From Gelidibacter pelagius (GTDB lineage Bacteria; Bacteroidota; Bacteroidia; Flavobacteriales; Flavobacteriaceae): a stretch of DNA of 64,000 bases. Shown piece by piece: positions 1 to 64,000 of this stretch (positions are counted from its first letter, which is position 1; the number at the start of each line of letters is the position of its first letter). Under the pieces are notes generated by a model. That model worked only from the letters and a program-made list of their open reading frames with translations, did not search any database and had not been told where the DNA came from. The translations under genes and the position numbers were made by a program. Location: assembly GCF_017581925.1 (NCBI RefSeq), contig NZ_JAGEVG010000010.1, positions 1 to 64,000 of the forward strand, written 5' to 3'.

Positions 1-102
1 TGGTTATAGCGACGGGGCTCACCTCTTACCATTCCGAACAGAGAAGTTAAGCCCGTTTGCGCCGATGGTACTGCATCTCGTGGGAGAGTAGGTCGCCGCC
101 TT
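1..102 (+). rRNA. rrf: 5S ribosomal RNA, 5' end cut by window edge
   Basis: The sequence matches bacterial 5S rRNA: the conserved loop with CCGAACAGAGAAGTTAAGCCC lies at about 35-55, and the closing GGGAGAGTAGGTCGCCGCC region at 82-100. Only a few bases of the 5' stem are missing. A strong terminator follows at once, so this is the end of an rRNA operon whose 23S gene lies to the left of the window. Confidence 0.95.
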
Positions 103-110
103 TTTTAGAG

Positions 111-144
111 AGTCCCTTCATGGAAACATGAAGGGACTTTTTTT
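111..144 (+). terminator. Intrinsic terminator of the rRNA operon
   Basis: A 12-bp perfect stem (AGTCCCTTCATG with its complement, loop of four) is followed by seven T residues. It begins about ten bases after the 5S 3' end. Confidence 0.93.
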
Positions 145-150
145 GTTTTG

Positions 151-176
151 TATGGACAGATCGCGATCTGTCCATA
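151..176. repeat. Perfect 26-bp palindrome downstream of the rRNA terminator
   Basis: TATGGACAGATCG is followed directly by its exact reverse complement with no spacer. It lies seven bases beyond the rRNA terminator T-run. As RNA it would be a hairpin, as DNA a dimeric binding site or a mobile-element footprint. The remaining bases to 420 hold no ORF that I can support. Confidence 0.8.
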
Positions 177-420
177 AAATCACATGAGTCTCAACCGAAG
201 CCAATGACAACGAGAAGGTGTCAATTAATACGGATCAAAAAAAGGACTCTATTAATGAAATGGAAAATCTGGTTGACATAAAATACCGGTCAATGTGGCA
301 TTATTAGATCAATGGTAGTGTCTATAGGAATTCTTGTTCTTAAAGAAAATTGTAAATAGTGTTTGAAGAAAATGCCAAAACTGGTATTTATAGCTTGGAG
401 TAGTGGGCTACTAAAAATGG

Positions 421-651
421 TTAATCATTAAATATGCTCTGCATAATAATATAGATGCCTCTAAACAAAAAGAAGATAGCACCAAGACAGAGGAGAATGG
501 CAATAATTAAGACTAAGATATAGGTAGGCTTATCTTGATTGCTAAATGCAAGATAGAGGATGGTTGGGCCTGTAAACATCAGTACCAGACAAATGCCCAA
601 ATTTTGAAGTCCCTTAATCAAAAGGTTTTTATTTGTGCGTTTCGTTTCCAT
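421..651 (-). CDS. DUF6095 family small membrane protein
   Basis: This 76-residue protein has a basic N terminus (METKRTNKN) and two hydrophobic segments at about 14-36 and 42-70, so it is a two-helix inner-membrane protein. The sequence resembles the flavobacterial family DUF6095, recognised from memory. Its ATG overlaps the 3' end of murQ by 23 bases, so the two are co-transcribed and probably translationally coupled. Function is unknown; the link to murQ is positional only. Confidence 0.85.
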   Translation of the reverse strand: METKRTNKNLLIKGLQNLGICLVLMFTGPTILYLAFSNQDKPTYILVLIIAILLCLGAIFFLFRGIYIIMQSIFND

Positions 652-1459
652 GATTGTAATTTTGAATTGCAGATCTTACATTTTTGTGGGTTTCTAAAAG
701 TGATTGAGCTTCTATGAAGTCTATATTAAGTTCCGTCATAATCATTTTAATGCCTCTATCTACCAATTTATTATTGCTCAATTGCATATCTACCATTTTG
801 TTCCCTTTGATTTTTCCTAATTGGATCATTGCAGCTGTTGAAATCATGTTCAACACCAATTTTTGCGCGGTACCGGCCTTCATCCTTGAACTTCCTGTTA
901 CAAATTCTGGACCTACAATAACTTCTATTGGAAATTGTGCAGTTTGTGAAAGTGGACTATTGTGGTTGCAGGAAATGGAACCTGTAATAATGTTATGAGT
1001 ATTGCAGGCTTTCAAGGCAGAGATCACATAAGGTGTGGTTCCAGAAGCCGCGATGCCAACTACTACATCATTAGAATTGACCTGGTATTCTTGTAAGTCA
1101 TGCCATCCTTGTTCAGTAGAATCTTCTGCGAATTCGACAGCATTTCTAATGGCACCATCGCCTCCTGCAATTAAACCGACCACAAGATCAGGACTGACAC
1201 CAAAAGTTGGAGGACATTCTGAAGCGTCCAAAACGCCCATGCGGCCACTTGTGCCTGCACCGATATAAAATAACCGGCCTCCTGATTTTAATTTTGGGAT
1301 TATTTGCTTGATCAAGGCCTCAATTTGTGGCATTGCTTTCACTACAGAGAACGCTACCGTTTTGTCTTCCGCATTGATGTTAGAAAGTAATTCTGAAACG
1401 CTCATTTTTTCTAAATGATCGTAGGGCGAATCTTGTTCTGTGGTTTTGTTGAATTGCAT
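629..1459 (-). CDS. murQ: N-acetylmuramic acid 6-phosphate etherase
   Basis: MurQ cleaves the lactyl ether of MurNAc-6-phosphate to GlcNAc-6-phosphate and D-lactate in cytoplasmic peptidoglycan recycling. The 276-residue protein carries a SIS-type sugar-phosphate fold, the phosphate-binding GAGTSGRMGVLDASE stretch (67-81) with the catalytic Glu at 81, and later the GSSRMKAGTAQK signature. The length is normal for Bacteroidota. The ATG lies five bases past a TATTTTTG -7 box, so the mRNA leader is very short or absent. It is first of a two-gene unit with the DUF6095 gene. Other cell-wall genes occur in the window but not in this operon. Confidence 0.95.
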   Translation of the reverse strand: MQFNKTTEQDSPYDHLEKMSVSELLSNINAEDKTVAFSVVKAMPQIEALIKQIIPKLKSGGRLFYIGAGTSGRMGVLDASECPPTFGVSPDLVVGLIAGGDGAIRNAVEFAEDSTEQGWHDLQEYQVNSNDVVVGIAASGTTPYVISALKACNTHNIITGSISCNHNSPLSQTAQFPIEVIVGPEFVTGSSRMKAGTAQKLVLNMISTAAMIQLGKIKGNKMVDMQLSNNKLVDRGIKMIMTELNIDFIEAQSLLETHKNVRSAIQNYNHGNETHK

Positions 1460-1463
1460 AGAA

Positions 1464-1471
1464 CAAAAATA
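1464..1471 (-). promoter_or_regulatory. Bacteroidota -7 box for murQ
   Basis: On the minus strand the sequence is TATTTTTG, an exact match to TAnnTTTG. No clear TTTG is seen at the expected -33 spacing. The murQ ATG begins four bases after the box, implying a nearly leaderless transcript. Confidence 0.55.
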
Positions 1472-1527
1472 CGAAATTTTGTTAATGACTCTATTAATAT
1501 AGGTGGGTTAGTGATGGTAACGGCATC

Positions 1528-1627
1528 CTTTTTATGCGTCCGTGATCTAAAATCAGTGGTTATATCTTATTCGCATAAAAAGATACAGTGAACAGCACGC
1601 CGCTTTGAATCGGAGAGTGAAAAGCGG
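1528..1627. repeat. Intergenic dyad element and adjoining hairpin
   Basis: An 11-bp perfect inverted repeat (CTTTTTATGCG at 1528-1538 with its complement at 1572-1582) encloses 33 bases. A second hairpin follows: CCGCTTT at 1600-1606 pairs with AAAGCGG at 1621-1627. The element fills the gap between DUF4249 and murQ and may terminate the TonB/DUF4249 operon, but no T-run of usual strength follows. Similar dyads are common between flavobacterial genes in my memory; this is unverified. Confidence 0.6.
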
Positions 1628-1642
1628 AACCTCCAAATGAAT

Positions 1643-2455
1643 CTATTGAATGGTATAAATTACTTCTGCCACTTCAGAAAGTCGAAAATAGCCTAAAGGG
1701 AAATTGTCAGGATTTGTCTGATTGATGCAATTGCCCTTAACGGTGGTAGGATGGGGTTCAAACGGGCCACCACCATTGCTATTTTGTTGGAGTAAAATGA
1801 ACATATAGTTGTAAAAGCGTTCAGATATTCCGTGGTTACGAATCGTCACTTGATCTCCAACATCTAAATCTTCCTCTGAATAAAATCCGAAAATTTGATT
1901 CCCGTTGTTGTACTTGTCATCGTAAACAGCTAATGTTGGAATGGCCGGAATATCACTTATGAATTCAAAAAAATAAAAATTAGTTTCATCTGCAGGATCA
2001 GTGTAATAAGCTTTCAGTTCGGTGTCTTCTCCTGAAAAACCACCTTCGAGGGTTTGTCCCACATAATCTATAGGTACAACAGATTTCAAAGTCTCCGTGG
2101 CGATATATACTTCGTCAGCATAGGTGATTTTTAATGAATAGGTGTTGTTGATAATAGGGACAAATTCGGTGTTTTTATAAATGCCTGTCGTTCCTTCTTC
2201 CACAAAGTTATAAACCACATTATATTGATCTGTGATGACAACGGTTGCCCCGTTTGCTGGCGGAATAGTTGAGTCAAAATATGGCGCTGTTAGAGATAGT
2301 TTCACAAATTGCTGATTACCAGAAGTTCCTTTTATCCAATTTATAGAGGCTTCAATGACCAATTTTGTTTCCGCAGTATTAAGTTCGGGTTCAATGATAT
2401 CTTCACATGAAGTATGAAGAAGTAATATGGATAATATGAATAAATACTTTTTCAT
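1643..2455 (-). CDS. DUF4249 family outer-membrane-associated lipoprotein
   Basis: This 270-residue protein has a lipoprotein signal (MKKYLFILSILLLHTSC, lipobox LHTSC with acceptor Cys17) and the beta-rich DUF4249 body starting near EDIIEPELN. DUF4249 proteins are typically encoded just after a TonB-dependent receptor, and here the gene starts three bases after the receptor stop, so they form one operon. By analogy with SusD-type partners it is probably a surface or periplasmic accessory of the receptor; the substrate is unknown. Confidence 0.88.
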   Translation of the reverse strand: MKKYLFILSILLLHTSCEDIIEPELNTAETKLVIEASINWIKGTSGNQQFVKLSLTAPYFDSTIPPANGATVVITDQYNVVYNFVEEGTTGIYKNTEFVPIINNTYSLKITYADEVYIATETLKSVVPIDYVGQTLEGGFSGEDTELKAYYTDPADETNFYFFEFISDIPAIPTLAVYDDKYNNGNQIFGFYSEEDLDVGDQVTIRNHGISERFYNYMFILLQQNSNGGGPFEPHPTTVKGNCINQTNPDNFPLGYFRLSEVAEVIYTIQ

Positions 2456-2458
2456 TTT

Positions 2459-4834
2459 CTAAAATTTAAAATTGTATGAAATTGAAGGAATAATTCCAAA
2501 AAGTGCTAATCTACTGGCTTCATTGACACCAGTGTCACGATTTTCCTTAAATGCTATTGAGGCTGCATTTTTACGACTATAAACATTATAAATACCAAAA
2601 ACCCATTCACCTTTCCATCTTTTTGTGGAATTGGGATTTGGATTGTAATTTGCTGAGAGGTCCAATCGGTGATAATTGGTTAATCGGCTTGAGTTTCTCG
2701 CCTCATAATTAGGGATAGAGATCCCATTATATTCATATTGGCCATTGGGAAAAGTGGTTGGCTGTCCTGTTTGAAAGATGAAATTACTGCTAAAACTCCA
2801 TTTCATATTCAAATCATAACTTGAGGTTATGGAAATGTCATGAGTTTTATCGTACGGTGTATTGTACCAATTACCATCGTTAATTCCAATCTCAAAAGCT
2901 GTCCTGCCTGGAGTTTGTTGCTCAGATTTTGAAAGTGTATAAGCTATCCACCCTTTTAATCGGCCTTCGTTTTTTCTTAACAGAACTTCCAATCCGTAGG
3001 CTCTCGCTTTTCCGTTTAAGATGACTTGTTCAATGGCATCGTTAGCAATAAGATTGGCGCCATCTATATAATCGATACGATTTTGAATATTTTTATAAAA
3101 GGCTTCAACTTCCAACGAATATTTAGTGTCTTTAAACGTTTTGAAATATCCTAAAGCGACCTGATCCAATAGCTGTGGTTTGATATATTTTCCGCTGGGA
3201 GCCCATACATCTAATGGCGTAGGAGAACTTGTATTGGAAAGAAGATGCAGGTACTGACTCATTCGATTGTAACTTGCTTTAATTGATGAATTATCATTGA
3301 GTTGGTAAGCCATGGCTAGTCGCGGTTCGAAATTCACGAACGATTCAATCACGTCAGATCGATCATAAGTGTCGACACCAATAGCTTCTGCCTTTTCATA
3401 AATTTGAAGTTCTTCATTGAAACTGACCGGCTGATCATTTTCATAGCTATTTAATTCCGTTTGTCCCAAACGTTGGAATGAGCTCACTCTTAACCCGTAA
3501 GAAATGGCGAATTTGGAGCTAACTTGATGTTCTGCATCGATATAGACCGCATTTTCGAAAGCGTATTTTTTAATAAGATCATAAGGATTAATTCCTGAGG
3601 TTTCAGTAGTTGGATTAATTTCCCCCGGATTAAAAGTAAGGTAGAGGCTGTTTAATCCATATTCCAGCTTAAAGTTGGAAGAGATATAATGTTTAAGGTC
3701 GTATTTGAGATTGAAGTTTTTAATTCCCGATGTCCAATCGAACTCGACGAATTTAAGGGCTAGCCCGTAGTAGTAATCGGAGTAAATGAGGGACATATTG
3801 GAGAATAATTTATCTGAATATAAATGGTTCCATCGGAAATTTAAAACAGTATTGCCATAACTATTATCGAAACTATCTGAGATTTGAAAAACATCCCTAC
3901 CAAAATAACCCGAGAGATAAATGTTATTGTTTCTATTGATATTAAAGCTTATTTTGGTGTTTAGATCATAAAAATAAGCCTTGCTATCGAGGTCGAAAAG
4001 AGGAAAAAACAAGTGCGCATAGCTTGAGCGACCACCTAACAAAAACGATCCTTTTTCTTTTACTATGGGGCCTTCTGCAAGTAATCTGCTCGAAACGATA
4101 CCGATGCCACCGTTCATTTGAAATTTATTGCTGTTGCCTTCCTTCTGATAAATATCCAGAACAGAAGACACTCGTCCACCATATTTTGCCGGGATACCCC
4201 CTTTAAAAAGCTTTAAATCCTTTATGGCATCTGGGTTAAAGACGGAGAACAATCCAAATAGATGCGATGAGTTGAAAATGGTTGCTTCATCCAGGAGAAT
4301 TAAGTTTTGATCTGCTGCGCCACCTCTCACATTAAATCCGGAAGAACCCTCTCCAGCATTGCTGACCCCAGGTAGAAGGGTAATTGACTTGATGACATCC
4401 ACTTCTCCTAAGACCACGGGAATTTGCTTAATGGTATTTATTGATAAGGAATTGACACTCATTTGTGGTTTTCGGATGTTCAGTTTCTCAACATTTTCAG
4501 TAATGATAATCTCGTCTAAACTTTCCGTGGATTCAGTAAGTTTGAAATTGAGTGTTTTATTTTCATCCATCCTAATGGTTTCGGAAATACTATTAAAACC
4601 CAAATAACTGATTTGAAAATTGTAAGTTCCTTTTGATAAGGTGATGGAATAGAACCCATACTCATTGGTAATGGTTCCCGTTTGAAGCTCTGGAAAAATA
4701 ATATTGACACCAATCAAGGTTTCATTGCTTTGTTGATCGGTTATTTTTCCGCTTAGCGTAAATTTTTCTTGCGCAGTGATATATAGTGGCAGACATAACA
4801 TCAGCCATAGATATACTTTGAGTTTATTGGTCAT
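2459..4834 (-). CDS. TonB-dependent receptor with carboxypeptidase-like domain
   Basis: An outer-membrane importer of 791 residues. A signal peptide ends near ITAQ; a CarboxypepD_reg-like beta-sandwich follows at about 25-105; the plug domain comes next (GSSGFNVRGGAADQN, LLDEATIFNSSHLFG); and a 22-strand barrel region runs to the terminal aromatic YNFKF. A longer frame from a TTG six bases upstream is possible, but the ATG at 4834 gives a clean signal peptide. It forms an operon with the DUF4249 lipoprotein. The substrate cannot be inferred; no glycoside hydrolase or metal regulator adjoins it. Confidence 0.92.
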   Translation of the reverse strand: MTNKLKVYLWLMLCLPLYITAQEKFTLSGKITDQQSNETLIGVNIIFPELQTGTITNEYGFYSITLSKGTYNFQISYLGFNSISETIRMDENKTLNFKLTESTESLDEIIITENVEKLNIRKPQMSVNSLSINTIKQIPVVLGEVDVIKSITLLPGVSNAGEGSSGFNVRGGAADQNLILLDEATIFNSSHLFGLFSVFNPDAIKDLKLFKGGIPAKYGGRVSSVLDIYQKEGNSNKFQMNGGIGIVSSRLLAEGPIVKEKGSFLLGGRSSYAHLFFPLFDLDSKAYFYDLNTKISFNINRNNNIYLSGYFGRDVFQISDSFDNSYGNTVLNFRWNHLYSDKLFSNMSLIYSDYYYGLALKFVEFDWTSGIKNFNLKYDLKHYISSNFKLEYGLNSLYLTFNPGEINPTTETSGINPYDLIKKYAFENAVYIDAEHQVSSKFAISYGLRVSSFQRLGQTELNSYENDQPVSFNEELQIYEKAEAIGVDTYDRSDVIESFVNFEPRLAMAYQLNDNSSIKASYNRMSQYLHLLSNTSSPTPLDVWAPSGKYIKPQLLDQVALGYFKTFKDTKYSLEVEAFYKNIQNRIDYIDGANLIANDAIEQVILNGKARAYGLEVLLRKNEGRLKGWIAYTLSKSEQQTPGRTAFEIGINDGNWYNTPYDKTHDISITSSYDLNMKWSFSSNFIFQTGQPTTFPNGQYEYNGISIPNYEARNSSRLTNYHRLDLSANYNPNPNSTKRWKGEWVFGIYNVYSRKNAASIAFKENRDTGVNEASRLALFGIIPSISYNFKF

Positions 4835-4855
4835 CTGCAATTTTTTATTAAAAAT

Positions 4856-4886
4856 AAAAAAAGCTCCTCGATAAAAGGAGCTTTTT
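4856..4886 (-). terminator. Intrinsic terminator after icd
   Basis: Complementary arms AAGCTCCT and AGGAGCTT enclose a seven-base loop. On the minus strand a run of seven T follows. It lies 60 bases past the icd stop and 22 bases before the TonB receptor start, so the two genes are separate units. Confidence 0.88.
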
Positions 4887-4945
4887 GTGATAATTTTGTT
4901 TAATTATTTTTCAATAATTATAAACAAATAAAGAAATCTGAACTT

Positions 4946-7210
<2,265 letters not shown>

Positions 7211-7231
7211 TTAGCCCGAAATTAGGCTGTG

Positions 7232-7262
7232 CAAATATACAAAAATGAGTTTAGCATAGAAA
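7232..7262 (-). promoter_or_regulatory. Promoter of icd
   Basis: On the minus strand TTTC at 7262-7259 is followed after 19 bases by TATATTTG (7239-7232), one mismatch from TTTG-N19-TAnnTTTG. The leader of about 45 bases can form a small GCC/GGC hairpin. Confidence 0.7.
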
Positions 7263-7277
7263 GCCGAAAGCATTCAA

Positions 7278-7850
7278 TTAAACAATGTTAATATGATAGT
7301 GATGTAATAATCCCAAGACATTTTCTTTCGAGAATTTGGCTCTTGTAATAGTATTGTTTTCAGGATTTATAACAAAGTTTTCCGAGGAGCTTAAGTCGCT
7401 GTTTTTAAGATTTGTTTGCTCGAAAACAGCGTGTTTGAAGTCGCAGGTATCGAATTGGCCATTGCTAAGATCCGCTTCAGCGAAATTGACTTGATTGAGA
7501 TTGCAATTGCTGAACCTGATCCCTTTTAGTTTTAGTTTATAGAAGGATGAGAATTGCAATTGGCAATTTGAGAATGTAAATGACAATAAAAACGGATTGC
7601 AATCCTGAAATTGGAGTCCGATCATTTTACAATCCATAAAATCAACTTCTCTAAAGATGGTATATGTGATATTGGCATTGCTAAAGTTACAAGTATCAAA
7701 TTCACATTCTATAAATGTAATTGAAGACAGGTCGGTTTCGGTAAAATTACAATTGGTGAAGTTGCAGTTGTCATATTCTGCTTTTTTAAATGGGTTTTCA
7801 GTAAAATCAATATTTGAAAAGTGCTCAGAATCAATGTATGGTAGTGTCAT
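7278..7850 (-). CDS. Pentapeptide-repeat protein (Qnr/McbG-like)
   Basis: A 190-residue protein built almost wholly of A(D/N)LXX-type five-residue repeats, for example CNFTN, CNFTE, CEFDT, CNFSN, ANITY and ADLSN. This predicts a right-handed quadrilateral beta-helix. The spacing, with a break near residues 85-100, resembles the Qnr/McbG group, whose characterised members protect DNA gyrase by mimicking DNA. Activity against quinolones cannot be inferred from this. No signal peptide is present, so it is cytoplasmic. It lies downstream of a candidate RNA gene on the same strand; no perfect promoter of its own was seen. Confidence 0.9.
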   Translation of the reverse strand: MTLPYIDSEHFSNIDFTENPFKKAEYDNCNFTNCNFTETDLSSITFIECEFDTCNFSNANITYTIFREVDFMDCKMIGLQFQDCNPFLLSFTFSNCQLQFSSFYKLKLKGIRFSNCNLNQVNFAEADLSNGQFDTCDFKHAVFEQTNLKNSDLSSSENFVINPENNTITRAKFSKENVLGLLHHYHINIV

Positions 7851-7897
7851 GGGTTGGATTAAGAATAGAGGAGCCGAAGTTAAGTGTAATCTCTTAT

Positions 7898-7942
7898 AAA
7901 AACAAAAGCCATATCATTGTAGCTAAACTACCTTGACATGGC
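7898..7942 (-). terminator. Terminator of the candidate RNA
   Basis: On the minus strand GCCAT, TCA and TAG pair in order with CTA, TGA and ATGGC around a five-base loop, giving a long interrupted stem. TTTTGTTTTT follows. Confidence 0.85.
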
Positions 7943-8405
7943 TTTCTTTGAAACAGTGACGTGATCTAATTAACATTGCTGTTAAATCAGCCGACTAAAA
8001 CTCACGTTTTACAATCGTCTTTTTCAATTCAAGTTTACTATTTCAATAAAACACTTCTTAACTATCAAAATGTATTGACCTGTTAGTGAAATGTTTCGGG
8101 TTATTGTTTTTCTTGATGTTATAACTCTTGCAATTCGCTTTCACGACATACAAGATTTAAAACATTGCTTCCTACCTTGGTATTCACTTTCGTTGCTACC
8201 ATCTTTGGAAACTTTCAACTTTACTAGTTGCAACCTACCGAAGCGTGCTGCACTTTTTAAAGTATCATGATTTTCCAGCCTTCACGCTTGTACGTGACAC
8301 TTAAAAAATCTCAAAAAACAATCTTATAAAGAACGTTTCTTTATACGATTTAAATCAAGTTCAATTTTTTAGGTTGAAACCAACTCAGAGGTTGTTATCA
8401 AATCG
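7898..8405 (-). ncRNA. Candidate structured non-coding RNA, about 0.5 kb
   Basis: No reading frame of 60 codons exists in either strand across roughly 500 bases. The block is bounded on the minus strand by a promoter-like pair (8442-8411) and a strong terminator hairpin (7942-7898). Internal structure includes a 9-bp perfect stem with a three-base loop (TATAAAGAA/TTCTTTATA at 8325-8345), a CACG/CGTG hairpin near 8287-8300, and a GGTA/TACC pair enclosing a GAAA-type loop near 8182-8203. It is not 6S, tmRNA (no tag ending in YALAA), RNase P (no GAGGAAAGTCC motif) or SRP RNA as far as I can read. An AT-rich decayed region is the alternative. Confidence 0.5.
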
Positions 8406-8410
8406 TTTTA

Positions 8411-8442
8411 CTAATTTACAAAAAAATGTCTTGTTTGCCAAA
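8411..8442 (-). promoter_or_regulatory. Promoter-like element of the candidate RNA
   Basis: On the minus strand TTTG (8442-8439) is separated by 20 bases from TAAATTAG (8418-8411), one mismatch from TAnnTTTG. Transcription would start near 8405, beyond the rplS terminator. Confidence 0.6.
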
Positions 8443-8500
8443 ACTTTTAGGTATTTAGTTATCAACCTATTATGAACTTGACTTATTAACATTTGTTAAT

Positions 8501-8531
8501 AAAAAAAGCCTTGAAACAAATCAAGGCTTTT
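8501..8531 (-). terminator. Intrinsic terminator after rplS
   Basis: A 9-bp stem (AAGCCTTGA/TCAAGGCTT) with a six-base loop is followed on the minus strand by seven T. It lies 23 bases past the rplS stop. Its A- and T-flanks could also stop transcription in the other direction. Confidence 0.92.
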
Positions 8532-8553
8532 ATTTACTATATGTTCGAGGCTT

Positions 8554-8904
8554 TTATCCTCTTCTTTCTTTAATTCTTGCTTTTCTACCAGTAAGACCTC
8601 TAAAGTAGAAGATACGAGCACGTCTAACTTTACCTTTTTTGTTCACTTCAATTTTCTGAAGTGCTGGAAGATTGATTGGGAAGATACGTTCTACACCAAT
8701 TGTTCCTGACATTTTACGGATGGTAAATGTTTCTGAACTACCAGAACCTTTACGTTGCAATACCACACCTCTAAAGAACTGGGTACGTTTTTTTTCGCCC
8801 TCTCTAATTTCGTAATACACAGTGATCGTGTCACCAGCTCCGAATTGAGGATATTCTTTTTTTTCTACAAATTCGTCTTGTACAAATTTTACTAAAGAAT
8901 TCAT
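8554..8904 (-). CDS. rplS: 50S ribosomal protein L19
   Basis: bL19 sits at the 30S-50S interface of the ribosome. The 116-residue protein has the usual N terminus (MNSLVKFVQDEFV), the central FRGVVLQRKGSGSSETFTIRK region and the basic C terminus (ARIKERRG), at the family's normal length. It is transcribed from its own near-consensus promoter (8976-9005) through a leader of about 65 bases and ends at a strong terminator. The usual partner trmD lies 257 bases upstream, separated by this promoter. Confidence 0.97.
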   Translation of the reverse strand: MNSLVKFVQDEFVEKKEYPQFGAGDTITVYYEIREGEKKRTQFFRGVVLQRKGSGSSETFTIRKMSGTIGVERIFPINLPALQKIEVNKKGKVRRARIFYFRGLTGRKARIKERRG

Positions 8905-8975
8905 TTCTTTTAATTTTTAAGTTGACCCAAATCAACATTCACGGAAATCGTCAGAGGTTAATTTGAAATTGGATG

Positions 8976-9005
8976 CAAAAATAAGGAATAATTAATAATT
9001 AACAA
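8976..9005 (-). promoter_or_regulatory. Promoter of rplS with possible L19 leader
   Basis: On the minus strand TTG (9005-9003) and TATTTTTG (8983-8976) are exactly 19 bases apart, a consensus Bacteroidota promoter. The leader contains GTTGA/TCAAC (about 8919-8934) closing a six-base loop 14 bases before the start codon, which could be a ribosomal-protein binding site. Confidence 0.8.
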
Positions 9006-9060
9006 TTAATAATTTAAAAAATATTGTTTTTCGTTTTTCTGAATGATGGAATTAGAGGTT

Positions 9061-9095
9061 GGGTATCGAGTACCAAGTACCAAGTATTAAGATCC
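9061..9095. repeat. Heptad-period repeat array, five units
   Basis: Five consecutive 7-base units related to GAGTACC and AAGTACC, diverging at both ends. It lies between rplS and trmD. It is one of six arrays in the window with a 7-base period. Confidence 0.75.
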
Positions 9096-9161
9096 ATTAA
9101 TTAATAAGTGAAATTTAACAATCAACAATTATCCCTATGAGCTTTCACAGAGGCGACAACA

Positions 9162-9839
9162 TTAATCTTCCAGCAAATCCGGTCTTCTTTTCTTGGTATG
9201 CTCGTATGCTTGGTCTTCCCGCCATTTTTCTATATTTGCGAAATGCCCAGAAAACAAAACTTCAGGTACCTTCATGCCTTTATATTCTCTTGGCTTGGTA
9301 TAAATTGGCGGTGCCAATAAGTTGTCTTGAAAAGAATCGGTCAAGGCCGAAGTTTCATTACCTAATACACCTGGAATAAGTCGTATGATAGCATCGCATA
9401 ATACTGCCGCTCCCAATTCGCCTCCAGAAAGTACATAATCACCAATTGAAATCTCCTTGGTGATCAATAAATCTCTTACACGCTGATCCACGCCTTTATA
9501 ATGTCCACACAGTATAATAATGTTCTCCTTTAAAGAAAGGGTGTTGGCCATGCCTTGATTTAATGTAGTGCCATCGGGTGTCATATATATGACCTCGTCA
9601 TAATCACGCTCCTCCTTCAATTTAGAGATGCATTTGTCAATGGGTTCAATCATCATGACCATACCTGCACCGCCGCCAAACTGTGTGTCGTCAATCGATT
9701 TATAGCGATCTGTCGTATAGTCTCTCAAATTATGGAAATGGACCTGTACTAAACCCGCTTCAATTGCGCGCTTTAGTATGGAAGCTTCAAAAGGGCTTTT
9801 AAGTAACTCTGGTAAAACTGTAATGATATCTATGCGCAT
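9162..9839 (-). CDS. trmD: tRNA (guanine-37-N1)-methyltransferase
   Basis: TrmD methylates N1 of G37 next to the anticodon using S-adenosylmethionine, preventing +1 frameshifting. The 225-residue protein shows the SPOUT trefoil-knot motifs: [13 protein letters not shown] at the start, GGGAGMVM (55-62), [12 protein letters not shown] and [12 protein letters not shown], with the catalytic Asp in the FQDNLLAPP region. The length is normal. Heptad-repeat DNA occupies the spacers on both sides of the gene. Confidence 0.97.
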
Positions 9840-9845
9840 GTTGTT

Positions 9846-9896
9846 CAGTCATCAGTTGGCAGACCACAGTCTTCAAAGTAATATTGAAGAAGTCTG
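9846..9896. repeat. Heptad-period repeat with overlapping hairpin, upstream of trmD
   Basis: Units CAGTCAT, CAGTTGG, CAGACCA and CAGTCTT follow one another (9846-9873) at exactly seven bases. The last two also form one arm of a hairpin: CAGAC (9860-9864) and TCTTCAA (9870-9876) pair with TTGAAGA (9884-9890) and GTCTG (9892-9896). Confidence 0.7.
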
Positions 9897-10157
9897 CGGT
9901 TATTTCTGTTTTGTTGTGTGAGTTTGTAGTTCTCACTCAATTTAGAAAACTGCCTAAGTCCAATAATCTATTTTTCCTATATTGTAATAGGTGGTTTTAT
10001 GTCTAAATTCTGAAGATTTTATACTCCTCACTTATAGAACTAAAGCCAATAAATAAAGGACAGTTGTTAAATATGGTTTTGGTTAAATGCAAAGATGCGA
10101 AAAAAGTATTCAATTTTTCCGGATTGAGTCGGCACTTCTGCGGAAATGGGATCTATA

Positions 10158-10190
10158 AAAAAATCTGCAAGGTTTCTTACAGATTTTTTT
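10158..10190 (-). terminator. Intrinsic terminator after the coiled-coil membrane protein gene
   Basis: AAAAAATCTG pairs with CAGATTTTTT; further pairing of CAAG and CTTA closes a short loop. On the minus strand seven T follow. It lies seven bases beyond the gene's stop. Confidence 0.85.
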
Positions 10191-10196
10191 TGAGAT

Positions 10197-10814
10197 TTAC
10201 TTTATGGTTTTTTGTTTATTGATTTCGTCCTGCAATTGTCGCCTTACTTTTTGCTCGCGTTCAAGTGCTGTACGTCTGTGTTCTTCAAACTCCTCTTCTG
10301 TTTCTACCAATGATTTTTTTGCTAATCTGGTAACAGAATTACTGTTTCTGAATTTATAAATGAATATCAATAATAATGCGAAAAGTGCTCCAATGATGCT
10401 CCACATCAATACGTTGTAATTGCTTTTGCTCATTTGCAATCCGAACAATGCCATATTATCCTTTTCTTCATTAGTGTCGGCCAGAGTTGCCTGGGTTTCA
10501 GATAAATTACTCTTTAATGTTGTAATTTCTGTGACTTGGCTATCCACAATGGACTGAGTATCCACTAAATCTTTCCGGATGGCTTTCAACGAATCCATGG
10601 TATGGGCCTTTAATGCATATAGCCATGTTTTCTTGACCACTTTATAATCCTGATAATTATTCGACTTTTGAATGACATATTCAAACTGGTTGTCTACAGT
10701 TCCTTCTGTTAAAGATAGTTTGTCATCTTCGTCATTAGTTGCTTGCTGAGCATTTGAAATGATAAAAAATAGGCAGGAGAATAGGGTGAGGCTTAGAGTT
10801 TTTAGTGAATGCAT
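10197..10814 (-). CDS. Membrane protein with periplasmic coiled coil, next to trmD
   Basis: The frame opens at 10901, but the ATG at 10814 gives a clean signal peptide (MHSLKTLSLTLFSCLFFIISNAQ), so the protein is 205 residues. A periplasmic segment with a predicted coiled coil (about 85-125) precedes one transmembrane helix (near NVLMWSIIGALFALLLIFIY) and a cytoplasmic, charged, helical tail. From memory, flavobacterial homologues are often labelled tRNA (guanine-N1)-methyltransferase, but there is no methyltransferase motif; that name appears to be carried over from neighbouring trmD. Function unknown. Confidence 0.8.
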   Translation of the reverse strand: MHSLKTLSLTLFSCLFFIISNAQQATNDEDDKLSLTEGTVDNQFEYVIQKSNNYQDYKVVKKTWLYALKAHTMDSLKAIRKDLVDTQSIVDSQVTEITTLKSNLSETQATLADTNEEKDNMALFGLQMSKSNYNVLMWSIIGALFALLLIFIYKFRNSNSVTRLAKKSLVETEEEFEEHRRTALEREQKVRRQLQDEINKQKTIK

Positions 10815-10889
10815 TTGTTTGATTTTTCTGATGTGGTTAAATTTCGAACAAGATAAAAAAATATGTAGATGTATGCTAATATTTAAAAG

Positions 10890-10917
10890 AAATAGCCTCA
10901 CGGTTAGGAGGCTATTT
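10890..10917 (-). terminator. Intrinsic terminator after the GAPDH gene
   Basis: AAATAGCCTC pairs with GAGGCTATTT around an eight-base loop. TTTCTTTT follows on the minus strand. It lies 47 bases past the GAPDH stop. Confidence 0.82.
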
Positions 10918-10963
10918 AATATACTTAATATACGGTTAAAGTATTATTTTAGATGTTTTACGG

Positions 10964-12412
10964 CTAATAATATGTAAAACGTCTGACTTTTGAAATGTAT
11001 TTCGCAAGTCTGATGACTTGGTGGCTATACCCATATTCATTATCATACCAAACGTATAAAATGATGTTTTTGCCACCATCTCTTACGATGGTCGCTTTAC
11101 TATCATAAATTGCGGGTGCAGAACATCCCACAATATCACTGGATACAAGCTCATCACTTAATTCAAACTTAATTTGCTCCACAAGGTTCCCTTCCAAAGC
11201 ATATTTTTTCATTATGGTATTAATTCCATCGAGAGACGTAGCTTTCTCAAGCTCTAAATTCAATATGGCCAAAGATCCGTTTGGCACTGGAACACGAATG
11301 GCGTTGGAGGTCAGTTTCCCTTCCAAAGAAGGTAGGGCTTTTGATACGGCACTTCCTGCACCAGTTTCTGTGATGACCATATTCAACGCTGCTGCACGAC
11401 CACGACGGTATTTGTTATGGAAATTATCAACTAAATTCTGATCATTTGTATAGGAATGGATAGTTTCTAAATGACCATGTTTCACGCCAAAGGTATCATC
11501 AATAACTTTTAATACTGGCGTAATTGCATTAGTGGTACAGGAAGCTGCTGAAAAAATATCAACTTTATCGGGGTCGTAATCCAAATGGTTAACTCCGTGC
11601 ACAATATTCGGCACTCCTTTACCGGGTGCAGTCAATAGTACTCTGCTCACACCTTTAGACTTTAGATGTCGGCTTAATGCCTCCTGGTCTCTGAAAGCAC
11701 CCGTATTATCAATGACCAAGGCATCTTTAATCCCGTATTTTGTATAGTCAATATCCTCCGGGGCATTGGCAGAAATGACATTAACAGTGGTACCATTGAT
11801 GATTAATGCGCTATTTTTAAGATCGGTAATTACAGTTCCTGAAAAATCTCCATGTACTGAATCATTGCGAAGCAAGGAAGCTCTTTTTTCCAAAACGACT
11901 TGATCAATATTTCCACGAGTAACAATAGCTCTTAGACGCATTTGACTGCCTTTGCCAGTTTTTGCCATTAATTCCCTTGCCAATAATCGTCCAATTCTTC
12001 CAAAACCATATAGAACAACATCTTTAGGTTTTATAGACTCAATTTTTCTTGCGCCTTTAAGTTTATCGGCAACAAAAGCTGTGGCATTGGAATATTTTTG
12101 ATCTTCCAAATGAAACTCAAAAGTCAGTTTCCCGATATCCAATTTTGCTGGAGGTACATCTAAAGTTTTGATGGCTTGAGCAATTTCAACCGAATCGAAA
12201 ATTGATATTGGTTTCTGAACAAACTCACCTGCATATTCGTGCAGATTTAAAATGTCACTGACATTTCTGTCAATCAATTCATTTCTGAAAAGTACAAGCT
12301 CAATGGATTTGTCATACCATAAATCGCTAACTATTTTAATAAATTCAACTGTTGCTTTTCGTCTATCTGCTTGAAAAGCCAATTCGTTTTCATAAGTTCC
12401 GTTCAAACTCAT
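10964..12412 (-). CDS. gap: Glyceraldehyde-3-phosphate dehydrogenase, long form
   Basis: The enzyme interconverts glyceraldehyde-3-phosphate and 1,3-bisphosphoglycerate. The NAD(P)-binding GFGRIGR motif is at 136-142 and the catalytic Cys292 lies in SAASCTTN (288-295). At 482 residues it is about 145 longer than the glycolytic enzyme, because the Rossmann fold starts near residue 130 behind an N-terminal domain of unknown role. This long GAPDH recurs in Bacteroidota as I recall. It has its own -7 box and terminator. Whether it works in glycolysis or gluconeogenesis and whether it uses NAD or NADP cannot be read from the sequence. Confidence 0.92.
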   Translation of the reverse strand: MSLNGTYENELAFQADRRKATVEFIKIVSDLWYDKSIELVLFRNELIDRNVSDILNLHEYAGEFVQKPISIFDSVEIAQAIKTLDVPPAKLDIGKLTFEFHLEDQKYSNATAFVADKLKGARKIESIKPKDVVLYGFGRIGRLLARELMAKTGKGSQMRLRAIVTRGNIDQVVLEKRASLLRNDSVHGDFSGTVITDLKNSALIINGTTVNVISANAPEDIDYTKYGIKDALVIDNTGAFRDQEALSRHLKSKGVSRVLLTAPGKGVPNIVHGVNHLDYDPDKVDIFSAASCTTNAITPVLKVIDDTFGVKHGHLETIHSYTNDQNLVDNFHNKYRRGRAAALNMVITETGAGSAVSKALPSLEGKLTSNAIRVPVPNGSLAILNLELEKATSLDGINTIMKKYALEGNLVEQIKFELSDELVSSDIVGCSAPAIYDSKATIVRDGGKNIILYVWYDNEYGYSHQVIRLAKYISKVRRFTYY

Positions 12413-12486
12413 TGTTTTAAAATTTTATGTATCCTCATGTTAAGAAGACACGTTGATGTTGTGTTTATTTCCGATGTTTCGGACTG

Positions 12487-12494
12487 CAAAAGTA
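12487..12494 (-). promoter_or_regulatory. Bacteroidota -7 box for the GAPDH gene
   Basis: On the minus strand the box reads TACTTTTG, an exact TAnnTTTG match 75 bases before the start codon. The -33 element is weak (TTAC at the expected spacing). Confidence 0.6.
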
Positions 12495-12535
12495 ATATAT
12501 TTCAATCGTTTTCGTAAGGTTTTGGAGAAATAAAA

Positions 12536-12567
12536 AACCCTATAGTAAAGTTGAGTACTATAGGGTT
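12536..12567 (-). terminator. Intrinsic terminator after the HtrA protease gene
   Basis: A perfect 12-bp stem (AACCCTATAGTA and complement) with an eight-base loop is followed by TTTT on the minus strand. It lies 27 bases beyond the stop codon. Confidence 0.92.
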
Positions 12568-12593
12568 GTAGATGGGTTGAAAATCGCTCTGTT

Positions 12594-14012
12594 TTATTTG
12601 AAAATAAAGCTCTCCTTTTGTCCTGAACTATTGATGATCGATAGTTTTTTTAGATTTTTCTCAAGATTATCGCCATATTTTTGTTTCAATTTAATGATGT
12701 CATCCACGTCGTTAATTTTTTGGTCATTAATTTCTGTAATGATATAGCCTCTATTAATACCTAAGTTTTTATAAAGGGCATAATTCTCGTTTTTAACGAC
12801 CACAACACCATTAGTAATGTTCGCGCTTTTTTTGAGGTCACTCGGAATATTCCTCAATTGCATGTTCAAAAAATCGACGGTGGAAATCTCAGTTTTAGAC
12901 AAGGTTACCGGAATGATTTTTTCGGCACCGTTTCTATCTAAAGTCAGATTAACCACATCATCCGGACGTTTTGTGCTCAAATAACCGCTTAAATCAGAGA
13001 ATTTTGAAATCGTAATATTGTCAATTTTTTTGATAATATCTCCTTTTTTTATCCCAGCTTTTTCTGCTCCGGAACGTTCTTCTACATCGCTAACATAAAA
13101 TCCTTGGGTCGTATTGACCTCAAAGGTTTCAGCGGATTTACTGTTCAGTTCGCCGCCTCTAACACCCAAGATACCTTTTTGAACATCCCCAAACTCCATA
13201 ATGTCTTCAACGACTTTTCTGGCAATATTGCTTGGTACTGCAAAAGAATACCCTATATAGGAGCCAGTTTGGGAAGTGATGGCTGTATTGATACCAATGA
13301 GTTCGCCACGGGTATTGACCAAAGCTCCACCTGAGTTGCCAGGGTTGACCGCGGCATCGGTTTGAATGAACGATTGGGCATTGGTACCTGATAGATCTCT
13401 GGATTTGGCGCTAATGATTCCGGCGGTAACTGTGGAAGTTAAATTAAATGGATTGCCCACTGCCAAAACCCATTCACCCACTTTTGCTTGATCAGAATCT
13501 CCAAAAGTTGCAAAAGACAGCTCTGTATTTGCGTCAATCTTTAATAATGCGATATCGGTTTTTTCATCGGTTCCAATAAGTTCGGCATCATAGATTCGAT
13601 TATCATTTAAAGTTATGGAAATCTTTTGAGCGCCATTGATTACGTGGTTGTTAGTTATAATATAACCGTCCGGCGAAATAATGACACCACTACCAGTACC
13701 AACTTGAGCACGCTCTGTGTTTCGCCCCATAAACAAATCCTGAAGGGTCATTGGCGCCCTACTGATGGTCGTATTTTTAACGTGTACTACGTTATGAACA
13801 GCGTCATTTGCAGCTTCCGTGAAATCTGGGACATTCAAGGTGCCATAAGAAGCCACTGCTTTATGGCTTGTCGGGAAATAAGATAGGGTCGAATCTGTAC
13901 TACTCGTAGTAACTGCGATGTCATTATCTTTCTCAATAAAAAACTTATAGGCAGAAAGTGTCATGATTCCACCTAATGCAGATGCTAAAATTAGGGTTAA
14001 AATCTTTTTCAT
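12594..14012 (-). CDS. HtrA/DegQ-family periplasmic serine protease
   Basis: A trypsin-like protease with PDZ domains that degrades or refolds damaged envelope proteins. The 472-residue protein starts with a signal or anchor segment (about 3-25). The catalytic triad is His123 (TNNHVI), Asp153 (KTDIALL) and Ser227 (NPGNSGGA). A first PDZ domain covers about 285-370, and a shorter, more divergent second one follows to the C terminus. The length is typical of DegP/DegQ. It is a single-gene unit diverging from dapF. Confidence 0.94.
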   Translation of the reverse strand: MKKILTLILASALGGIMTLSAYKFFIEKDNDIAVTTSSTDSTLSYFPTSHKAVASYGTLNVPDFTEAANDAVHNVVHVKNTTISRAPMTLQDLFMGRNTERAQVGTGSGVIISPDGYIITNNHVINGAQKISITLNDNRIYDAELIGTDEKTDIALLKIDANTELSFATFGDSDQAKVGEWVLAVGNPFNLTSTVTAGIISAKSRDLSGTNAQSFIQTDAAVNPGNSGGALVNTRGELIGINTAITSQTGSYIGYSFAVPSNIARKVVEDIMEFGDVQKGILGVRGGELNSKSAETFEVNTTQGFYVSDVEERSGAEKAGIKKGDIIKKIDNITISKFSDLSGYLSTKRPDDVVNLTLDRNGAEKIIPVTLSKTEISTVDFLNMQLRNIPSDLKKSANITNGVVVVKNENYALYKNLGINRGYIITEINDQKINDVDDIIKLKQKYGDNLEKNLKKLSIINSSGQKESFIFK

Positions 14013-14172
14013 TTTAAAAATAGTTTATTAGTGAATTAGGAAATTAATATGTTAAAATATCAGTGTATAACGATTAAAATTACTTTTTTGTTGCATCAAA
14101 AATGTTTGTTTAACGGATTTTAACGCCAACTTTAACGCTCGTTTAACACCTCAATAAATCGTCAAGAATCCT

Positions 14173-14180
14173 TATATTTG
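14173..14180 (+). promoter_or_regulatory. Bacteroidota -7 box for the dapF operon
   Basis: TATATTTG is an exact TAnnTTTG match that ends eight bases before the dapF ATG, so the leader can be only a few bases. No TTTG occurs at the expected -33 spacing. Confidence 0.6.
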
Positions 14181-14188
14181 CCAAACCT

Positions 14189-14968
14189 ATGAAACAGACA
14201 TTCTATAAATATCAAGGTACAGGTAATGACTTTGTAATGATTGACAATCGTCATCTATCTTTTGACAAAAAGGATACCAAACTCATAAAATTCTTGTGTG
14301 ACAGACGTTTTGGCATTGGAGCTGACGGACTTATCCTATTAGAGAACCACGATGCGTTGGATTTCAAGATGGTTTATTTTAATTCGGACGGGAATGAAAG
14401 TTCGATGTGTGGAAATGGAGGAAGGTGCATTGTGGCCTTTGCAAAGTTTCTTGGAATTATTGAAGACTGTACAAGCTTTGAAGCTATTGACGGTTTGCAT
14501 CATGCAGAGATAGTAAAGAATTCTGTAAGACTCCAAATGCAGGATGTCAGTCATTTGGAAAAGTTTGAATCACACGTGTTTTTAAATACAGGATCTCCAC
14601 ACCATGTGCAGATGGAAGCCGATTTGGCGCAGCTCGATATAAAAAAAGTTGGGTCTAAAATTAGATATGGTGCGCCATACAATAAAGATGGAAGTAATGT
14701 GAATTTTGTTTCTAAGATTTCGGATGACGTGTTTTCAGTAAGGACCTATGAGCGTGGGGTGGAAGATGAAACCTTGTCCTGTGGAACAGGAGTGACTGCA
14801 GTTGCTTTGGCGATGAACTATATTGGAGAGACTGAGAAAAACTTGATAACTTTAAATGTTGAAGGCGGAACGCTCCAAGTGTCTTTTGACAAAGACGGTC
14901 AAGGCTATAAAAACATTTGGTTGATTGGACCTGCAGTTCAGGTTTTTAAAGGAGATGTATCATGGTAA
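14189..14968 (+). CDS. dapF: Diaminopimelate epimerase
   Basis: DapF interconverts LL- and meso-diaminopimelate for lysine and peptidoglycan synthesis. Both active-site cysteines are in place in this 259-residue protein: Cys74 in MCGNGGRC and Cys198 in SCGTGVTA. The N-terminal GTGNDFVMID motif is also standard. It is first in a tightly packed plus-strand run; its stop overlaps the next start by seven bases. dapA occurs separately at 36969. Confidence 0.97.
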   Translation: MKQTFYKYQGTGNDFVMIDNRHLSFDKKDTKLIKFLCDRRFGIGADGLILLENHDALDFKMVYFNSDGNESSMCGNGGRCIVAFAKFLGIIEDCTSFEAIDGLHHAEIVKNSVRLQMQDVSHLEKFESHVFLNTGSPHHVQMEADLAQLDIKKVGSKIRYGAPYNKDGSNVNFVSKISDDVFSVRTYERGVEDETLSCGTGVTAVALAMNYIGETEKNLITLNVEGGTLQVSFDKDGQGYKNIWLIGPAVQVFKGDVSW

Positions 14969-15486
14969 CATTAAAAGGAGAACATATCTATTTACGAGCC
15001 TTGGAGCCTGAAGATTTAAGTTTCTTGAGCAGCATCGAAAATGATGAAAATTTATGGGAGTTGAGCCATACTCAAGCACCCTACTCTCAATATATATTAA
15101 AACAGTATTTGGCAAATTCTCACCAGGATATTTTTGAGGCAAAACAGTTGCGTTTGATTATTTCGAATTATGAGGATCAGCCTTTGGGAATGATAGATTT
15201 ATTTGATTTTGATTTTAAAAACAGCCGCGCAGGTGTCGGGATTTTGGTCCAAAAACTTGAAAATCGACAGAAAGGATATGGAAAAGAAGCCCTCCATTTA
15301 TTGATTAATTACTGTTTCACCCATCTTAATCTGCATCAACTTTATTGTAATATTTCCGAAGACAACAAGGCGAGTATCAAGTTGTTTACCAATCAAGGAT
15401 TTGAAAAAGTGGGTCTCAAAAAAGATTGGACTTTCCAAAATAAAACATATAAAAACGAATATTTACTCCAACTCATCAATTCCTAA
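14962..15486 (+). CDS. GNAT N-acetyltransferase, RimJ/RimL type
   Basis: The 174-residue protein begins with the typical LKGEHIYLRALEPED segment and has the acetyl-CoA loop QKGYGKEAL (about 111-119), followed by NKASIKLFTNQGFEKVG, the usual beta5-alpha4 region. This group acetylates N termini of proteins or small amines; SpeG- or RimL-like roles are possible, but the substrate is unknown. It overlaps dapF by seven bases and mltG by one, so it is in that operon. Confidence 0.88.
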   Translation: MVTLKGEHIYLRALEPEDLSFLSSIENDENLWELSHTQAPYSQYILKQYLANSHQDIFEAKQLRLIISNYEDQPLGMIDLFDFDFKNSRAGVGILVQKLENRQKGYGKEALHLLINYCFTHLNLHQLYCNISEDNKASIKLFTNQGFEKVGLKKDWTFQNKTYKNEYLLQLINS

Positions 15487-16529
15487 TGTATATAAAAAAA
15501 ATCCTTATCGCCATTGTACTCATCGGTTTAGTGGTAGCGGGCGTCATCGCCTATACGATTTATCAAACTATGTTTGTCTCTAATACAGCCTTTAATAATG
15601 ATGTTGCCTATGTTTATATTCCGACGAATGCCACTTATCAGGTTGTAAGGACAGAATTAGAACCCTTATTAAAAGACATTGATAAGTTTGATGCCCTTGC
15701 AGAGCGCAAAAAATATACAACCAATATTAAAGCGGGTAAATACGCCATAAAGAAGGGGATGAACAACAATGATATCATCAACTCAATTAGAAGCAATAAT
15801 ATGCCAGTGAAACTGTCATTTAACAATCAAGAATCTTTGCAGCGTTTGGCAGGTCGGATTTCTACTCAAATTGAAGCGGATAGTTTAGCATTGTATTCTG
15901 TAATGTCCTCTTCTGAGTTTTTAAAAGCGAATGATTTTTCATCCAAAACAGCTTTGGGGATGTATATTCCCAATAGTTATGAGTTTTTTTGGAATACCTC
16001 CGCGGAACAGTTTAGAGAGCGTATGCTCAAGGAATACCATCGCTTTTGGAATGATGAGCGCATGTCAAAAGCAAAAGCGCTCAATTTAACTCCAGATAAA
16101 GTCATGACCATGGCCTCAATTGTACAAAAAGAAACGGCTAAAGTGGATGAACGTAAAAGAGTTGCTGGAGTATATATGAATCGTTTAAAAATTGGTATGC
16201 CATTACAGGCCGATCCTACGGTTATCTATGCAATCAAACTCACTACTGGAGATTTTGACCAAATTATTAAACGTGTGCTTTACAAAGATTTGGAAATAGA
16301 CTCGCCTTATAACACCTATAAATACGCAGGATTACCGCCAGGCTTAATCACAATGCCTGACATCAGCTCTATCGATGCGGTTCTCAATTATGAAAAACAT
16401 GATTATTTTTATTTTGTGGCAGATGTCAAAAATTTTGGTTACCATAAGTTTGCTAAGACCTTGTCACAGCATAATGTCAACAGACAGGAATATGTACGTT
16501 GGATCAATCAGCAAGGGGTAAACAGGTAA
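15486..16529 (+). CDS. mltG: Endolytic murein transglycosylase MltG
   Basis: MltG cuts nascent glycan strands and is thought to set their length. The 347-residue protein has an N-terminal transmembrane helix (about 4-25) and the YceG/MltG domain with the catalytic Glu in ASIVQKETAK (about 209-218), followed by LQADPTVIYA and SPYNTYKYAGLPPGLI landmarks. The start overlaps the preceding stop (TAATG). The operon context with dapF fits peptidoglycan metabolism. Confidence 0.95.
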   Translation: MYIKKILIAIVLIGLVVAGVIAYTIYQTMFVSNTAFNNDVAYVYIPTNATYQVVRTELEPLLKDIDKFDALAERKKYTTNIKAGKYAIKKGMNNNDIINSIRSNNMPVKLSFNNQESLQRLAGRISTQIEADSLALYSVMSSSEFLKANDFSSKTALGMYIPNSYEFFWNTSAEQFRERMLKEYHRFWNDERMSKAKALNLTPDKVMTMASIVQKETAKVDERKRVAGVYMNRLKIGMPLQADPTVIYAIKLTTGDFDQIIKRVLYKDLEIDSPYNTYKYAGLPPGLITMPDISSIDAVLNYEKHDYFYFVADVKNFGYHKFAKTLSQHNVNRQEYVRWINQQGVNR

Positions 16530-16532
16530 ATT

Positions 16533-17438
16533 ATGTCAAGATTAAAATTTATTTTAATTTTACTTCTTGCTACAACTTCTTTTTCTCAGTCCAAACTTGA
16601 TGAATTTCTGACTCCAAGTGACACTCTCAATACGTCCAGGAGGACTATGGTCTATATAACAGAAGCTGCGGTTGGAGGTTTGACTTTGCTTGCGCTCGAT
16701 CAATTGTGGTACGCTGACTATGAGCGATCTAAATTCCATACCATAAACGACAATAATGAATGGCTGCAGATGGACAAAATGGGGCATGTTTTTTCTTCGT
16801 ATCAAATGGGAAGGATAGGAGCAAGCGTTTTAAATTGGAGTGGTGCCAGTAAGAAAGAGCAATTGATCTATGGTTCCACATTGGGATTTACATTTTTAAC
16901 TGCTGTCGAAGTTCTTGACGGATTTAGTAAGGAATGGGGTTTTTCTTGGGGAGATATGCTGGCAAATGGTGTTGGCACTGGACTATATATTGGTCAAGAA
17001 CTGCTCTGGGAAGAACAGCGGATGACTCTGAAATTCTCCTTCCATCAGACGAAATATGCTAATTTAAGTCCTGACAAGTTGGGCAACGGTTTTTTAGAGG
17101 AACTTCTAAAGGATTATAACGGACAAACTTATTGGTTGAGTTTTAATATCCATTCCTTCATAAATAGCGATCATATTCCTAAATGGTTGAATCTTGCGGT
17201 AGGTTATAGTGCCGATGGCATGGTGTTTGCTCATAATGAGCCTGTTAACAACTTTGTTACTAACAAAAACAGAAAACGACAGTTCTATTTGAGTTTAGAC
17301 GTAGATTTGTCAAGGATAAAAACAAAATCACCTGTTTTGAGATCCGTTTTTGATGTTCTGAACGTAATTAAGGTGCCTTTCCCTGCTTTGGAGTTTACCG
17401 ATAAAAACAGCATAAAGCTCCATGGCATCTACTTTTAG
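16533..17438 (+). CDS. DUF2279 (YfiM-like) periplasmic protein
   Basis: The 301-residue protein has a signal peptide (MSRLKFILILLLATTSFSQ) and the DUF2279 domain with WLQMDKMGHVFSSYQ, LGFTFLTAVEVLDGFSKEWGFSWGDMLANGVG landmarks (about 75-150). The His, Asp and Glu residues recall a membrane-embedded or periplasmic metal-binding family. The C-terminal half is beta-rich. It starts three bases after mltG, so it is likely the last gene of the dapF operon. Function is not established. Confidence 0.85.
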   Translation: MSRLKFILILLLATTSFSQSKLDEFLTPSDTLNTSRRTMVYITEAAVGGLTLLALDQLWYADYERSKFHTINDNNEWLQMDKMGHVFSSYQMGRIGASVLNWSGASKKEQLIYGSTLGFTFLTAVEVLDGFSKEWGFSWGDMLANGVGTGLYIGQELLWEEQRMTLKFSFHQTKYANLSPDKLGNGFLEELLKDYNGQTYWLSFNIHSFINSDHIPKWLNLAVGYSADGMVFAHNEPVNNFVTNKNRKRQFYLSLDVDLSRIKTKSPVLRSVFDVLNVIKVPFPALEFTDKNSIKLHGIYF

Positions 17439-17456
17439 AGACCTTAATCGATTAAT

Positions 17457-17487
17457 TTTGAGGGTTTAATAAAAAGTCATACCTTTG
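17457..17487 (+). promoter_or_regulatory. Consensus Bacteroidota promoter for the lysozyme-like gene
   Basis: TTTG (17457-17460) and TACCTTTG (17480-17487) are exactly 19 bases apart. It is the best promoter match in the window. A leader of about 50 bases precedes the ATG at 17544. Confidence 0.9.
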
Positions 17488-17543
17488 CACGCTGAAATTT
17501 AAGTCTGCTAAAAATATAAAAGGCTTTACAAAGATTAGGAATT

Positions 17544-18212
17544 ATGTTAAAAAAGATCACTAATTATTTTGTTATCCCTTTTGCAATTTGTGTCATTTTA
17601 ATCACGACACTTTTTCCAAAAACGACTGTAGATATGACCAATTTTTCTACTGAAGGATTAGAGTTAAATTACACAGTTTCGGAGGATATCGCACTTTCTA
17701 CCACTTTTGAAGAAACATCCCATCACGCAAATTACAATAAGTTTTTCCCATATTTAGGTAAGTCCTACTTAGGATTTAAAGAAGCTCTTGCTTTTAAAGA
17801 ATCTCGTGGGAACTATTTTACGGTTAATGATTTGGGGTATTTAGGTAAATATCAATTTGGAGCCGAAACGTTAAAGCTACTCGGTGTTTATAATCCCGAA
17901 TATTTCTTATACACACCAGAATTACAGGAAAAGGCATTTTTGGCTAATTCAGAGCGTAATAAATGGATTTTAAGAAAAGATATTGCCCGCTTTGTTGGTA
18001 TAGAAATACACGGCACAACGATTACTGAATCGGGTATTCTTGCGGCGGCTCATTTGGCTGGACCAGGGAGCGTAAAGAAATTTTTAAGAAGCCGCGGTGG
18101 ATATAATCTTTCTGATGCTTATGGTACATCCATTTCGTATTATATGAAATATTTTTCAGGATACGATACCTCTTTCATAAAACCAAACCAGAAGGCAAAA
18201 GCCAATTTGTAA
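17544..18212 (+). CDS. Secreted lysozyme-like / lytic transglycosylase-fold protein
   Basis: The 222-residue protein has an N-terminal hydrophobic anchor (about 6-25). Its globular part starts with ALAFKESRGNY (about 85-95), resembling the catalytic Glu-Ser motif of SLT/lysozyme folds, then GYLGKYQFGAETL and AAHLAGPGSVKKFL, typical of that fold. From memory, homologues are often named peptidoglycan-binding LysM protein, but no LysM repeat is visible here. It ends one base before the convergent methyltransferase gene, leaving no room for a terminator. Confidence 0.8.
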   Translation: MLKKITNYFVIPFAICVILITTLFPKTTVDMTNFSTEGLELNYTVSEDIALSTTFEETSHHANYNKFFPYLGKSYLGFKEALAFKESRGNYFTVNDLGYLGKYQFGAETLKLLGVYNPEYFLYTPELQEKAFLANSERNKWILRKDIARFVGIEIHGTTITESGILAAAHLAGPGSVKKFLRSRGGYNLSDAYGTSISYYMKYFSGYDTSFIKPNQKAKANL

Positions 18213-18929
18213 TCAGTCCTTGTGAATGATAAATATGGCAGGACGCTTGTGAAGGTCTACTTTAATATGCTTCCAGTCGTTAATACTGTAGGTTTTTATG
18301 TACTCTGAAGACAACGTGATGTCGCAAGCCACACAAAGCCTTGTTTGTGGATGCAGGATTGCACACAGATCCTCCAACATTTTGTTGTTCCGATAGGGTG
18401 TTTCGATAAACAATTGACTTTGATCTTGATCATTGGATAACTTCTCCAAGCGCTTCAACTCCGTCTTCCGTTCGTTTTTATCAATGGGCAAATAACCATT
18501 AAAGGCAAAGCTTTGACCATTCATACCAGAACCCATTAATGCCATAATAATGGATGATGGTCCAACTAAAGGAACGACTTGGATGTTGTTTTCATGAGCC
18601 AACTTTACAATGTCTGATCCCGGATCTGCAACCGCAGGGCATCCCGCTTCAGATAGTAATCCCATTGGCCTCCCTTCTTTACAAGCTTTTAAAAATGATA
18701 GTTTTTCAGAGGTCTCAGTGAACTTATTGAGAATTTTTAACTGGAGTGAAGGTTGCGGCTTTTCAGGGTGTACTTTTTTTATGAAACGTCTTGCAGATTT
18801 TTCATTTTCAACAATATAATCATCTATGAAGTCTATTATTGTTTTTACTGAAGCGGGCAAAACTTCCCAAACGGGATTATCACCTAAGTCTGTTGGAATT
18901 AAGTACAGCTTACCGAAGTTATTTTGCAT
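18213..18929 (-). CDS. RsmI-like SAM-dependent methyltransferase
   Basis: A tetrapyrrole-methylase-fold protein of 238 residues. Landmarks are LYLIPTDLG at the start, GLLSEAGCPAVADPG (about 94-108) and VPLVGPSSIIMALMGSGMNGQSFAFNGY. RsmI methylates the ribose of C1402 of 16S rRNA; this form, with its altered N terminus, looks like the second Bacteroidota paralogue, so the target may differ. Its ATG overlaps the stop of the upstream sugar-dehydrogenase gene by one base (translational coupling). Confidence 0.85.
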   Translation of the reverse strand: MQNNFGKLYLIPTDLGDNPVWEVLPASVKTIIDFIDDYIVENEKSARRFIKKVHPEKPQPSLQLKILNKFTETSEKLSFLKACKEGRPMGLLSEAGCPAVADPGSDIVKLAHENNIQVVPLVGPSSIIMALMGSGMNGQSFAFNGYLPIDKNERKTELKRLEKLSNDQDQSQLFIETPYRNNKMLEDLCAILHPQTRLCVACDITLSSEYIKTYSINDWKHIKVDLHKRPAIFIIHKD

Positions 18930-20332
18930 TAATTTTTAACGAATTTTCGAGTTATTTTTTGACCATTCTCATTATGAATTTGCATAATATACATGCCTTT
19001 GGCCAAGTTTTTAGTGGAAATTTTTGATGAATTATTTTCGAAGCTAATTGAGGTTTTCATCCGTTGTCCTTGAATGTTATAAACAGACACCTCGGATACC
19101 TGGCTGCTTGATGTTCCAAAATCTATAGTTAGCTCATCGTGAACAGGATTTGGGTAGAGTTTGATGTGTGAAAGAGCAGTTTCATCTATACCTAAGGTGG
19201 CGTCCTTAATTTTGTAAATAGACCCAGAGGTAATATCAGCAATATATAACTCTCCATTAACATCTTCACCAAATGTGGTCCAGTTATTATCGTTAAATGG
19301 TTCTGTAAATGTCATGGTCCAGCTTCCATCATTTTCTTTGAGCATACCAATCTCTGAACTACAATAGTCAGCAAAAAAATAAATACCCTCCAAGCTTGAC
19401 TGCGCGGTACCTCTGTATCTAAATCCTCCTGTAATTGAACATTTAAACCTTCCACTATTATTATGTGAATATTCTGCAAAAGGAAAAGTCATTGTGTTTG
19501 CATTTGGGCAATCGCTAAGATTAAATGGGTTAGTCCCCTCATAACAACGCCATCCATAGTTAACGCCACCTTCTGAAGCGGGTACTTTATTGATTTCTTC
19601 AAATAATTGTTCCCCAACATCTGTCAACCATAACTCATTTGTAGTTTTGTCAATTGAAAACTTCCAAGGGTTTCTTAGACCAGATGCCCAAATTTCGTTT
19701 AAAGCATTTGGATTATCAATGTATGGGTTGCTATTAGGAATACCGTAATTTTTTCCGTTTTCTGGATTGTCAACATCGATTCTCAAAAGTTTACCTAAAA
19801 ATGTCTCAAGATTTTGTGAGTTATTGTCCCGATCGCCAGAAAGACCACCATCACCGAGTGCAATAATAAGAAACCCATTACTGTCAAACGCCAGTTCGCC
19901 ACCATTATGAAACGGATCGGGTTGTTTAATGGTCATTAGAATGAGTTCTGAATCCTCATCTGCAAGATCAATATTGGAATCATTCCTATTGAATCTTGAT
20001 ATGATGGTTTCTAAGTCATTATTGACATAATTGACATAAAAATAACCATTTGAAGTGTAGTTTGGATGAAATGCCAGACCTAATAGTCCACGCTCATCCT
20101 TTGCGTCACTGACGCGGTTTTGAATGTTTAAAAAAGATTGTTCATTGACAACACCGTTCTCATTTACAATTTCTATAAGACCATCGCGATCAAGAACGAA
20201 TAGTCGAGAATCTCCGGCATTCTTAATATTAACTACGTTTGAAACGCCTGTCGCAAATAATTCTAATTCAATTTTTTGTGCAACGCTAGATGCACTCACT
20301 ACGAGTCCAATAAGAAGTAAAATTTTTTTCAA
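18929..20332 (-). CDS. Secreted PQQ-type sugar dehydrogenase with T9SS sorting domain
   Basis: The 467-residue protein has a signal peptide, a six-bladed GSDH-type propeller (DERGLLGLAFHPNY, PFHNGGELAFDSNG, GDGGLSGDRDN, WASGLRNPWKFS, VNYGWRCYEG landmarks) and a C-terminal type IX sorting domain of about 75 residues (KLYPNPVHDELTI, then GMYIMQI and a KITRKFVKN end). It should be exported and attached or released at the cell surface. The start is TTG: no ATG, GTG or other TTG sits near the signal peptide. Substrate and cofactor use are inferred from the family only. Confidence 0.9.
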   Translation of the reverse strand: MKKILLLIGLVVSASSVAQKIELELFATGVSNVVNIKNAGDSRLFVLDRDGLIEIVNENGVVNEQSFLNIQNRVSDAKDERGLLGLAFHPNYTSNGYFYVNYVNNDLETIISRFNRNDSNIDLADEDSELILMTIKQPDPFHNGGELAFDSNGFLIIALGDGGLSGDRDNNSQNLETFLGKLLRIDVDNPENGKNYGIPNSNPYIDNPNALNEIWASGLRNPWKFSIDKTTNELWLTDVGEQLFEEINKVPASEGGVNYGWRCYEGTNPFNLSDCPNANTMTFPFAEYSHNNSGRFKCSITGGFRYRGTAQSSLEGIYFFADYCSSEIGMLKENDGSWTMTFTEPFNDNNWTTFGEDVNGELYIADITSGSIYKIKDATLGIDETALSHIKLYPNPVHDELTIDFGTSSSQVSEVSVYNIQGQRMKTSISFENNSSKISTKNLAKGMYIMQIHNENGQKITRKFVKN

Positions 20333-20394
20333 AGTCTTTATTTTTTTAGAAAGTATGGCCTAAATTACAAAAAAAACCAAGACACATAAATATA

Positions 20395-20850
20395 TTATAT
20401 TGTTAAATTGTAGGAAATTTTTTCGCAAGCCTCGTCTAATAAGCTGAAAACATCCTCAAAATCTTCTTCGTTTCCCCAATAGGGATCTGGGACTTCTTTT
20501 ATCGTGGATGATTGAGAGTCTTGTAGTATCAGTTTCACCTTAGCGATATCTTCTGTATCTCTTGCCAGTTTCACAACATTTTCATAATTGGATTGATCCA
20601 TGACATAAATTATGTCAAAATTATCAAAGTCTGAAAGTTCAAATTGTCTACATTTTTGATTTGAAATGTCGAGGCCTTTGCCTTTTGCTGTAGCAATTGA
20701 GCGATGGTCAGGTGATTTCCCTATATGATAATCTGCTGTTCCGGCAGAGTCAACTTCAAATTTATCAGCAGGCAGTTTTGATTCAAGAATGCCATGCGCT
20801 AATGGTGATCTGCAAATGTTTCCCAAGCAAACCATTAAAATCCTTGTCAT
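20395..20850 (-). CDS. Low-molecular-weight protein-tyrosine phosphatase
   Basis: The 151-residue protein has the P-loop CLGNICRS (Cys8 to Arg14 with the usual Ser15) and the general-acid Asp122 in PDPYWG. It removes phosphate from tyrosines, often those of exopolysaccharide kinases, although no such kinase lies nearby. It is downstream of dnaA on the same strand with a 142-base gap. The length and motifs are complete. Confidence 0.94.
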   Translation of the reverse strand: MTRILMVCLGNICRSPLAHGILESKLPADKFEVDSAGTADYHIGKSPDHRSIATAKGKGLDISNQKCRQFELSDFDNFDIIYVMDQSNYENVVKLARDTEDIAKVKLILQDSQSSTIKEVPDPYWGNEEDFEDVFSLLDEACEKISYNLTI

Positions 20851-20992
20851 TATAATTCGATTTTTATATTAGTAATATCCCAAAAGATTCATGAAAGTAA
20901 AAAGATTGACAAATAACCAGAGTTAGTCAAATTACTTTTAAACTCAGAAGTTTTGTTCAGAAGTCATCGAGTTTCAATTCGAACGCTGTTTT

Positions 20993-22420
20993 TTACAGCG
21001 CTAATTTTTTGGCAATGTCATCAACATACTTTCTGAATTGTTTGTCAGTAGAAGAGAGGTTGTCAACAGTTTTACAAGCATGAAGTACAGTGGCATGATC
21101 ACGTTTTCCAATTTGCGAACCAATGCTGGCCAAAGACGCTTTTGTATATTTTTTCGCAAAAAACATAGCTAACTGTCTTGCTTGTACAATATGCCTTTTT
21201 CTTGTTTTGGATTGCAGGGTATCAACATCCATTTGGAAGTAATCTGAGACGACTTTTTGAATATAATCGATGGAAACTTCTCGTTTGGTGTTTTTGACAA
21301 ACTTCTCAACAATTTCCTTAGCGAGGCTAATGGTAATCTCTTTTTTGTTGAATGAGGATTGTGCGATTAAGGAAATAATGGCACCTTCAAGCTCTCTGAC
21401 GTTGGTTTTGATATGTTTGGCAACATATTCAATAATATCATCAGGCATTTCTACACCATCACGATACAATTTGTTTTTTAATATTGAGACTCTGGTTTCA
21501 AAATCCGGACTTTGCAATTCGGCAGAAAGCCCCCATTTGAAACGAGATAGCAAGCGCTGTTCTATATCCTGCATGTCGACAGGTGCTTTGTCACTTGTTA
21601 AAATGACCTGCTTTCCATTTTGATGTAAGTGATTGAAAATATGGAAAAACACATCTTGAGTTCCCGTTTTACCTGATAAGAATTGAACGTCATCAATAAT
21701 CAAAACGTCAATGATTTGATAGAAATGAATGAAATCATTTCTATTGTTCTTCTTGACAGAATCTATGTACTGCTGTGTGAATTTTTCAGCAGAAATATAC
21801 AATACTGTTTTTTCAGGATATTTATCTTTAATATCTATCCCAATGGCATGCGCCAAATGGGTTTTTCCAAGGCCTACGCCACCAAAGATCAGTAAGGGAT
21901 TAAAAGAGGTCCCACCAGGTTTATTCGCAACTGCCAATCCTGCATTTCTTGCCAAACGATTGGAGTCTCCTTCAAGGAAGTTTTCAAAATTATAATTGGG
22001 ATTGAGTTGCGACTCAATTTTCACATTTCTAATTCCAGGAATGATAAAAGGATTTTTTAATTCCGGATTTTTATTTTTTAACGGGATATCAACATCTTGA
22101 GATTTTACTGCGCTTCTATTGGAACTTGGTATTTTTTCAGTAAAAGGTTGTTTGTTGCCATAAGTGTTTTCCATCTTTATGACATAGACCAATTTTGCCC
22201 GATCTCCAAGCTCTTTATTTAAGGCTACTTTAAGTATTTTCACATAGTGCTCTTCAAGCCATTCGTAAAAGAATTTACTAGGTACTTGGATGCTCAGAGC
22301 ATTGTCAGTAAGCTTTACTGCTGTAATAGGTTCAAACCAAGTTTTATATGCTTGGGGTTGGATGTTGTCTTTTATAAAAGATAAACAATTTTTCCAAACC
22401 GATTGCGCAGTTACCTCCAT
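20993..22420 (-). CDS. dnaA: Chromosomal replication initiator protein DnaA
   Basis: DnaA binds the origin and opens it in its ATP form. The 475-residue protein has domain I (1-80), a short linker, the AAA+ domain with Walker A GGVGLGKT (180-187) and Walker B IIDDVQFL, sensor motifs, and the C-terminal DNA-binding domain with the GKRDHATVLHACKTV signature (about 438-452). No dnaN or gyrB adjoins it, and I found no cluster of TTATCCACA-type boxes, so the origin is probably not visible here. The gene diverges from a thioesterase gene. Confidence 0.97.
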   Translation of the reverse strand: MEVTAQSVWKNCLSFIKDNIQPQAYKTWFEPITAVKLTDNALSIQVPSKFFYEWLEEHYVKILKVALNKELGDRAKLVYVIKMENTYGNKQPFTEKIPSSNRSAVKSQDVDIPLKNKNPELKNPFIIPGIRNVKIESQLNPNYNFENFLEGDSNRLARNAGLAVANKPGGTSFNPLLIFGGVGLGKTHLAHAIGIDIKDKYPEKTVLYISAEKFTQQYIDSVKKNNRNDFIHFYQIIDVLIIDDVQFLSGKTGTQDVFFHIFNHLHQNGKQVILTSDKAPVDMQDIEQRLLSRFKWGLSAELQSPDFETRVSILKNKLYRDGVEMPDDIIEYVAKHIKTNVRELEGAIISLIAQSSFNKKEITISLAKEIVEKFVKNTKREVSIDYIQKVVSDYFQMDVDTLQSKTRKRHIVQARQLAMFFAKKYTKASLASIGSQIGKRDHATVLHACKTVDNLSSTDKQFRKYVDDIAKKLAL

Positions 22421-22464
22421 TGTAATTAGTTAATTTTTTGATGTTAGTCAGATTAGCAAAAAAA

Positions 22465-22558
22465 AGAGAAATTTGTGTATTCTCTTGAATAATTTCTGAG
22501 ACAAATATGTGAACAAATTTCTGAAAAAAAAAATCAAATGCTATTGAATATTCAGAAA
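22465..22558. promoter_or_regulatory. Repeated motifs in the dnaA/thioesterase divergent spacer
   Basis: The 160-base spacer contains an AGAGAA/TTCTCT inverted repeat (22465-22485) and three copies of TTTCTGA: two direct (22493-22499 and 22518-22524) and one inverted (22552-22558). These may be operator sites for dnaA. No confident -33/-7 pair was identified. Confidence 0.35.
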
Positions 22559-22611
22559 TAAATCCCCATGTTTAATCCGCGATGAAAATACAAAAAATAA
22601 ACCAAACAAAG

Positions 22612-23022
22612 ATGTCAAATCCTTTATATTACCACGAAATTGAACTTAGAGTGCGTTATGCTGAAACCGACCAAATGGGTATCGTCTATTACGGAAACTA
22701 TGCCCAATATTTTGAGGTTGGAAGAGTTGAGTGGTTAAGGAAATTTGGAATATCCTATAAAAGCATGGAGGAGGAAGGCCTCATGTTGCCCGTAATAAGC
22801 TTGAGTATAAAATACAAAAAGCCAGCGCGTTACGATGACCTCATTAAAGTAAAGACTCAGTTGGTAAAATTGCCGTCTGCAAGTATTGAATTTGATTACG
22901 AAATTACGAACCAATCAGGGGAAATTTTAACCAAAGGAAATACCGAATTGGTATTTATGGATGTTAATAGGAATAGACCTACAAGATGCCCAAAATATCT
23001 TTTAGACAAACTACGGAATTAA
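22612..23022 (+). CDS. Acyl-CoA thioesterase, YbgC/4HBT family
   Basis: A hot-dog-fold thioesterase of 136 residues from this ATG, or 146 from an in-frame ATG at 22582; I prefer the internal start because MSNPLYYHEIELRVRY matches the usual family N terminus. The active-site signature YAETDQMGIVYYGNYAQYFE carries the catalytic Asp. In proteobacteria YbgC sits with tol-pal, which is not the case here, so the physiological acyl-CoA is unknown. Its stop overlaps the convergent YigZ gene by four bases. Confidence 0.9.
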   Translation: MSNPLYYHEIELRVRYAETDQMGIVYYGNYAQYFEVGRVEWLRKFGISYKSMEEEGLMLPVISLSIKYKKPARYDDLIKVKTQLVKLPSASIEFDYEITNQSGEILTKGNTELVFMDVNRNRPTRCPKYLLDKLRN

Positions 23023-23639
23023 TCGTCCAAAATTTTTAAATCAACCCCGAAAATTGGTTCGAAAGCCTCTAAAACATTCTTTATTTTTTTTAATCTAACA
23101 GAAATAACGATTGTGCACGTCAATTCTAAAGTCTGTCGTGATATTTTTAAGTTTTTTTCTTTGATAACACGCATCACTTTATTCATGTCTTTATATTCAA
23201 AATTGAGTTCTACTTCCTGATTTATGGTTTTTGTGACAATTTTCGAATGCTCTAATGCCATTTGTGCAGCTGTTTTGTAAGCGGTTATTAGTCCGCCGAC
23301 TCCCAATTTTATACCTCCAAAATACCTGACTACTACAATTAATACATTGGTGACTTCAAAAGATTGAATTTGTCCGTATATAGGCATTCCAGCACTGTTA
23401 TTTGGCTCTCCATCATCATTGACCCTAAACTGATATTTATTTTCTTGAACTCCCAATTGATAAGCGTAACACCAATGTCTGGCAGAATGGTGCTGTTTTT
23501 TCAAATTTTCAAGATGGATTTTGACATCATCTTCTGTTTTGACTGGGAATGCATACCCGAAAAATTTACTGTTTTTTTCTTTAAATAAAACTTCAGCAGA
23601 AGGTTTGGTTATGGTTTTGTAAGTGTCTTTTTCCGTCAT
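23019..23639 (-). CDS. YigZ/IMPACT family protein
   Basis: The 206-residue protein starts at the ATG giving MTEKDTYKTI; a TTG nine bases upstream would lengthen it into the preceding gene. The N-terminal UPF0029 domain shows KNSKFFGYAFPV, ARHWCYAYQLG and DDGEPNNSAGMPI, then VVVRYFGGIKLGVGGLITAYK. A C-terminal DUF1949-like domain follows. IMPACT proteins in eukaryotes inhibit the GCN2 pathway; the bacterial role is not settled. The spacing of one base to the EamA gene suggests one operon with it. Confidence 0.92.
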   Translation of the reverse strand: MTEKDTYKTITKPSAEVLFKEKNSKFFGYAFPVKTEDDVKIHLENLKKQHHSARHWCYAYQLGVQENKYQFRVNDDGEPNNSAGMPIYGQIQSFEVTNVLIVVVRYFGGIKLGVGGLITAYKTAAQMALEHSKIVTKTINQEVELNFEYKDMNKVMRVIKEKNLKISRQTLELTCTIVISVRLKKIKNVLEAFEPIFGVDLKILDD

Positions 23640-23640
23640 A

Positions 23641-24504
23641 TCATGCAAAAGTTACTAAATAAATGGCAATAAGTGCCAATCCAATTCCTGTCCAATTTCT
23701 TTTGGTTAAATGCTCATTGAAGACCCAAAGACCAATTAAAGTGGATATCATGACTATGGCCACGTTATTTATGGTGAAAAATGTGGAGCTTTCCATATTT
23801 TGAGATTGTAGTGCTTTGATGATATAATATAATGAAGCATAATTGGCAAGCCCCAATAAAAGGCCTCCAAGAATGCTTTTTGGATCCAATTGCAATTGGC
23901 TGCGTAATTTTTTAACACCTAAGATGCTCAATCCTATTATTCCTGCAAATCCGAATACACAGGAAGAAAATAACGGAATATTCTCTTCCGAAATAGACGT
24001 ATGCTGCAAATAATTGATATAGGTGTCACTGAATCCTGAGCCCAGGAAAAGCAGTAAAGGCAGCATGAGGTTTTTCGTGAAATTCACCTTGGTTTTTGAC
24101 TTTACAGACACTAGATACACCGCAATAAAAGCTAAAACAACCCCAATGATTTTTTGATATCCAATACTTTCACGGAATAAAATCACACCAAAGATAATAG
24201 GAATGATGACACTCATCTTAGAGGCCACAGAAGCCACAGAAAGTCCATTCTTTTGAGCAGTCCATGCCATCAATGTGAAAAGGCCGATAAACAGAGCACC
24301 TACAATAATGCTCCCTAAAAACCATTCAGAATTAAATATGGTATCAAAAGAAATTGATTTTTGAACCGTCAAAATACCAAAGCCAAAGGCAACAATATAA
24401 TTGACTACAATAGTTTGAAAGGTGTTGACCCTAAATTTCTCCAGTAGCTTAAAAACGACAAAAATAAATAATGATGCCGTGATACTGAGAATAAGATAAA
24501 TCAA
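23641..24504 (-). CDS. EamA-family (DMT) transporter
   Basis: A 287-residue membrane protein with ten hydrophobic helices in two EamA repeats (about 1-140 and 150-287), each ending with a GIVLAF- or GLALIAIYLV-type helix. The substrate is unknown; the superfamily exports amino acids, purines and other metabolites. The start codon is TTG, overlapping the HAD gene stop by four bases (TTGA), and no ATG is available near the first helix. Within the ribD-HAD-EamA-YigZ run. Confidence 0.85.
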   Translation of the reverse strand: MIYLILSITASLFIFVVFKLLEKFRVNTFQTIVVNYIVAFGFGILTVQKSISFDTIFNSEWFLGSIIVGALFIGLFTLMAWTAQKNGLSVASVASKMSVIIPIIFGVILFRESIGYQKIIGVVLAFIAVYLVSVKSKTKVNFTKNLMLPLLLFLGSGFSDTYINYLQHTSISEENIPLFSSCVFGFAGIIGLSILGVKKLRSQLQLDPKSILGGLLLGLANYASLYYIIKALQSQNMESSTFFTINNVAIVMISTLIGLWVFNEHLTKRNWTGIGLALIAIYLVTFA

Positions 24505-25112
24505 AACAAGTCCTTTTTGGTTGACAGCAATGTGGTGATGTCATCAGTTTCTGGATTGATATGCCATGTGTGGATACCTAATTTTGAAGCTGAAATAATA
24601 TTTTCTTCAGTATCATCAATAAATAAGGACTCCTCGGCTTTTATATTGTTCTCATCTAAAACAAATTCATAAATATTGGCGTTTGGTTTTCTTAATTGGA
24701 TTTCGTGCGAAAGATAGAACGCATCAAATTGAGCTTTAAACTCTTCGTAGAAGTTCACGTTTTCTTTGACCCAGTTAATATGGAGTTCATTCGTGTTGCT
24801 CAATAAAATAAGTTTATATTTTTTGTCTGCCGCCAACTGTTCCAAAAACTCTAACCTGTGCAACGGAAAATCCCTTAAGATATAATTCCAGGAATCTAAA
24901 AGCGTTTCTCTGTCGTGGTCTGGGAAATTATCTAAATAAAATTCCAGAAACTCATCGGTAGTCATAAGGCCTTGTTCATAAAGCGTATTTATGGCATGGA
25001 TTTCATCAGAGAGTTCATCCATTTCAAATAAGTTGAGCGCATTGGTCATAGCGCCTTTTTTATCAAGGTTGATAAATACGTCTCCAAAATCGAATATTAT
25101 ATTTTTAATCAT
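24501..25112 (-). CDS. HAD-family hydrolase, subfamily IA
   Basis: The 203-residue protein carries the four HAD motifs: DFGDVFINL (nucleophile Asp9), LLSNTNELH (motif II Ser/Asn), RKPNANIYE (motif III Lys) and LFIDDTEENI (motif IV Asp pair). Closest in style to the YihX/epoxide-hydrolase N-terminal-like phosphatases. It overlaps ribD by eight bases. A flavin-pathway phosphatase acting on 5-amino-6-ribitylamino-uracil phosphate would fit this position, but that is inference. Confidence 0.88.
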   Translation of the reverse strand: MIKNIIFDFGDVFINLDKKGAMTNALNLFEMDELSDEIHAINTLYEQGLMTTDEFLEFYLDNFPDHDRETLLDSWNYILRDFPLHRLEFLEQLAADKKYKLILLSNTNELHINWVKENVNFYEEFKAQFDAFYLSHEIQLRKPNANIYEFVLDENNIKAEESLFIDDTEENIISASKLGIHTWHINPETDDITTLLSTKKDLF

Positions 25113-26184
25113 TGCTGTAAAGTTTTAAGGTATCGTTGATGATTTTTTCTTCTGAAAGTAATCTTCCTGAAAAGTGGGGTGCTTTTGTGCCGCTGGTAAA
25201 ATTTATAGTGCCTTTAAAAACTCGTGCTTCATCCCAAAGATTTTCATCTATAAAGGTCTGTAGCGTTTGACGTCCACCTTCAATAATAACGGAGTTAATA
25301 TCATGCCTAAAAAGGATTTTACAAATTTGGTGAGCAATTTTATCTTTTAAATCCCAATTCATAAATTCCGTGATTGCTGACTGGTGAGTTAACTCCAATC
25401 TATCATCCTGAGACTTCATGCTTCGAGCTTCGTGCTTCAAGCTTAATAAGATTGTTGAGGCCTTGCCATCAAAAACAGCAACATCTCTAGATAGACGAGA
25501 GCTTTTGTCCAAAACAATACGTATCGGGTTTTTGCCGTACCAATCTCTCGTGGTCAAACTCGGATTGTCTTCAACGACCGTATTGGTTCCGACTAAAATA
25601 GCTTGTTCTTCGGCGCGCCATTTATGCACCAATTGACGTGAAAGTTCATTGGTAATCCATACAGGTTTCTGTTCGTCTCTTGTTGTGGGCGCAATAAATC
25701 CATCGGCAGTTTCCGCCCATTTTAATATGACATAGGGGCGTCTTTTATTGTGAAACGTAAAAAAACGCTTGTGATGTTCTTTGACTTCATCTTCCAAAAC
25801 GCCTACAATAACTTCACATCCGGAGGTTTTTAGCTTTTCAATGCCTTTGCCTGCAACGGCACTATGTGTATCCATAGTGCCAATAACAACCCTGGGAATT
25901 TTAAATTTGATAATGGCGTCTGCACAAGGAGGCGTTTTTCCAAAATGTGAACAGGGCTCTAAGGTCACATAAAGTGTTGATTTTGAAAGTAAGTTCGGGT
26001 TTTTCACGCTGTTAATGGCATTCACTTCGGCATGAGCGCCCCCATACGGACTTGTAAAGCCCTCACCAATAATGCTTTGATCATGTACAATAACGCATCC
26101 CACCATAGGGTTTGGAGCGGTGGTTCCCAGTCCATTTTTGCCAATTTCAATGCAACGTTTTATATATTTTTCATGTATATTCAT
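25105..26184 (-). CDS. ribD: Bifunctional riboflavin biosynthesis deaminase/reductase
   Basis: RibD performs the deaminase and reductase steps after GTP cyclohydrolase II. The N-terminal zinc deaminase shows HAEVNAI and the CSHFGKTPPCADAI cysteines (to about 145); the reductase domain follows with VILKWAETADGFIAP, EEQAILVGTNTVVEDNPSLT and IIEGGRQTLQTF. The 359-residue length is normal. Residues near 245-258 are encoded by a degenerate 7-base repeat array (25413-25447), apparently inserted in a variable loop. An 18-bp palindrome abuts the start codon. The HAD gene follows with overlap. Confidence 0.95.
   Translation of the reverse strand: MNIHEKYIKRCIEIGKNGLGTTAPNPMVGCVIVHDQSIIGEGFTSPYGGAHAEVNAINSVKNPNLLSKSTLYVTLEPCSHFGKTPPCADAIIKFKIPRVVIGTMDTHSAVAGKGIEKLKTSGCEVIVGVLEDEVKEHHKRFFTFHNKRRPYVILKWAETADGFIAPTTRDEQKPVWITNELSRQLVHKWRAEEQAILVGTNTVVEDNPSLTTRDWYGKNPIRIVLDKSSRLSRDVAVFDGKASTILLSLKHEARSMKSQDDRLELTHQSAITEFMNWDLKDKIAHQICKILFRHDINSVIIEGGRQTLQTFIDENLWDEARVFKGTINFTSGTKAPHFSGRLLSEEKIINDTLKLYSND
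25413..25447. repeat. Heptad-period repeat array inside ribD
   Basis: Five 7-base units. On the ribD coding strand they read AGCTTGA, AGCACGA, AGCTCGA, AGCATGA and AGTCTCA or close to that. The same unit family forms the intergenic array at 41322-41356. The reading frame stays open through it. Confidence 0.8.
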
Positions 26185-26201
26185 CCCAATAATTATCGGG
26201 A
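26184..26201. repeat. 18-bp palindrome at the ribD start
   Basis: TCCCAATAATTATCGGGA is symmetric except for one base pair. It covers half of the 35-base divergent spacer between ribD and the GNAT gene and touches the ribD ATG. It could be an operator or an mRNA hairpin that hides the start. Confidence 0.6.
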
Positions 26202-26219
26202 CAAAAATAACATAATATC

Positions 26220-26711
26220 GTGAGCAAAGCCGCTATCTTGATCAGAGAAATTAAAACGGAAGATGATGCCCAAGTTGCAAAGGTTATACGTGCGGTTTTG
26301 GTTGAAATGGGAGTCCCAAAAGTTGGAACCGCATACGCCGATAAGGCTCTTGATGAAATGACTGCTACTTATAATAAGAACAATGCCACTTATTTTGTGA
26401 TTGAAGATCATGGAGAGATTATTGGAGGCGCAGGAATTGCTCAGTTGGAAAACTTTGAAGGCCCAATTTGTGAGTTGCAGAAAATGTATTTTTTACCGGA
26501 GGCAAGAGGGAAGGGGCTTGGAGCTAAAATGATGGAAGTATGCTTGAAAAAAGCCAAATCGTTTGGTTTTGAAAAATGCTATCTTGAAACCTTGCCTTAT
26601 ATGAAAGATGCCACAAAACTTTATGCCAAATCTGGATTTGAACCTTTGGAAGGACCACTGGGAGATACAGGACATTATTCTTGTAATGTTTGGATGCTAA
26701 AATCATTATAA
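26220..26711 (+). CDS. GNAT family N-acetyltransferase
   Basis: The 163-residue protein has the acetyl-CoA-binding PEARGKGLGAKMM (about 92-104), then CYLETLPYMKDATKLYAKSGF, a normal GNAT C-terminal half. The start is GTG; no ATG lies near the expected N terminus (SKAAILIREIKTEDD). The acceptor is unknown. Its stop overlaps the prmC start (TAATG), so the two are one operon. Confidence 0.87.
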   Translation: MSKAAILIREIKTEDDAQVAKVIRAVLVEMGVPKVGTAYADKALDEMTATYNKNNATYFVIEDHGEIIGGAGIAQLENFEGPICELQKMYFLPEARGKGLGAKMMEVCLKKAKSFGFEKCYLETLPYMKDATKLYAKSGFEPLEGPLGDTGHYSCNVWMLKSL

Positions 26712-27580
26712 TGCTATTAAAAACATTACGCGAACACTTTTATATATCACTTAAAGAGGACTATCCAGAAACGGAAATCCAATCTTTTTTTAATTTATTG
26801 TCCGAGTGTTTTTTGAAAATGAAACGTGTGGAAGTTAGCTTAAATCTTTATGCGCCGATATCAGGTAAGAAAACGGAAAAGTTTGAAAATGCCATTACAA
26901 GGCTAAAAGATCAAGAACCGATTCAATATATTATTGGGTCTACGGAGTTTTATGGATTGCCATTTAAGGTTACAGAAAGCACATTGATTCCAAGACCAGA
27001 AACTGAAGAATTAGTGCAGTGGATAACGGATATTTCAAATTCTAAAACTGAAAATTTGTCCATTCTCGATATTGGAACTGGAACAGGGTGTATTGCAATT
27101 TGCTTAGCGAAAAATAAACCTGACGCCACTGTATATGCAGTAGATATAAGTAAAAAAGCATTGACGGTAGCCAGAACCAACGCGAAGCTTAACAAGGTAG
27201 ATATTGAGTTTGTTGAATTGGATATTCTTGATTGGGAAAATGGAGCGTCGAATTTGAAAAATATAGAGTTTGACATCATTGTCTCCAATCCGCCTTATGT
27301 CAGAGCCTTGGAGAAATCTCAAATGAGCGCCAATGTATTGCGACATGAGCCCGGTTTGGCTTTATATGTAGAAGATGATGATCCACTTATTTTCTATAAA
27401 GCGATAGTGGAATTAGCACAGACGCATCTCAAAAGTAATGGACAACTCTATTTTGAAATCAATCAATATTTAGGAAGTGAAATGGTTCAGTTGCTCGAAG
27501 ATTCTGATTTTAAGGAAATTGAACTCAAAATGGACATTTTTGGGAATAACCGCATGGTTTCTGGAGTTAAGAAATTTTGA
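26711..27580 (+). CDS. prmC: Release factor glutamine N5-methyltransferase
   Basis: PrmC methylates the Gln of the GGQ motif in release factors RF1 and RF2. The ATG overlapping the GNAT stop gives 289 residues, the family length; an upstream start at 26690 lies in the GNAT frame. It has a helical N-terminal domain, SAM-binding LDIGTGTGCIAI (119-130) and the catalytic NPPY at 193-196. Confidence 0.96.
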   Translation: MLLKTLREHFYISLKEDYPETEIQSFFNLLSECFLKMKRVEVSLNLYAPISGKKTEKFENAITRLKDQEPIQYIIGSTEFYGLPFKVTESTLIPRPETEELVQWITDISNSKTENLSILDIGTGTGCIAICLAKNKPDATVYAVDISKKALTVARTNAKLNKVDIEFVELDILDWENGASNLKNIEFDIIVSNPPYVRALEKSQMSANVLRHEPGLALYVEDDDPLIFYKAIVELAQTHLKSNGQLYFEINQYLGSEMVQLLEDSDFKEIELKMDIFGNNRMVSGVKKF

Positions 27581-27611
27581 TTATTAACTAAAGAAGGAGG
27601 AGTATAACCGA

Positions 27612-28337
27612 TTAGCTTTTAATAAGTTGGAGCATCACCTCAATGATTTCTTGATTGGATGCCATTTCCTGTCCCTCATTTAAAAATTTTGGTGTATTCA
27701 AAGGAATAGCCGATGTGGCTTGGACTTCCGGTGATAATACAGCCGAGCAATGTGCTTCCTTAAATCCAGCACCTTTAAAGATTAAGATGTTTTTGGGATT
27801 GATTCCAGATCCTGGAAGAATTGATAAAGCACCATCCGCCAATTGATTTAACTGGTTTAATATTAAAATACCTTTTTGTGCTGAGATTGCTTGGCCCGAT
27901 GTCAGGATCCGGTCAACTTTAAGCGCCATTAAAGTTTTTAAGGCGTCAAAAGGATTCGGCGTCCGATCAAAAGCGCGATGGAATGTGAAAGGTAATGGCT
28001 TTGAAAGTTCTATTAGCTCTTGTGTCCGGTCAATATCGATGGTATTGTCTCCATTTAAAACCCCTGACACGATGCCTTTGCAGCCCAGTTCTTTACAGAT
28101 TTGAATGTCCCTTTTCATAATTTCAAAATCCGCTTCAGAATAGGTGAAATTCCCGCTTCTTGGTCGGATGAGTACAAAAACAGGAATAGTCAGGTTTTCC
28201 ATGACCTGTTCTATCAAGCCATAAGAAGGTGTGACCCCTCCAACCGCCAACTCTGAGCACAATTCTATCCGATGTGCTCCAGCATTTTGGGCATTGACTG
28301 CTGATTGGTAATTGGAAGCACAGATTTCTAATATCAT
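27612..28337 (-). CDS. cutC: Copper homeostasis protein CutC
   Basis: A TIM-barrel protein of the CutC family, 241 residues from the ATG at 28337 (MILEICASN). The frame is open to 28361, but those extra codons lie in a palindromic element and are not needed. Motifs include AGAHRIELCSELAVGGVTPS, PVFVLIRPRSGNF, FHRAFDR and RILTSGQ. CutC was linked to copper tolerance in E. coli, later disputed; the role here is open. It sits downstream of the hexosaminidase on the same strand. Confidence 0.93.
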   Translation of the reverse strand: MILEICASNYQSAVNAQNAGAHRIELCSELAVGGVTPSYGLIEQVMENLTIPVFVLIRPRSGNFTYSEADFEIMKRDIQICKELGCKGIVSGVLNGDNTIDIDRTQELIELSKPLPFTFHRAFDRTPNPFDALKTLMALKVDRILTSGQAISAQKGILILNQLNQLADGALSILPGSGINPKNILIFKGAGFKEAHCSAVLSPEVQATSAIPLNTPKFLNEGQEMASNQEIIEVMLQLIKS

Positions 28338-28350
28338 ATTTACTTTTTTA

Positions 28351-28386
28351 AGACCTGACATTTCCGATATCGGGGATGTTAGGTCT
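28351..28386. repeat. 36-bp palindromic REP-like element
   Basis: AGACCT at 28351 pairs with AGGTCT at 28381; inner ACAT, CC and GATATC continue the symmetry, with only a G/T mismatch and two wobble pairs as RNA. It lies between the hexosaminidase stop and the cutC start, and could attenuate read-through into cutC. Confidence 0.75.
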
Positions 28387-28394
28387 GCTATTAA

Positions 28395-30659
28395 TTAATT
28401 AATTATTATTTCATCAATAAAGGTCCAAGGTTGGTGTCCTGCACCTTGCTTGCCTTCTGGGATCAATCCAGAATTCGGAATTCTCAAATGAATATAACGT
28501 GTGGTTGCGTTCAAATCAATCTTAATATTGGCATGGGTGTCTTTACTCTCTGGGATTTCAACTTTAGAGCTGGTGCCATGCTCACCGAACCCATATTCTA
28601 TGACTTTTGGGGCATAGATCCACATCCAAGGGGCCTCGTAAAATCGTGTTTCAATTGAGTTAATGGTCATTTCTTCACCCAAATCAATGGTGATTTCCAA
28701 ATCTTCTCCATCAAACCCCAACCATTCTTTGTCATTGATACGGGTGTCACTTCCTGTAATACCATTGATCAAGCCATCGGCGCCACTACCTGCATAAGTT
28801 TTACTCGGTTGTGCATTGATACTAATCTTTTTTCCAAGTGCTTTGTGGTAGTTGATCGGTTGGGTAAATGTTGCGCCCAGCTTCTTATCGTCATCAAAAA
28901 TGGCCGCTTTTATGATGAGATCTTTGTCGATTGGAATGACTCCAGAATAAACTTCCGAAGTAACATTCGGTTCTGTGCCGTCAGTTGAGAATCGGATGGT
29001 CTTGTTCTCAAGGATAGATTTAAGTTCGTAGCCTGTAGCAACGACTTCGCCGTCTACTTCATATAAGTGGTTGGCATAATTTATGTCCAAAGCATCCATG
29101 CGTTGATGGAAGTTTTCTACCCGTGCTACAAAATCGGCGTAATTTTTGTTTTTAGTAGGTGTCCATAGCACTTCACTCATCGCGAGAATTCTTGGAAACA
29201 CCATATACTCCAATTGTTTTTCATTGGGGATATACTCCGTCCAAACATTTCCTTGGCCACCCAAAACGTATTGGGATTCTTCCTCTGAAAGTTCCTCTGG
29301 AATCGGGTTAAAGCTATATACTTTTTTCAAAGGCAAAAATCCGCCACTATTCGCCAAGGGTTCACCTTCGTTATCCGATTGTTTATAATCAAAATAACAG
29401 TGCGAAGTTGGCGTCATGATCACATTGTGGTGTTGTTTGGCGGCTTCAATAGCGCCGTCGGTGCCACGCCATGACATAACGGTGGCATTTGGTGCCAATC
29501 CACCTTCCAAAATTTCGTCCCAACCAATAATTTGTCTGCCTTTTCCATTCAGATATTTTTCTATTCTTGTGATAAAATAATTCTGAAGTTCATGTTCATC
29601 TTTCAAACCTTCCTCTTTAATACGTTGTTGGCAATTAGGGCACTTTTCCCAATGTGTTTTTGGTGCCTCATCACCTCCAATGTGAATGTATTTGCTGGGA
29701 AAGAGTTCTAAAACTTCATCTAAAACATTTTCTAAAAACTCAAAGGTTTCATCTTTAGAGCAGAAGATATGGTCAAAAACACCCCAAGTCTCGGCTACTT
29801 TAACCTGCTCACCCGTACACCCCAATTCTGGATACGCAGAAATGGCGGCTTGTGCATGTCCAGGCATTTCTATTTCAGGGATAATGGTCACATGACGAGT
29901 TTGTGCATAAGCCACGACATCTTTTATCTCTTTTTGGGTGTAGTAGCCACCATAGCGTTTGCCATCGAATTGTTGCTGATCAGGATCGTAGCTGCCAATT
30001 AGCGTTTGGTCCCTGAAAGCGGCAATCTCTTGTAGTTTTGGATACTTTTTGATCTCAATGCGCCAACCTTGGTCTTCTGTCAAGTGCCAATGAAACGTGT
30101 TCATTTTGAGCATGGCCAGAGCGTCAATATATTTTTTGATGAAATCCACAGAAAAGAAATGACGACCAACATCTAAATGCATGCCTCTGTGTTTAAATTG
30201 TGGCTCATCCTTTATGGTTATACTTGGAATTGCAAATTTCTCTGAAGTGAATGTCCCATTTTCAAAGTCGGCAGGCAGTAGTTGCCGTATGGATTGTACC
30301 GCATAAAAGGCACCTTGATCGGTTTTTGCCCTGATTTCAATCTGCTTTGGTGAGATGGTCAATTGATAGCCTTCATCATTTGAAATGGTGTCGTCCTGAA
30401 TAAAACTTATTTTATTGTTCTTTTCTAACTGAATTGAACTGCCTTTTTCGATAAATTCCTTTAAAAAAATAGCTGAAACCTCAAAATTGCTATCAAATGA
30501 CATCCCGACAGAATTGTCCAGAATAAATTCCCCTTTTGTGCTTTCCATGTGCGTTGGCATTGGAATAATTTGTGGCTTAGGGGTTTCAGTGTTTGGGGAA
30601 TCACAGTTGTATAAGAATGTGATAAAAACTATAAGTACGGTTATTTTCTTGATTTGCAT
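28395..30659 (-). CDS. Beta-N-acetylhexosaminidase, GH20 lipoprotein
   Basis: The enzyme removes terminal GlcNAc or GalNAc from glycans such as chitin oligomers. The 754-residue protein has a lipoprotein signal (acceptor Cys after VFITFLYN), a GH20b N-terminal domain (about 35-150), the GH20 barrel with FKHRGMHLDVGRHFF and the catalytic Asp-Glu pair in HIGGDEAPK (about 335), then a FN3/CHB_HEX-type domain and a C-terminal discoidin-like carbohydrate-binding domain (about 620-754). It probably sits in the outer membrane. cutC follows 57 bases later. Confidence 0.94.
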   Translation of the reverse strand: MQIKKITVLIVFITFLYNCDSPNTETPKPQIIPMPTHMESTKGEFILDNSVGMSFDSNFEVSAIFLKEFIEKGSSIQLEKNNKISFIQDDTISNDEGYQLTISPKQIEIRAKTDQGAFYAVQSIRQLLPADFENGTFTSEKFAIPSITIKDEPQFKHRGMHLDVGRHFFSVDFIKKYIDALAMLKMNTFHWHLTEDQGWRIEIKKYPKLQEIAAFRDQTLIGSYDPDQQQFDGKRYGGYYTQKEIKDVVAYAQTRHVTIIPEIEMPGHAQAAISAYPELGCTGEQVKVAETWGVFDHIFCSKDETFEFLENVLDEVLELFPSKYIHIGGDEAPKTHWEKCPNCQQRIKEEGLKDEHELQNYFITRIEKYLNGKGRQIIGWDEILEGGLAPNATVMSWRGTDGAIEAAKQHHNVIMTPTSHCYFDYKQSDNEGEPLANSGGFLPLKKVYSFNPIPEELSEEESQYVLGGQGNVWTEYIPNEKQLEYMVFPRILAMSEVLWTPTKNKNYADFVARVENFHQRMDALDINYANHLYEVDGEVVATGYELKSILENKTIRFSTDGTEPNVTSEVYSGVIPIDKDLIIKAAIFDDDKKLGATFTQPINYHKALGKKISINAQPSKTYAGSGADGLINGITGSDTRINDKEWLGFDGEDLEITIDLGEEMTINSIETRFYEAPWMWIYAPKVIEYGFGEHGTSSKVEIPESKDTHANIKIDLNATTRYIHLRIPNSGLIPEGKQGAGHQPWTFIDEIIIN

Positions 30660-30664
30660 TTTAG

Positions 30665-32716
<2,052 letters not shown>

Positions 32717-32784
32717 AATTCCTACAAATCAAATCAATTCATCGATTAAATTAGCTTTTACTCGTCTAATAGTCTAAATTTATT

Positions 32785-33549
32785 ATGTTTGTAGGATTAA
32801 TTGATGTATTAAGTATGAGTATGCAAAGAATTTTAATCGGTGTTTTGATAGCTCTTTCAGCGGTATTTTTAGGTTTCCAAATCTTTGAATTGGAAGTTGA
32901 AGCAGCAGGAATAAGAGCTTTATTGCTGATGTTCTTGACCGTGTTGTATTATATAAGAGTTAAAAATAAAAGTATTTACTTCTTTTTGTTTTTAATCACT
33001 TTTTCTATTGCAGAAATTTTAAATTTTATAGGGTGGTTGGTGCCTCTTGTCCCGGACAATAGAGTTGATTATATGTACTTTATTGTTAACTCGTTGTATA
33101 TTTTGGCATATTCATTATTGACCGTACAGATTTTAACTTCAATGAATTTGGTTGAAATTGTAAAAAAACTTCCATTTCACCTTATTATTTTAATCATACT
33201 TGATGTGTTTTGTGTTATTGTTGTTACGAATACGGCTATCGGACGATTAAATTACTATGAGTATTTTGTTGAGCTTGTTTATAATTCTGTCATTATGATT
33301 TTGTTGACTGTAGCATTAATTAATTACATCCATAAAAATGACAAAAAGGCCATCAATCTATTAATTGGATCCATCTTTATCTTTTTTTCAGAGGTTATAC
33401 AGTTGGCCTATTTTTACGTTTCAAGTAATAATTTACTCAATGTATTTTGTTCTCTCTTTCTTGTGCTTGCCTTTGTCTTTTTCTATCTTCAATCAAGGCT
33501 TTCCTATGAACCCCAAGAAGAGTCCTTATATTCTGATTTATTGGCGTGA
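32785..33549 (+). CDS. Multi-pass membrane protein, YhhN-like topology
   Basis: A 254-residue protein with about eight transmembrane helices and short loops and no catalytic signature. Length, helix spacing and a polar FFSEVIQLAYF helix resemble TMEM86/YhhN (lysoplasmalogenase-like) proteins, but the match is weak. The next gene encodes a protein of exactly the same length and similar layout, so the pair may derive from an old duplication. An alternative start is the Met at residue 11. Function unknown. Confidence 0.75.
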   Translation: MFVGLIDVLSMSMQRILIGVLIALSAVFLGFQIFELEVEAAGIRALLLMFLTVLYYIRVKNKSIYFFLFLITFSIAEILNFIGWLVPLVPDNRVDYMYFIVNSLYILAYSLLTVQILTSMNLVEIVKKLPFHLIILIILDVFCVIVVTNTAIGRLNYYEYFVELVYNSVIMILLTVALINYIHKNDKKAINLLIGSIFIFFSEVIQLAYFYVSSNNLLNVFCSLFLVLAFVFFYLQSRLSYEPQEESLYSDLLA

Positions 33550-33802
33550 GCTGGATCAACGTTAAGTGCTAACTCTACTATTGCCAACCAATCCATCTTA
33601 TAGAACATCCAATCCAATCTAACGTATTGAATAAATAGATCATCTTGAGCCAGGTACTGAATTTCTTATAAATAAAATTGAAATGTTCGTTGCGTTTAGG
33701 ATAATTGGCCCTCTTTCAAACTCCGTCCACTTCAATTTGTTGAATTTTAACTAAAAAATCGATGAAGCGGGTAAAAACGAGGATTAAAGTCATTTTTTTT
33801 CT

Positions 33803-33810
33803 TATATTTG
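33803..33810 (+). promoter_or_regulatory. Bacteroidota -7 box for the second membrane-protein gene
   Basis: TATATTTG, an exact TAnnTTTG match, ends 24 bases before the ATG at 33835. No TTTG at the -33 spacing. Confidence 0.5.
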
Positions 33811-33834
33811 CCCACCTACTTATACTAATCTATC

Positions 33835-34599
33835 ATGGAAAGATGGCATGCCTTGTCCCCAAATTGGGCAACAATTTTATTATTGGTTCTAATTGTTTCG
33901 CTCAACTTACTTTGCTCTTATTATGGACTTTCTGTGGTAACTCAAACCATGACCTTAACTATAATTCCGACATTACTAATGGTCTATTTTTTTAGACAAA
34001 AAATAATGGCAAATATATTTTCCCTCATTTTTATGCTCTATTTTTTGGGAATTATATTTAACGCCATGGACCACCTTAGCCTCTCTTCAGATGTATCGGA
34101 ATCTTGCTTTACTGGAGCTTATTTATTAATGGTATTTGTATTGCTGGGTAAGTTAAAGTATGTGAAACTTGAGCGCTTCGTGTCTTGGTATTTGGCGGTT
34201 GTTTTTTTTATAAGCACATATCTTCTCTATCTAATATTTATAGGATTAAAAGACAGTTTTCAAGATAATATTACTTTAACCTTGATGGTAAGTAAAGGTG
34301 TTGCCTTGTTGGTCATAGCATTTTTCGCTTTCGCAATTTATTTGAGTAAGGAGACAGCACAATCGATCATATTCCTAATGGTTGTATGTTGCTTTGTTTT
34401 TTCTGATGTATTGAGTTTTATCACCACCTCGTATATTCATTTCTGGTTGTTTGAGGGTGTGCAAAAGATATTTCAGAGCATAGGGCTTGTTTTGTCTTGT
34501 ATTTATGTTTTTAACTATCAAGAAATAGCTACAAGAGTTGAAAGAAGAAAGGCGTTCAAGCCAATTTCTCGAACCAATCAGGTGTCTGTTCAATCTTAA
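33835..34599 (+). CDS. Multi-pass membrane protein, YhhN-like, tandem partner
   Basis: 254 residues with about eight transmembrane helices. A CCFVFSDVLSFI helix near 190 corresponds to FIFFSEVIQLAY in the preceding protein, and the final helix pair aligns in spacing. This supports divergent paralogy, although identity is low. The basic C terminus (VERRKAFKPISRTNQ) is likely cytoplasmic. It has a separate -7 box, and its stop overlaps the convergent phosphatase gene by four bases. Function unknown. Confidence 0.75.
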   Translation: MERWHALSPNWATILLLVLIVSLNLLCSYYGLSVVTQTMTLTIIPTLLMVYFFRQKIMANIFSLIFMLYFLGIIFNAMDHLSLSSDVSESCFTGAYLLMVFVLLGKLKYVKLERFVSWYLAVVFFISTYLLYLIFIGLKDSFQDNITLTLMVSKGVALLVIAFFAFAIYLSKETAQSIIFLMVVCCFVFSDVLSFITTSYIHFWLFEGVQKIFQSIGLVLSCIYVFNYQEIATRVERRKAFKPISRTNQVSVQS

Positions 34600-35507
34600 A
34601 CTAAAATAGATACCCCTTCAGATGATTTGTTTTTGGCACTGTCAAAATAGAAATCGATTTTGCCAAGATTAATCCCGAAGCAGCCCACCTGATTGACCAA
34701 TACATTCTGGTCAATACTGTTTTTCACAATCGTCGGTTTTTTAAGAAATGTATGGGTATGGCCACCAATGATCAAATCAATATCCTTTGTAGCAGCGGCC
34801 AATGAAAGATCACTTGGCTTTTCAGTATTATTACGATAGTTATATCCTAAATGAGACAAGCAGATAATCAAATCGCATTTTTCATTTTCTTTTAATATCC
34901 GTGACATGTCCTGTGCAATCTCTACAGGGTTAAGATAAACGGTTTCTTTATACATGTTTTTGTCCACCAATCCTGCAAGTTGAATACCCAACCCAAAAAC
35001 GCCGATTTTAATCCCGTTTTTTACAAATACTTTATAGGGTTTGGTATGTGTGTCCATGATGGTGTTTGAAAAATCATAGTTGGCACTTATAAAATCAAAT
35101 TTCGCATGTGGCAATTGGGCATATAAACCTTCAAGACCATTATCAAAATCATGGTTGCCGATGGTTGCAGCATCGTATTTAAGCATGCTCATGAGTTTGA
35201 ATTCCAGTTCGCCACCATAATAATTGAAATATGGCGTGCCCTGGAAGATATCACCGGCATCTAGTAGTAAAGTATTTGGGTTTTCAGCTCTAATACCTTC
35301 AACCAAACTGGCTCTTCTGGCAACACCTCCTTGATTTGGATTTCTGCCATCCTGAGGCCCAAAGGGATCAATATGGCTGTGTACGTCGTTGGTGTGTAGG
35401 ATGGTTATCTTTTTTAGACCGCTGGAAAATGATTGTAGCCCAAATCCGCCCAATCCCACCAAGGCTGTGGCTGCTGTTGTTTGTTGAATGAATTCTCTTC
35501 TTTTCAT
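34596..35507 (-). CDS. 5'-nucleotidase/metallophosphatase catalytic subunit
   Basis: The 303-residue protein has a Tat-like signal (MKRREFIQQTTAATALVGLGG) and the calcineurin-like metallophosphatase motifs in order: ILHTNDVHSHI, LDAGDIFQGTP, IGNHDFDNG, LSHLGY and GGHTHTF. This is only the N-terminal catalytic half of UshA; the substrate-binding C-terminal half is the next gene upstream (35625-36383). Together they should hydrolyse extracytoplasmic nucleotides or related phosphates. Confidence 0.92.
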   Translation of the reverse strand: MKRREFIQQTTAATALVGLGGFGLQSFSSGLKKITILHTNDVHSHIDPFGPQDGRNPNQGGVARRASLVEGIRAENPNTLLLDAGDIFQGTPYFNYYGGELEFKLMSMLKYDAATIGNHDFDNGLEGLYAQLPHAKFDFISANYDFSNTIMDTHTKPYKVFVKNGIKIGVFGLGIQLAGLVDKNMYKETVYLNPVEIAQDMSRILKENEKCDLIICLSHLGYNYRNNTEKPSDLSLAAATKDIDLIIGGHTHTFLKKPTIVKNSIDQNVLVNQVGCFGINLGKIDFYFDSAKNKSSEGVSILV

Positions 35508-35624
35508 GTTTATTGTTTTATAATGGTCACATGCTGTTCGCCATTAATTATTCCATAGATGATAAAATCTTTAGCATGCTCCTTTCATAACTTCAAAATA
35601 ATTATTAATTAAAAAAAACTGCCG

Positions 35625-36383
35625 TTAATCCTTTAACTGAATAAATCGGTCATCAGCTACAGGGTTGATGGTATCTGTTTTCATAAAATAATCAATAAGC
35701 GCATTTCTTATTTTATAATCCAACACGAAAACCTCTTCACTTCCTTTAAAGAAGTCCATCCCATCACCACCATTAATAAGATAATCGTTGGTGGCAACAT
35801 AGTATGTTTTATTAAAATCGATTGGGATTTGATTTACCGCACTTTCAATCATCTGGCCATCTTTGTCCAAAATTATTTTTAATTTGGAAATGGGATGGGC
35901 GCGTTTGGCTCTTACCAAGTAATCTAATAGTTCTTTTACGTTGGCTCCCGGTAATTTTGAAATCACGATAGAATTTTCAAAAGGCATCAATTCAAAGGCT
36001 GTTCTTTTAGAAATCGGACCTTTTGAAATAATGGACCTGATACCACCGTGGTTCATTAAGACAAAGTCGATATGTTCCCCGGTTCTTTTAAAAAATACAG
36101 GATCAGCTTCTTCATAAATCACGTCGGCCATTAAATTGCCAATGGCCGTGTTTAGATGTCCGTCAGATTTGGAATACGTATCCACCGAATAGGCTAGAAT
36201 ACTATCCAAATCCCTATTGATATTTTCTCTGTAGGGCTTAATGAAGTCTTCAATGCTTGCTATGGATTGCAGACTATCATTGATGTTTATGTTTTTGCCT
36301 TCAATTTTGAAAACATCCGTAGGCGCTTTGCAAGACATGGTCAAAAGCAGCCCTAAAATCAGAAAAATATTTTTAAAATTCAT
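35625..36383 (-). CDS. 5'-nucleotidase C-terminal domain lipoprotein
   Basis: A 252-residue lipoprotein (acceptor Cys18 in LLTMSC) carrying only the 5_nucleotid_C domain: GNLMADVIYEEAD, FVLMNHGGIRSII, LMPFENSIVISKLPGANVKELLDY and TNDYLINGGDGMDFF. These are the parts of UshA that bind the nucleoside. It precedes the metallophosphatase gene by 117 bases on the same strand, so the enzyme is encoded in two pieces, one lipid-anchored. Confidence 0.92.
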   Translation of the reverse strand: MNFKNIFLILGLLLTMSCKAPTDVFKIEGKNININDSLQSIASIEDFIKPYRENINRDLDSILAYSVDTYSKSDGHLNTAIGNLMADVIYEEADPVFFKRTGEHIDFVLMNHGGIRSIISKGPISKRTAFELMPFENSIVISKLPGANVKELLDYLVRAKRAHPISKLKIILDKDGQMIESAVNQIPIDFNKTYYVATNDYLINGGDGMDFFKGSEEVFVLDYKIRNALIDYFMKTDTINPVADDRFIQLKD

Positions 36384-36427
36384 CGAATAACTTCTAAAAT
36401 GTTAATAGTTAAATGTATTGTGTTTAC

Positions 36428-36435
36428 TACCTTTG
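36428..36435 (+). promoter_or_regulatory. Bacteroidota -7 box for DUF6913-dapA
   Basis: TACCTTTG, an exact TAnnTTTG match, ends 15 bases before the ATG at 36451. The -33 element is not clear. Confidence 0.6.
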
Positions 36436-36450
36436 TCAAAACAAAAGTAA

Positions 36451-36969
36451 ATGATTTTAAAGGCATTTAGAGAAAAATCAGATCAAAAATTCATCGATAA
36501 GCTGTTAAGTTCTAAAAACACCGCTATTAGTGATAAAAAAATAGAATCAGTGGGCGTTATCATTGACGCCAGTGAATTTTCTGATGCCGAAGTATTTAAG
36601 AATTTTTTTCACGACTTGGGAATCCAGTTGCCAAAGATCAAAGTAATTGTTTTTGTTGATGATGTGAAGAAAACAGAGCGTTTGTGGGGTAACTATTTTA
36701 CTAAGAAAGACTTTGGTTGGAGAGGGAAGGTAAAACACGCAGAGCTCCAAAGCTTTTTAAATACTGAATTTGATGCGCTTTTAGGATTTTATAAAAACGA
36801 AGCCATCGAATTGAAAATGGTCACCGCACTATCAAAGGCCAATTTCAAAATAGGATTATCGGGTGTCGATGACCGCTTGTTCGACTTCATATTGGACGTA
36901 GGCATCAATGATTTTGAAATATTTAAAGTAGAACTTAAAAAGTATTTAACCATATTAAAAAAAATATAA
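36451..36969 (+). CDS. DUF6913 family protein
   Basis: A soluble 172-residue protein without signal peptide, matching the flavobacterial family DUF6913 as I recall it. The alternating hydrophobic strands and helices ([39 protein letters not shown]) suggest a small alpha/beta fold. Its stop overlaps the dapA start (TAATG), so it is co-translated with dapA; a role in lysine or cell-wall precursor synthesis is only positional inference. Confidence 0.82.
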
Positions 36970-37847
36970 TGACAAAATTTCTTGGAACAGGTGTGGCTTT
37001 GATCACTCCGTTCAACACTGATTTGAGTATTGATCACAACGCTCTTGACACCATTGTCAATTTCAATATTGATAATGGGACAGAGTATTTGGTGATTTGT
37101 GGAACCACTGCAGAAAGTGTAACCCTAACGAAACAGGAAAAGAAGGATGTCATTACTACCATAAAAAAAGCCAATAATGGCAGACTACCATTGGTTTTGG
37201 GTATTGGGGGCAATAATACTGCTGAAATTATCGAAGAGATCAAGGCGACGGATTTGTCAGATATAGACGCAATTCTGTCAGTTTCACCATATTATACAAA
37301 GCCAACCCAGGAAGGTGTTTACCAGCATTTTAAAGCCATTTCTGAAGCGTCTCCAAAGCCTATCATACTTTATAATGTGCCAGGACGTACGGCTTCAAAT
37401 ATGTTGCCGACGACTACATTGCGTCTTGCCAATGATTTTAAAAATATCATCGCCATAAAGGAAGCGGGAAATAACGTTGGACAATATTTACAATTGTTAA
37501 AAAATAAACCTGACGATTTCATGATAATTTCAGGAGATGATGATTTGGCATTAGGTGTTGTTTTGGCAGGTGGTGCAGGAGTGATTTCAGTATTGGGGCA
37601 AGCCTTACCAAAAGATTTTACCAATATGATCCGTCTTGGATTGGAAGGGAATGCAAAGGAGGCCTATAAACTACATTTTAAATTAATGGATGTGACCGCT
37701 CAGATTTTTGAGGAAAACAATCCAGCAGGAATTAAAGCTGTTTTTCAAGCGCTTGGTTTGGCACAGGACACTGTGAGATTGCCCTTGGTTGTGGCATCGG
37801 ACGCATTAAAAGGGAAAATCAAAAAAAGTGTGGCGCTCCTCAAATAA
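36969..37847 (+). CDS. dapA: 4-hydroxy-tetrahydrodipicolinate synthase
   Basis: DapA condenses pyruvate with aspartate semialdehyde, the first committed step to diaminopimelate and lysine. The 292-residue TIM barrel shows GTTAES (45-50), Tyr135 in YNVPGRT, and the Schiff-base Lys164 in IAIKEA. All catalytic residues are present. It is second in an operon with the DUF6913 gene. Confidence 0.97.
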
Positions 37848-37943
37848 ACAATAAACGTTAAATTTTACTTAAACGTCTTCGTAGCCTAAATTCAACACTT
37901 ATTTTAGCTTGAAATTTTTATTTTATAATACGTTATAAATGTG

Positions 37944-37951
37944 TATTTTTG
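37944..37951 (+). promoter_or_regulatory. Bacteroidota -7 box for the bamD operon
   Basis: TATTTTTG, an exact TAnnTTTG match, with TTTT at the -33 position 19 bases upstream (37921-37924). Transcription from it would enter bamD, rpoZ and coaBC. Confidence 0.6.
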
Positions 37952-38055
37952 CATTCTGTTTAAAAATGTCGATGTACCGTTAAAACACAACCTTATCTAT
38001 GACCATATTTAATCAGGCGTTTCAATTAAATAATACAAAGAAGAACAATTCTTGG

Positions 38056-38871
38056 ATGAAAAACATTTGTTATACTTTATTGATCACTTTAGTACTGTCT
38101 TCTTGTAGCGAATATCAAAAGGCGTTAAAATCTGAAGACATTGCCACAAAATTCAAAATGGGTACAGAACTTTATGATGATGGTAAGTTCAGCAAGGCCA
38201 ATAAGTTGTTTGCGCAAATTGTTCCACAGTATAGAGGGAAGCCACAAGCAGAGAAGTTGATGTTCATGTATTCTAATTCATTTTATCAGATGAAGGATTA
38301 CTATTTGGCGGGCTATCAATTTGAACGTTTTGAAAGCCAGTATCCAAAAAGTGAAAAAGCTGAAGAAGCCTTGTTTTTAAGTGCTAAGAGTTTTTACATG
38401 TTGTCGCCTGTATACAGTAAGGAACAAAAGGAAACTGTGACAGCAATTGAAAAACTTCAATTGTTTATCAACAAATTTCCAGAGTCAGAGTATCTGCCTC
38501 AAGCAAACAAACTAATTCAGGAATTGGATTATAAATTGGAAAGGAAAGATTTTGAAATAGCGAAGCTTTATAATAAGATTGCAAATTTTGAATCTGCAGA
38601 TTACGAAGCCTCAATAAAAGCCTTTGATAATTTTCTTTTGGATTATCCAGGGACCAGCTTTAGGGAAGAAGCCATGTATTACAGATTTGATTCTGCGTAT
38701 AGGTTAGGTATCAATAGTGTGGAATATAAGCGTGAAGACCGTTTAAACACTGCTATTAAATATTACAATGCTTTTCAAAAGGCCTATCCAGAATCTGAGT
38801 TTAGTTCTGAAGCAGAAAAAATGAATGCCGAATTGCAAACCGCAATTCAACACTATACTATAAAAAGTTAA
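38056..38871 (+). CDS. bamD: Outer membrane protein assembly factor BamD
   Basis: A lipoprotein partner of BamA in outer-membrane protein insertion. The frame opens at 37999, but the ATG at 38056 gives a proper lipoprotein signal (MKNICYTLLITLVLSSC), 271 residues. The mature part is built of TPR-like helical repeats (KFKMGTELYDDGKFSKANKLF, AGYQFERFESQYPKSEKAEEA, IKAFDNFLLDYPGT) as in BamD/YfiO. rpoZ follows ten bases later. Confidence 0.94.
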   Translation: MKNICYTLLITLVLSSCSEYQKALKSEDIATKFKMGTELYDDGKFSKANKLFAQIVPQYRGKPQAEKLMFMYSNSFYQMKDYYLAGYQFERFESQYPKSEKAEEALFLSAKSFYMLSPVYSKEQKETVTAIEKLQLFINKFPESEYLPQANKLIQELDYKLERKDFEIAKLYNKIANFESADYEASIKAFDNFLLDYPGTSFREEAMYYRFDSAYRLGINSVEYKREDRLNTAIKYYNAFQKAYPESEFSSEAEKMNAELQTAIQHYTIKS

Positions 38872-38881
38872 TTATATATAA

Positions 38882-39217
38882 ATGATGAATTTGAAAAAGA
38901 CCGATGCTCCAGTAAGTACTATTACTTACAACCGTAATGAGATTGATGAGCCAACAGGAAACATTTATGAGGCCATCTCCGTTATTTCAAGAAGAGCAGA
39001 ACAGATCAACACAGACATCCGTAGAGAGCTTGTTGACAAGCTTGAAGAATTTGCGACTTATAATGACAGTCTAGAAGAAATCTTTGAAAACAAAGAACAA
39101 ATTGAAGTGTCTAAATTTTACGAAAGATTACCAAAACCGCATGCACTTGCAGTTCAGGAATGGTTAGACGATAAAATTTATTTCAGAAATACTGAGGACG
39201 ATATTAAAGAAGCATAA
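38882..39217 (+). CDS. rpoZ: RNA polymerase omega-like subunit, Bacteroidota type
   Basis: A 111-residue protein of the Rpb6/omega family found in Bacteroidota, with NIYEAISVISRRAEQIN in the N-terminal half, the counterpart of the omega segment that latches the beta' subunit. The long acidic C terminus is typical of the phylum's form. A start one codon later is equally possible (two adjacent ATGs). The bamD-rpoZ-coaBC order is usual for flavobacteria. Confidence 0.92.
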   Translation: MMNLKKTDAPVSTITYNRNEIDEPTGNIYEAISVISRRAEQINTDIRRELVDKLEEFATYNDSLEEIFENKEQIEVSKFYERLPKPHALAVQEWLDDKIYFRNTEDDIKEA

Positions 39218-39222
39218 TTAAT

Positions 39223-40434
39223 ATGTCAATTTTAAGCGGCAAAAACATACTTGTGGGCATTACTGCTGGTATTGCTGCTTATAAAACAGCAAACCTTGTT
39301 AGGTTATTTATAAAAGCGGGCGCTCACGTAAAGGTCGTGATGACGCCTGCTTCTAAAGACTTCATCACACCTTTAACACTTTCAACCTTATCTAAAAATC
39401 CAGTTCATTCTTCATTTGTCAATGACGACGATGAGAATGCTGTGTGGAACAATCACGTAGAACTCGGGTTGTGGGCAGATCTTTTTATCATTGCGCCCGC
39501 AACCGCAAATACGATGGCAAAAATGGCCAATGGTGTTTGTGATAATTTGTTGATGGCCACCTATCTCTCAGCCAAATGTCCTGTTTATTTTGCACCCGCA
39601 ATGGACTTGGATATGTACAAGCATCAAAGCACCTTGAATTCTTTTAATATTTTGAAGGGCTTTGGCAATATCATGATTCCTGCAACAAGTGGTGAATTGG
39701 CAAGCGGATTGGTGGGTGAAGGCAGAATGGCCGAGCCAGAAGATATCGTTGCATTTATCGAAAAGGTTATTATTGGTCAGATGCCATTGTATGGCAAGAA
39801 AATTCTTATTACTGCGGGGCCAACCTATGAGGCCATTGATCCCGTTCGTTTTATCGGAAATCATTCTAGTGGGAAGATGGGCTTCGAAATTGCTAAGACT
39901 GCCGCCAAGCTTGGTGCTGAGGTGATTTTAATTTCTGGGCCAACACATCAATCGGTTTCAAACGGACTTATTAAGGTAATAAACGTTGTAAGTGCGTCAC
40001 AAATGTATGATGCCGTACACAACTATTTTGAGACCGTTGACATTGCTGTTCTTTCAGCTGCAGTTGCCGATTACAAACCGAAAAATGTTTCAGATACCAA
40101 AATAAAAAAGAAAGATACCGCGTTTTCAATTGAACTTGAGAAAACAAAAGATATTTTGGCCTCTCTTGGAAAGATTAAGACCAACCAGTTTTTGGTGGGT
40201 TTTGCCTTGGAAACCAACAACGAATTGGAAAATGCAAAAGGAAAATTAAAAGCGAAGAATTTAAATTTAATTGTATTAAATTCGTTAAATGACAAAGGCG
40301 CCGGTTTTGGAGGCTCAACCAATAAAGTTACTTTTATAACTGAAAAACAAGACATCATACAGCATGATTTAAAGTCAAAAGAAGAAGTGGCGGTCGATTT
40401 AATGAATCAAATTATAAAACAGATCCATGCGTAA
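39223..40434 (+). CDS. coaBC: Bifunctional CoaBC of coenzyme A synthesis
   Basis: The protein joins cysteine to phosphopantothenate (CoaB) and decarboxylates the product (CoaC). In 403 residues, the flavoprotein CoaC domain comes first (GKNILVGITAGIAAYK; HVELGLWADLFIIAPATANTMAKMANG; the PAMDLDMY region), then CoaB (ILITAGPTYEAIDPVRFIGNHSSGKMG; AAVADYKP; KTKDILASLG). It overlaps the next gene by eight bases. coaE occurs further along the same strand at 46278. Confidence 0.97.
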   Translation: MSILSGKNILVGITAGIAAYKTANLVRLFIKAGAHVKVVMTPASKDFITPLTLSTLSKNPVHSSFVNDDDENAVWNNHVELGLWADLFIIAPATANTMAKMANGVCDNLLMATYLSAKCPVYFAPAMDLDMYKHQSTLNSFNILKGFGNIMIPATSGELASGLVGEGRMAEPEDIVAFIEKVIIGQMPLYGKKILITAGPTYEAIDPVRFIGNHSSGKMGFEIAKTAAKLGAEVILISGPTHQSVSNGLIKVINVVSASQMYDAVHNYFETVDIAVLSAAVADYKPKNVSDTKIKKKDTAFSIELEKTKDILASLGKIKTNQFLVGFALETNNELENAKGKLKAKNLNLIVLNSLNDKGAGFGGSTNKVTFITEKQDIIQHDLKSKEEVAVDLMNQIIKQIHA

Positions 40435-41314
40435 ATTAATTATCATATTTCTGATTTCCTTTACTACCGTTGGGTTTTCTCAAGAGTTGAATTGTAATTT
40501 GGTGGTCAATGCGCAACAAACGGGGCAAGAAAATGTACAAGTTTTTAAGACTTTAGAACGCCAGCTTAATGAATTTGTGAACAATACACAATGGACCAAT
40601 AAAATTTATAAACCTCAGGAACGTATTGATTGCAGTATGGTCATCAATGTCAGTAACTATAATAGTGATGTGTTTCAAGCGACCATCCAGGTGCAGTCGT
40701 CAAGACCTGTTTTTAATTCTACATACAGCACCCCTGTCTATAATTTTAATGATAAGCACTTCACTTTTAGATATCTTGAGTTCGAGAATTTAGTTTATAA
40801 TGCCAACCAATTTGAATCCAATTTAGTGTCTGTTCTGGCTTATCATGTGTTCATGATTTTAGGATTGGATGCTGATACTTTTGAGTTGAACGGTGGCGAC
40901 CCTTATTTTCAACAGGCGCAGACCATCAATAATTATTCGCAGCAAGGTAATTTTAAGGGTTGGAAATTGGAAGATGGGCAACAATCTCGTTTTGTGTTAA
41001 TAGACAACATCCTGTCGCAAACATTCAAAGAATTTAGGACGGTTATGTACCATTATCATCGTGACGGTTTAGATGTTATGGCAAATAACGAAAAACAAGG
41101 TAAGGAAGCCATTGCTGATGTTTTTGAGGATTTGAGGACTATGAACAACAGAAGACCAAATTCCTTTTTAATGCGGGTTTTCTTCGACGCCAAGGCCAAT
41201 GAGATCCTCGACATTTTTAGTGGAGGACCAAAAGTGAACATCACCGAAATCAAAGATATTCTCAACAGAGTTGCGCCTACACATGCCTCCAAATGGCGTG
41301 AGATTAACTTTTGA
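40427..41314 (+). CDS. DUF4835 / PorD-like secretion-associated protein
   Basis: A 295-residue periplasmic protein with signal peptide (MRKLIIIFLISFTTVGFSQ). It matches the Bacteroidota family DUF4835, which in current flavobacterial annotation is usually called type IX secretion protein PorD (from memory). Features are a Cys near the mature N terminus, YSTPVYNFNDKHFTFRYLEFE and GLDADTFELNGGDPYFQQAQ. The coaBC-DUF4835-recN order is common. The sorting domain at 18929-20332 shows the organism does use T9SS. Confidence 0.87.
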   Translation: MRKLIIIFLISFTTVGFSQELNCNLVVNAQQTGQENVQVFKTLERQLNEFVNNTQWTNKIYKPQERIDCSMVINVSNYNSDVFQATIQVQSSRPVFNSTYSTPVYNFNDKHFTFRYLEFENLVYNANQFESNLVSVLAYHVFMILGLDADTFELNGGDPYFQQAQTINNYSQQGNFKGWKLEDGQQSRFVLIDNILSQTFKEFRTVMYHYHRDGLDVMANNEKQGKEAIADVFEDLRTMNNRRPNSFLMRVFFDAKANEILDIFSGGPKVNITEIKDILNRVAPTHASKWREINF

Positions 41315-41321
41315 CGTAAAT

Positions 41322-41356
41322 AGCTTGAAGCTTGAAGCTTGAAGCGCGAAGTAAAA
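41322..41356. repeat. Heptad-period repeat array upstream of recN
   Basis: AGCTTGA occurs three times in succession, then AGCGCGA and a decayed unit. It begins eight bases past the DUF4835 stop, 60 bases before recN. Same unit family as the array inside ribD. Confidence 0.85.
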
Positions 41357-41415
41357 ATTAAGTTCAATAACAAATTCAAAATTTTGAACCCAAAACCTTA
41401 ACCCTATACTCAAAA

Positions 41416-43068
41416 ATGCTCACCACACTTTCCATAAAAAACTATGCTTTAATTGATAGGCTTCAGGTTAACTTTAACAGTGGCCTGACAATTATTACAG
41501 GAGAAACAGGTGCTGGTAAATCCATTTTATTGGGAGGGCTATCGCTTATTCTTGGTAAAAGGGCGGACTTGAGCAGTGTTAAGAACCCTTCAGAAAAGTG
41601 CATCATTGAAGCGACTTTTGACATTGCCAATTATAATCTAAAAACCCTTTTTAAAGCAGAGGATTTAGATTATGAACCTCAAACCATCATCCGTAGAGAA
41701 ATCCTACCTTCAGGAAAATCCAGGGCGTTTATAAATGATACACCTGTTAATTTGGATAGTTTACAAGCCTTGGGAGAACGACTTTTGGACATTCATTCGC
41801 AGCACCAAACCTTACAATTGACCAATGATGATTTCCAGTTTCAGGTGATTGATGCTTTGGCGGAAAACGGCAATTTACTTCAAGATTATACGTTTCAATT
41901 AAACAAATTCAAGTCTTTAAAGACAGAATTTAAAAAACTTCAAAACCAAAAAATTGAAGCAGCTAAAGAGCTCGATTACAATTTATTTCTGTTGAAGGAA
42001 TTGGAAGAGGCCAACTTGATTGACGGAGAACTGGAATCGCTTGAAGAAGAATACGAAACACTTAATAATATAGAGGAAATAAGTGAACGGCTTGCCGCAG
42101 CACATGAATTGTTTGGCAGTCAAGAAATAGGTGTAATGCTGCATTTGACGGAAGCAAAAAATCAACTGTCAAAATTGGCGGATTTTTCCGCTAATTATAA
42201 ATCGCTCTTTGAAAGGGTCACGAGCAGTTTAATTGAGCTGGATGATATGTTTGCGGTCATAGAAGAACTACAGGAGTCTTTGGAAGCCGATCCATCCCGA
42301 TTAAATAGTGTAAATCTTAAATTGCAAGTCTTACATAGTTTGATGCAGAAACATACGGCATCTGATATTGCCGAATTGATTCAAATTAGGGATGCGCTTA
42401 GCGAGAAAGTTTCGATCACAGAAAACTTGGACAGTGTAATCGCCCAAAAAGAATCGGAATTATCACTAATTGAAAATACGCTTAATGGACTGGCTTTAAA
42501 AATCAGTAAGAATAGGCTACAATCAATACCTGGACTGATCAAACAATTGGAAGAGCTTCTTGCAATTTTAGGGATGCCAAATGCAAGATTTAATGTTGAA
42601 CTGCTCCCTTCAGCTAGTTTTTTAAATAATGGTAAAGATGATTTGAAGTTTTTGTTTTCCGCCAATAAGGGAGGTCAATTCAATGAACTGAAAAAAGCAG
42701 CCTCAGGAGGTGAATTGTCGCGTATTATGTTGGCCATAAAATCCATATTGACAAACTACACACAATTGCCAACCATAATGTTTGATGAAATTGATACCGG
42801 GGTTTCTGGAGAGATTTCCAATAAAATGGCTTCTATTATGCAACAAATGAGCAAGACCATGCAGGTGTTTACCATTACGCATTTACCGCAAATTGCCGCA
42901 AAAGGGGATACGCATTTTAAAGTTTTTAAAGAAGATGTGGAGGACGTTACACAAACCCAATTAAAACGCTTGAATCAGGATGAACGTATTGTGGAGATCG
43001 CACAAATGTTGGGTGGCATCAATATGTCGGATTCTGCAATAGAGCATGCTAAACAATTGCTGAATTGA
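41416..43068 (+). CDS. recN: DNA repair protein RecN
   Basis: An SMC-like ATPase in double-strand break repair. The 550 residues comprise Walker A GETGAGKS (29-36), a helical coiled-coil middle (about 155-370), the ABC signature ASGGELSR, Walker B TIMFDEIDTGVSG and the D/H-loop region VFTITHLPQIAA. The length is normal. Confidence 0.96.
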   Translation: MLTTLSIKNYALIDRLQVNFNSGLTIITGETGAGKSILLGGLSLILGKRADLSSVKNPSEKCIIEATFDIANYNLKTLFKAEDLDYEPQTIIRREILPSGKSRAFINDTPVNLDSLQALGERLLDIHSQHQTLQLTNDDFQFQVIDALAENGNLLQDYTFQLNKFKSLKTEFKKLQNQKIEAAKELDYNLFLLKELEEANLIDGELESLEEEYETLNNIEEISERLAAAHELFGSQEIGVMLHLTEAKNQLSKLADFSANYKSLFERVTSSLIELDDMFAVIEELQESLEADPSRLNSVNLKLQVLHSLMQKHTASDIAELIQIRDALSEKVSITENLDSVIAQKESELSLIENTLNGLALKISKNRLQSIPGLIKQLEELLAILGMPNARFNVELLPSASFLNNGKDDLKFLFSANKGGQFNELKKAASGGELSRIMLAIKSILTNYTQLPTIMFDEIDTGVSGEISNKMASIMQQMSKTMQVFTITHLPQIAAKGDTHFKVFKEDVEDVTQTQLKRLNQDERIVEIAQMLGGINMSDSAIEHAKQLLN

Positions 43069-43073
43069 TTTAG

Positions 43074-43343
43074 ATGATGAAATGATTATATTGGAGCTTT
43101 CTTTTTACGACGCTGTTGATTTTTACGGCTTGTGCAGGATATGAAACAGATCCTTGTGATGTCCAACATGTTATCATCAATGGTGAACGTGTGCCAGATT
43201 ACATTTTTCCTGTTAACGGAGGTTTTGAAAATGGCGATAAATATTACCATCAAAAATATGGTGTCGTTATTTATGTCAACGGTGAATGGTTTGATGCAAG
43301 TGAGAAGGTTATTGAAGATTTAGAAATTAAAACAAAGCAATAA
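43074..43343 (+). pseudogene. Small lipoprotein frame with an in-frame TGA after codon 3
   Basis: The frame from ATG-ATG-AAA at 43074 meets TGA at 43083 and then continues with a perfect lipoprotein signal (LYWSFLFTTLLIFTAC) and a mature part of about 70 residues (ETDPCDVQHVIINGERV, KYGVVIYVNGEWFDAS). No ATG, GTG or TTG lies between the TGA and the hydrophobic core; the first usable codons (CTG 43113, TTG 43116) would leave no signal. Either a point mutation or sequencing error broke the start, or a rare start is used. I do not recognise the family. Confidence 0.5.
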
Positions 43344-43357
43344 GTTCAAAGTTTTAT

Positions 43358-43365
43358 TAACTTTG
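43358..43365 (+). promoter_or_regulatory. Bacteroidota -7 box for fabI
   Basis: TAACTTTG, an exact TAnnTTTG match, ends 42 bases before the fabI ATG. No TTTG at the -33 spacing. Confidence 0.5.
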
Positions 43366-43407
43366 AGATTTAAATGGAGTAGCAAAAAACAAAAAACAAA
43401 CAAAAAC

Positions 43408-44223
43408 ATGGCATACAACTTATTAAAAGGAAAACGAGGAATTATTTTTGGAGCTCTGGATGCGAATTCAATTGCCTGGAAAACTGCGGAACGTGTTCAC
43501 GAAGAAGGTGGTACATTTGTCTTGACCAATGCGCCAATAGCAATGCGAATGGGCCAAATTGATGAATTAGCAAAAAAAACGGGCTCTCAAATTATTCCTG
43601 CAGATGCAACATCAGTTGAAGATTTGGAAAATCTAGTGGCTCAATCTGTAGAAATCTTAGGCGGAAAATTGGATTTTGTTCTCCATTCCATCGGAATGTC
43701 AATCAATGTAAGAAAAGGCAAGCATTATACTGATCAAAATTATGATTGGACCCAAAAAGGAACGGATGTTTCTGCCATGTCCTTTCATAAGGTGATGCAA
43801 ACCCTATACAAAGCAGATGCCATGAATGAATGGGGAAGTATTGTTGCTTTGACATATATGGCCGCTCAACGTGTATTTCCTGATTATAATGATATGGCAG
43901 ATAATAAAGCCTATTTAGAAAGTATTGCCCGTAGCTTCGGGTATTTCTTCGGAAAGGATAAAAAGGTAAGAGTCAATACCATTTCGCAATCACCAACGCC
44001 TACAACAGCAGGTCAAGGTGTTAAAGGTTTTGATGGTTTTATTGCCTACGCCGATAAAATGTCGCCGTTAGGTAATGCTACAGCTTTAGATTGTGCCAAT
44101 TATACAGTGACCTTATTTAGTGACCTCACTAAACGTGTAACGCTTCAAAACCTCTTTAATGATGGAGGGTTTAGTAATATGGGCGTAAGCAATGGAGTTA
44201 TGGAGGCATTCATTAGAGAATAG
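43408..44223 (+). CDS. fabI: Enoyl-[acyl-carrier-protein] reductase (FabI)
   Basis: FabI reduces the enoyl-ACP in the last step of each fatty-acid elongation cycle. The ATG at 43408 (MAYNLLKGKRG) gives 271 residues; the frame is open 45 bases further upstream without support. An SDR fold with GALDANSIAWK at the cofactor site, VLHSIGMS, and the catalytic Tyr and Lys separated by six residues in YNDMADNK. The ADN in place of the usual alanine-rich stretch is the Bacteroidota form as I recall. It ends in its own terminator. Confidence 0.95.
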   Translation: MAYNLLKGKRGIIFGALDANSIAWKTAERVHEEGGTFVLTNAPIAMRMGQIDELAKKTGSQIIPADATSVEDLENLVAQSVEILGGKLDFVLHSIGMSINVRKGKHYTDQNYDWTQKGTDVSAMSFHKVMQTLYKADAMNEWGSIVALTYMAAQRVFPDYNDMADNKAYLESIARSFGYFFGKDKKVRVNTISQSPTPTTAGQGVKGFDGFIAYADKMSPLGNATALDCANYTVTLFSDLTKRVTLQNLFNDGGFSNMGVSNGVMEAFIRE

Positions 44224-44253
44224 TTCGTTAAAAAATAATATTTACATAGTTTC

Positions 44254-44278
44254 AAAGGCCACCAATCGGTGGCTTTTG
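44254..44278 (+). terminator. Intrinsic terminator after fabI
   Basis: GCCACC (with a bulged G) and GGTGGC close an AATC loop, extended by AAA/TTT pairs. Four T then TG follow. It lies 31 bases past the fabI stop. Confidence 0.82.
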
Positions 44279-44291
44279 TATTTTGATTCGT

Positions 44292-44299
44292 TACCTTTG
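44292..44299 (+). promoter_or_regulatory. Bacteroidota -7 box for the glycosyltransferase operon
   Basis: TACCTTTG ends six bases before the ATG at 44306, so transcription would start almost at the start codon. This supports the internal start over the longer frame from 44192. Confidence 0.65.
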
Positions 44300-44305
44300 T
44301 TCTTT

Positions 44306-45316
44306 ATGGAGCCATTGCATTTTTCATTTATAATACCTGTTTATAATCGACCAGAGGAGATCCATGAGCTATTGGACAGCTTTACGAAACTTGAAGGTGG
44401 TTTTGACTATTCCATCTGCATTGTTGAAGATGGCTCGTCAATTTCATCAGAAGAAATTGTAGGACAGTTTGCTGATCAATTGGACATTTCCTATTATTTC
44501 AAGGCAAATTCCGGTCCAGGAGATTCAAGAAATTATGGAATGGCGCGTGCTATAGGAAACTATTTCATTATTTTGGATTCTGATGTCCTGTTGCCTAAAG
44601 ATTATTTGCAAGTGGTCAGCAAAAGTTTGCTTGACAATTACGCAGATTGTTTTGGCGGTCCAGATGCTGCGCATGCCTCTTTTTCAAATCTTCAAAAAGC
44701 GATCAATTTTGCCATGACTTCTTTTATTACCACTGGAGGTATAAGAGGAGGGAAGGATTCTGATAAATTTCAACCCAGAAGTTTTAATATGGGTTTATCA
44801 AAAAGAGCTTTTGAAGCCTCGGGTGGTTTTGGCACCATTCATCCAGGTGAAGATCCGGACCTTTCATTGCGTCTCATCAACTTAGGCTTTAAGAGCAAGT
44901 TGATTAAGGATGCTTATGTATATCATAAAAGACGCATTTCTTGGACCAAATTTTATCAGCAAGTCCATAAATTTGGGATGGTGAGACCAATTTTAAATAG
45001 ATGGCATCCAAAATCTGAACGATTTATTTTTTGGTTGCCCACATTGTTTTCAATAGGTTTTGCGTTAAGTATCGTGCTGTTGCTATTTCAGATAAAATGG
45101 TTATTGTACATTTATATAATTTATTTTTTAGTTGCTTTTATAATGGCCCTGATCAACTCAAGCAATTTAATTATCGCTTTTCTTGCGGTTTTCGCTATAG
45201 GTGTTCAGTTTTTCGGTTATGGTTACGGTTTTTTAAAATCGACAATTGCCATCAAAATCTTAAAAGAGAATCCTGAGAAAAGGTTCCCAAAATTGTTTTT
45301 CAAACATGTTCAATAA
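44306..45316 (+). CDS. Family 2 glycosyltransferase, membrane-associated
   Basis: The frame opens inside fabI at 44192, but the ATG at 44306 (MEPLHFSFIIPVYNRPEEI) is the normal GT2 start and follows a promoter box and the fabI terminator, giving 336 residues. The GT-A motifs are VEDGSS, ILDSDVLLP (the DxD-like site) and GEDPDLSLRL. Two or three C-terminal transmembrane helices (about 240-300) anchor it. The acceptor is unknown; it overlaps the YbbR gene by 11 bases. Confidence 0.9.
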   Translation: MEPLHFSFIIPVYNRPEEIHELLDSFTKLEGGFDYSICIVEDGSSISSEEIVGQFADQLDISYYFKANSGPGDSRNYGMARAIGNYFIILDSDVLLPKDYLQVVSKSLLDNYADCFGGPDAAHASFSNLQKAINFAMTSFITTGGIRGGKDSDKFQPRSFNMGLSKRAFEASGGFGTIHPGEDPDLSLRLINLGFKSKLIKDAYVYHKRRISWTKFYQQVHKFGMVRPILNRWHPKSERFIFWLPTLFSIGFALSIVLLLFQIKWLLYIYIIYFLVAFIMALINSSNLIIAFLAVFAIGVQFFGYGYGFLKSTIAIKILKENPEKRFPKLFFKHVQ

Positions 45317-46274
45317 ACTAAAGACGAAACTTTCTAAATCCTTAAAGAGCGGGAAACTTAAAGTTTTCAGTATGTTCTTTGTGCTTTCATTCTTGTTTTT
45401 GGCATTGACCAAGCTCTCAAAGAGCTATACTGAAACTATATCATTTGAAATCGTTTACAAAAACGTACCAGAACAGCACCACGTTGATATTGACAGTACC
45501 AAAAAAGTGAATGTTGCCGTCAATGCCTACGGATTTAACTTACTTAAATATTCTTTTTATAAACCAAAACTGGAGATTGATTTTGAATCTGATGTTGTTC
45601 TAAAGAATAAAACCTATATCTGGAATGCACAGCAAAATGCACCTAAATTAAGTTCAACCTTTAAGAATTCAGTTGATATTATTTCTATTCAACCTGATAC
45701 CCTACGTTTTCCTTATCAAACATTGGCTATTAAAAAAGTGCCTGTTAAAACAGATGTTTCTATTGAATATGCTTCTGGTTATGATATGTCATCTAAGCTT
45801 AAAGTAATTCCAGATTCAATTAAGATCATCGGATCAGAAAAATTGATTTCTGGAATTGATTACGTCACAACCAAAAAAACAGAATTAAAAAATATCAATT
45901 CGAACATTGAAAAATCATTGGATATTGAAATTGATGAGGCTCTCAAACATGTAAAAATGTCTAAAAAAAGTGTCGTTATTAAGGGGCATGTAGAGAAATT
46001 TACTGAGGGAACGTTTAATGTAGCCGTAACCATAATCAATCTGCCGGCAGACACAAATATTAATTACTTCCCAAAAACGATTCCAGTAGCTTATAACGTC
46101 AGTCTTAATAATTATAAATTGGTTCGACCTTCTGATTTTAGGATTGAATGTAATTATAGGGATATTGATAATACAGACAAGACATTTTTGATTCCTAAAT
46201 TGGTAAAAGTACCCGAAATTGTGAAAAGTGCACGTTTAAAGCAGCATAAGGTTGAATTTATTTTGATGCAATAG
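45306..46274 (+). CDS. YbbR-like domain protein
   Basis: A 322-residue protein with one N-terminal transmembrane helix (about 18-36) and an extracytoplasmic part made of YbbR-type repeats (for instance KVPVKTDVSIEYASGYD and KVIPDSIKIIGSEKLI). In Firmicutes YbbR/CdaR regulates the diadenylate cyclase CdaA; no cdaA adjoins it here, so that role is not shown. It lies between the glycosyltransferase and coaE with overlaps or spacers of three bases. Confidence 0.85.
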   Translation: MFNKLKTKLSKSLKSGKLKVFSMFFVLSFLFLALTKLSKSYTETISFEIVYKNVPEQHHVDIDSTKKVNVAVNAYGFNLLKYSFYKPKLEIDFESDVVLKNKTYIWNAQQNAPKLSSTFKNSVDIISIQPDTLRFPYQTLAIKKVPVKTDVSIEYASGYDMSSKLKVIPDSIKIIGSEKLISGIDYVTTKKTELKNINSNIEKSLDIEIDEALKHVKMSKKSVVIKGHVEKFTEGTFNVAVTIINLPADTNINYFPKTIPVAYNVSLNNYKLVRPSDFRIECNYRDIDNTDKTFLIPKLVKVPEIVKSARLKQHKVEFILMQ

Positions 46275-46277
46275 CTT

Positions 46278-46871
46278 ATGAAAATTGTGGGTTTGACAGG
46301 CGGGATTGGAAGTGGTAAAACCACTGTTGCGAAAATGTTTCAGGAGTTGGGTGTGCCTTTATACATTGCAGATGACAGGGCTAAGATGCTGATGAATACA
46401 TCTAAAGTAATCAGAAAAAAACTCATTCTCTTGTTTGGTAAGGAAGCGTATAAAGACAAACAACTAAACCGTCCTTTTTTAGCATCCAAGATTTTCGAAA
46501 ACGCCGATCTTTTAAAACAAATGAACGCCATTGTGCATCCCGAAGTAGGTGCTGATTTTGAACAGTGGAAAGAAAAACAAACATCAGCTTATGTGCTAAA
46601 GGAAGCCGCCATTATTTTTGAGATTAATAAGGCGTCACAATACGATTTTATTATAACGGTGGTAGCTGACCTGGATCAACGGATAGCACGGGTCATGAAT
46701 AGGGATAATACGACTGAAGCCAAGGTATTGGCTATTGTCAATAACCAATGGTCAGATGATGAAAAAGCAAAACAATCGGATTTTGTGATAATAAATCATG
46801 ATTTGGACCAAACCAAGCTTCAAGTGATGGAAATTCATCAACAATTGCTTAAAACCATTGGCAAAAAATAA
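46278..46871 (+). CDS. coaE: Dephospho-CoA kinase
   Basis: The final step of CoA synthesis, phosphorylating the ribose 3'-hydroxyl. In 197 residues: P-loop GLTGGIGSGKTT (5-16), LYIADDRA with the catalytic Asp, and the lid region QRIARVMNRD. Length and motifs are normal. It follows the YbbR gene by three bases and precedes the sensor kinase by 65. Confidence 0.96.
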   Translation: MKIVGLTGGIGSGKTTVAKMFQELGVPLYIADDRAKMLMNTSKVIRKKLILLFGKEAYKDKQLNRPFLASKIFENADLLKQMNAIVHPEVGADFEQWKEKQTSAYVLKEAAIIFEINKASQYDFIITVVADLDQRIARVMNRDNTTEAKVLAIVNNQWSDDEKAKQSDFVIINHDLDQTKLQVMEIHQQLLKTIGKK

Positions 46872-46936
46872 TCTTCTTATTTTGTTAATGTAAGGTTAAA
46901 GCAAGTGACTCCTAAATGTTAAAATGTTAAATTTGG

Positions 46937-48514
46937 ATGATGGGCAGAAAGCTATTCATTTTGTTGGTAGTTCTGATGAGTTTGTCGCTCATAGGAATAA
47001 TTTTCGTACAAATATATTTTATTGATAACAGCTTAACTAACGAAAAGAAGCAGTTTACGTTGAACGTAAAGCGGTCTTTAAGTAATGTCCGTAATCTTAT
47101 TGAAGATAGGGAGTTCAAGCTGTACAGTAGTAAATATCAGGAAATGTTAAGTAGTGGTAAAAGTCCCGATACTACTAATATCAAAGGAATTTTGTTATAT
47201 AGTTATGACGATGTTTCCAATGAAACTACGATCTATCAAAACGGAATACTTGAAGAGAGTTTTAAAGTGCCATCGTTGTTCTTTGACATTGGAGGTTTAG
47301 ATAGTTTAAACATTAGTCGCGTCAGCAATCAAAAGGAAATCAGAGTATTTAAAGAGAGTACCATTGATAATCAAGTCCATATCACTCCGGAAAAAACGGT
47401 GATGCAGTACACTGAATTGGATGATATTGAAAAAAAATTATTTGAAACGGCTTATCGGGATTTATTTAAAAACTACCCGATTTATAAAAGAGCATCTGTT
47501 GCGGATATCTCTACATTTTTGACGAATCAATTTAATGAAAATGGGATTGAAATTGATTTCGAATTTGCGATTTATGATAAGGATTTGGCTACGAAAGTGC
47601 AATCTGATAATTTCGAATTAGATCCGTCAAACACTTATGGTATACCAATGTTTCTGGATAACAACAATGAAAGCGATTTTAATCTGTATGTTAATTTTCC
47701 GGAACGTCAAAAGTTTTTATGGTCATCGATTATAACTATGACGGTGCTGTCCATAGTGTTTACAATCATCATTATCTTAGCGTATACAAACGCTATTTAT
47801 CAAATTATAAGGCAACGGCAGATATCACAGATTAAAACGGATTTCATCAATAATATGACCCATGAGTTCAAAACACCTATCGCCACGATCAATTTGGCGT
47901 TGGATGCGATGAAAAACCCGAAAATGATTGATGATAAGGAAAAGACGGCGCGTTACTTGAAGATGATTAAGGATGAAAACAAACGGATGCACGCTCAGGT
48001 TGAAAACGTGTTGCGAATATCTAAACTGGAAAAGAATGAACTTAATATTAGTAAGGATAGGGTGAAACTTCACGACTTAATTGAAGATGCCATAATGCAT
48101 GTTGAATTAATAGTAGAAGATAGACAGGGTTATGTTAAAACCCATTTGAACGCTGAGAAATCTTCAGTATTGGCAAACGATACCCATTTAACTAATGTTT
48201 TGGTCAATATTCTGGACAATGCCATCAAGTATTCTGATGACGCCCCAAGAATTGATGTCACTACGGAAAATGTAGGAAATAGTATTATATTAAAAATTGC
48301 CGATCACGGTAATGGAATGACAAAACAAGTTCAAAAGAAAGTTTTTGAAAAGTTTTATAGAGAACACACAGGAAATGTGCACAACGTTAAAGGTCATGGT
48401 TTAGGTTTAGCCTATGTAAAACGAATGGTTGAAGACCACCAAGGACATGTATCCGTTGAAAGTGAAAAAGGAAAAGGTAGCACTTTTATAATTAAACTAC
48501 CATTAATATCATAG
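46937..48514 (+). CDS. Sensor histidine kinase, RprX-like
   Basis: An inner-membrane kinase of 525 residues. Transmembrane helices at about 6-28 and 262-284 enclose a periplasmic sensor region of about 230 residues. The H-box NMTHEFKTPIATI has the phospho-acceptor His309; the HATPase domain shows NILDNAIKYSDD, DHGNGM and GHGLGLAYVKRM. The paired regulator starts three bases later. Placement beside coaE and the overall layout resemble RprX of Bacteroides, recognised from memory; the signal is unknown. A TAAATTTG box (46928-46935) abuts the first ATG. Confidence 0.9.
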   Translation: MMGRKLFILLVVLMSLSLIGIIFVQIYFIDNSLTNEKKQFTLNVKRSLSNVRNLIEDREFKLYSSKYQEMLSSGKSPDTTNIKGILLYSYDDVSNETTIYQNGILEESFKVPSLFFDIGGLDSLNISRVSNQKEIRVFKESTIDNQVHITPEKTVMQYTELDDIEKKLFETAYRDLFKNYPIYKRASVADISTFLTNQFNENGIEIDFEFAIYDKDLATKVQSDNFELDPSNTYGIPMFLDNNNESDFNLYVNFPERQKFLWSSIITMTVLSIVFTIIIILAYTNAIYQIIRQRQISQIKTDFINNMTHEFKTPIATINLALDAMKNPKMIDDKEKTARYLKMIKDENKRMHAQVENVLRISKLEKNELNISKDRVKLHDLIEDAIMHVELIVEDRQGYVKTHLNAEKSSVLANDTHLTNVLVNILDNAIKYSDDAPRIDVTTENVGNSIILKIADHGNGMTKQVQKKVFEKFYREHTGNVHNVKGHGLGLAYVKRMVEDHQGHVSVESEKGKGSTFIIKLPLIS

Positions 48515-48517
48515 ATT

Positions 48518-49228
48518 ATGGAAGAACAGAACAAAAAGATTTTATTAGTAGAAGACGATCCAAATTTTGGAACCGTACTGAAAGATTACCTTAATATGAA
48601 CGATTATGACGTTGTTCATGCTAAAAATGGAATGGAAGGCTTTGAGAAATTTAAAAAGGACGATTATGACCTTTGTATTTTGGATGTCATGATGCCTTAT
48701 AAAGATGGGTTTACCTTAGCCAAGGAAATTAGAGAAAAAAACAGTGATGTGCCTATTATTTTCCTGACTGCAAAAGCAATGAAGGAAGATGTACTTAAAG
48801 GCTATAAAGTAGGCGCAGATGACTATCTGAACAAGCCATTTGATAGTGAGGTGCTTTTAATGAAAATCAAGGCCATTATACAACGTAAGGCAACTGATTC
48901 TGTTGCAGACAGCAAGCAGTTTGAATTTAAGATCGGTAATTTCGATTTGAATTCTAAGTTGAGATTTTTGAAGTTTAAAGACGAACCTTCAGTTAAATTA
49001 TCTCCTAAGGAAAATGAATTGTTGCGTCTATTGGCGTTACATGAAAATGATTTAATGCCACGAGAATTGGCATTGACTAAAATATGGAGAGATGACAACT
49101 ATTTCACTTCAAGAAGTATGGATGTCTATATTGCGAAATTGAGAAAATATCTAAGACCTGATGAAACCGTTGAGATTTTAAACATTCATGGTGAAGGCTT
49201 TAGGCTGGTTGTCAATCAAGATGACTAA
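48518..49228 (+). CDS. OmpR-family response regulator, RprY-like
   Basis: A 236-residue regulator: receiver domain with acidic pair VEDDP, phospho-acceptor Asp56 in LDVMMP, Thr in FLTAKA and Lys in NKPFD, then a winged-helix DNA-binding domain (KLSPKENELLRLLALHEND, SMDVYIAKLRKYL). It is co-transcribed with the kinase. The likely name is RprY, inferred from context and sequence style. Confidence 0.92.
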   Translation: MEEQNKKILLVEDDPNFGTVLKDYLNMNDYDVVHAKNGMEGFEKFKKDDYDLCILDVMMPYKDGFTLAKEIREKNSDVPIIFLTAKAMKEDVLKGYKVGADDYLNKPFDSEVLLMKIKAIIQRKATDSVADSKQFEFKIGNFDLNSKLRFLKFKDEPSVKLSPKENELLRLLALHENDLMPRELALTKIWRDDNYFTSRSMDVYIAKLRKYLRPDETVEILNIHGEGFRLVVNQDD

Positions 49229-49233
49229 TATGA

Positions 49234-49356
49234 ATTCCCACCAGAGGGTTTTAAAATCCTGAGGCTTGCCTCGGTCGAAAAGACTATTTTTTAATCATAC
49301 CTCGTGGACTTGTTCGCCAGTGCCGGTCGGACGGAACCCGAGGTGTTTGATTTAAG
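49234..49356. repeat. REP-like intergenic element, copy A
   Basis: It begins ATTCCCACCAGAGGG, then a GAGGCTTGCCTC hairpin, a TCGAAAAG block, and an ACCTCG/CGAGGT inverted repeat. The same order of blocks recurs at 60876 (copy B) and partly at 51563 (copy C). Here it fills the space after the response regulator. Confidence 0.72.
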
Positions 49357-49372
49357 TACCTATTAAACACAA

Positions 49373-49399
49373 AAAAGCCCGTCGTTAAGATGGGCTTTT
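49373..49399 (-). terminator. Intrinsic terminator after the cold-shock gene
   Basis: AAAAGCCC and GGGCTTTT pair, with inner GTC/GAT partly extending the stem. A run of T follows on the minus strand. It lies 24 bases past the cold-shock stop; with T residues on both flanks it may also end the response-regulator transcript. Confidence 0.88.
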
Positions 49400-49422
49400 G
49401 TTTTAAAAAATTGAAACGATAA

Positions 49423-49614
49423 TTATATAACTCTTACGTTTACTGCGTTCAAACCTTTTTTTCCTTCTGTTAAATCAAATTCTACTGCATCACCTTCACG
49501 AACTTCGTCGATCAATCCAGAAATGTGTACAAAATGCTCTTTGTTGTTGTCGTCTTCAGTGATGAAACCAAAACCTTTGGCGTCATTGAAGAATTTTACG
49601 GTACCTTTATTCAT
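49423..49614 (-). CDS. Cold-shock domain protein
   Basis: A 63-residue CspA-type OB fold that binds single-stranded RNA/DNA. RNP1 (KGFGFIT) and RNP2 (HFVHIS) are intact. As an RNA chaperone it may be induced by cold, but the leader here is only about 20 bases, unlike the long cspA leader of E. coli. Own -7 box and terminator. Confidence 0.95.
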   Translation of the reverse strand: MNKGTVKFFNDAKGFGFITEDDNNKEHFVHISGLIDEVREGDAVEFDLTEGKKGLNAVNVRVI

Positions 49615-49640
49615 AATAATTATTAATGTTATTTAAGCCG

Positions 49641-49648
49641 CAAAGGTA
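49641..49648 (-). promoter_or_regulatory. Bacteroidota -7 box for the cold-shock gene
   Basis: On the minus strand the box is TACCTTTG, 26 bases before the ATG. The upstream region is very T- and A-rich, and no exact -33 element stands out. Confidence 0.6.
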
Positions 49649-49726
49649 GAATTAATTAATTGATAAATAGGGCTTTTATTTTTTTATTTTTATTTTTTTA
49701 AATTTTCAGTATTGATTATGAGAATG

Positions 49727-50635
49727 TTAACTCATGAGGTTTTCAATAGATTCCAACACTTTGGGTACAGGTGTTAGGTAATCGAACCAAATTATATCTT
49801 CTTTTTTTCTGAACCAGGTCATCTGTCTTTTGGCATATCTTCTTGAGTTTTTCTTGATTTCAGACACTGCAAAGTCAAGAGACCATTCACCGTCAAGAAA
49901 TTTGAACAATTCGCTATAACCCACTGTGTTCAACGCATTTAAATGCTTCAGATCCTGAAGTGATTTGACTTCTTCCAACAGACCCTCATCCATCATTTTA
50001 TCAACACGTGTATTGATGCGCTCATAAATTGTGGCTCTTTCAGCTTTCAAACCTATGGTAATGGTCTTAAAATTTCTCTTGACCTTGGGTTTGTTTAAAA
50101 AAGAGGAGTAGGGCTTACCGCTTCCGATCGAAATTTCCAATGCTCTGATCACCCGATGTGGATTTTCAATAGCAATGGAATCAAAGGCCTGTGGATCTAA
50201 AAATTTGAGTTGGTTTTGCAGATGTTCCAAACCCTCCTTTACAAGAGCTTCATTGAGTGCCTTTCTAATTGAAGGGTCAACATCAGGGAAATCATCCAAT
50301 CCCTTTGTAATGGCATCAATATAAAGCCCTGAGCCACCAACCATAACAACTATGTTGTGATTCTTGTATAGTTTATCTAAAGTTTGAAGTGCTTCTTTTT
50401 CGAAAGCACCAACGTTATAATCTTCTAAGACTGATTTGTGATGGATAAAATGATGTGGTGCAGCACTGAGTTCCTCTTTTGTTGGGGCGGCGGTTCCAAT
50501 TTGCATTTCTTTATAAAACTGTCTCGAATCTGCTGATAGGATTTCAGTGTTAAAATGCCTGGCCATGGCGATGCTTAAGGCCGTTTTCCCTATCGCTGTT
50601 GGGCCAACAATACTTATGAGATAGTTTTGATTCAA
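49727..50635 (-). CDS. miaA: tRNA dimethylallyltransferase
   Basis: MiaA prenylates A37 of tRNAs that read codons starting with U. The P-loop GPTAIGKT, LSADSRQFYKEM and VGGSGLYIDAI motifs are intact. No ATG exists near the N terminus: the choices are a TTG at 50635 (302 residues, directly before NQNYLISIVGP) or a TTG at 50695 (322 residues, overlapping the channel gene by 31 bases). I prefer 50635 because the length and N terminus then match the family. It is probably co-transcribed with the channel gene. Confidence 0.93.
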   Translation of the reverse strand: MNQNYLISIVGPTAIGKTALSIAMARHFNTEILSADSRQFYKEMQIGTAAPTKEELSAAPHHFIHHKSVLEDYNVGAFEKEALQTLDKLYKNHNIVVMVGGSGLYIDAITKGLDDFPDVDPSIRKALNEALVKEGLEHLQNQLKFLDPQAFDSIAIENPHRVIRALEISIGSGKPYSSFLNKPKVKRNFKTITIGLKAERATIYERINTRVDKMMDEGLLEEVKSLQDLKHLNALNTVGYSELFKFLDGEWSLDFAVSEIKKNSRRYAKRQMTWFRKKEDIIWFDYLTPVPKVLESIENLMS

Positions 50636-50664
50636 GGCAAATATGTCTTTATTAAATAGGATTT

Positions 50665-51528
50665 CTATGAATAGTCGCTCAATGAGTGCCCACAATTATA
50701 ACAGTATTTAGCGTTGTCTTTATGTCTTTCTGCTGAACAGTTGGGGCATGACTCTGTATTTAGGTCAACTGCAGGAGACGTTGGAGTTCCTGAAAGTCTA
50801 CCTTTATTTTGATAGACATATTCGGCAGAAACTATACCTGTAGGGACAGCTATAATACCATAACCCAAAATCATAATAAAGGAGGCTATAAATTGTCCTA
50901 AGGGTGTGACTGGTGTAATATCACCAAATCCAACTGTGGTCAAGGTTACGATACACCAATAAACGCTAACAGGGATACTGGTAAAACCACTTGCTTCTCC
51001 TTCAACAAGGTACATTAGGGTTCCAAAAATGATGCTTACAATAAAAACTGCAAATAAAAACACCAAAATTTTCGCTCTACTTGCCTTTAAGGAATTGGCC
51101 AACATATTGGAAGCTCCAAGATATCTGGCCAGTTTTAATATTCGGAAAACCCGTAAGAGTCTTAAGGCTCGAAGGGCTATAAATACTTGTGTCCCGAGAA
51201 ATATTAATGAGATGTATTTTGGAATTGTTGATAAAAAATCAACAATACCGTAAAAGCTAAAAATGTATTTAAATGGCTTCTTTACAGAGATGATCCTTAA
51301 AATATACTCTATTGTGAAAATAATAGTAATGATCCATTCCGCAATATTTAAAAAGTTGTGGTAACGAGCATCAAAACTTTTAATGCTCTCCAACATGACA
51401 AATATAATACTTGCAATAATGGCGATAAGAAGAATAACATCAAACAGCCTCCCGTTAGGAGTATCGGCTTCATAAATAATTTTATGAAGTTTGGCTTTCC
51501 AACTTGAATTGGGATGTTTATCGTGCAT
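50665..51528 (-). CDS. Voltage-gated-type potassium channel with C-terminal zinc ribbon
   Basis: An ion-transporter protein with six transmembrane helices: an S4-like helix of spaced arginines (RALRLLRVFRILKLARY) and the K+ selectivity filter TVGFGD. The C terminus carries CPNC and CYNC pairs, a zinc ribbon. The frame is open to an ATG at 51570, but that codon lies in REP-like copy C, so I place the start at 51528 (MHDKHP, 287 residues). Gating stimulus unknown. Confidence 0.88.
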   Translation of the reverse strand: MHDKHPNSSWKAKLHKIIYEADTPNGRLFDVILLIAIIASIIFVMLESIKSFDARYHNFLNIAEWIITIIFTIEYILRIISVKKPFKYIFSFYGIVDFLSTIPKYISLIFLGTQVFIALRALRLLRVFRILKLARYLGASNMLANSLKASRAKILVFLFAVFIVSIIFGTLMYLVEGEASGFTSIPVSVYWCIVTLTTVGFGDITPVTPLGQFIASFIMILGYGIIAVPTGIVSAEYVYQNKGRLSGTPTSPAVDLNTESCPNCSAERHKDNAKYCYNCGHSLSDYS

Positions 51529-51562
51529 AAGTTCAAAAGTACTAAAAGATTGGTTATTTTTT

Positions 51563-51605
51563 ATTCCCATCAGAGGGTTTTAATGCTCCGAAGTTCTCGA
51601 TTCAT
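51563..51605. repeat. REP-like intergenic element, copy C (short)
   Basis: It shares the first 30 bases or so with copies A and B (ATTCCCATCAGAGGG then TTTTAATGCTCCGA), then diverges. It adjoins the 5' end of the channel gene. Confidence 0.65.
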
Positions 51606-51653
51606 TATAACTGATGAATGTACTTAAAGTTCCAACACTTTATATGAAAATCA

Positions 51654-53021
51654 TTAAGAGAGCTCAACTATTTTGATCTGTTTGTTTTTTCTTAGGTAAT
51701 TTTGGATGATATGCTTAGCATCCTTATTATCTTCCATTGGTGTAATAATAGACTCCAATACTTTTTTGTTAGTGATTTGAAAATTTAGGTCATAATAGCC
51801 CAAGCCTTTAAAAACACCATTTTTTATGAGTAACACACTACGCTCCTCAAGTGCTCGTCCTTTGTCAATAATAAGCAGGTCTTGATTGTCATAACTATTT
51901 TTAACGATCAATTCTTCTATTCGCACATTGTATTCGGTGGGACTTTCTTCCCTTATACAAGCGCCATTGCACTCATCAATATGATATTTAAAACAGTGGG
52001 TTTTGGCAGTATCCATTCCTACTAATTTTGGACAAAGTTTGTAGGTTTCTATCGCCTTAAACATAAATTGCTTACCACTTTGGTAATTTGAAAAGGTAGT
52101 AATGGCCTTTTTACGACCATCTAAATTATCAATTTTTAAGTTGATGTATCCATTTTCATCCGTAAAACTATAGAGTGCATGAGTAAAAGTGGATCTTCTC
52201 ATTGCTCTATTGAAAGAGGGTTTATTCAGTTTTATTTCAGCACTCTCCTTGAGTAAAGCCACTAATTCATTGCCAGTAGCTTCATAAGTCACAGCAGCCA
52301 CTTGGTTTTGCATTTTTTTTGATTTGGGATTTGTGTTCGTAAAATGCTGATTGACCCTATTTCTGATATTTTTGCTTTTGCCTATGTAAATAATTTTGCC
52401 GTAAGTGTCGTGAAAATAAAAAACGCCAGTAGTAGAGGGCAAGCCATCGATAATCGATTTGAGATTGGTCGCCATTTGATATTTGGGTTCGGCTTTAACC
52501 GCATCTTGAATAATATGCTTGTTGAGATCTTTTGCCAACAGCATTTTAAACAATTTCACTGTGGCAACAGCATCTCCTGATGCCCGATGTCTATCACCGA
52601 CAGGGATGCCGAGTGCCCGAGTAAGCTTACCCAAACTATAGGACTCTTGTTCCGGCATAATTTCTTGAGCTAACTCCACAGTGCATAGGGTTCTACGCTT
52701 GAATTCAAAGCCCAATCTGCTGAACTCAGTACGTAAAATTCGGTAGTCAAATTCGGCGTTATGCGCGACGATAATACAGTCTTCAGTAATTTCTACAATG
52801 CGTTTTGCAACCTCATAAAATTTAGGAGCTGTGCGTAACATTTTGCTGTTAATTCCTGTTAAGTTGACTACAAAAGGTTGAATTTCACGTTCTGGATTGA
52901 CGAGACTGATGAATTGATCGACAACGGTATGTCCATCAAATTTATAGATGGCTATTTCAGTGATTCCTTCCTCATTGAATTTGCCACCAGTCGTTTCTAT
53001 GTCTAATATTGCGTAAATAAT
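51654..53021 (-). CDS. DEDDh exonuclease fused to GIY-YIG nuclease domain, ATT start
   Basis: The frame is open from a TAA at 53031-53033 and encodes DIETTGG (exonuclease motif I), HNAEFDYR (motif II) and HRASGDA (motif III), followed by a UvrC-type GIY-YIG domain from about residue 195 (GVFYFHDTYGKIIYIGKSKN) and a CX..C-containing tail. The first ATG (52841) falls inside the exonuclease domain and would delete motif I. Upstream there is no ATG, GTG or TTG, only ATT-ATT-TAC. ATT at 53021 would give MIYAILDIETTGG and 455 residues. Function in repair is inferred. Confidence 0.82.
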   Translation of the reverse strand: MIYAILDIETTGGKFNEEGITEIAIYKFDGHTVVDQFISLVNPEREIQPFVVNLTGINSKMLRTAPKFYEVAKRIVEITEDCIIVAHNAEFDYRILRTEFSRLGFEFKRRTLCTVELAQEIMPEQESYSLGKLTRALGIPVGDRHRASGDAVATVKLFKMLLAKDLNKHIIQDAVKAEPKYQMATNLKSIIDGLPSTTGVFYFHDTYGKIIYIGKSKNIRNRVNQHFTNTNPKSKKMQNQVAAVTYEATGNELVALLKESAEIKLNKPSFNRAMRRSTFTHALYSFTDENGYINLKIDNLDGRKKAITTFSNYQSGKQFMFKAIETYKLCPKLVGMDTAKTHCFKYHIDECNGACIREESPTEYNVRIEELIVKNSYDNQDLLIIDKGRALEERSVLLIKNGVFKGLGYYDLNFQITNKKVLESIITPMEDNKDAKHIIQNYLRKNKQIKIVELS

Positions 53022-53076
53022 ACTTGTTGTTTAGGTGTGATGTTAAGTGTCTATAAACTTTTGCTGCGATTGAATA

Positions 53077-53742
53077 CTAATAATTACGTTCGCCGAAAAT
53101 ACTGCTTCCAACTCTAACCATGTTGCTTCCGCAGTTTATGGCCATTTCATAATCGCCACTCATGCCCATGCTTATCGTTTTTAGTTTACAATTTTCAATG
53201 TTAAGTGCTTTGAGTTCATCAAAAGTGGACTTCAATTTTTTGAACTCCTCTTCAATTTGATTTTGATCATCGGTAAATGTAGCCATTCCCATAACACCCA
53301 CAATACAAACGTTTTTAAGTTCTGAAATTTCTGAGGATTGCAGAATGTCTTGAGCATCTTTTGAGCTCATTCCAAATTTGGAGTCTTCTTCCGCAATCTT
53401 TATCTGAAGTAAACAATTGATGGTTCTCTCGTGTCTTTTTGCCTGCTTGTCAATCTCTTTTAGCAATCTAAGACTATCGACCCCATGGATAAGGTTTACA
53501 AACGGAGCCATATGTTTCACCTTGTTTCTTTGGACATTACCAATCATATGCCATTCAATATCTTTGGGTAATTGTGCTTCTTTTTCAACCATTTCTTGGA
53601 TTTTGTTTTCTCCAAAAATACGATGTCCGGCATTATAGGCTTCCATGATTTCGTCGATAGACTTCGTTTTTGTAACCGCTACCAAGGTAACGTGTTTTGG
53701 TAATGTTGATTTTATATGATTAAGGTTTTCTTGTATATTCAT
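53077..53742 (-). CDS. YggS-family pyridoxal-phosphate homeostasis protein
   Basis: An alanine-racemase-like TIM-barrel protein of 221 residues that binds PLP through Lys25 (VAVTKTKS), with FGENKIQE, WHMIGNVQRNKVK, KFGM and SMGMSGDYEMAI in their normal places. Homologues buffer PLP and affect amino-acid metabolism. It lies 55 bases upstream of the exonuclease gene on the same strand. Confidence 0.94.
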   Translation of the reverse strand: MNIQENLNHIKSTLPKHVTLVAVTKTKSIDEIMEAYNAGHRIFGENKIQEMVEKEAQLPKDIEWHMIGNVQRNKVKHMAPFVNLIHGVDSLRLLKEIDKQAKRHERTINCLLQIKIAEEDSKFGMSSKDAQDILQSSEISELKNVCIVGVMGMATFTDDQNQIEEEFKKLKSTFDELKALNIENCKLKTISMGMSGDYEMAINCGSNMVRVGSSIFGERNY

Positions 53743-53803
53743 TATAATTGATTTTTTACATTTGTCGTTATAGGTACCTATTGAACAACAAATAAGTTAT
53801 ATT

Positions 53804-55042
53804 TTAAAACTCATAAATTGTAACCCCACTTCGTAGTTTAGGTTCAATAAAGGTGCTCTTTGGTGGCATTTTTAGACCGTCATCCGCAATGGTTTTCATC
53901 TCTTCAATAGAGACAGGAACCATACCAAATCCGACCCTGTAATTACCATTATCTATCGAACTTTTCATCGATACAATGTCTTTTTTACCATTGATATAGC
54001 CGATTCTTTCATCATTTCTTAAATCATGAATCCCCAAAATAGGTTCTAAAATGGTTTTATACAAAATTTGTGTATCTAAAGCATCTAAAGAATTCTCTAT
54101 TTCATAGCCAGTTTTGCGCAGGTGGAGCGAATAAAACTCTCCGTCCAGATACATGCTAAAATGATGTGTCTTTAGTGGCTTGTATGGTGTTTGACCTCTA
54201 TTCTCGATACGATAGACCATATCTAATTGAATTAAAAACTCTTCTTTGGTCAAACCATTCAAATCTTTAATGACACGGTTAAACTCATGGATTCGCAAAT
54301 CCGACTCTGGAATAAGAAAACTCATAAAGAAGTTATAGGATTCGCTGCCTTTATGCTCTTGATTATTGGCTTTTAAATCTTTATATAACAAATAAGAAGA
54401 CGCTGACCTGTGATGGCCATCGGCAATATAAATAGTTTCCATCTGTTGAAACTCATGTTCAATTTTTTTTAATTGCTCGTCATTTTCCACTTTCCACAAC
54501 AAATGAGTATCTCTATAGGTTGTTGTAAATTCAAATTCGGCACGATCTTTTTGTACTTGTTCAATAATTTGTGAGATCACGTCATTATCAGGGTAGGTTA
54601 GGAGCACTGGCTCGGCATTAAACCCCACAGTTTTTAGATAGTCCTTAAAAATGACTTCCCGATATTCAATGGTGTCTTCGTGCTTCTTGATGACGTCTTT
54701 TTCATAATCTTCAGCGCTTGCAGCAGCAATAATACCATTAAAAATCTGTTGATCTCTATCTGTAATTTGATAGACGTAATAACAGGGCTTATCATCCTGA
54801 ACAAAGATGGCGTCCTCCTTAAATTCCAAATATCTATTTCTGACCAGATTATATCGTGCCTCACCAGAAATTTGTTTATCGTATTTATAACCTGGATTGA
54901 CAATGTGCAAAAATGAAAATGGATTGTCCCTTAACCGCGACTCACGTTGTTCGAGAGTATAACTTTGATAGGATCGAGCCGCTACCAAGCTCACTTTGTC
55001 TCGTGTTGGTCGTACAGCTTTGAATGGGATGATGTTGGCCAT
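53804..55042 (-). CDS. DUF1015 family protein
   Basis: A soluble protein of 412 residues with the DUF1015 landmarks: IIPFKAVRPTRDKV at the start, NPFSFLHIVNP, and the conserved IADGHHRSASSYL (about 208-220). Members include SbnI-like serine kinases, but most have no proven function. Same strand as YggS with a 61-base gap. A heptad repeat array lies directly upstream. Confidence 0.9.
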   Translation of the reverse strand: MANIIPFKAVRPTRDKVSLVAARSYQSYTLEQRESRLRDNPFSFLHIVNPGYKYDKQISGEARYNLVRNRYLEFKEDAIFVQDDKPCYYVYQITDRDQQIFNGIIAAASAEDYEKDVIKKHEDTIEYREVIFKDYLKTVGFNAEPVLLTYPDNDVISQIIEQVQKDRAEFEFTTTYRDTHLLWKVENDEQLKKIEHEFQQMETIYIADGHHRSASSYLLYKDLKANNQEHKGSESYNFFMSFLIPESDLRIHEFNRVIKDLNGLTKEEFLIQLDMVYRIENRGQTPYKPLKTHHFSMYLDGEFYSLHLRKTGYEIENSLDALDTQILYKTILEPILGIHDLRNDERIGYINGKKDIVSMKSSIDNGNYRVGFGMVPVSIEEMKTIADDGLKMPPKSTFIEPKLRSGVTIYEF

Positions 55043-55048
55043 TTTTTT

Positions 55049-55149
55049 AGTCTTCAGTTTTCGGTCTCAGTTTTCAGTGGGGGCTCTTTGTTTTAAGTCT
55101 CAGTTGTTAGTCATAGATGAGACTGAAAACTGTGACTGCGACTGTTTAC
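55049..55149. repeat. Heptad-period repeat with internal inverted repeat
   Basis: Units such as AGTCTTC and AGTTTTC repeat about every seven bases, and the right half carries ACTGAAA and ACTGTGA. The halves are complementary: CAGTTTTCAGT near 55068 pairs with ACTGAAAACTG near 55122. The right end reaches the stop of the hydroxyacyl-CoA dehydrogenase gene. Confidence 0.75.
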
Positions 55150-56036
55150 TTCAGAAACTGCTCCGCGACCTTCTCCGCTTTTCTGTTTTCAGAATAATCA
55201 TAAAAACCTTCCCCAGATTTGATGCCTAATTTCCCCGCTCTTACCATATTTACCAACAATGGGCACGGCGCGTATTTTGGATTTTTGAATCCGTCATACA
55301 TTACATTTAATATGGAAAGGCAAACGTCCAATCCGATAAAATCGGCCAATTGCAATGGCCCCATCGGATGCGCCATGCCGAGTTTCATTACCGTATCAAT
55401 TTCTGAAACACCTGCAACGCCATTGTAGAGCGTCTCAATGGATTCATTGAGCATTGGCATCAAAATTCGGTTGGCTACGAACCCAGGATAATCATTTACT
55501 TCAACTGGATCTTTACCTAAAGTTTTAGAAAGTTCCATAATGGTTTTGGTCACTTCGTCACTGGTGTTATAACCACGGATGATTTCCACCAACTTCATAA
55601 TGGGTACAGGGTTCATAAAATGCATGCCAATCACTTGTTTTGGTCGCGACGTGGCGGCTGCAATTTGGGTGATGGAAATAGAGGAAGTGTTGGTCGCCAA
55701 AATGGTGTCTTTTGAACAGATGTCGTCCAACTGCTTGAATATTTTGAGTTTTAAATCGCTATTTTCTGTGGCAGCTTCCACGACTAAATCGGCGGTTTTG
55801 ACACCTTCAACCATGTCTGTAAACGTGGAAATATGACTTAAGGTTTGCTGTTTTTGATCCTCAGAAAATCGTTCCTTCGCGACCATCCGATCCAAATTTT
55901 TCGTGATGGTTTCCATTCCTCTTTTGAGGGAATCTTCATTGATATCAATCAATTGGACTTTAAAACCACTTTGTGCAAAGGTATGCGCAATACCATTTCC
56001 CATGGTTCCTGCTCCAATTACGGCTATGTTTTTCAT
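55146..56036 (-). CDS. 3-hydroxyacyl-CoA (3-hydroxybutyryl-CoA) dehydrogenase
   Basis: An NAD-dependent dehydrogenase of 296 residues. GAGTMGNGIAH (8-18) is the Rossmann loop; TNTSSISITQIA, GMHFMNPVPIMKLVEII (with the catalytic His) and GFVANRILMPMLNE are the family signature. It acts on short-chain 3-hydroxyacyl-CoA in beta-oxidation or butanoyl-CoA metabolism. The single-domain form has no hydratase fusion. Confidence 0.95.
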   Translation of the reverse strand: MKNIAVIGAGTMGNGIAHTFAQSGFKVQLIDINEDSLKRGMETITKNLDRMVAKERFSEDQKQQTLSHISTFTDMVEGVKTADLVVEAATENSDLKLKIFKQLDDICSKDTILATNTSSISITQIAAATSRPKQVIGMHFMNPVPIMKLVEIIRGYNTSDEVTKTIMELSKTLGKDPVEVNDYPGFVANRILMPMLNESIETLYNGVAGVSEIDTVMKLGMAHPMGPLQLADFIGLDVCLSILNVMYDGFKNPKYAPCPLLVNMVRAGKLGIKSGEGFYDYSENRKAEKVAEQFLK

Positions 56037-56202
56037 TGAAATATATTTTTAGTTCCTCGCCTAACTGTTTGTATATAGGAATAAGGAAATGTTGTATTTG
56101 TTTACTTAACGTAGTTTTTATGTCACTTACGAAGCGTCGGAAAGTGAATAGTTTTCAGAAATTAGCAGTTATGTCAAATTACTATTTGGGATTACTACTG
56201 AT

Positions 56203-57162
56203 TCAAAACTGATCAATGATCATCGTAGCCACACGCAAGGCTTCCGTACCATCATGAAGCGTCACAATTGGTTTTGTATTATTATTGATGGCATCAGCGA
56301 AAGATTCCAACTCGTCTAAAATGGCGTTGTTATTGGAAATTTCAGGATTATCAAAATAAATTTGTTTCTTCACACCTTCCGCATTTTGAAGGATCATATC
56401 AAAATCTCCGGGACTTACCGGTGCATCCTTCATTTTAACGACTTCACATTTCTTCTCTAAAAAATCTACTGAGATATACGCATCCTTTTGGAAGAACCGT
56501 GTTTTACGCATGTTTTTCAAGGAAATTCTGCTGGCTGTTAAATTGGCCACACAGCCATTTACAAATTCAATACGGGCGTTGGCAATATCAGGCGTTTCAC
56601 TAATAACAGACACGCCACTTGCCGAAATATTCTTGACTTTCGAATTGACCACGCTCAAAATGATGTCAATATCGTGGATCATCAAATCCAAAACCACCGG
56701 AACATCGGTGCCTCGCGGATTGAATTCTGCCAATCTATGGCTTTCAATAAACATGGGTTTGTGTATCTGATCTCTGACTGCCTTAAATGCAGGATTGAAA
56801 CGCTCGACATGACCTACCTGACCTTTCACATTGTTCTGTGCTACCAGTGCCCTGATGGTTTCGGCTTCCTCAACCGTATTGGTGATTGGTTTTTCGATAA
56901 AAATGTGCTTGCCTTTAGAAATCGCCAATTTTGCACATTCATAATGGGACAAGGTAGGCGTCACAATAGAAACAACTTCAACGGCATTGATGAGACCTTC
57001 AATAGTATCAAAATATTTATACCCAAATTCGGATTCAATTTTTTTGGCATTGTCTTCATCAGCATCATAAAATCCCACTAAGTCGAATTTTTCAGATTGC
57101 TTTAGAAGGCGTAAGTGAATCTTTCCCAGATGACCAGCACCAAGAACTCCTGCTTTTAACAT
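56203..57162 (-). CDS. Gfo/Idh/MocA family oxidoreductase
   Basis: A 319-residue NAD(P)-dependent oxidoreductase with GAGHLGKIH in the Rossmann fold and the signature EKPIT (about 93-97) whose Lys is catalytic; HDIDIILSVV is the following conserved segment. Substrate (a sugar or cyclitol) is unknown. It lies 166 bases upstream of the dehydrogenase gene. Confidence 0.92.
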   Translation of the reverse strand: MLKAGVLGAGHLGKIHLRLLKQSEKFDLVGFYDADEDNAKKIESEFGYKYFDTIEGLINAVEVVSIVTPTLSHYECAKLAISKGKHIFIEKPITNTVEEAETIRALVAQNNVKGQVGHVERFNPAFKAVRDQIHKPMFIESHRLAEFNPRGTDVPVVLDLMIHDIDIILSVVNSKVKNISASGVSVISETPDIANARIEFVNGCVANLTASRISLKNMRKTRFFQKDAYISVDFLEKKCEVVKMKDAPVSPGDFDMILQNAEGVKKQIYFDNPEISNNNAILDELESFADAINNNTKPIVTLHDGTEALRVATMIIDQF

Positions 57163-57231
57163 AGATTATACGTTTTATACAAAAATAGCTTTTTTTTAAG
57201 GCAGAAAAAAGGAAAAAGAAAAGAGAAAGAA

Positions 57232-57308
57232 GAAGGGTGACCGAGGACGGTTGACGGATGACGGGTGACCGTTGACCGAGGACGGTTGACTGAATAATTC
57301 AGACTGAG
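57232..57308. repeat. Heptad-period repeat array, about 11 units
   Basis: The longest array of its kind here. Units of seven bases start with GAC: GACCGAG, GACGGTT, GACGGAT, GACGGGT, GACCGTT and so on, ending GACTGAG. It is notably GC-rich for the region and lies between the divergent oxidoreductase and pcm genes. Confidence 0.88.
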
Positions 57309-57387
57309 ATGTTTCTTTGAATTTGGAATTTTTGATTTGTCTTTTGCGGTTTTTTGAAGTAGTTTAGCCAATAAACTTACCACCGCT

Positions 57388-58029
57388 TTGAAAGATACAT
57401 TTAAACATAAAGGCTTACGACAGCAACTTGTTGAGGTTATTAAAGATAAAGGAATTACTGATGAAAAAGTGCTAAAGGCCATCGGTAAAATTCCACGACA
57501 TTTATTTATGGACTCCAGCTTTCTGGATCATGCGTATCAGGATAAAGCATTTCCAATTGCGGCAGACCAAACTATCTCACAACCTTACACTGTAGCATTC
57601 CAAACGGAACTCATGCAGATTAAACCCGGAGATACAGTGCTTGAAATCGGAACGGGAAGTGGCTATCAAACCGCTGTTTTATGTGAATTGGGTGCAAAAG
57701 TTTACAGTATCGAGCGTCAATTGGAACTTTTTAAAATCACCAGTAAGTTTCTTCCAAAACTTGGCTATCGTCCTAAAAAGCTCATTTTTGGTGATGGTTA
57801 CAAAGGCCTAAAGGAAGAGGCTCCTTTTGATAGCATCATCGTCACAGCCGGCGCACCTTTTGTTCCGAAACCTTTGATGAGTCAGCTTAAAATTGGAGGC
57901 CGATTGGTAATTCCGGTTGGAGATCAGGTGCAAACCATGACCTTGTTCATCAGAAATGGCCCAAAGGATTTTGAAAAACATGAGTACGGCGAATTTCGAT
58001 TTGTGCCACTCTTAGAGGATAAAAACTAA
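57388..58029 (+). CDS. pcm: Protein-L-isoaspartate O-methyltransferase
   Basis: The enzyme methylates isoaspartyl residues to start repair of aged proteins. The 213-residue protein shows IPRHLFMDSSF, FPIAADQTISQPYTVA, LEIGTGSGYQTAVLC (SAM site) and the VTAGAPFVPKPL motif, in the family's order and length. The start is TTG (TTGAAAGATACA); no ATG is available at the expected N terminus. Confidence 0.94.
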   Translation: MKDTFKHKGLRQQLVEVIKDKGITDEKVLKAIGKIPRHLFMDSSFLDHAYQDKAFPIAADQTISQPYTVAFQTELMQIKPGDTVLEIGTGSGYQTAVLCELGAKVYSIERQLELFKITSKFLPKLGYRPKKLIFGDGYKGLKEEAPFDSIIVTAGAPFVPKPLMSQLKIGGRLVIPVGDQVQTMTLFIRNGPKDFEKHEYGEFRFVPLLEDKN

Positions 58030-58362
58030 TCAACCTCAGTTTCTTTAGACACGAATTGCACGAATTATCACAAATCCGTCTGTGTTGAATATACCCCAAA
58101 AAGTAAATTCTGTTCCTTGCACGAATGGAACGGGCTTTTAGTCTGTATTGACAAATCAGGATGATACTATGAGTGGTACTTTGATCTGTGTGTTTTTAGA
58201 GATTTTGGTTTTTAATGTAAGGCACCTTGCGGTTAAAAGTTTTTATTATTCCAAATAAGATTCTTTTCTTATTTCTTGATTAGGATTATCGCAGAAGTAA
58301 AACCAGAGCCACGATTGTAATTTTTAAACGTCGTCACAATTGCCATAAAAGTCAGAAGTTCA
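58030..58362. other. Gene-free stretch between pcm and the DUF5686 gene
   Basis: 333 bases between convergent genes. It holds a short repeat (CACGAATTG, CACGAATTA, TCACAAATC at about 58049-58076) of a type common between flavobacterial genes as I recall. I see no reading frame, tRNA or convincing terminator. Confidence 0.6.
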
Positions 58363-60843
58363 TTATTCGATAATATTCAAAAACTTTAAACCAAAAATAA
58401 TTGCATCACCTTGATAGCCGTTTTGATAGGAACGTACATAGTCCACACGCAAAAATCTGAATTTCTTAAAGCCTATATTGTCAATCCCAATGGAATATTC
58501 CTGATAAGGTTTGATGTTTTCTGTAGCGAAGGCATGTGCACCAATTACTAAATTGTAATTGAGCTTATTCAATAGTGGCACACGACTTAAAAGAAAGCCT
58601 TTAAAGTCATGTTCAGTATGCATTTCAAAATATGAAGTGTTTGTGCTCAGCGCATAATAGGGTAAATTATTGAACACGTTCAGATAAGTGCTTGAGGTAC
58701 CCACATGTGTTTGGTTGCCATTGGGATGGTAATAATCCATAAATCCAATAGCGTCTGCATTAAAAAATGTGCCTGCTTTAAGATTATATTTAAAATCACC
58801 TTTATTGCCAACATTGAAGCTTTGGGTCAACCTAGCTTTAAGCTGATCAAAATTATAGTGTTTTTCTGAGGCTGCGAATCCTTTTTCATAACCTAAATAC
58901 AAGGTCGGATATTTGCTGTTTGGGATATTGATCTTACTATCGGGATAGCTCATGTATTCCTGTCCAAAATTAAAACGCGTATTAAGGTTGAACTTTAAAA
59001 GTTGGTGCGTATCAAAAGCAGGAATGCCATAAACATTTGGATTTTGCGGATCGTTGCTTGAGTAAACATCGTTCTTATCGTTGAAAAAGACTTGATCTGT
59101 AGTGTTGATCAGTGCTTTTCTTCGCTCGTAAGCCAAGGTGCTATAAATATTGATACCATTAAAAACTTCTTGGGTGAGACCAACTTGCGCGAAACTTTTA
59201 TCATAAATCTTCATGAAATTATTTTCAAAAAATAAGGAGCTTACTGAGTTGATCAATGGCGAAATAGGCTGGGCGTCATTAAATTGTTGGGTTTCAACAC
59301 CAGCAGAGAGCATCAAAAATGGCGATTTGATATTATTGAATTTGTAGATAAAAGACGCTGTTCCTCTTAAACGTTCATCTGAGATTCCATATTGTAAAGC
59401 GGCATTTACTGAGAAATAACGACGGAATTTATCCTGATTTTTTCGATAATAAAAACTCAGTTTGGAATTGTAGCCTTGAGCAGTATTGAATTGAAAGTCG
59501 GAGAGTGGTGAGCTATATCCAACAGACCAATCTTCAAAAGAATTTCGGTGGCTGTAGCCAAAAAGAATGTTTGGAATTTTGAAGGTATTGTTCTTGGCGT
59601 CAATAGAGTCTAAATAGGGTTTTGATTCCCTGACGGTCTGAATGCTGTCCTTTAGTAGATAATCGCCTATCTCTTCATCCGTTAGAGGGACTGGCCTGAA
59701 GCTATTCCAATAGATGGAATCTTTTTTATTAGCGTTATCCCCAAATGATAATATTTCCTTTCCGAATGATTTTTTTGTTACTTCCGTACTGAAATCATAA
59801 TTGCTATAGACTGCCGTATACCGTCCATCACCTTTAAATCCGAAAAGAGAATAACTAAATTCAATGCCTTGGGAAATCATGACCCAGATTTGATCGGTGT
59901 CTGAATAGGAGAAGTTTTGTTTGATGGTAATGACTTCTGCTGGTGGGATTTGTGCCTGAATTCCGGTGATGCCTAACTCTAAGGCATAAATAGTCCATTG
60001 ATTATCGACAATATAGATGCTTCCTGAGAAAATCCGGTCGTTCTCACGTCTTGGAATGACTTTGATTTTGTTGATGAGATTGCCTTTGTCATCATAAAAA
60101 ACACCTTCCAACGTGTACTTGTAATAATTAAAAGCATAATCGGCAATTGGAGAAATGATCTGGTTACCAAGTTCAATCGTGTTATTATAAAAATTGAAAT
60201 CGACATCACTAGCGGTATTGAAACTAAAGCCGCTATTGTCACCACTCACTTTTGAAGCGATAATTTTCTCCTTCAGTTTATCTGGTCGCATGTATTCAAT
60301 TTCCGAAATAGTTTCTGATAGGTACAAAATACCACTTCTTGTAGAATCCAATCCCACCATAAAATCGTCCATTTCCTGACCAAAGAACTTTTCAGGAGCA
60401 TTTTTTATCCGAATCAATCCGCGGGAATAGAAGTTAGCTTTAAAGGCATTGATTTTCTCCAAATTCACCTTTCTTGAAGCAATGGCTTGTCGGATAATGA
60501 TATCAGCAGGATTTTCATCAGCATTGATGACCACTTCATTCAATGAAATTTGTTCTTCAGCAAGCGTGGCATCTAAAGTAGATGGGAATTGTTTGATTTC
60601 GACTACTTTTTTCACAGTCTTATAACCTAAAAATTGAAATACAATGGTGTAGGTATCAGGCTTATTCAGATTGAGTTCGTAATAACCCTCATCATTACTG
60701 GTGGTTCCGGTAAAAGTGTTTTCTACATAAATGTTGACAAAGGGAAGTGCTGCGTTTTTTTGATCTGTAATACGTCCCTTGATTTGGGAAAATGCTTGAA
60801 AACTGATCAGAACAATAAAGAAAACGAGTAAATTTTTAGTCAT
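58363..60843 (-). CDS. DUF5686 outer-membrane protein with carboxypeptidase-like domain
   Basis: An 826-residue protein: signal peptide (MTKNLLVFFIVLISFQAFS), a CarboxypepD_reg-like domain (about 20-105), then the DUF5686 region starting near ADIIIRQAIASRKVN, rich in amphipathic beta strands to the C-terminal IIFGLKF. It is expected to be an outer-membrane beta-barrel protein, but unlike a TonB receptor it lacks a plug domain. Role and ligand are unknown. Confidence 0.88.
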   Translation of the reverse strand: MTKNLLVFFIVLISFQAFSQIKGRITDQKNAALPFVNIYVENTFTGTTSNDEGYYELNLNKPDTYTIVFQFLGYKTVKKVVEIKQFPSTLDATLAEEQISLNEVVINADENPADIIIRQAIASRKVNLEKINAFKANFYSRGLIRIKNAPEKFFGQEMDDFMVGLDSTRSGILYLSETISEIEYMRPDKLKEKIIASKVSGDNSGFSFNTASDVDFNFYNNTIELGNQIISPIADYAFNYYKYTLEGVFYDDKGNLINKIKVIPRRENDRIFSGSIYIVDNQWTIYALELGITGIQAQIPPAEVITIKQNFSYSDTDQIWVMISQGIEFSYSLFGFKGDGRYTAVYSNYDFSTEVTKKSFGKEILSFGDNANKKDSIYWNSFRPVPLTDEEIGDYLLKDSIQTVRESKPYLDSIDAKNNTFKIPNILFGYSHRNSFEDWSVGYSSPLSDFQFNTAQGYNSKLSFYYRKNQDKFRRYFSVNAALQYGISDERLRGTASFIYKFNNIKSPFLMLSAGVETQQFNDAQPISPLINSVSSLFFENNFMKIYDKSFAQVGLTQEVFNGINIYSTLAYERRKALINTTDQVFFNDKNDVYSSNDPQNPNVYGIPAFDTHQLLKFNLNTRFNFGQEYMSYPDSKINIPNSKYPTLYLGYEKGFAASEKHYNFDQLKARLTQSFNVGNKGDFKYNLKAGTFFNADAIGFMDYYHPNGNQTHVGTSSTYLNVFNNLPYYALSTNTSYFEMHTEHDFKGFLLSRVPLLNKLNYNLVIGAHAFATENIKPYQEYSIGIDNIGFKKFRFLRVDYVRSYQNGYQGDAIIFGLKFLNIIE

Positions 60844-60875
60844 AAAGTTTGGGTTCTATTTCTCTAAGCACATTT

Positions 60876-60974
60876 ATTCCACCAATGGGTTTAATACCCC
60901 GCGGCTTGCCTCTATCGAAAAGCCAGTTTCTTATCCAAACTTTGTGGACTATTCTCCAGGTTCTTGATTTAAAT
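60876..60974. repeat. REP-like intergenic element, copy B
   Basis: It aligns with copy A through most of its length: ATTCC-ACCAATGGG, GCGGCTTGCCTC, TCGAAAAG, TTGTGGACT and TTGATTTAA occur in the same order and spacing. It lies upstream of the DUF5686 gene. The rest of the spacer to 61121 holds nothing I can name. Confidence 0.72.
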
Positions 60975-61121
60975 GGTTGCCTATGAACGTTTCAAACTTA
61001 GCGATAATAACGGCTGATGATTGTTATAGCAATCTTAAATAATTGATTATTTTGTCGCTATACAATTTTGGAATTTGGTGTTTGACTATTGGACTTTATA
61101 AAAACACTTTTAAAGATATTC

Positions 61122-61580
61122 TTAACTGTAGATTTTCTTGATCCGATCTAAGTTTCTCTTGTTGTCACGATCTCTAATGGTGTCGCGCTTGTCATAGAGT
61201 TTTTTACCCTTTCCTAAAGCAATTTCCATTTTCGCAAAGCCTCTATCATTAATAAATAAACGCAAAGGGACAATAGAATAGCCCTTAATTTGGACGTCTT
61301 TTTGAAGAGACTTGAGCTCTCTTTTGTTCAATAGGAGTTTTCGTTCGGCTTTTGGCCTGTGGTTGTTGTAGTTGCCAAATGCATATTCCTCAATGTTCAT
61401 GTTGATGACAAAGAGTTCTCCCTTATCATTGAATTCACAAAAACTTTCGGCAATAGAGGCCTTACTATTTCTGATGGATTTTATTTCTGTACCCGTTAAA
61501 ACAATACCAGCTACATATTTGTCCAATATTTCATATTGAAAACGTGCTTTTCTGTTTTTGATGTTGATGTGTTTCTGCAT
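61122..61580 (-). CDS. smpB: SsrA-binding protein SmpB
   Basis: SmpB delivers tmRNA to stalled ribosomes. The ATG at 61580 (MQKHINIKNRKARF) gives 152 residues, the usual size; the frame is open seven codons further. GTEIKSIRNSKASIAESF and the basic tail (KKLYDKRDTIRDRDNKR) are standard. The tmRNA gene itself was not found in the window. Confidence 0.96.
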   Translation of the reverse strand: MQKHINIKNRKARFQYEILDKYVAGIVLTGTEIKSIRNSKASIAESFCEFNDKGELFVINMNIEEYAFGNYNNHRPKAERKLLLNKRELKSLQKDVQIKGYSIVPLRLFINDRGFAKMEIALGKGKKLYDKRDTIRDRDNKRNLDRIKKIYS

Positions 61581-61669
61581 AGGAAGCCAAAGGTAAAACA
61601 TTTAAGATAACTTTTAAGGAAGACCCATCTGTTATCTTTAAATTTACGCTTTCATTTAAAAAAAATATT

Positions 61670-62434
61670 ATGTTACGGAATGTTTTGATCTTGGTTGTAT
61701 TGTTATCGTTTTTCAATTGTAAGAAGAACGAAAATCAAATAGGTAAATCTGAGTCTGCTGAAGAGATCATTAAAAAATCGATAGAAGTGGCAGGAGGGGA
61801 CTTGTTTGACAACTCTGATATCAATTTTGATTTCCGAGATATGCATTACAGAGCCATTCGAAATAATGGGAGATTCCAGTTGGAACGCCATTTTAAGGAT
61901 TCACTATCCGAAATAACAGATGTTTTGAATAATTCTGGATTTGAACGTTTCAGGGATGAAGAAAAAGTGCAATTGTCAGATTCTCTTACGTCCTTGTACA
62001 GTAATTCGGTTAATTCGGTGCATTATTTTTCTGTGTTGCCTTATAGTTTGGATGGAAAGGCGGTGTATAAAGATTATTTAGGTTCGAAAGAAATCAAGGG
62101 TAAAGACTATCACAAAGTTAAAATTACCTTTTCTGAAGATGGTGGAGGTGAGGATTTCGATGATGAATTTATATATTGGATAGAAAAGAATGGGTCTACA
62201 GTAGATTATTTAGCCTATTCCTATAAAGAAATTGATGGAAGTTTAGGATTGCGATTTAGGGAAGCTTATAATATAAGAGAGATTAGCGCATTGCGTTTCG
62301 CAGATTATAACAATTTCAAACCCGCTATTGCAGATGTTGTTCTTGAGGAGTTGGATGACTTATTCATTAATGATGAACTCCAGCTACTTTCAAAAATAGA
62401 GCTTAAGAATATTGAGGTGGCTATCCTTAATTAA
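61670..62434 (+). CDS. DUF6503 family lipoprotein
   Basis: 254 residues with lipoprotein signal (acceptor Cys17 in LSFFNC). The mature part begins with a charged linker, then a SIEVAGGDLFDNSDINFDFRD segment typical of the flavobacterial DUF6503 family as I recall it. Beta-rich; probably periplasmic. Its stop overlaps the convergent phosphatase gene by eight bases. Function unknown. Confidence 0.82.
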   Translation: MLRNVLILVVLLSFFNCKKNENQIGKSESAEEIIKKSIEVAGGDLFDNSDINFDFRDMHYRAIRNNGRFQLERHFKDSLSEITDVLNNSGFERFRDEEKVQLSDSLTSLYSNSVNSVHYFSVLPYSLDGKAVYKDYLGSKEIKGKDYHKVKITFSEDGGGEDFDDEFIYWIEKNGSTVDYLAYSYKEIDGSLGLRFREAYNIREISALRFADYNNFKPAIADVVLEELDDLFINDELQLLSKIELKNIEVAILN

Positions 62435-62936
62435 TGGTAAGTAACACGTCTGAGGTAGTTCCGTTGCCGATAGTTACAATATAAATATTGCCGTTATTTG
62501 AATCTTCAATGTCATTGTATTTTTCTTGCCCAATCACGGCATTCACAAATTCTGGAATGGTGTTGCTGTGGCCTACCACCAAAACTGTTTTACCTTTTGT
62601 TGCTTCCTTAAACGCCTCATCATAACTGCTGCTTACATTGTACTCAATGATCTCCAAACGATTATTTTCGGCGGTTGGTTGTGCTGTTTCTTTTGTTCTG
62701 TTAAAGTTTGTGGAATATACGGCATCAAAAGGAATGTGTTGCAAGATGATGCTCCAGTTTTGTGCTCTTTGATGCCCTTCTTTAGTTAAATGCGCATCCT
62801 TTTCTGATGAATCACTACGGTCTTTTTCGGCGTGACGAATAAAATAATAGGTCGTGGTTTCTGAATGCGTTTCCTCTTGTGCTAATGAACTGATTGAAAA
62901 AAATGTGATGCAAATGATGATGAGATAGCGTATCAT
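62427..62936 (-). CDS. Histidine phosphatase family protein (SixA/PhoE-like), exported
   Basis: 169 residues with a signal peptide (IIICITFFSISSLAQ), the RHAEKD motif with the phospho-accepting His, and VGHSNTIPEF with the second catalytic His. It should be periplasmic, which separates it from cytoplasmic phosphoglycerate mutase. The substrate is unknown. Confidence 0.9.
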   Translation of the reverse strand: MIRYLIIICITFFSISSLAQEETHSETTTYYFIRHAEKDRSDSSEKDAHLTKEGHQRAQNWSIILQHIPFDAVYSTNFNRTKETAQPTAENNRLEIIEYNVSSSYDEAFKEATKGKTVLVVGHSNTIPEFVNAVIGQEKYNDIEDSNNGNIYIVTIGNGTTSDVLLTIN

Positions 62937-62959
62937 GGACTTCGTGTTTAGAAAAATTA

Positions 62960-63658
62960 TTAAGCCAAATCTAAGGCAATTTCGATCATCTCCTTAAAGG
63001 TGGTTTCTCTTTCCAATGCCGTGGTGCGTTCTCCAGTAACCAAGGAATCTGATATGGTCAAGATACTTAACGCATTCACATTGTGCTTGGCGGCCACTGT
63101 GTACAGACCTGCAGTTTCCATTTCAACACAAAGAATCCTGAACTTCGACCATTTTCTATAGGATTCAAAATCATCGGCATAAAACTCATCACTGGTCAAA
63201 ACGTTTCCTGCCTTTAACGGGATGTTTTTGGCTTTTGCGACGTCGACTGCTTTTTGAAACAGACCGAAATCTGCCGTAGGTGCATAATCTGCACCACCAA
63301 AGCGCAATTCATTGATACCAGAAGTCGAGGAGGCCGCCATGGCCAAAACAATGTCTCTCAACTTAACATCTTCTTGATAAGAACCAGCGCTTCCTACTCT
63401 TATAAGATTTTTGACATCATATTCAGTAATCAATTCGTGGGCGTAAATAGAGATGCTGGGGACTCCCATTCCCGAGCCCATCGTCGAAATAGGTTTGCCT
63501 TGGTAGGTGCCAGTATAACCAAGCATACCTCTAACATTGTTAAAACGTTTAGGATTGTCAAAAAATGTTTTGGCGATCCATTTTGCTCTTAATGGATCTC
63601 CCGGGAGAAGAATAGTTTCTGCAATCTCTCCTTTTTTAGCTTCAATATGTACACTCAT
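62960..63658 (-). CDS. deoD: Purine-nucleoside phosphorylase, DeoD type
   Basis: The enzyme splits purine nucleosides with phosphate to base and ribose-1-phosphate. The 232-residue protein has [36 protein letters not shown] and VEMETAGLY, all typical of the hexameric low-specificity form. It lies 35 bases downstream of deoC, so both are probably one salvage operon. Confidence 0.96.
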
Positions 63659-63693
63659 GGGATTAGATTAATCCCTAAAGATAAAGATTAAAA

Positions 63694-64000
63694 TTAAGCT
63701 GAAGCTATTTTATCAGTCATCATTGCAACTCCAGATGAAGTTCCAATTCTGTCTGCGCCTGCATCGATATATTTAAGGGCAGTTTCCCGATCTTTTATAC
63801 CCCCAGAAGCTTTTATTTTCGCCTGATCTCTAACAATTTTCTTAATGATTTTTACTGCGGTCAAAGTAGCACCGCTTTTTGAAAAGCCGGTTGAGGTCTT
63901 TATAAAATCAACTTTGGCGTCCAAACAAATTTCACAGATCTTGACGATTTCGTTTTTAGAAAGTTCACTAATTTCAATAATCACTTTAAGTGGAATTTTG
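63694..64000 (-). CDS. deoC: Deoxyribose-phosphate aldolase, C-terminal part (cut by window edge)
   Basis: DeoC splits deoxyribose-5-phosphate to acetaldehyde and glyceraldehyde-3-phosphate. About 102 C-terminal codons are in the window; the frame runs through to the edge (KIPLKVIIEISELS). Catalytic Lys is in DFIKTSTGF and the second conserved Lys in IKASGGIKD. The gene start lies to the right of the window. Confidence 0.95.
   Translation of the reverse strand, partial: KIPLKVIIEISELSKNEIVKICEICLDAKVDFIKTSTGFSKSGATLTAVKIIKKIVRDQAKIKASGGIKDRETALKYIDAGADRIGTSSGVAMMTDKIASA

Follow-up and report, generated by a model that had tools for sequence, protein, structure and literature searches.

Downstream of rplS in the flavobacterium Gelidibacter pelagius, a stretch of about 500 bases that encodes no protein appears to be the gene of a large, intricately folded RNA that is kept by many members of the Flavobacteriaceae and matches no family in Rfam 15. 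The element occupies positions 7897–8405 on the minus strand of the 64,000-nucleotide window analysed here (contig NZ_JAGEVG010000010.1, assembly GCF_017581925.1), with both ends inferred from the promoter and the terminator. Sequence and comparative evidence support an independent structured RNA gene that most likely acts in trans, a conclusion we hold with high confidence although it rests on no transcript data. A preliminary description had inferred from the sequence alone an independent transcription unit for a long structured RNA, with its own promoter, terminator and a GAAA-type loop and no evident relation to 6S, tmRNA, RNase P or SRP RNA. The analysis confirms these observations, supports that inference, and adds three features that had not been named: an upstream array of GTTNATAA sites, a near-invariant ACGTTCTTTA element, and a terminator stem conserved in sequence and not only in pairing.

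Organization of the locus

The RNA gene is framed by transcription signals of its own. On the minus strand, a Bacteroidota-type promoter consists of TTTG at 8442–8439, 20 bases, and TAAATTAG at 8418–8411. The pattern TTTG-N17-22-TAnnTT occurs in the corresponding 110 bases of 59 of 97 related loci, against a mean of 7.85 in base-shuffled copies. At the other end lies an intrinsic terminator (7895–7946) with stem AAAGCCATGTCA/TGATATGGCTTT at 7904–7946 and the T-rich tail TTTTGTTTTTATA. A simple terminator scan does not list this hairpin, whose stem has an internal loop, but lists a bidirectional terminator-like hairpin at 8504–8531 that separates rplS from the RNA gene and is not part of the RNA. 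No listed ORF of 60 aa or more overlaps 7900–8405 on either strand, and a plus-strand ORF ends at 7899. A pentapeptide-repeat gene (7278–7850) and then monomeric isocitrate dehydrogenase (idh, 4946–7183) follow in the same direction. The larger genes before about 14 kb run on the minus strand and those just after it on the plus strand, with a change in local GC skew (14012–14189).

The predicted RNA of about 505–510 nt folds to a minimum free energy of −142.4 kcal/mol, against −101.9 ± 5.4 for 100 dinucleotide shuffles (z = −7.52, none as low). Within the window Rfam identifies 5S rRNA, Flavo-1 RNA (RF01705, 1497–1606, plus strand) and the L19-Flavobacteria ribosomal leader (RF03130, 8933–8960), but nothing at gathering thresholds in 7898–8405, and only three chance-level matches at E up to 10 (best E 6.3). 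An Rfam search of 20 related loci likewise gave no match at the RNA and found only the L19 leader, in 6 of the 20, many of which began only after rplS.

Distribution in the Flavobacteriaceae

A nucleotide search of 59 related genomes gave 24 matches in 22 genomes, the two doubles being pieces of one locus, and the hits lie beside rplS. We then located rplS in 149 genomes of the family (146 with a match) and retrieved the downstream DNA of 120 of them. With the 22 loci of the first search this makes 142 loci, nine from the window's genus and one for each of 133 other genera, while 11 of the 144 other genera with an rplS match, most of them among the weakest matches, were not included. The terminator hairpin AAAGCCATRTCA...TGATATGGCTTT, with up to 3 errors, is found in 98 of 142 loci. 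One of these (G032; such labels denote the genomes compared) was dropped because its hairpin lies elsewhere, leaving 97 loci, or 89 of 134 genera. Of the 97, 71, 9, 9 and 8 have 0, 1, 2 and 3 errors, respectively, whereas Markov-resampled copies of the same 142 stretches gave 0 matches in each of five rounds.

Four more loci (G020, G069, G103, G104) keep ACGTTCTTTA and the upstream array, and in G020, G069 and G103 a changed terminator is visible. The loci of G143, G077, G149 and G088 carry the array, GTTC(T/A)TGAAC in three of the four (ACGTTCTTTT in G149) and a T(A/G)TTTAGCAT motif, and look like a further diverged type, possibly a separate subfamily. In contrast, eleven loci have idh 101–321 bases behind rplS and so no room for the RNA there. 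A covariance model of the 3′ part (R1, built from 36 of the 49 aligned sequences described below) gave these eleven no convincing hit elsewhere, so some genera may lack the RNA. R1 is a weak instrument, however: it pairs only the terminator and one small hairpin (23 pairs) and did not report G069, G103, G149 or G088, whose rplS loci do carry the RNA or a diverged form. Absence by R1 is therefore weak evidence, and the true range is uncertain. In the order, R1 hit 7 of 119 genomes, six in the family, while the seventh (G251) is another hairpin behind a coding end without ACGTTCTTTA. Six genomes of one genus, which may be Flavobacterium, have no hit, and an R1 hit in G087 is a different hairpin behind coding sequence.

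Of 119 records, 91 have rplS 250–1000 bases upstream and 8 more have ACGTTCTTTA. Of the 20 left, 9 have idh downstream, 1 is cut by a contig end and 10 have no other feature and look like chance terminators, at least five of these ten being in records titled as other phyla or another family. One metagenome contig titled Chlorobiota carries the whole rplS-RNA-idh locus, with an rplS 86% identical to the window's, and its title is probably a misassignment. No blastn match of the RNA was found in the phage or plasmid collections.

Covariation supports the predicted secondary structure

Of 58 RNAs of 540–650 nt, 49 (49 genomes, 48 genera) were aligned by sequence alone; seven of the window's genus and two others were left out. 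A G-test with average-product correction over all column pairs, blind to structure, places standard pairs at the top. Of the best 20, 30, 50 and 100 column pairs, 16, 21, 29 and 35 belong to the consensus structure derived afterwards, and 42 of its 137 pairs lie above the 99.9th percentile, where 0.14 are expected. Some high-ranking column pairs are not base pairs (for example ranks 14, 19 and 21 of an earlier run that included the flanks), as expected from shared descent. RNAalifold with default settings predicts 65 pairs, 41 with compensatory changes. On the fuller structure, 101 of 137 pairs show a change on both sides, 90.7% of cells pair, and 765 cells are compensated, against 226.4 ± 21.5 when shuffled and 133–194 when the partner is slid, with a covariation score of 0.360 against 0.199 and 0.072–0.089. 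The structure was derived from the alignment on which these counts were made, which favours it on the share of paired cells, but the blind scan does not have that flaw.

The consensus comprises a 5′ arm, a hairpin with ACGTTCTTTA, a multibranch domain closed by TTGTTTTTTGA/TCAAGAAAAACAA, a long hairpin with a conserved tip, a 3′ arm and the terminator. In the window, the 5′ arm (8345–8406) is closed by ACGATTT/AAATCGT and contains inner hairpins. This closing helix appears as an extra covarying helix in the blind scan (alignment columns 8–12 with 51–55) and is not in the structure counted above, whereas an inner hairpin is helix 2 of that structure. The hairpin ATAAAG-AAACGTT-CTTTAT follows at 8326–8344, and its 3′ part is ACGTTCTTTA. 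The multibranch domain (8102–8323) is closed by GATTGTTTTTT/GAAAAACAATA and carries four covarying arms (helices 5–18), one tipped by C-GAAA-G at 8192–8187. The long hairpin GAAACATTTC/GAAGTGTTTT (8048–8097, helices 19–22) carries the conserved apical sequence GTCAATACATTTTGA (8079–8065), and the 3′ arm (7948–8046, helices 23–28) is closed by TTGAAATAGT/ACTGTTTCAA. A middle-length and a short subfamily, compared by eye and with RNAalifold, keep the 5′ hairpin and the terminator and, in the middle-length one, similar closing helices, while their inner arms differ.

No coding signal was found in the RNAs. The longest ORF has a median of 33 aa (maximum 68) over 97 RNAs, and the ATGs shared between sequences open only a few codons in most of them, except one inside the terminator stem that runs off the alignment in 42 of 49.

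Conserved sequence elements

Notably, 7 of the 13 outer pairs of the terminator stem (helix 29) never vary in the 49 aligned genomes, although any paired stem should terminate, and the hairpin occurs once in the genome. This suggests that something reads its sequence. The ACGTTCTTTA element is present within one substitution in 80 of 97 loci with the RNA and 5 of 45 others, against 3 of 142 in the reverse-complement control. In its hairpin the 3′ strand is fixed while the 5′ strand and the loop vary. The element is boxA-like, but by resemblance only, and it sits in a hairpin: 16S leaders and 16S–23S spacers of three genomes carry GTTCATTGACATATTG, presumably the rRNA boxA, with small variations and once preceded by AC, and only GTTC-W-TT is shared with ACGTTCTTTA.

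The upstream array (8455–8502, minus strand) contains four GTTNATAA-type sites (TTATTAAC, GTTAATAA, GTTCATAA and GTTGATAA), the first two forming a palindrome. The block pattern, with up to 4 errors, is found in 90 of 97 loci with the RNA and 14 of 45 without a recognised terminator, several of the latter being the diverged types, against 10 of 142 in the reverse-complement control. Its 20-base palindromic part occurs at one other place in the genome, and the array was not found before the 16S genes of the loci inspected (L170–L175). It is proposed to be the binding region of an activator of the RNA gene.

The unit is separable from its neighbours

In G162, G134, G133, G136, G156 and G150 the RNA is on another contig than rplS, and in G127 it lies about 2 kb off. 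In these seven genera array, ACGTTCTTTA (one substitution in G136 and G156), RNA and terminator are all there (in G150 with one error), with idh downstream. In G134, G133, G136, G156 and G150 the RNA-idh unit follows a different protein gene whose end, translated by eye, reads EYNIIEPEKSIESAI(K/R)KIQRQL(K/R)R, suggesting one ancestral relocation. Conversely, a convergent reading frame lies behind the RNA in G070, G155 and G080, and an ABC-transporter ATPase gene, judged by its sequence, in G084. Neither neighbour therefore defines the unit. Nevertheless, idh is the steadier companion, being downstream in all seven separated units and in G081, which leaves room for a functional link with idh.

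Discussion

We interpret the locus as the gene of an independently transcribed, trans-acting structured RNA of a class not described in Rfam 15. In this model, transcription starts from its own promoter, with the dedicated array probably binding an activator. About 65 nt into the transcript, the sequence ACGUUCUUUA, which resembles boxA, may recruit Nus factors so that RNA polymerase reads through a long untranslated, structured region, a step that is weakly supported and doubtful. The RNA then folds into the covarying arms, and transcription ends at a terminator whose stem is inferred to stay on the RNA as a sequence-conserved 3′ element. The mature RNA is inferred to act in trans as a scaffold for proteins that recognise the conserved unpaired or semi-paired sequences. 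This reading is favoured over base pairing because nearly every arm is kept by compensation and the fixed sequences are short and scattered, but on its own it remains tentative and falls somewhat short of an even chance.

The strongest alternative, possible but less likely, is a base-pairing regulatory RNA that acts on several mRNAs through exposed conserved sequences such as GUCAAUACAUUUUGA or ACGUUCUUUA. Near-invariant short sequences are present, and such RNAs are known in this family of bacteria, like Rfp18 of Flavobacterium psychrophilum, which affects protease mRNAs (PMC9723704). A transcriptome of this species reports SRP RNA, RNase P, tmRNA, 6S and 85 new RNAs, and its Rfp RNAs, some strongly structured and conserved, have a median length of 176 bp. 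However, the length of the RNA and its 30 helix segments, 29 of them with at least one pair changed on both sides, are much for a base-pairing RNA. A cis-acting leader or attenuator of idh or the pentapeptide gene, ended by a regulated terminator, is very unlikely. While idh follows the RNA in sense in many loci, also where rplS does not precede it, and the terminator lies 112–253 bases before idh in some loci, the convergent frames and the ABC-transporter gene noted above, as well as the pentapeptide gene that intervenes in the window and other loci, speak against it. In the window RNA no upstream segment longer than 5 nt pairs with either arm of the terminator, so no antiterminator is evident.

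A DnaA-box cluster of the replication origin, with the RNA as a by-product, is a remote possibility. The array resembles DnaA boxes, several closed genomes start about 10 kb away, and dnaA (21065–22420) lies about 13 kb from the RNA in the window and about 9–11 kb away in G101, G019 and G021. However, in 20 sampled stretches of 20 kb of one closed genome, G101, GC skew turns from negative to positive between 1.0 and 1.16 Mb, while the RNA lies at 3.15 Mb in a stretch itself mixed in sign, so dnaA is probably not at the origin there. The nearness to coordinate 1 in G021 and G155 goes with dnaA lying at coordinate 1. The array units are mostly TTATNAAC (198 of 202 counted) and not TTATNCACA, the likely DnaA-box consensus, and no TTATNNACA lies in the 400 bases before dnaA in the window. 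Studies of origins in related bacteria predict origins by GC skew or Ori-Finder and did not bear on the RNA (PMC11278836, PMC2768785, PMC12843772). Equally remote is a diverged 6S, RNase P, tmRNA or SRP RNA or a decayed coding gene, despite a size that may be in the range of RNase P or tmRNA, since no Rfam model matches here, 6S-Flavo (RF01685) and RNase P RNA (RF00010) lie elsewhere in the genome (for tmRNA and SRP RNA only the absence of a match at this locus was established), and the ORFs are short and not conserved.

By size and intricacy the closest kind are the OLE, ROOL and GOLLD RNAs (PMC12286853), which are likewise large, with many helices kept by covariation, although no Rfam model, probably including those of these families, matches the RNA. 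Dimerization through a kissing loop at the palindrome AACGTT is not favoured, as the palindrome is broken in the middle-length subfamily (TTTACGTT, TTAGCGTT and others) while the 3′ side stays fixed. A pseudoknot between that loop and a second AACGTT before the 3′ arm in the middle-length group also found no support: own partners pair no better than exchanged ones (summed length 98 against 99.6; 1330 of 2000 shuffles as good), albeit with low power, as only 19 sequences were used and some were poorly located. The L19 leader in Flavobacteria (PMC7247131) lies at the same gene but is a 29-position leader before rplS, whereas the RNA follows rplS behind a terminator and can be separated from it. 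Descriptions of this leader and of Flavo-1 and 6S-flavo (PMC2864571) mention, in the parts consulted, no RNA behind rplS, nor did any title or abstract opening found in our literature searches describe an RNA at this locus, although supplements and most subscription papers fell outside them.

A more far-reaching but unlikely possibility is a new class of large housekeeping-type RNA peculiar to Flavobacteriaceae, switched by its own activator array and transcribed by a Nus-modified polymerase recruited through an rRNA-type boxA, which assembles a dedicated ribonucleoprotein; the sequence-fixed terminator stem would be its 3′ protein- or RNA-binding handle. Large structured non-coding RNAs are themselves a known kind; the family itself matches none in Rfam. 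The compact unit and its presence in cultured genera such as Gelidibacter, Winogradskyella, Maribacter and Zobellia make its role directly testable. A roughly 500-nt RNA with some 30 helix segments, unmatched in the RNA-family library, is kept in 89 of 134 genera examined of one bacterial family.
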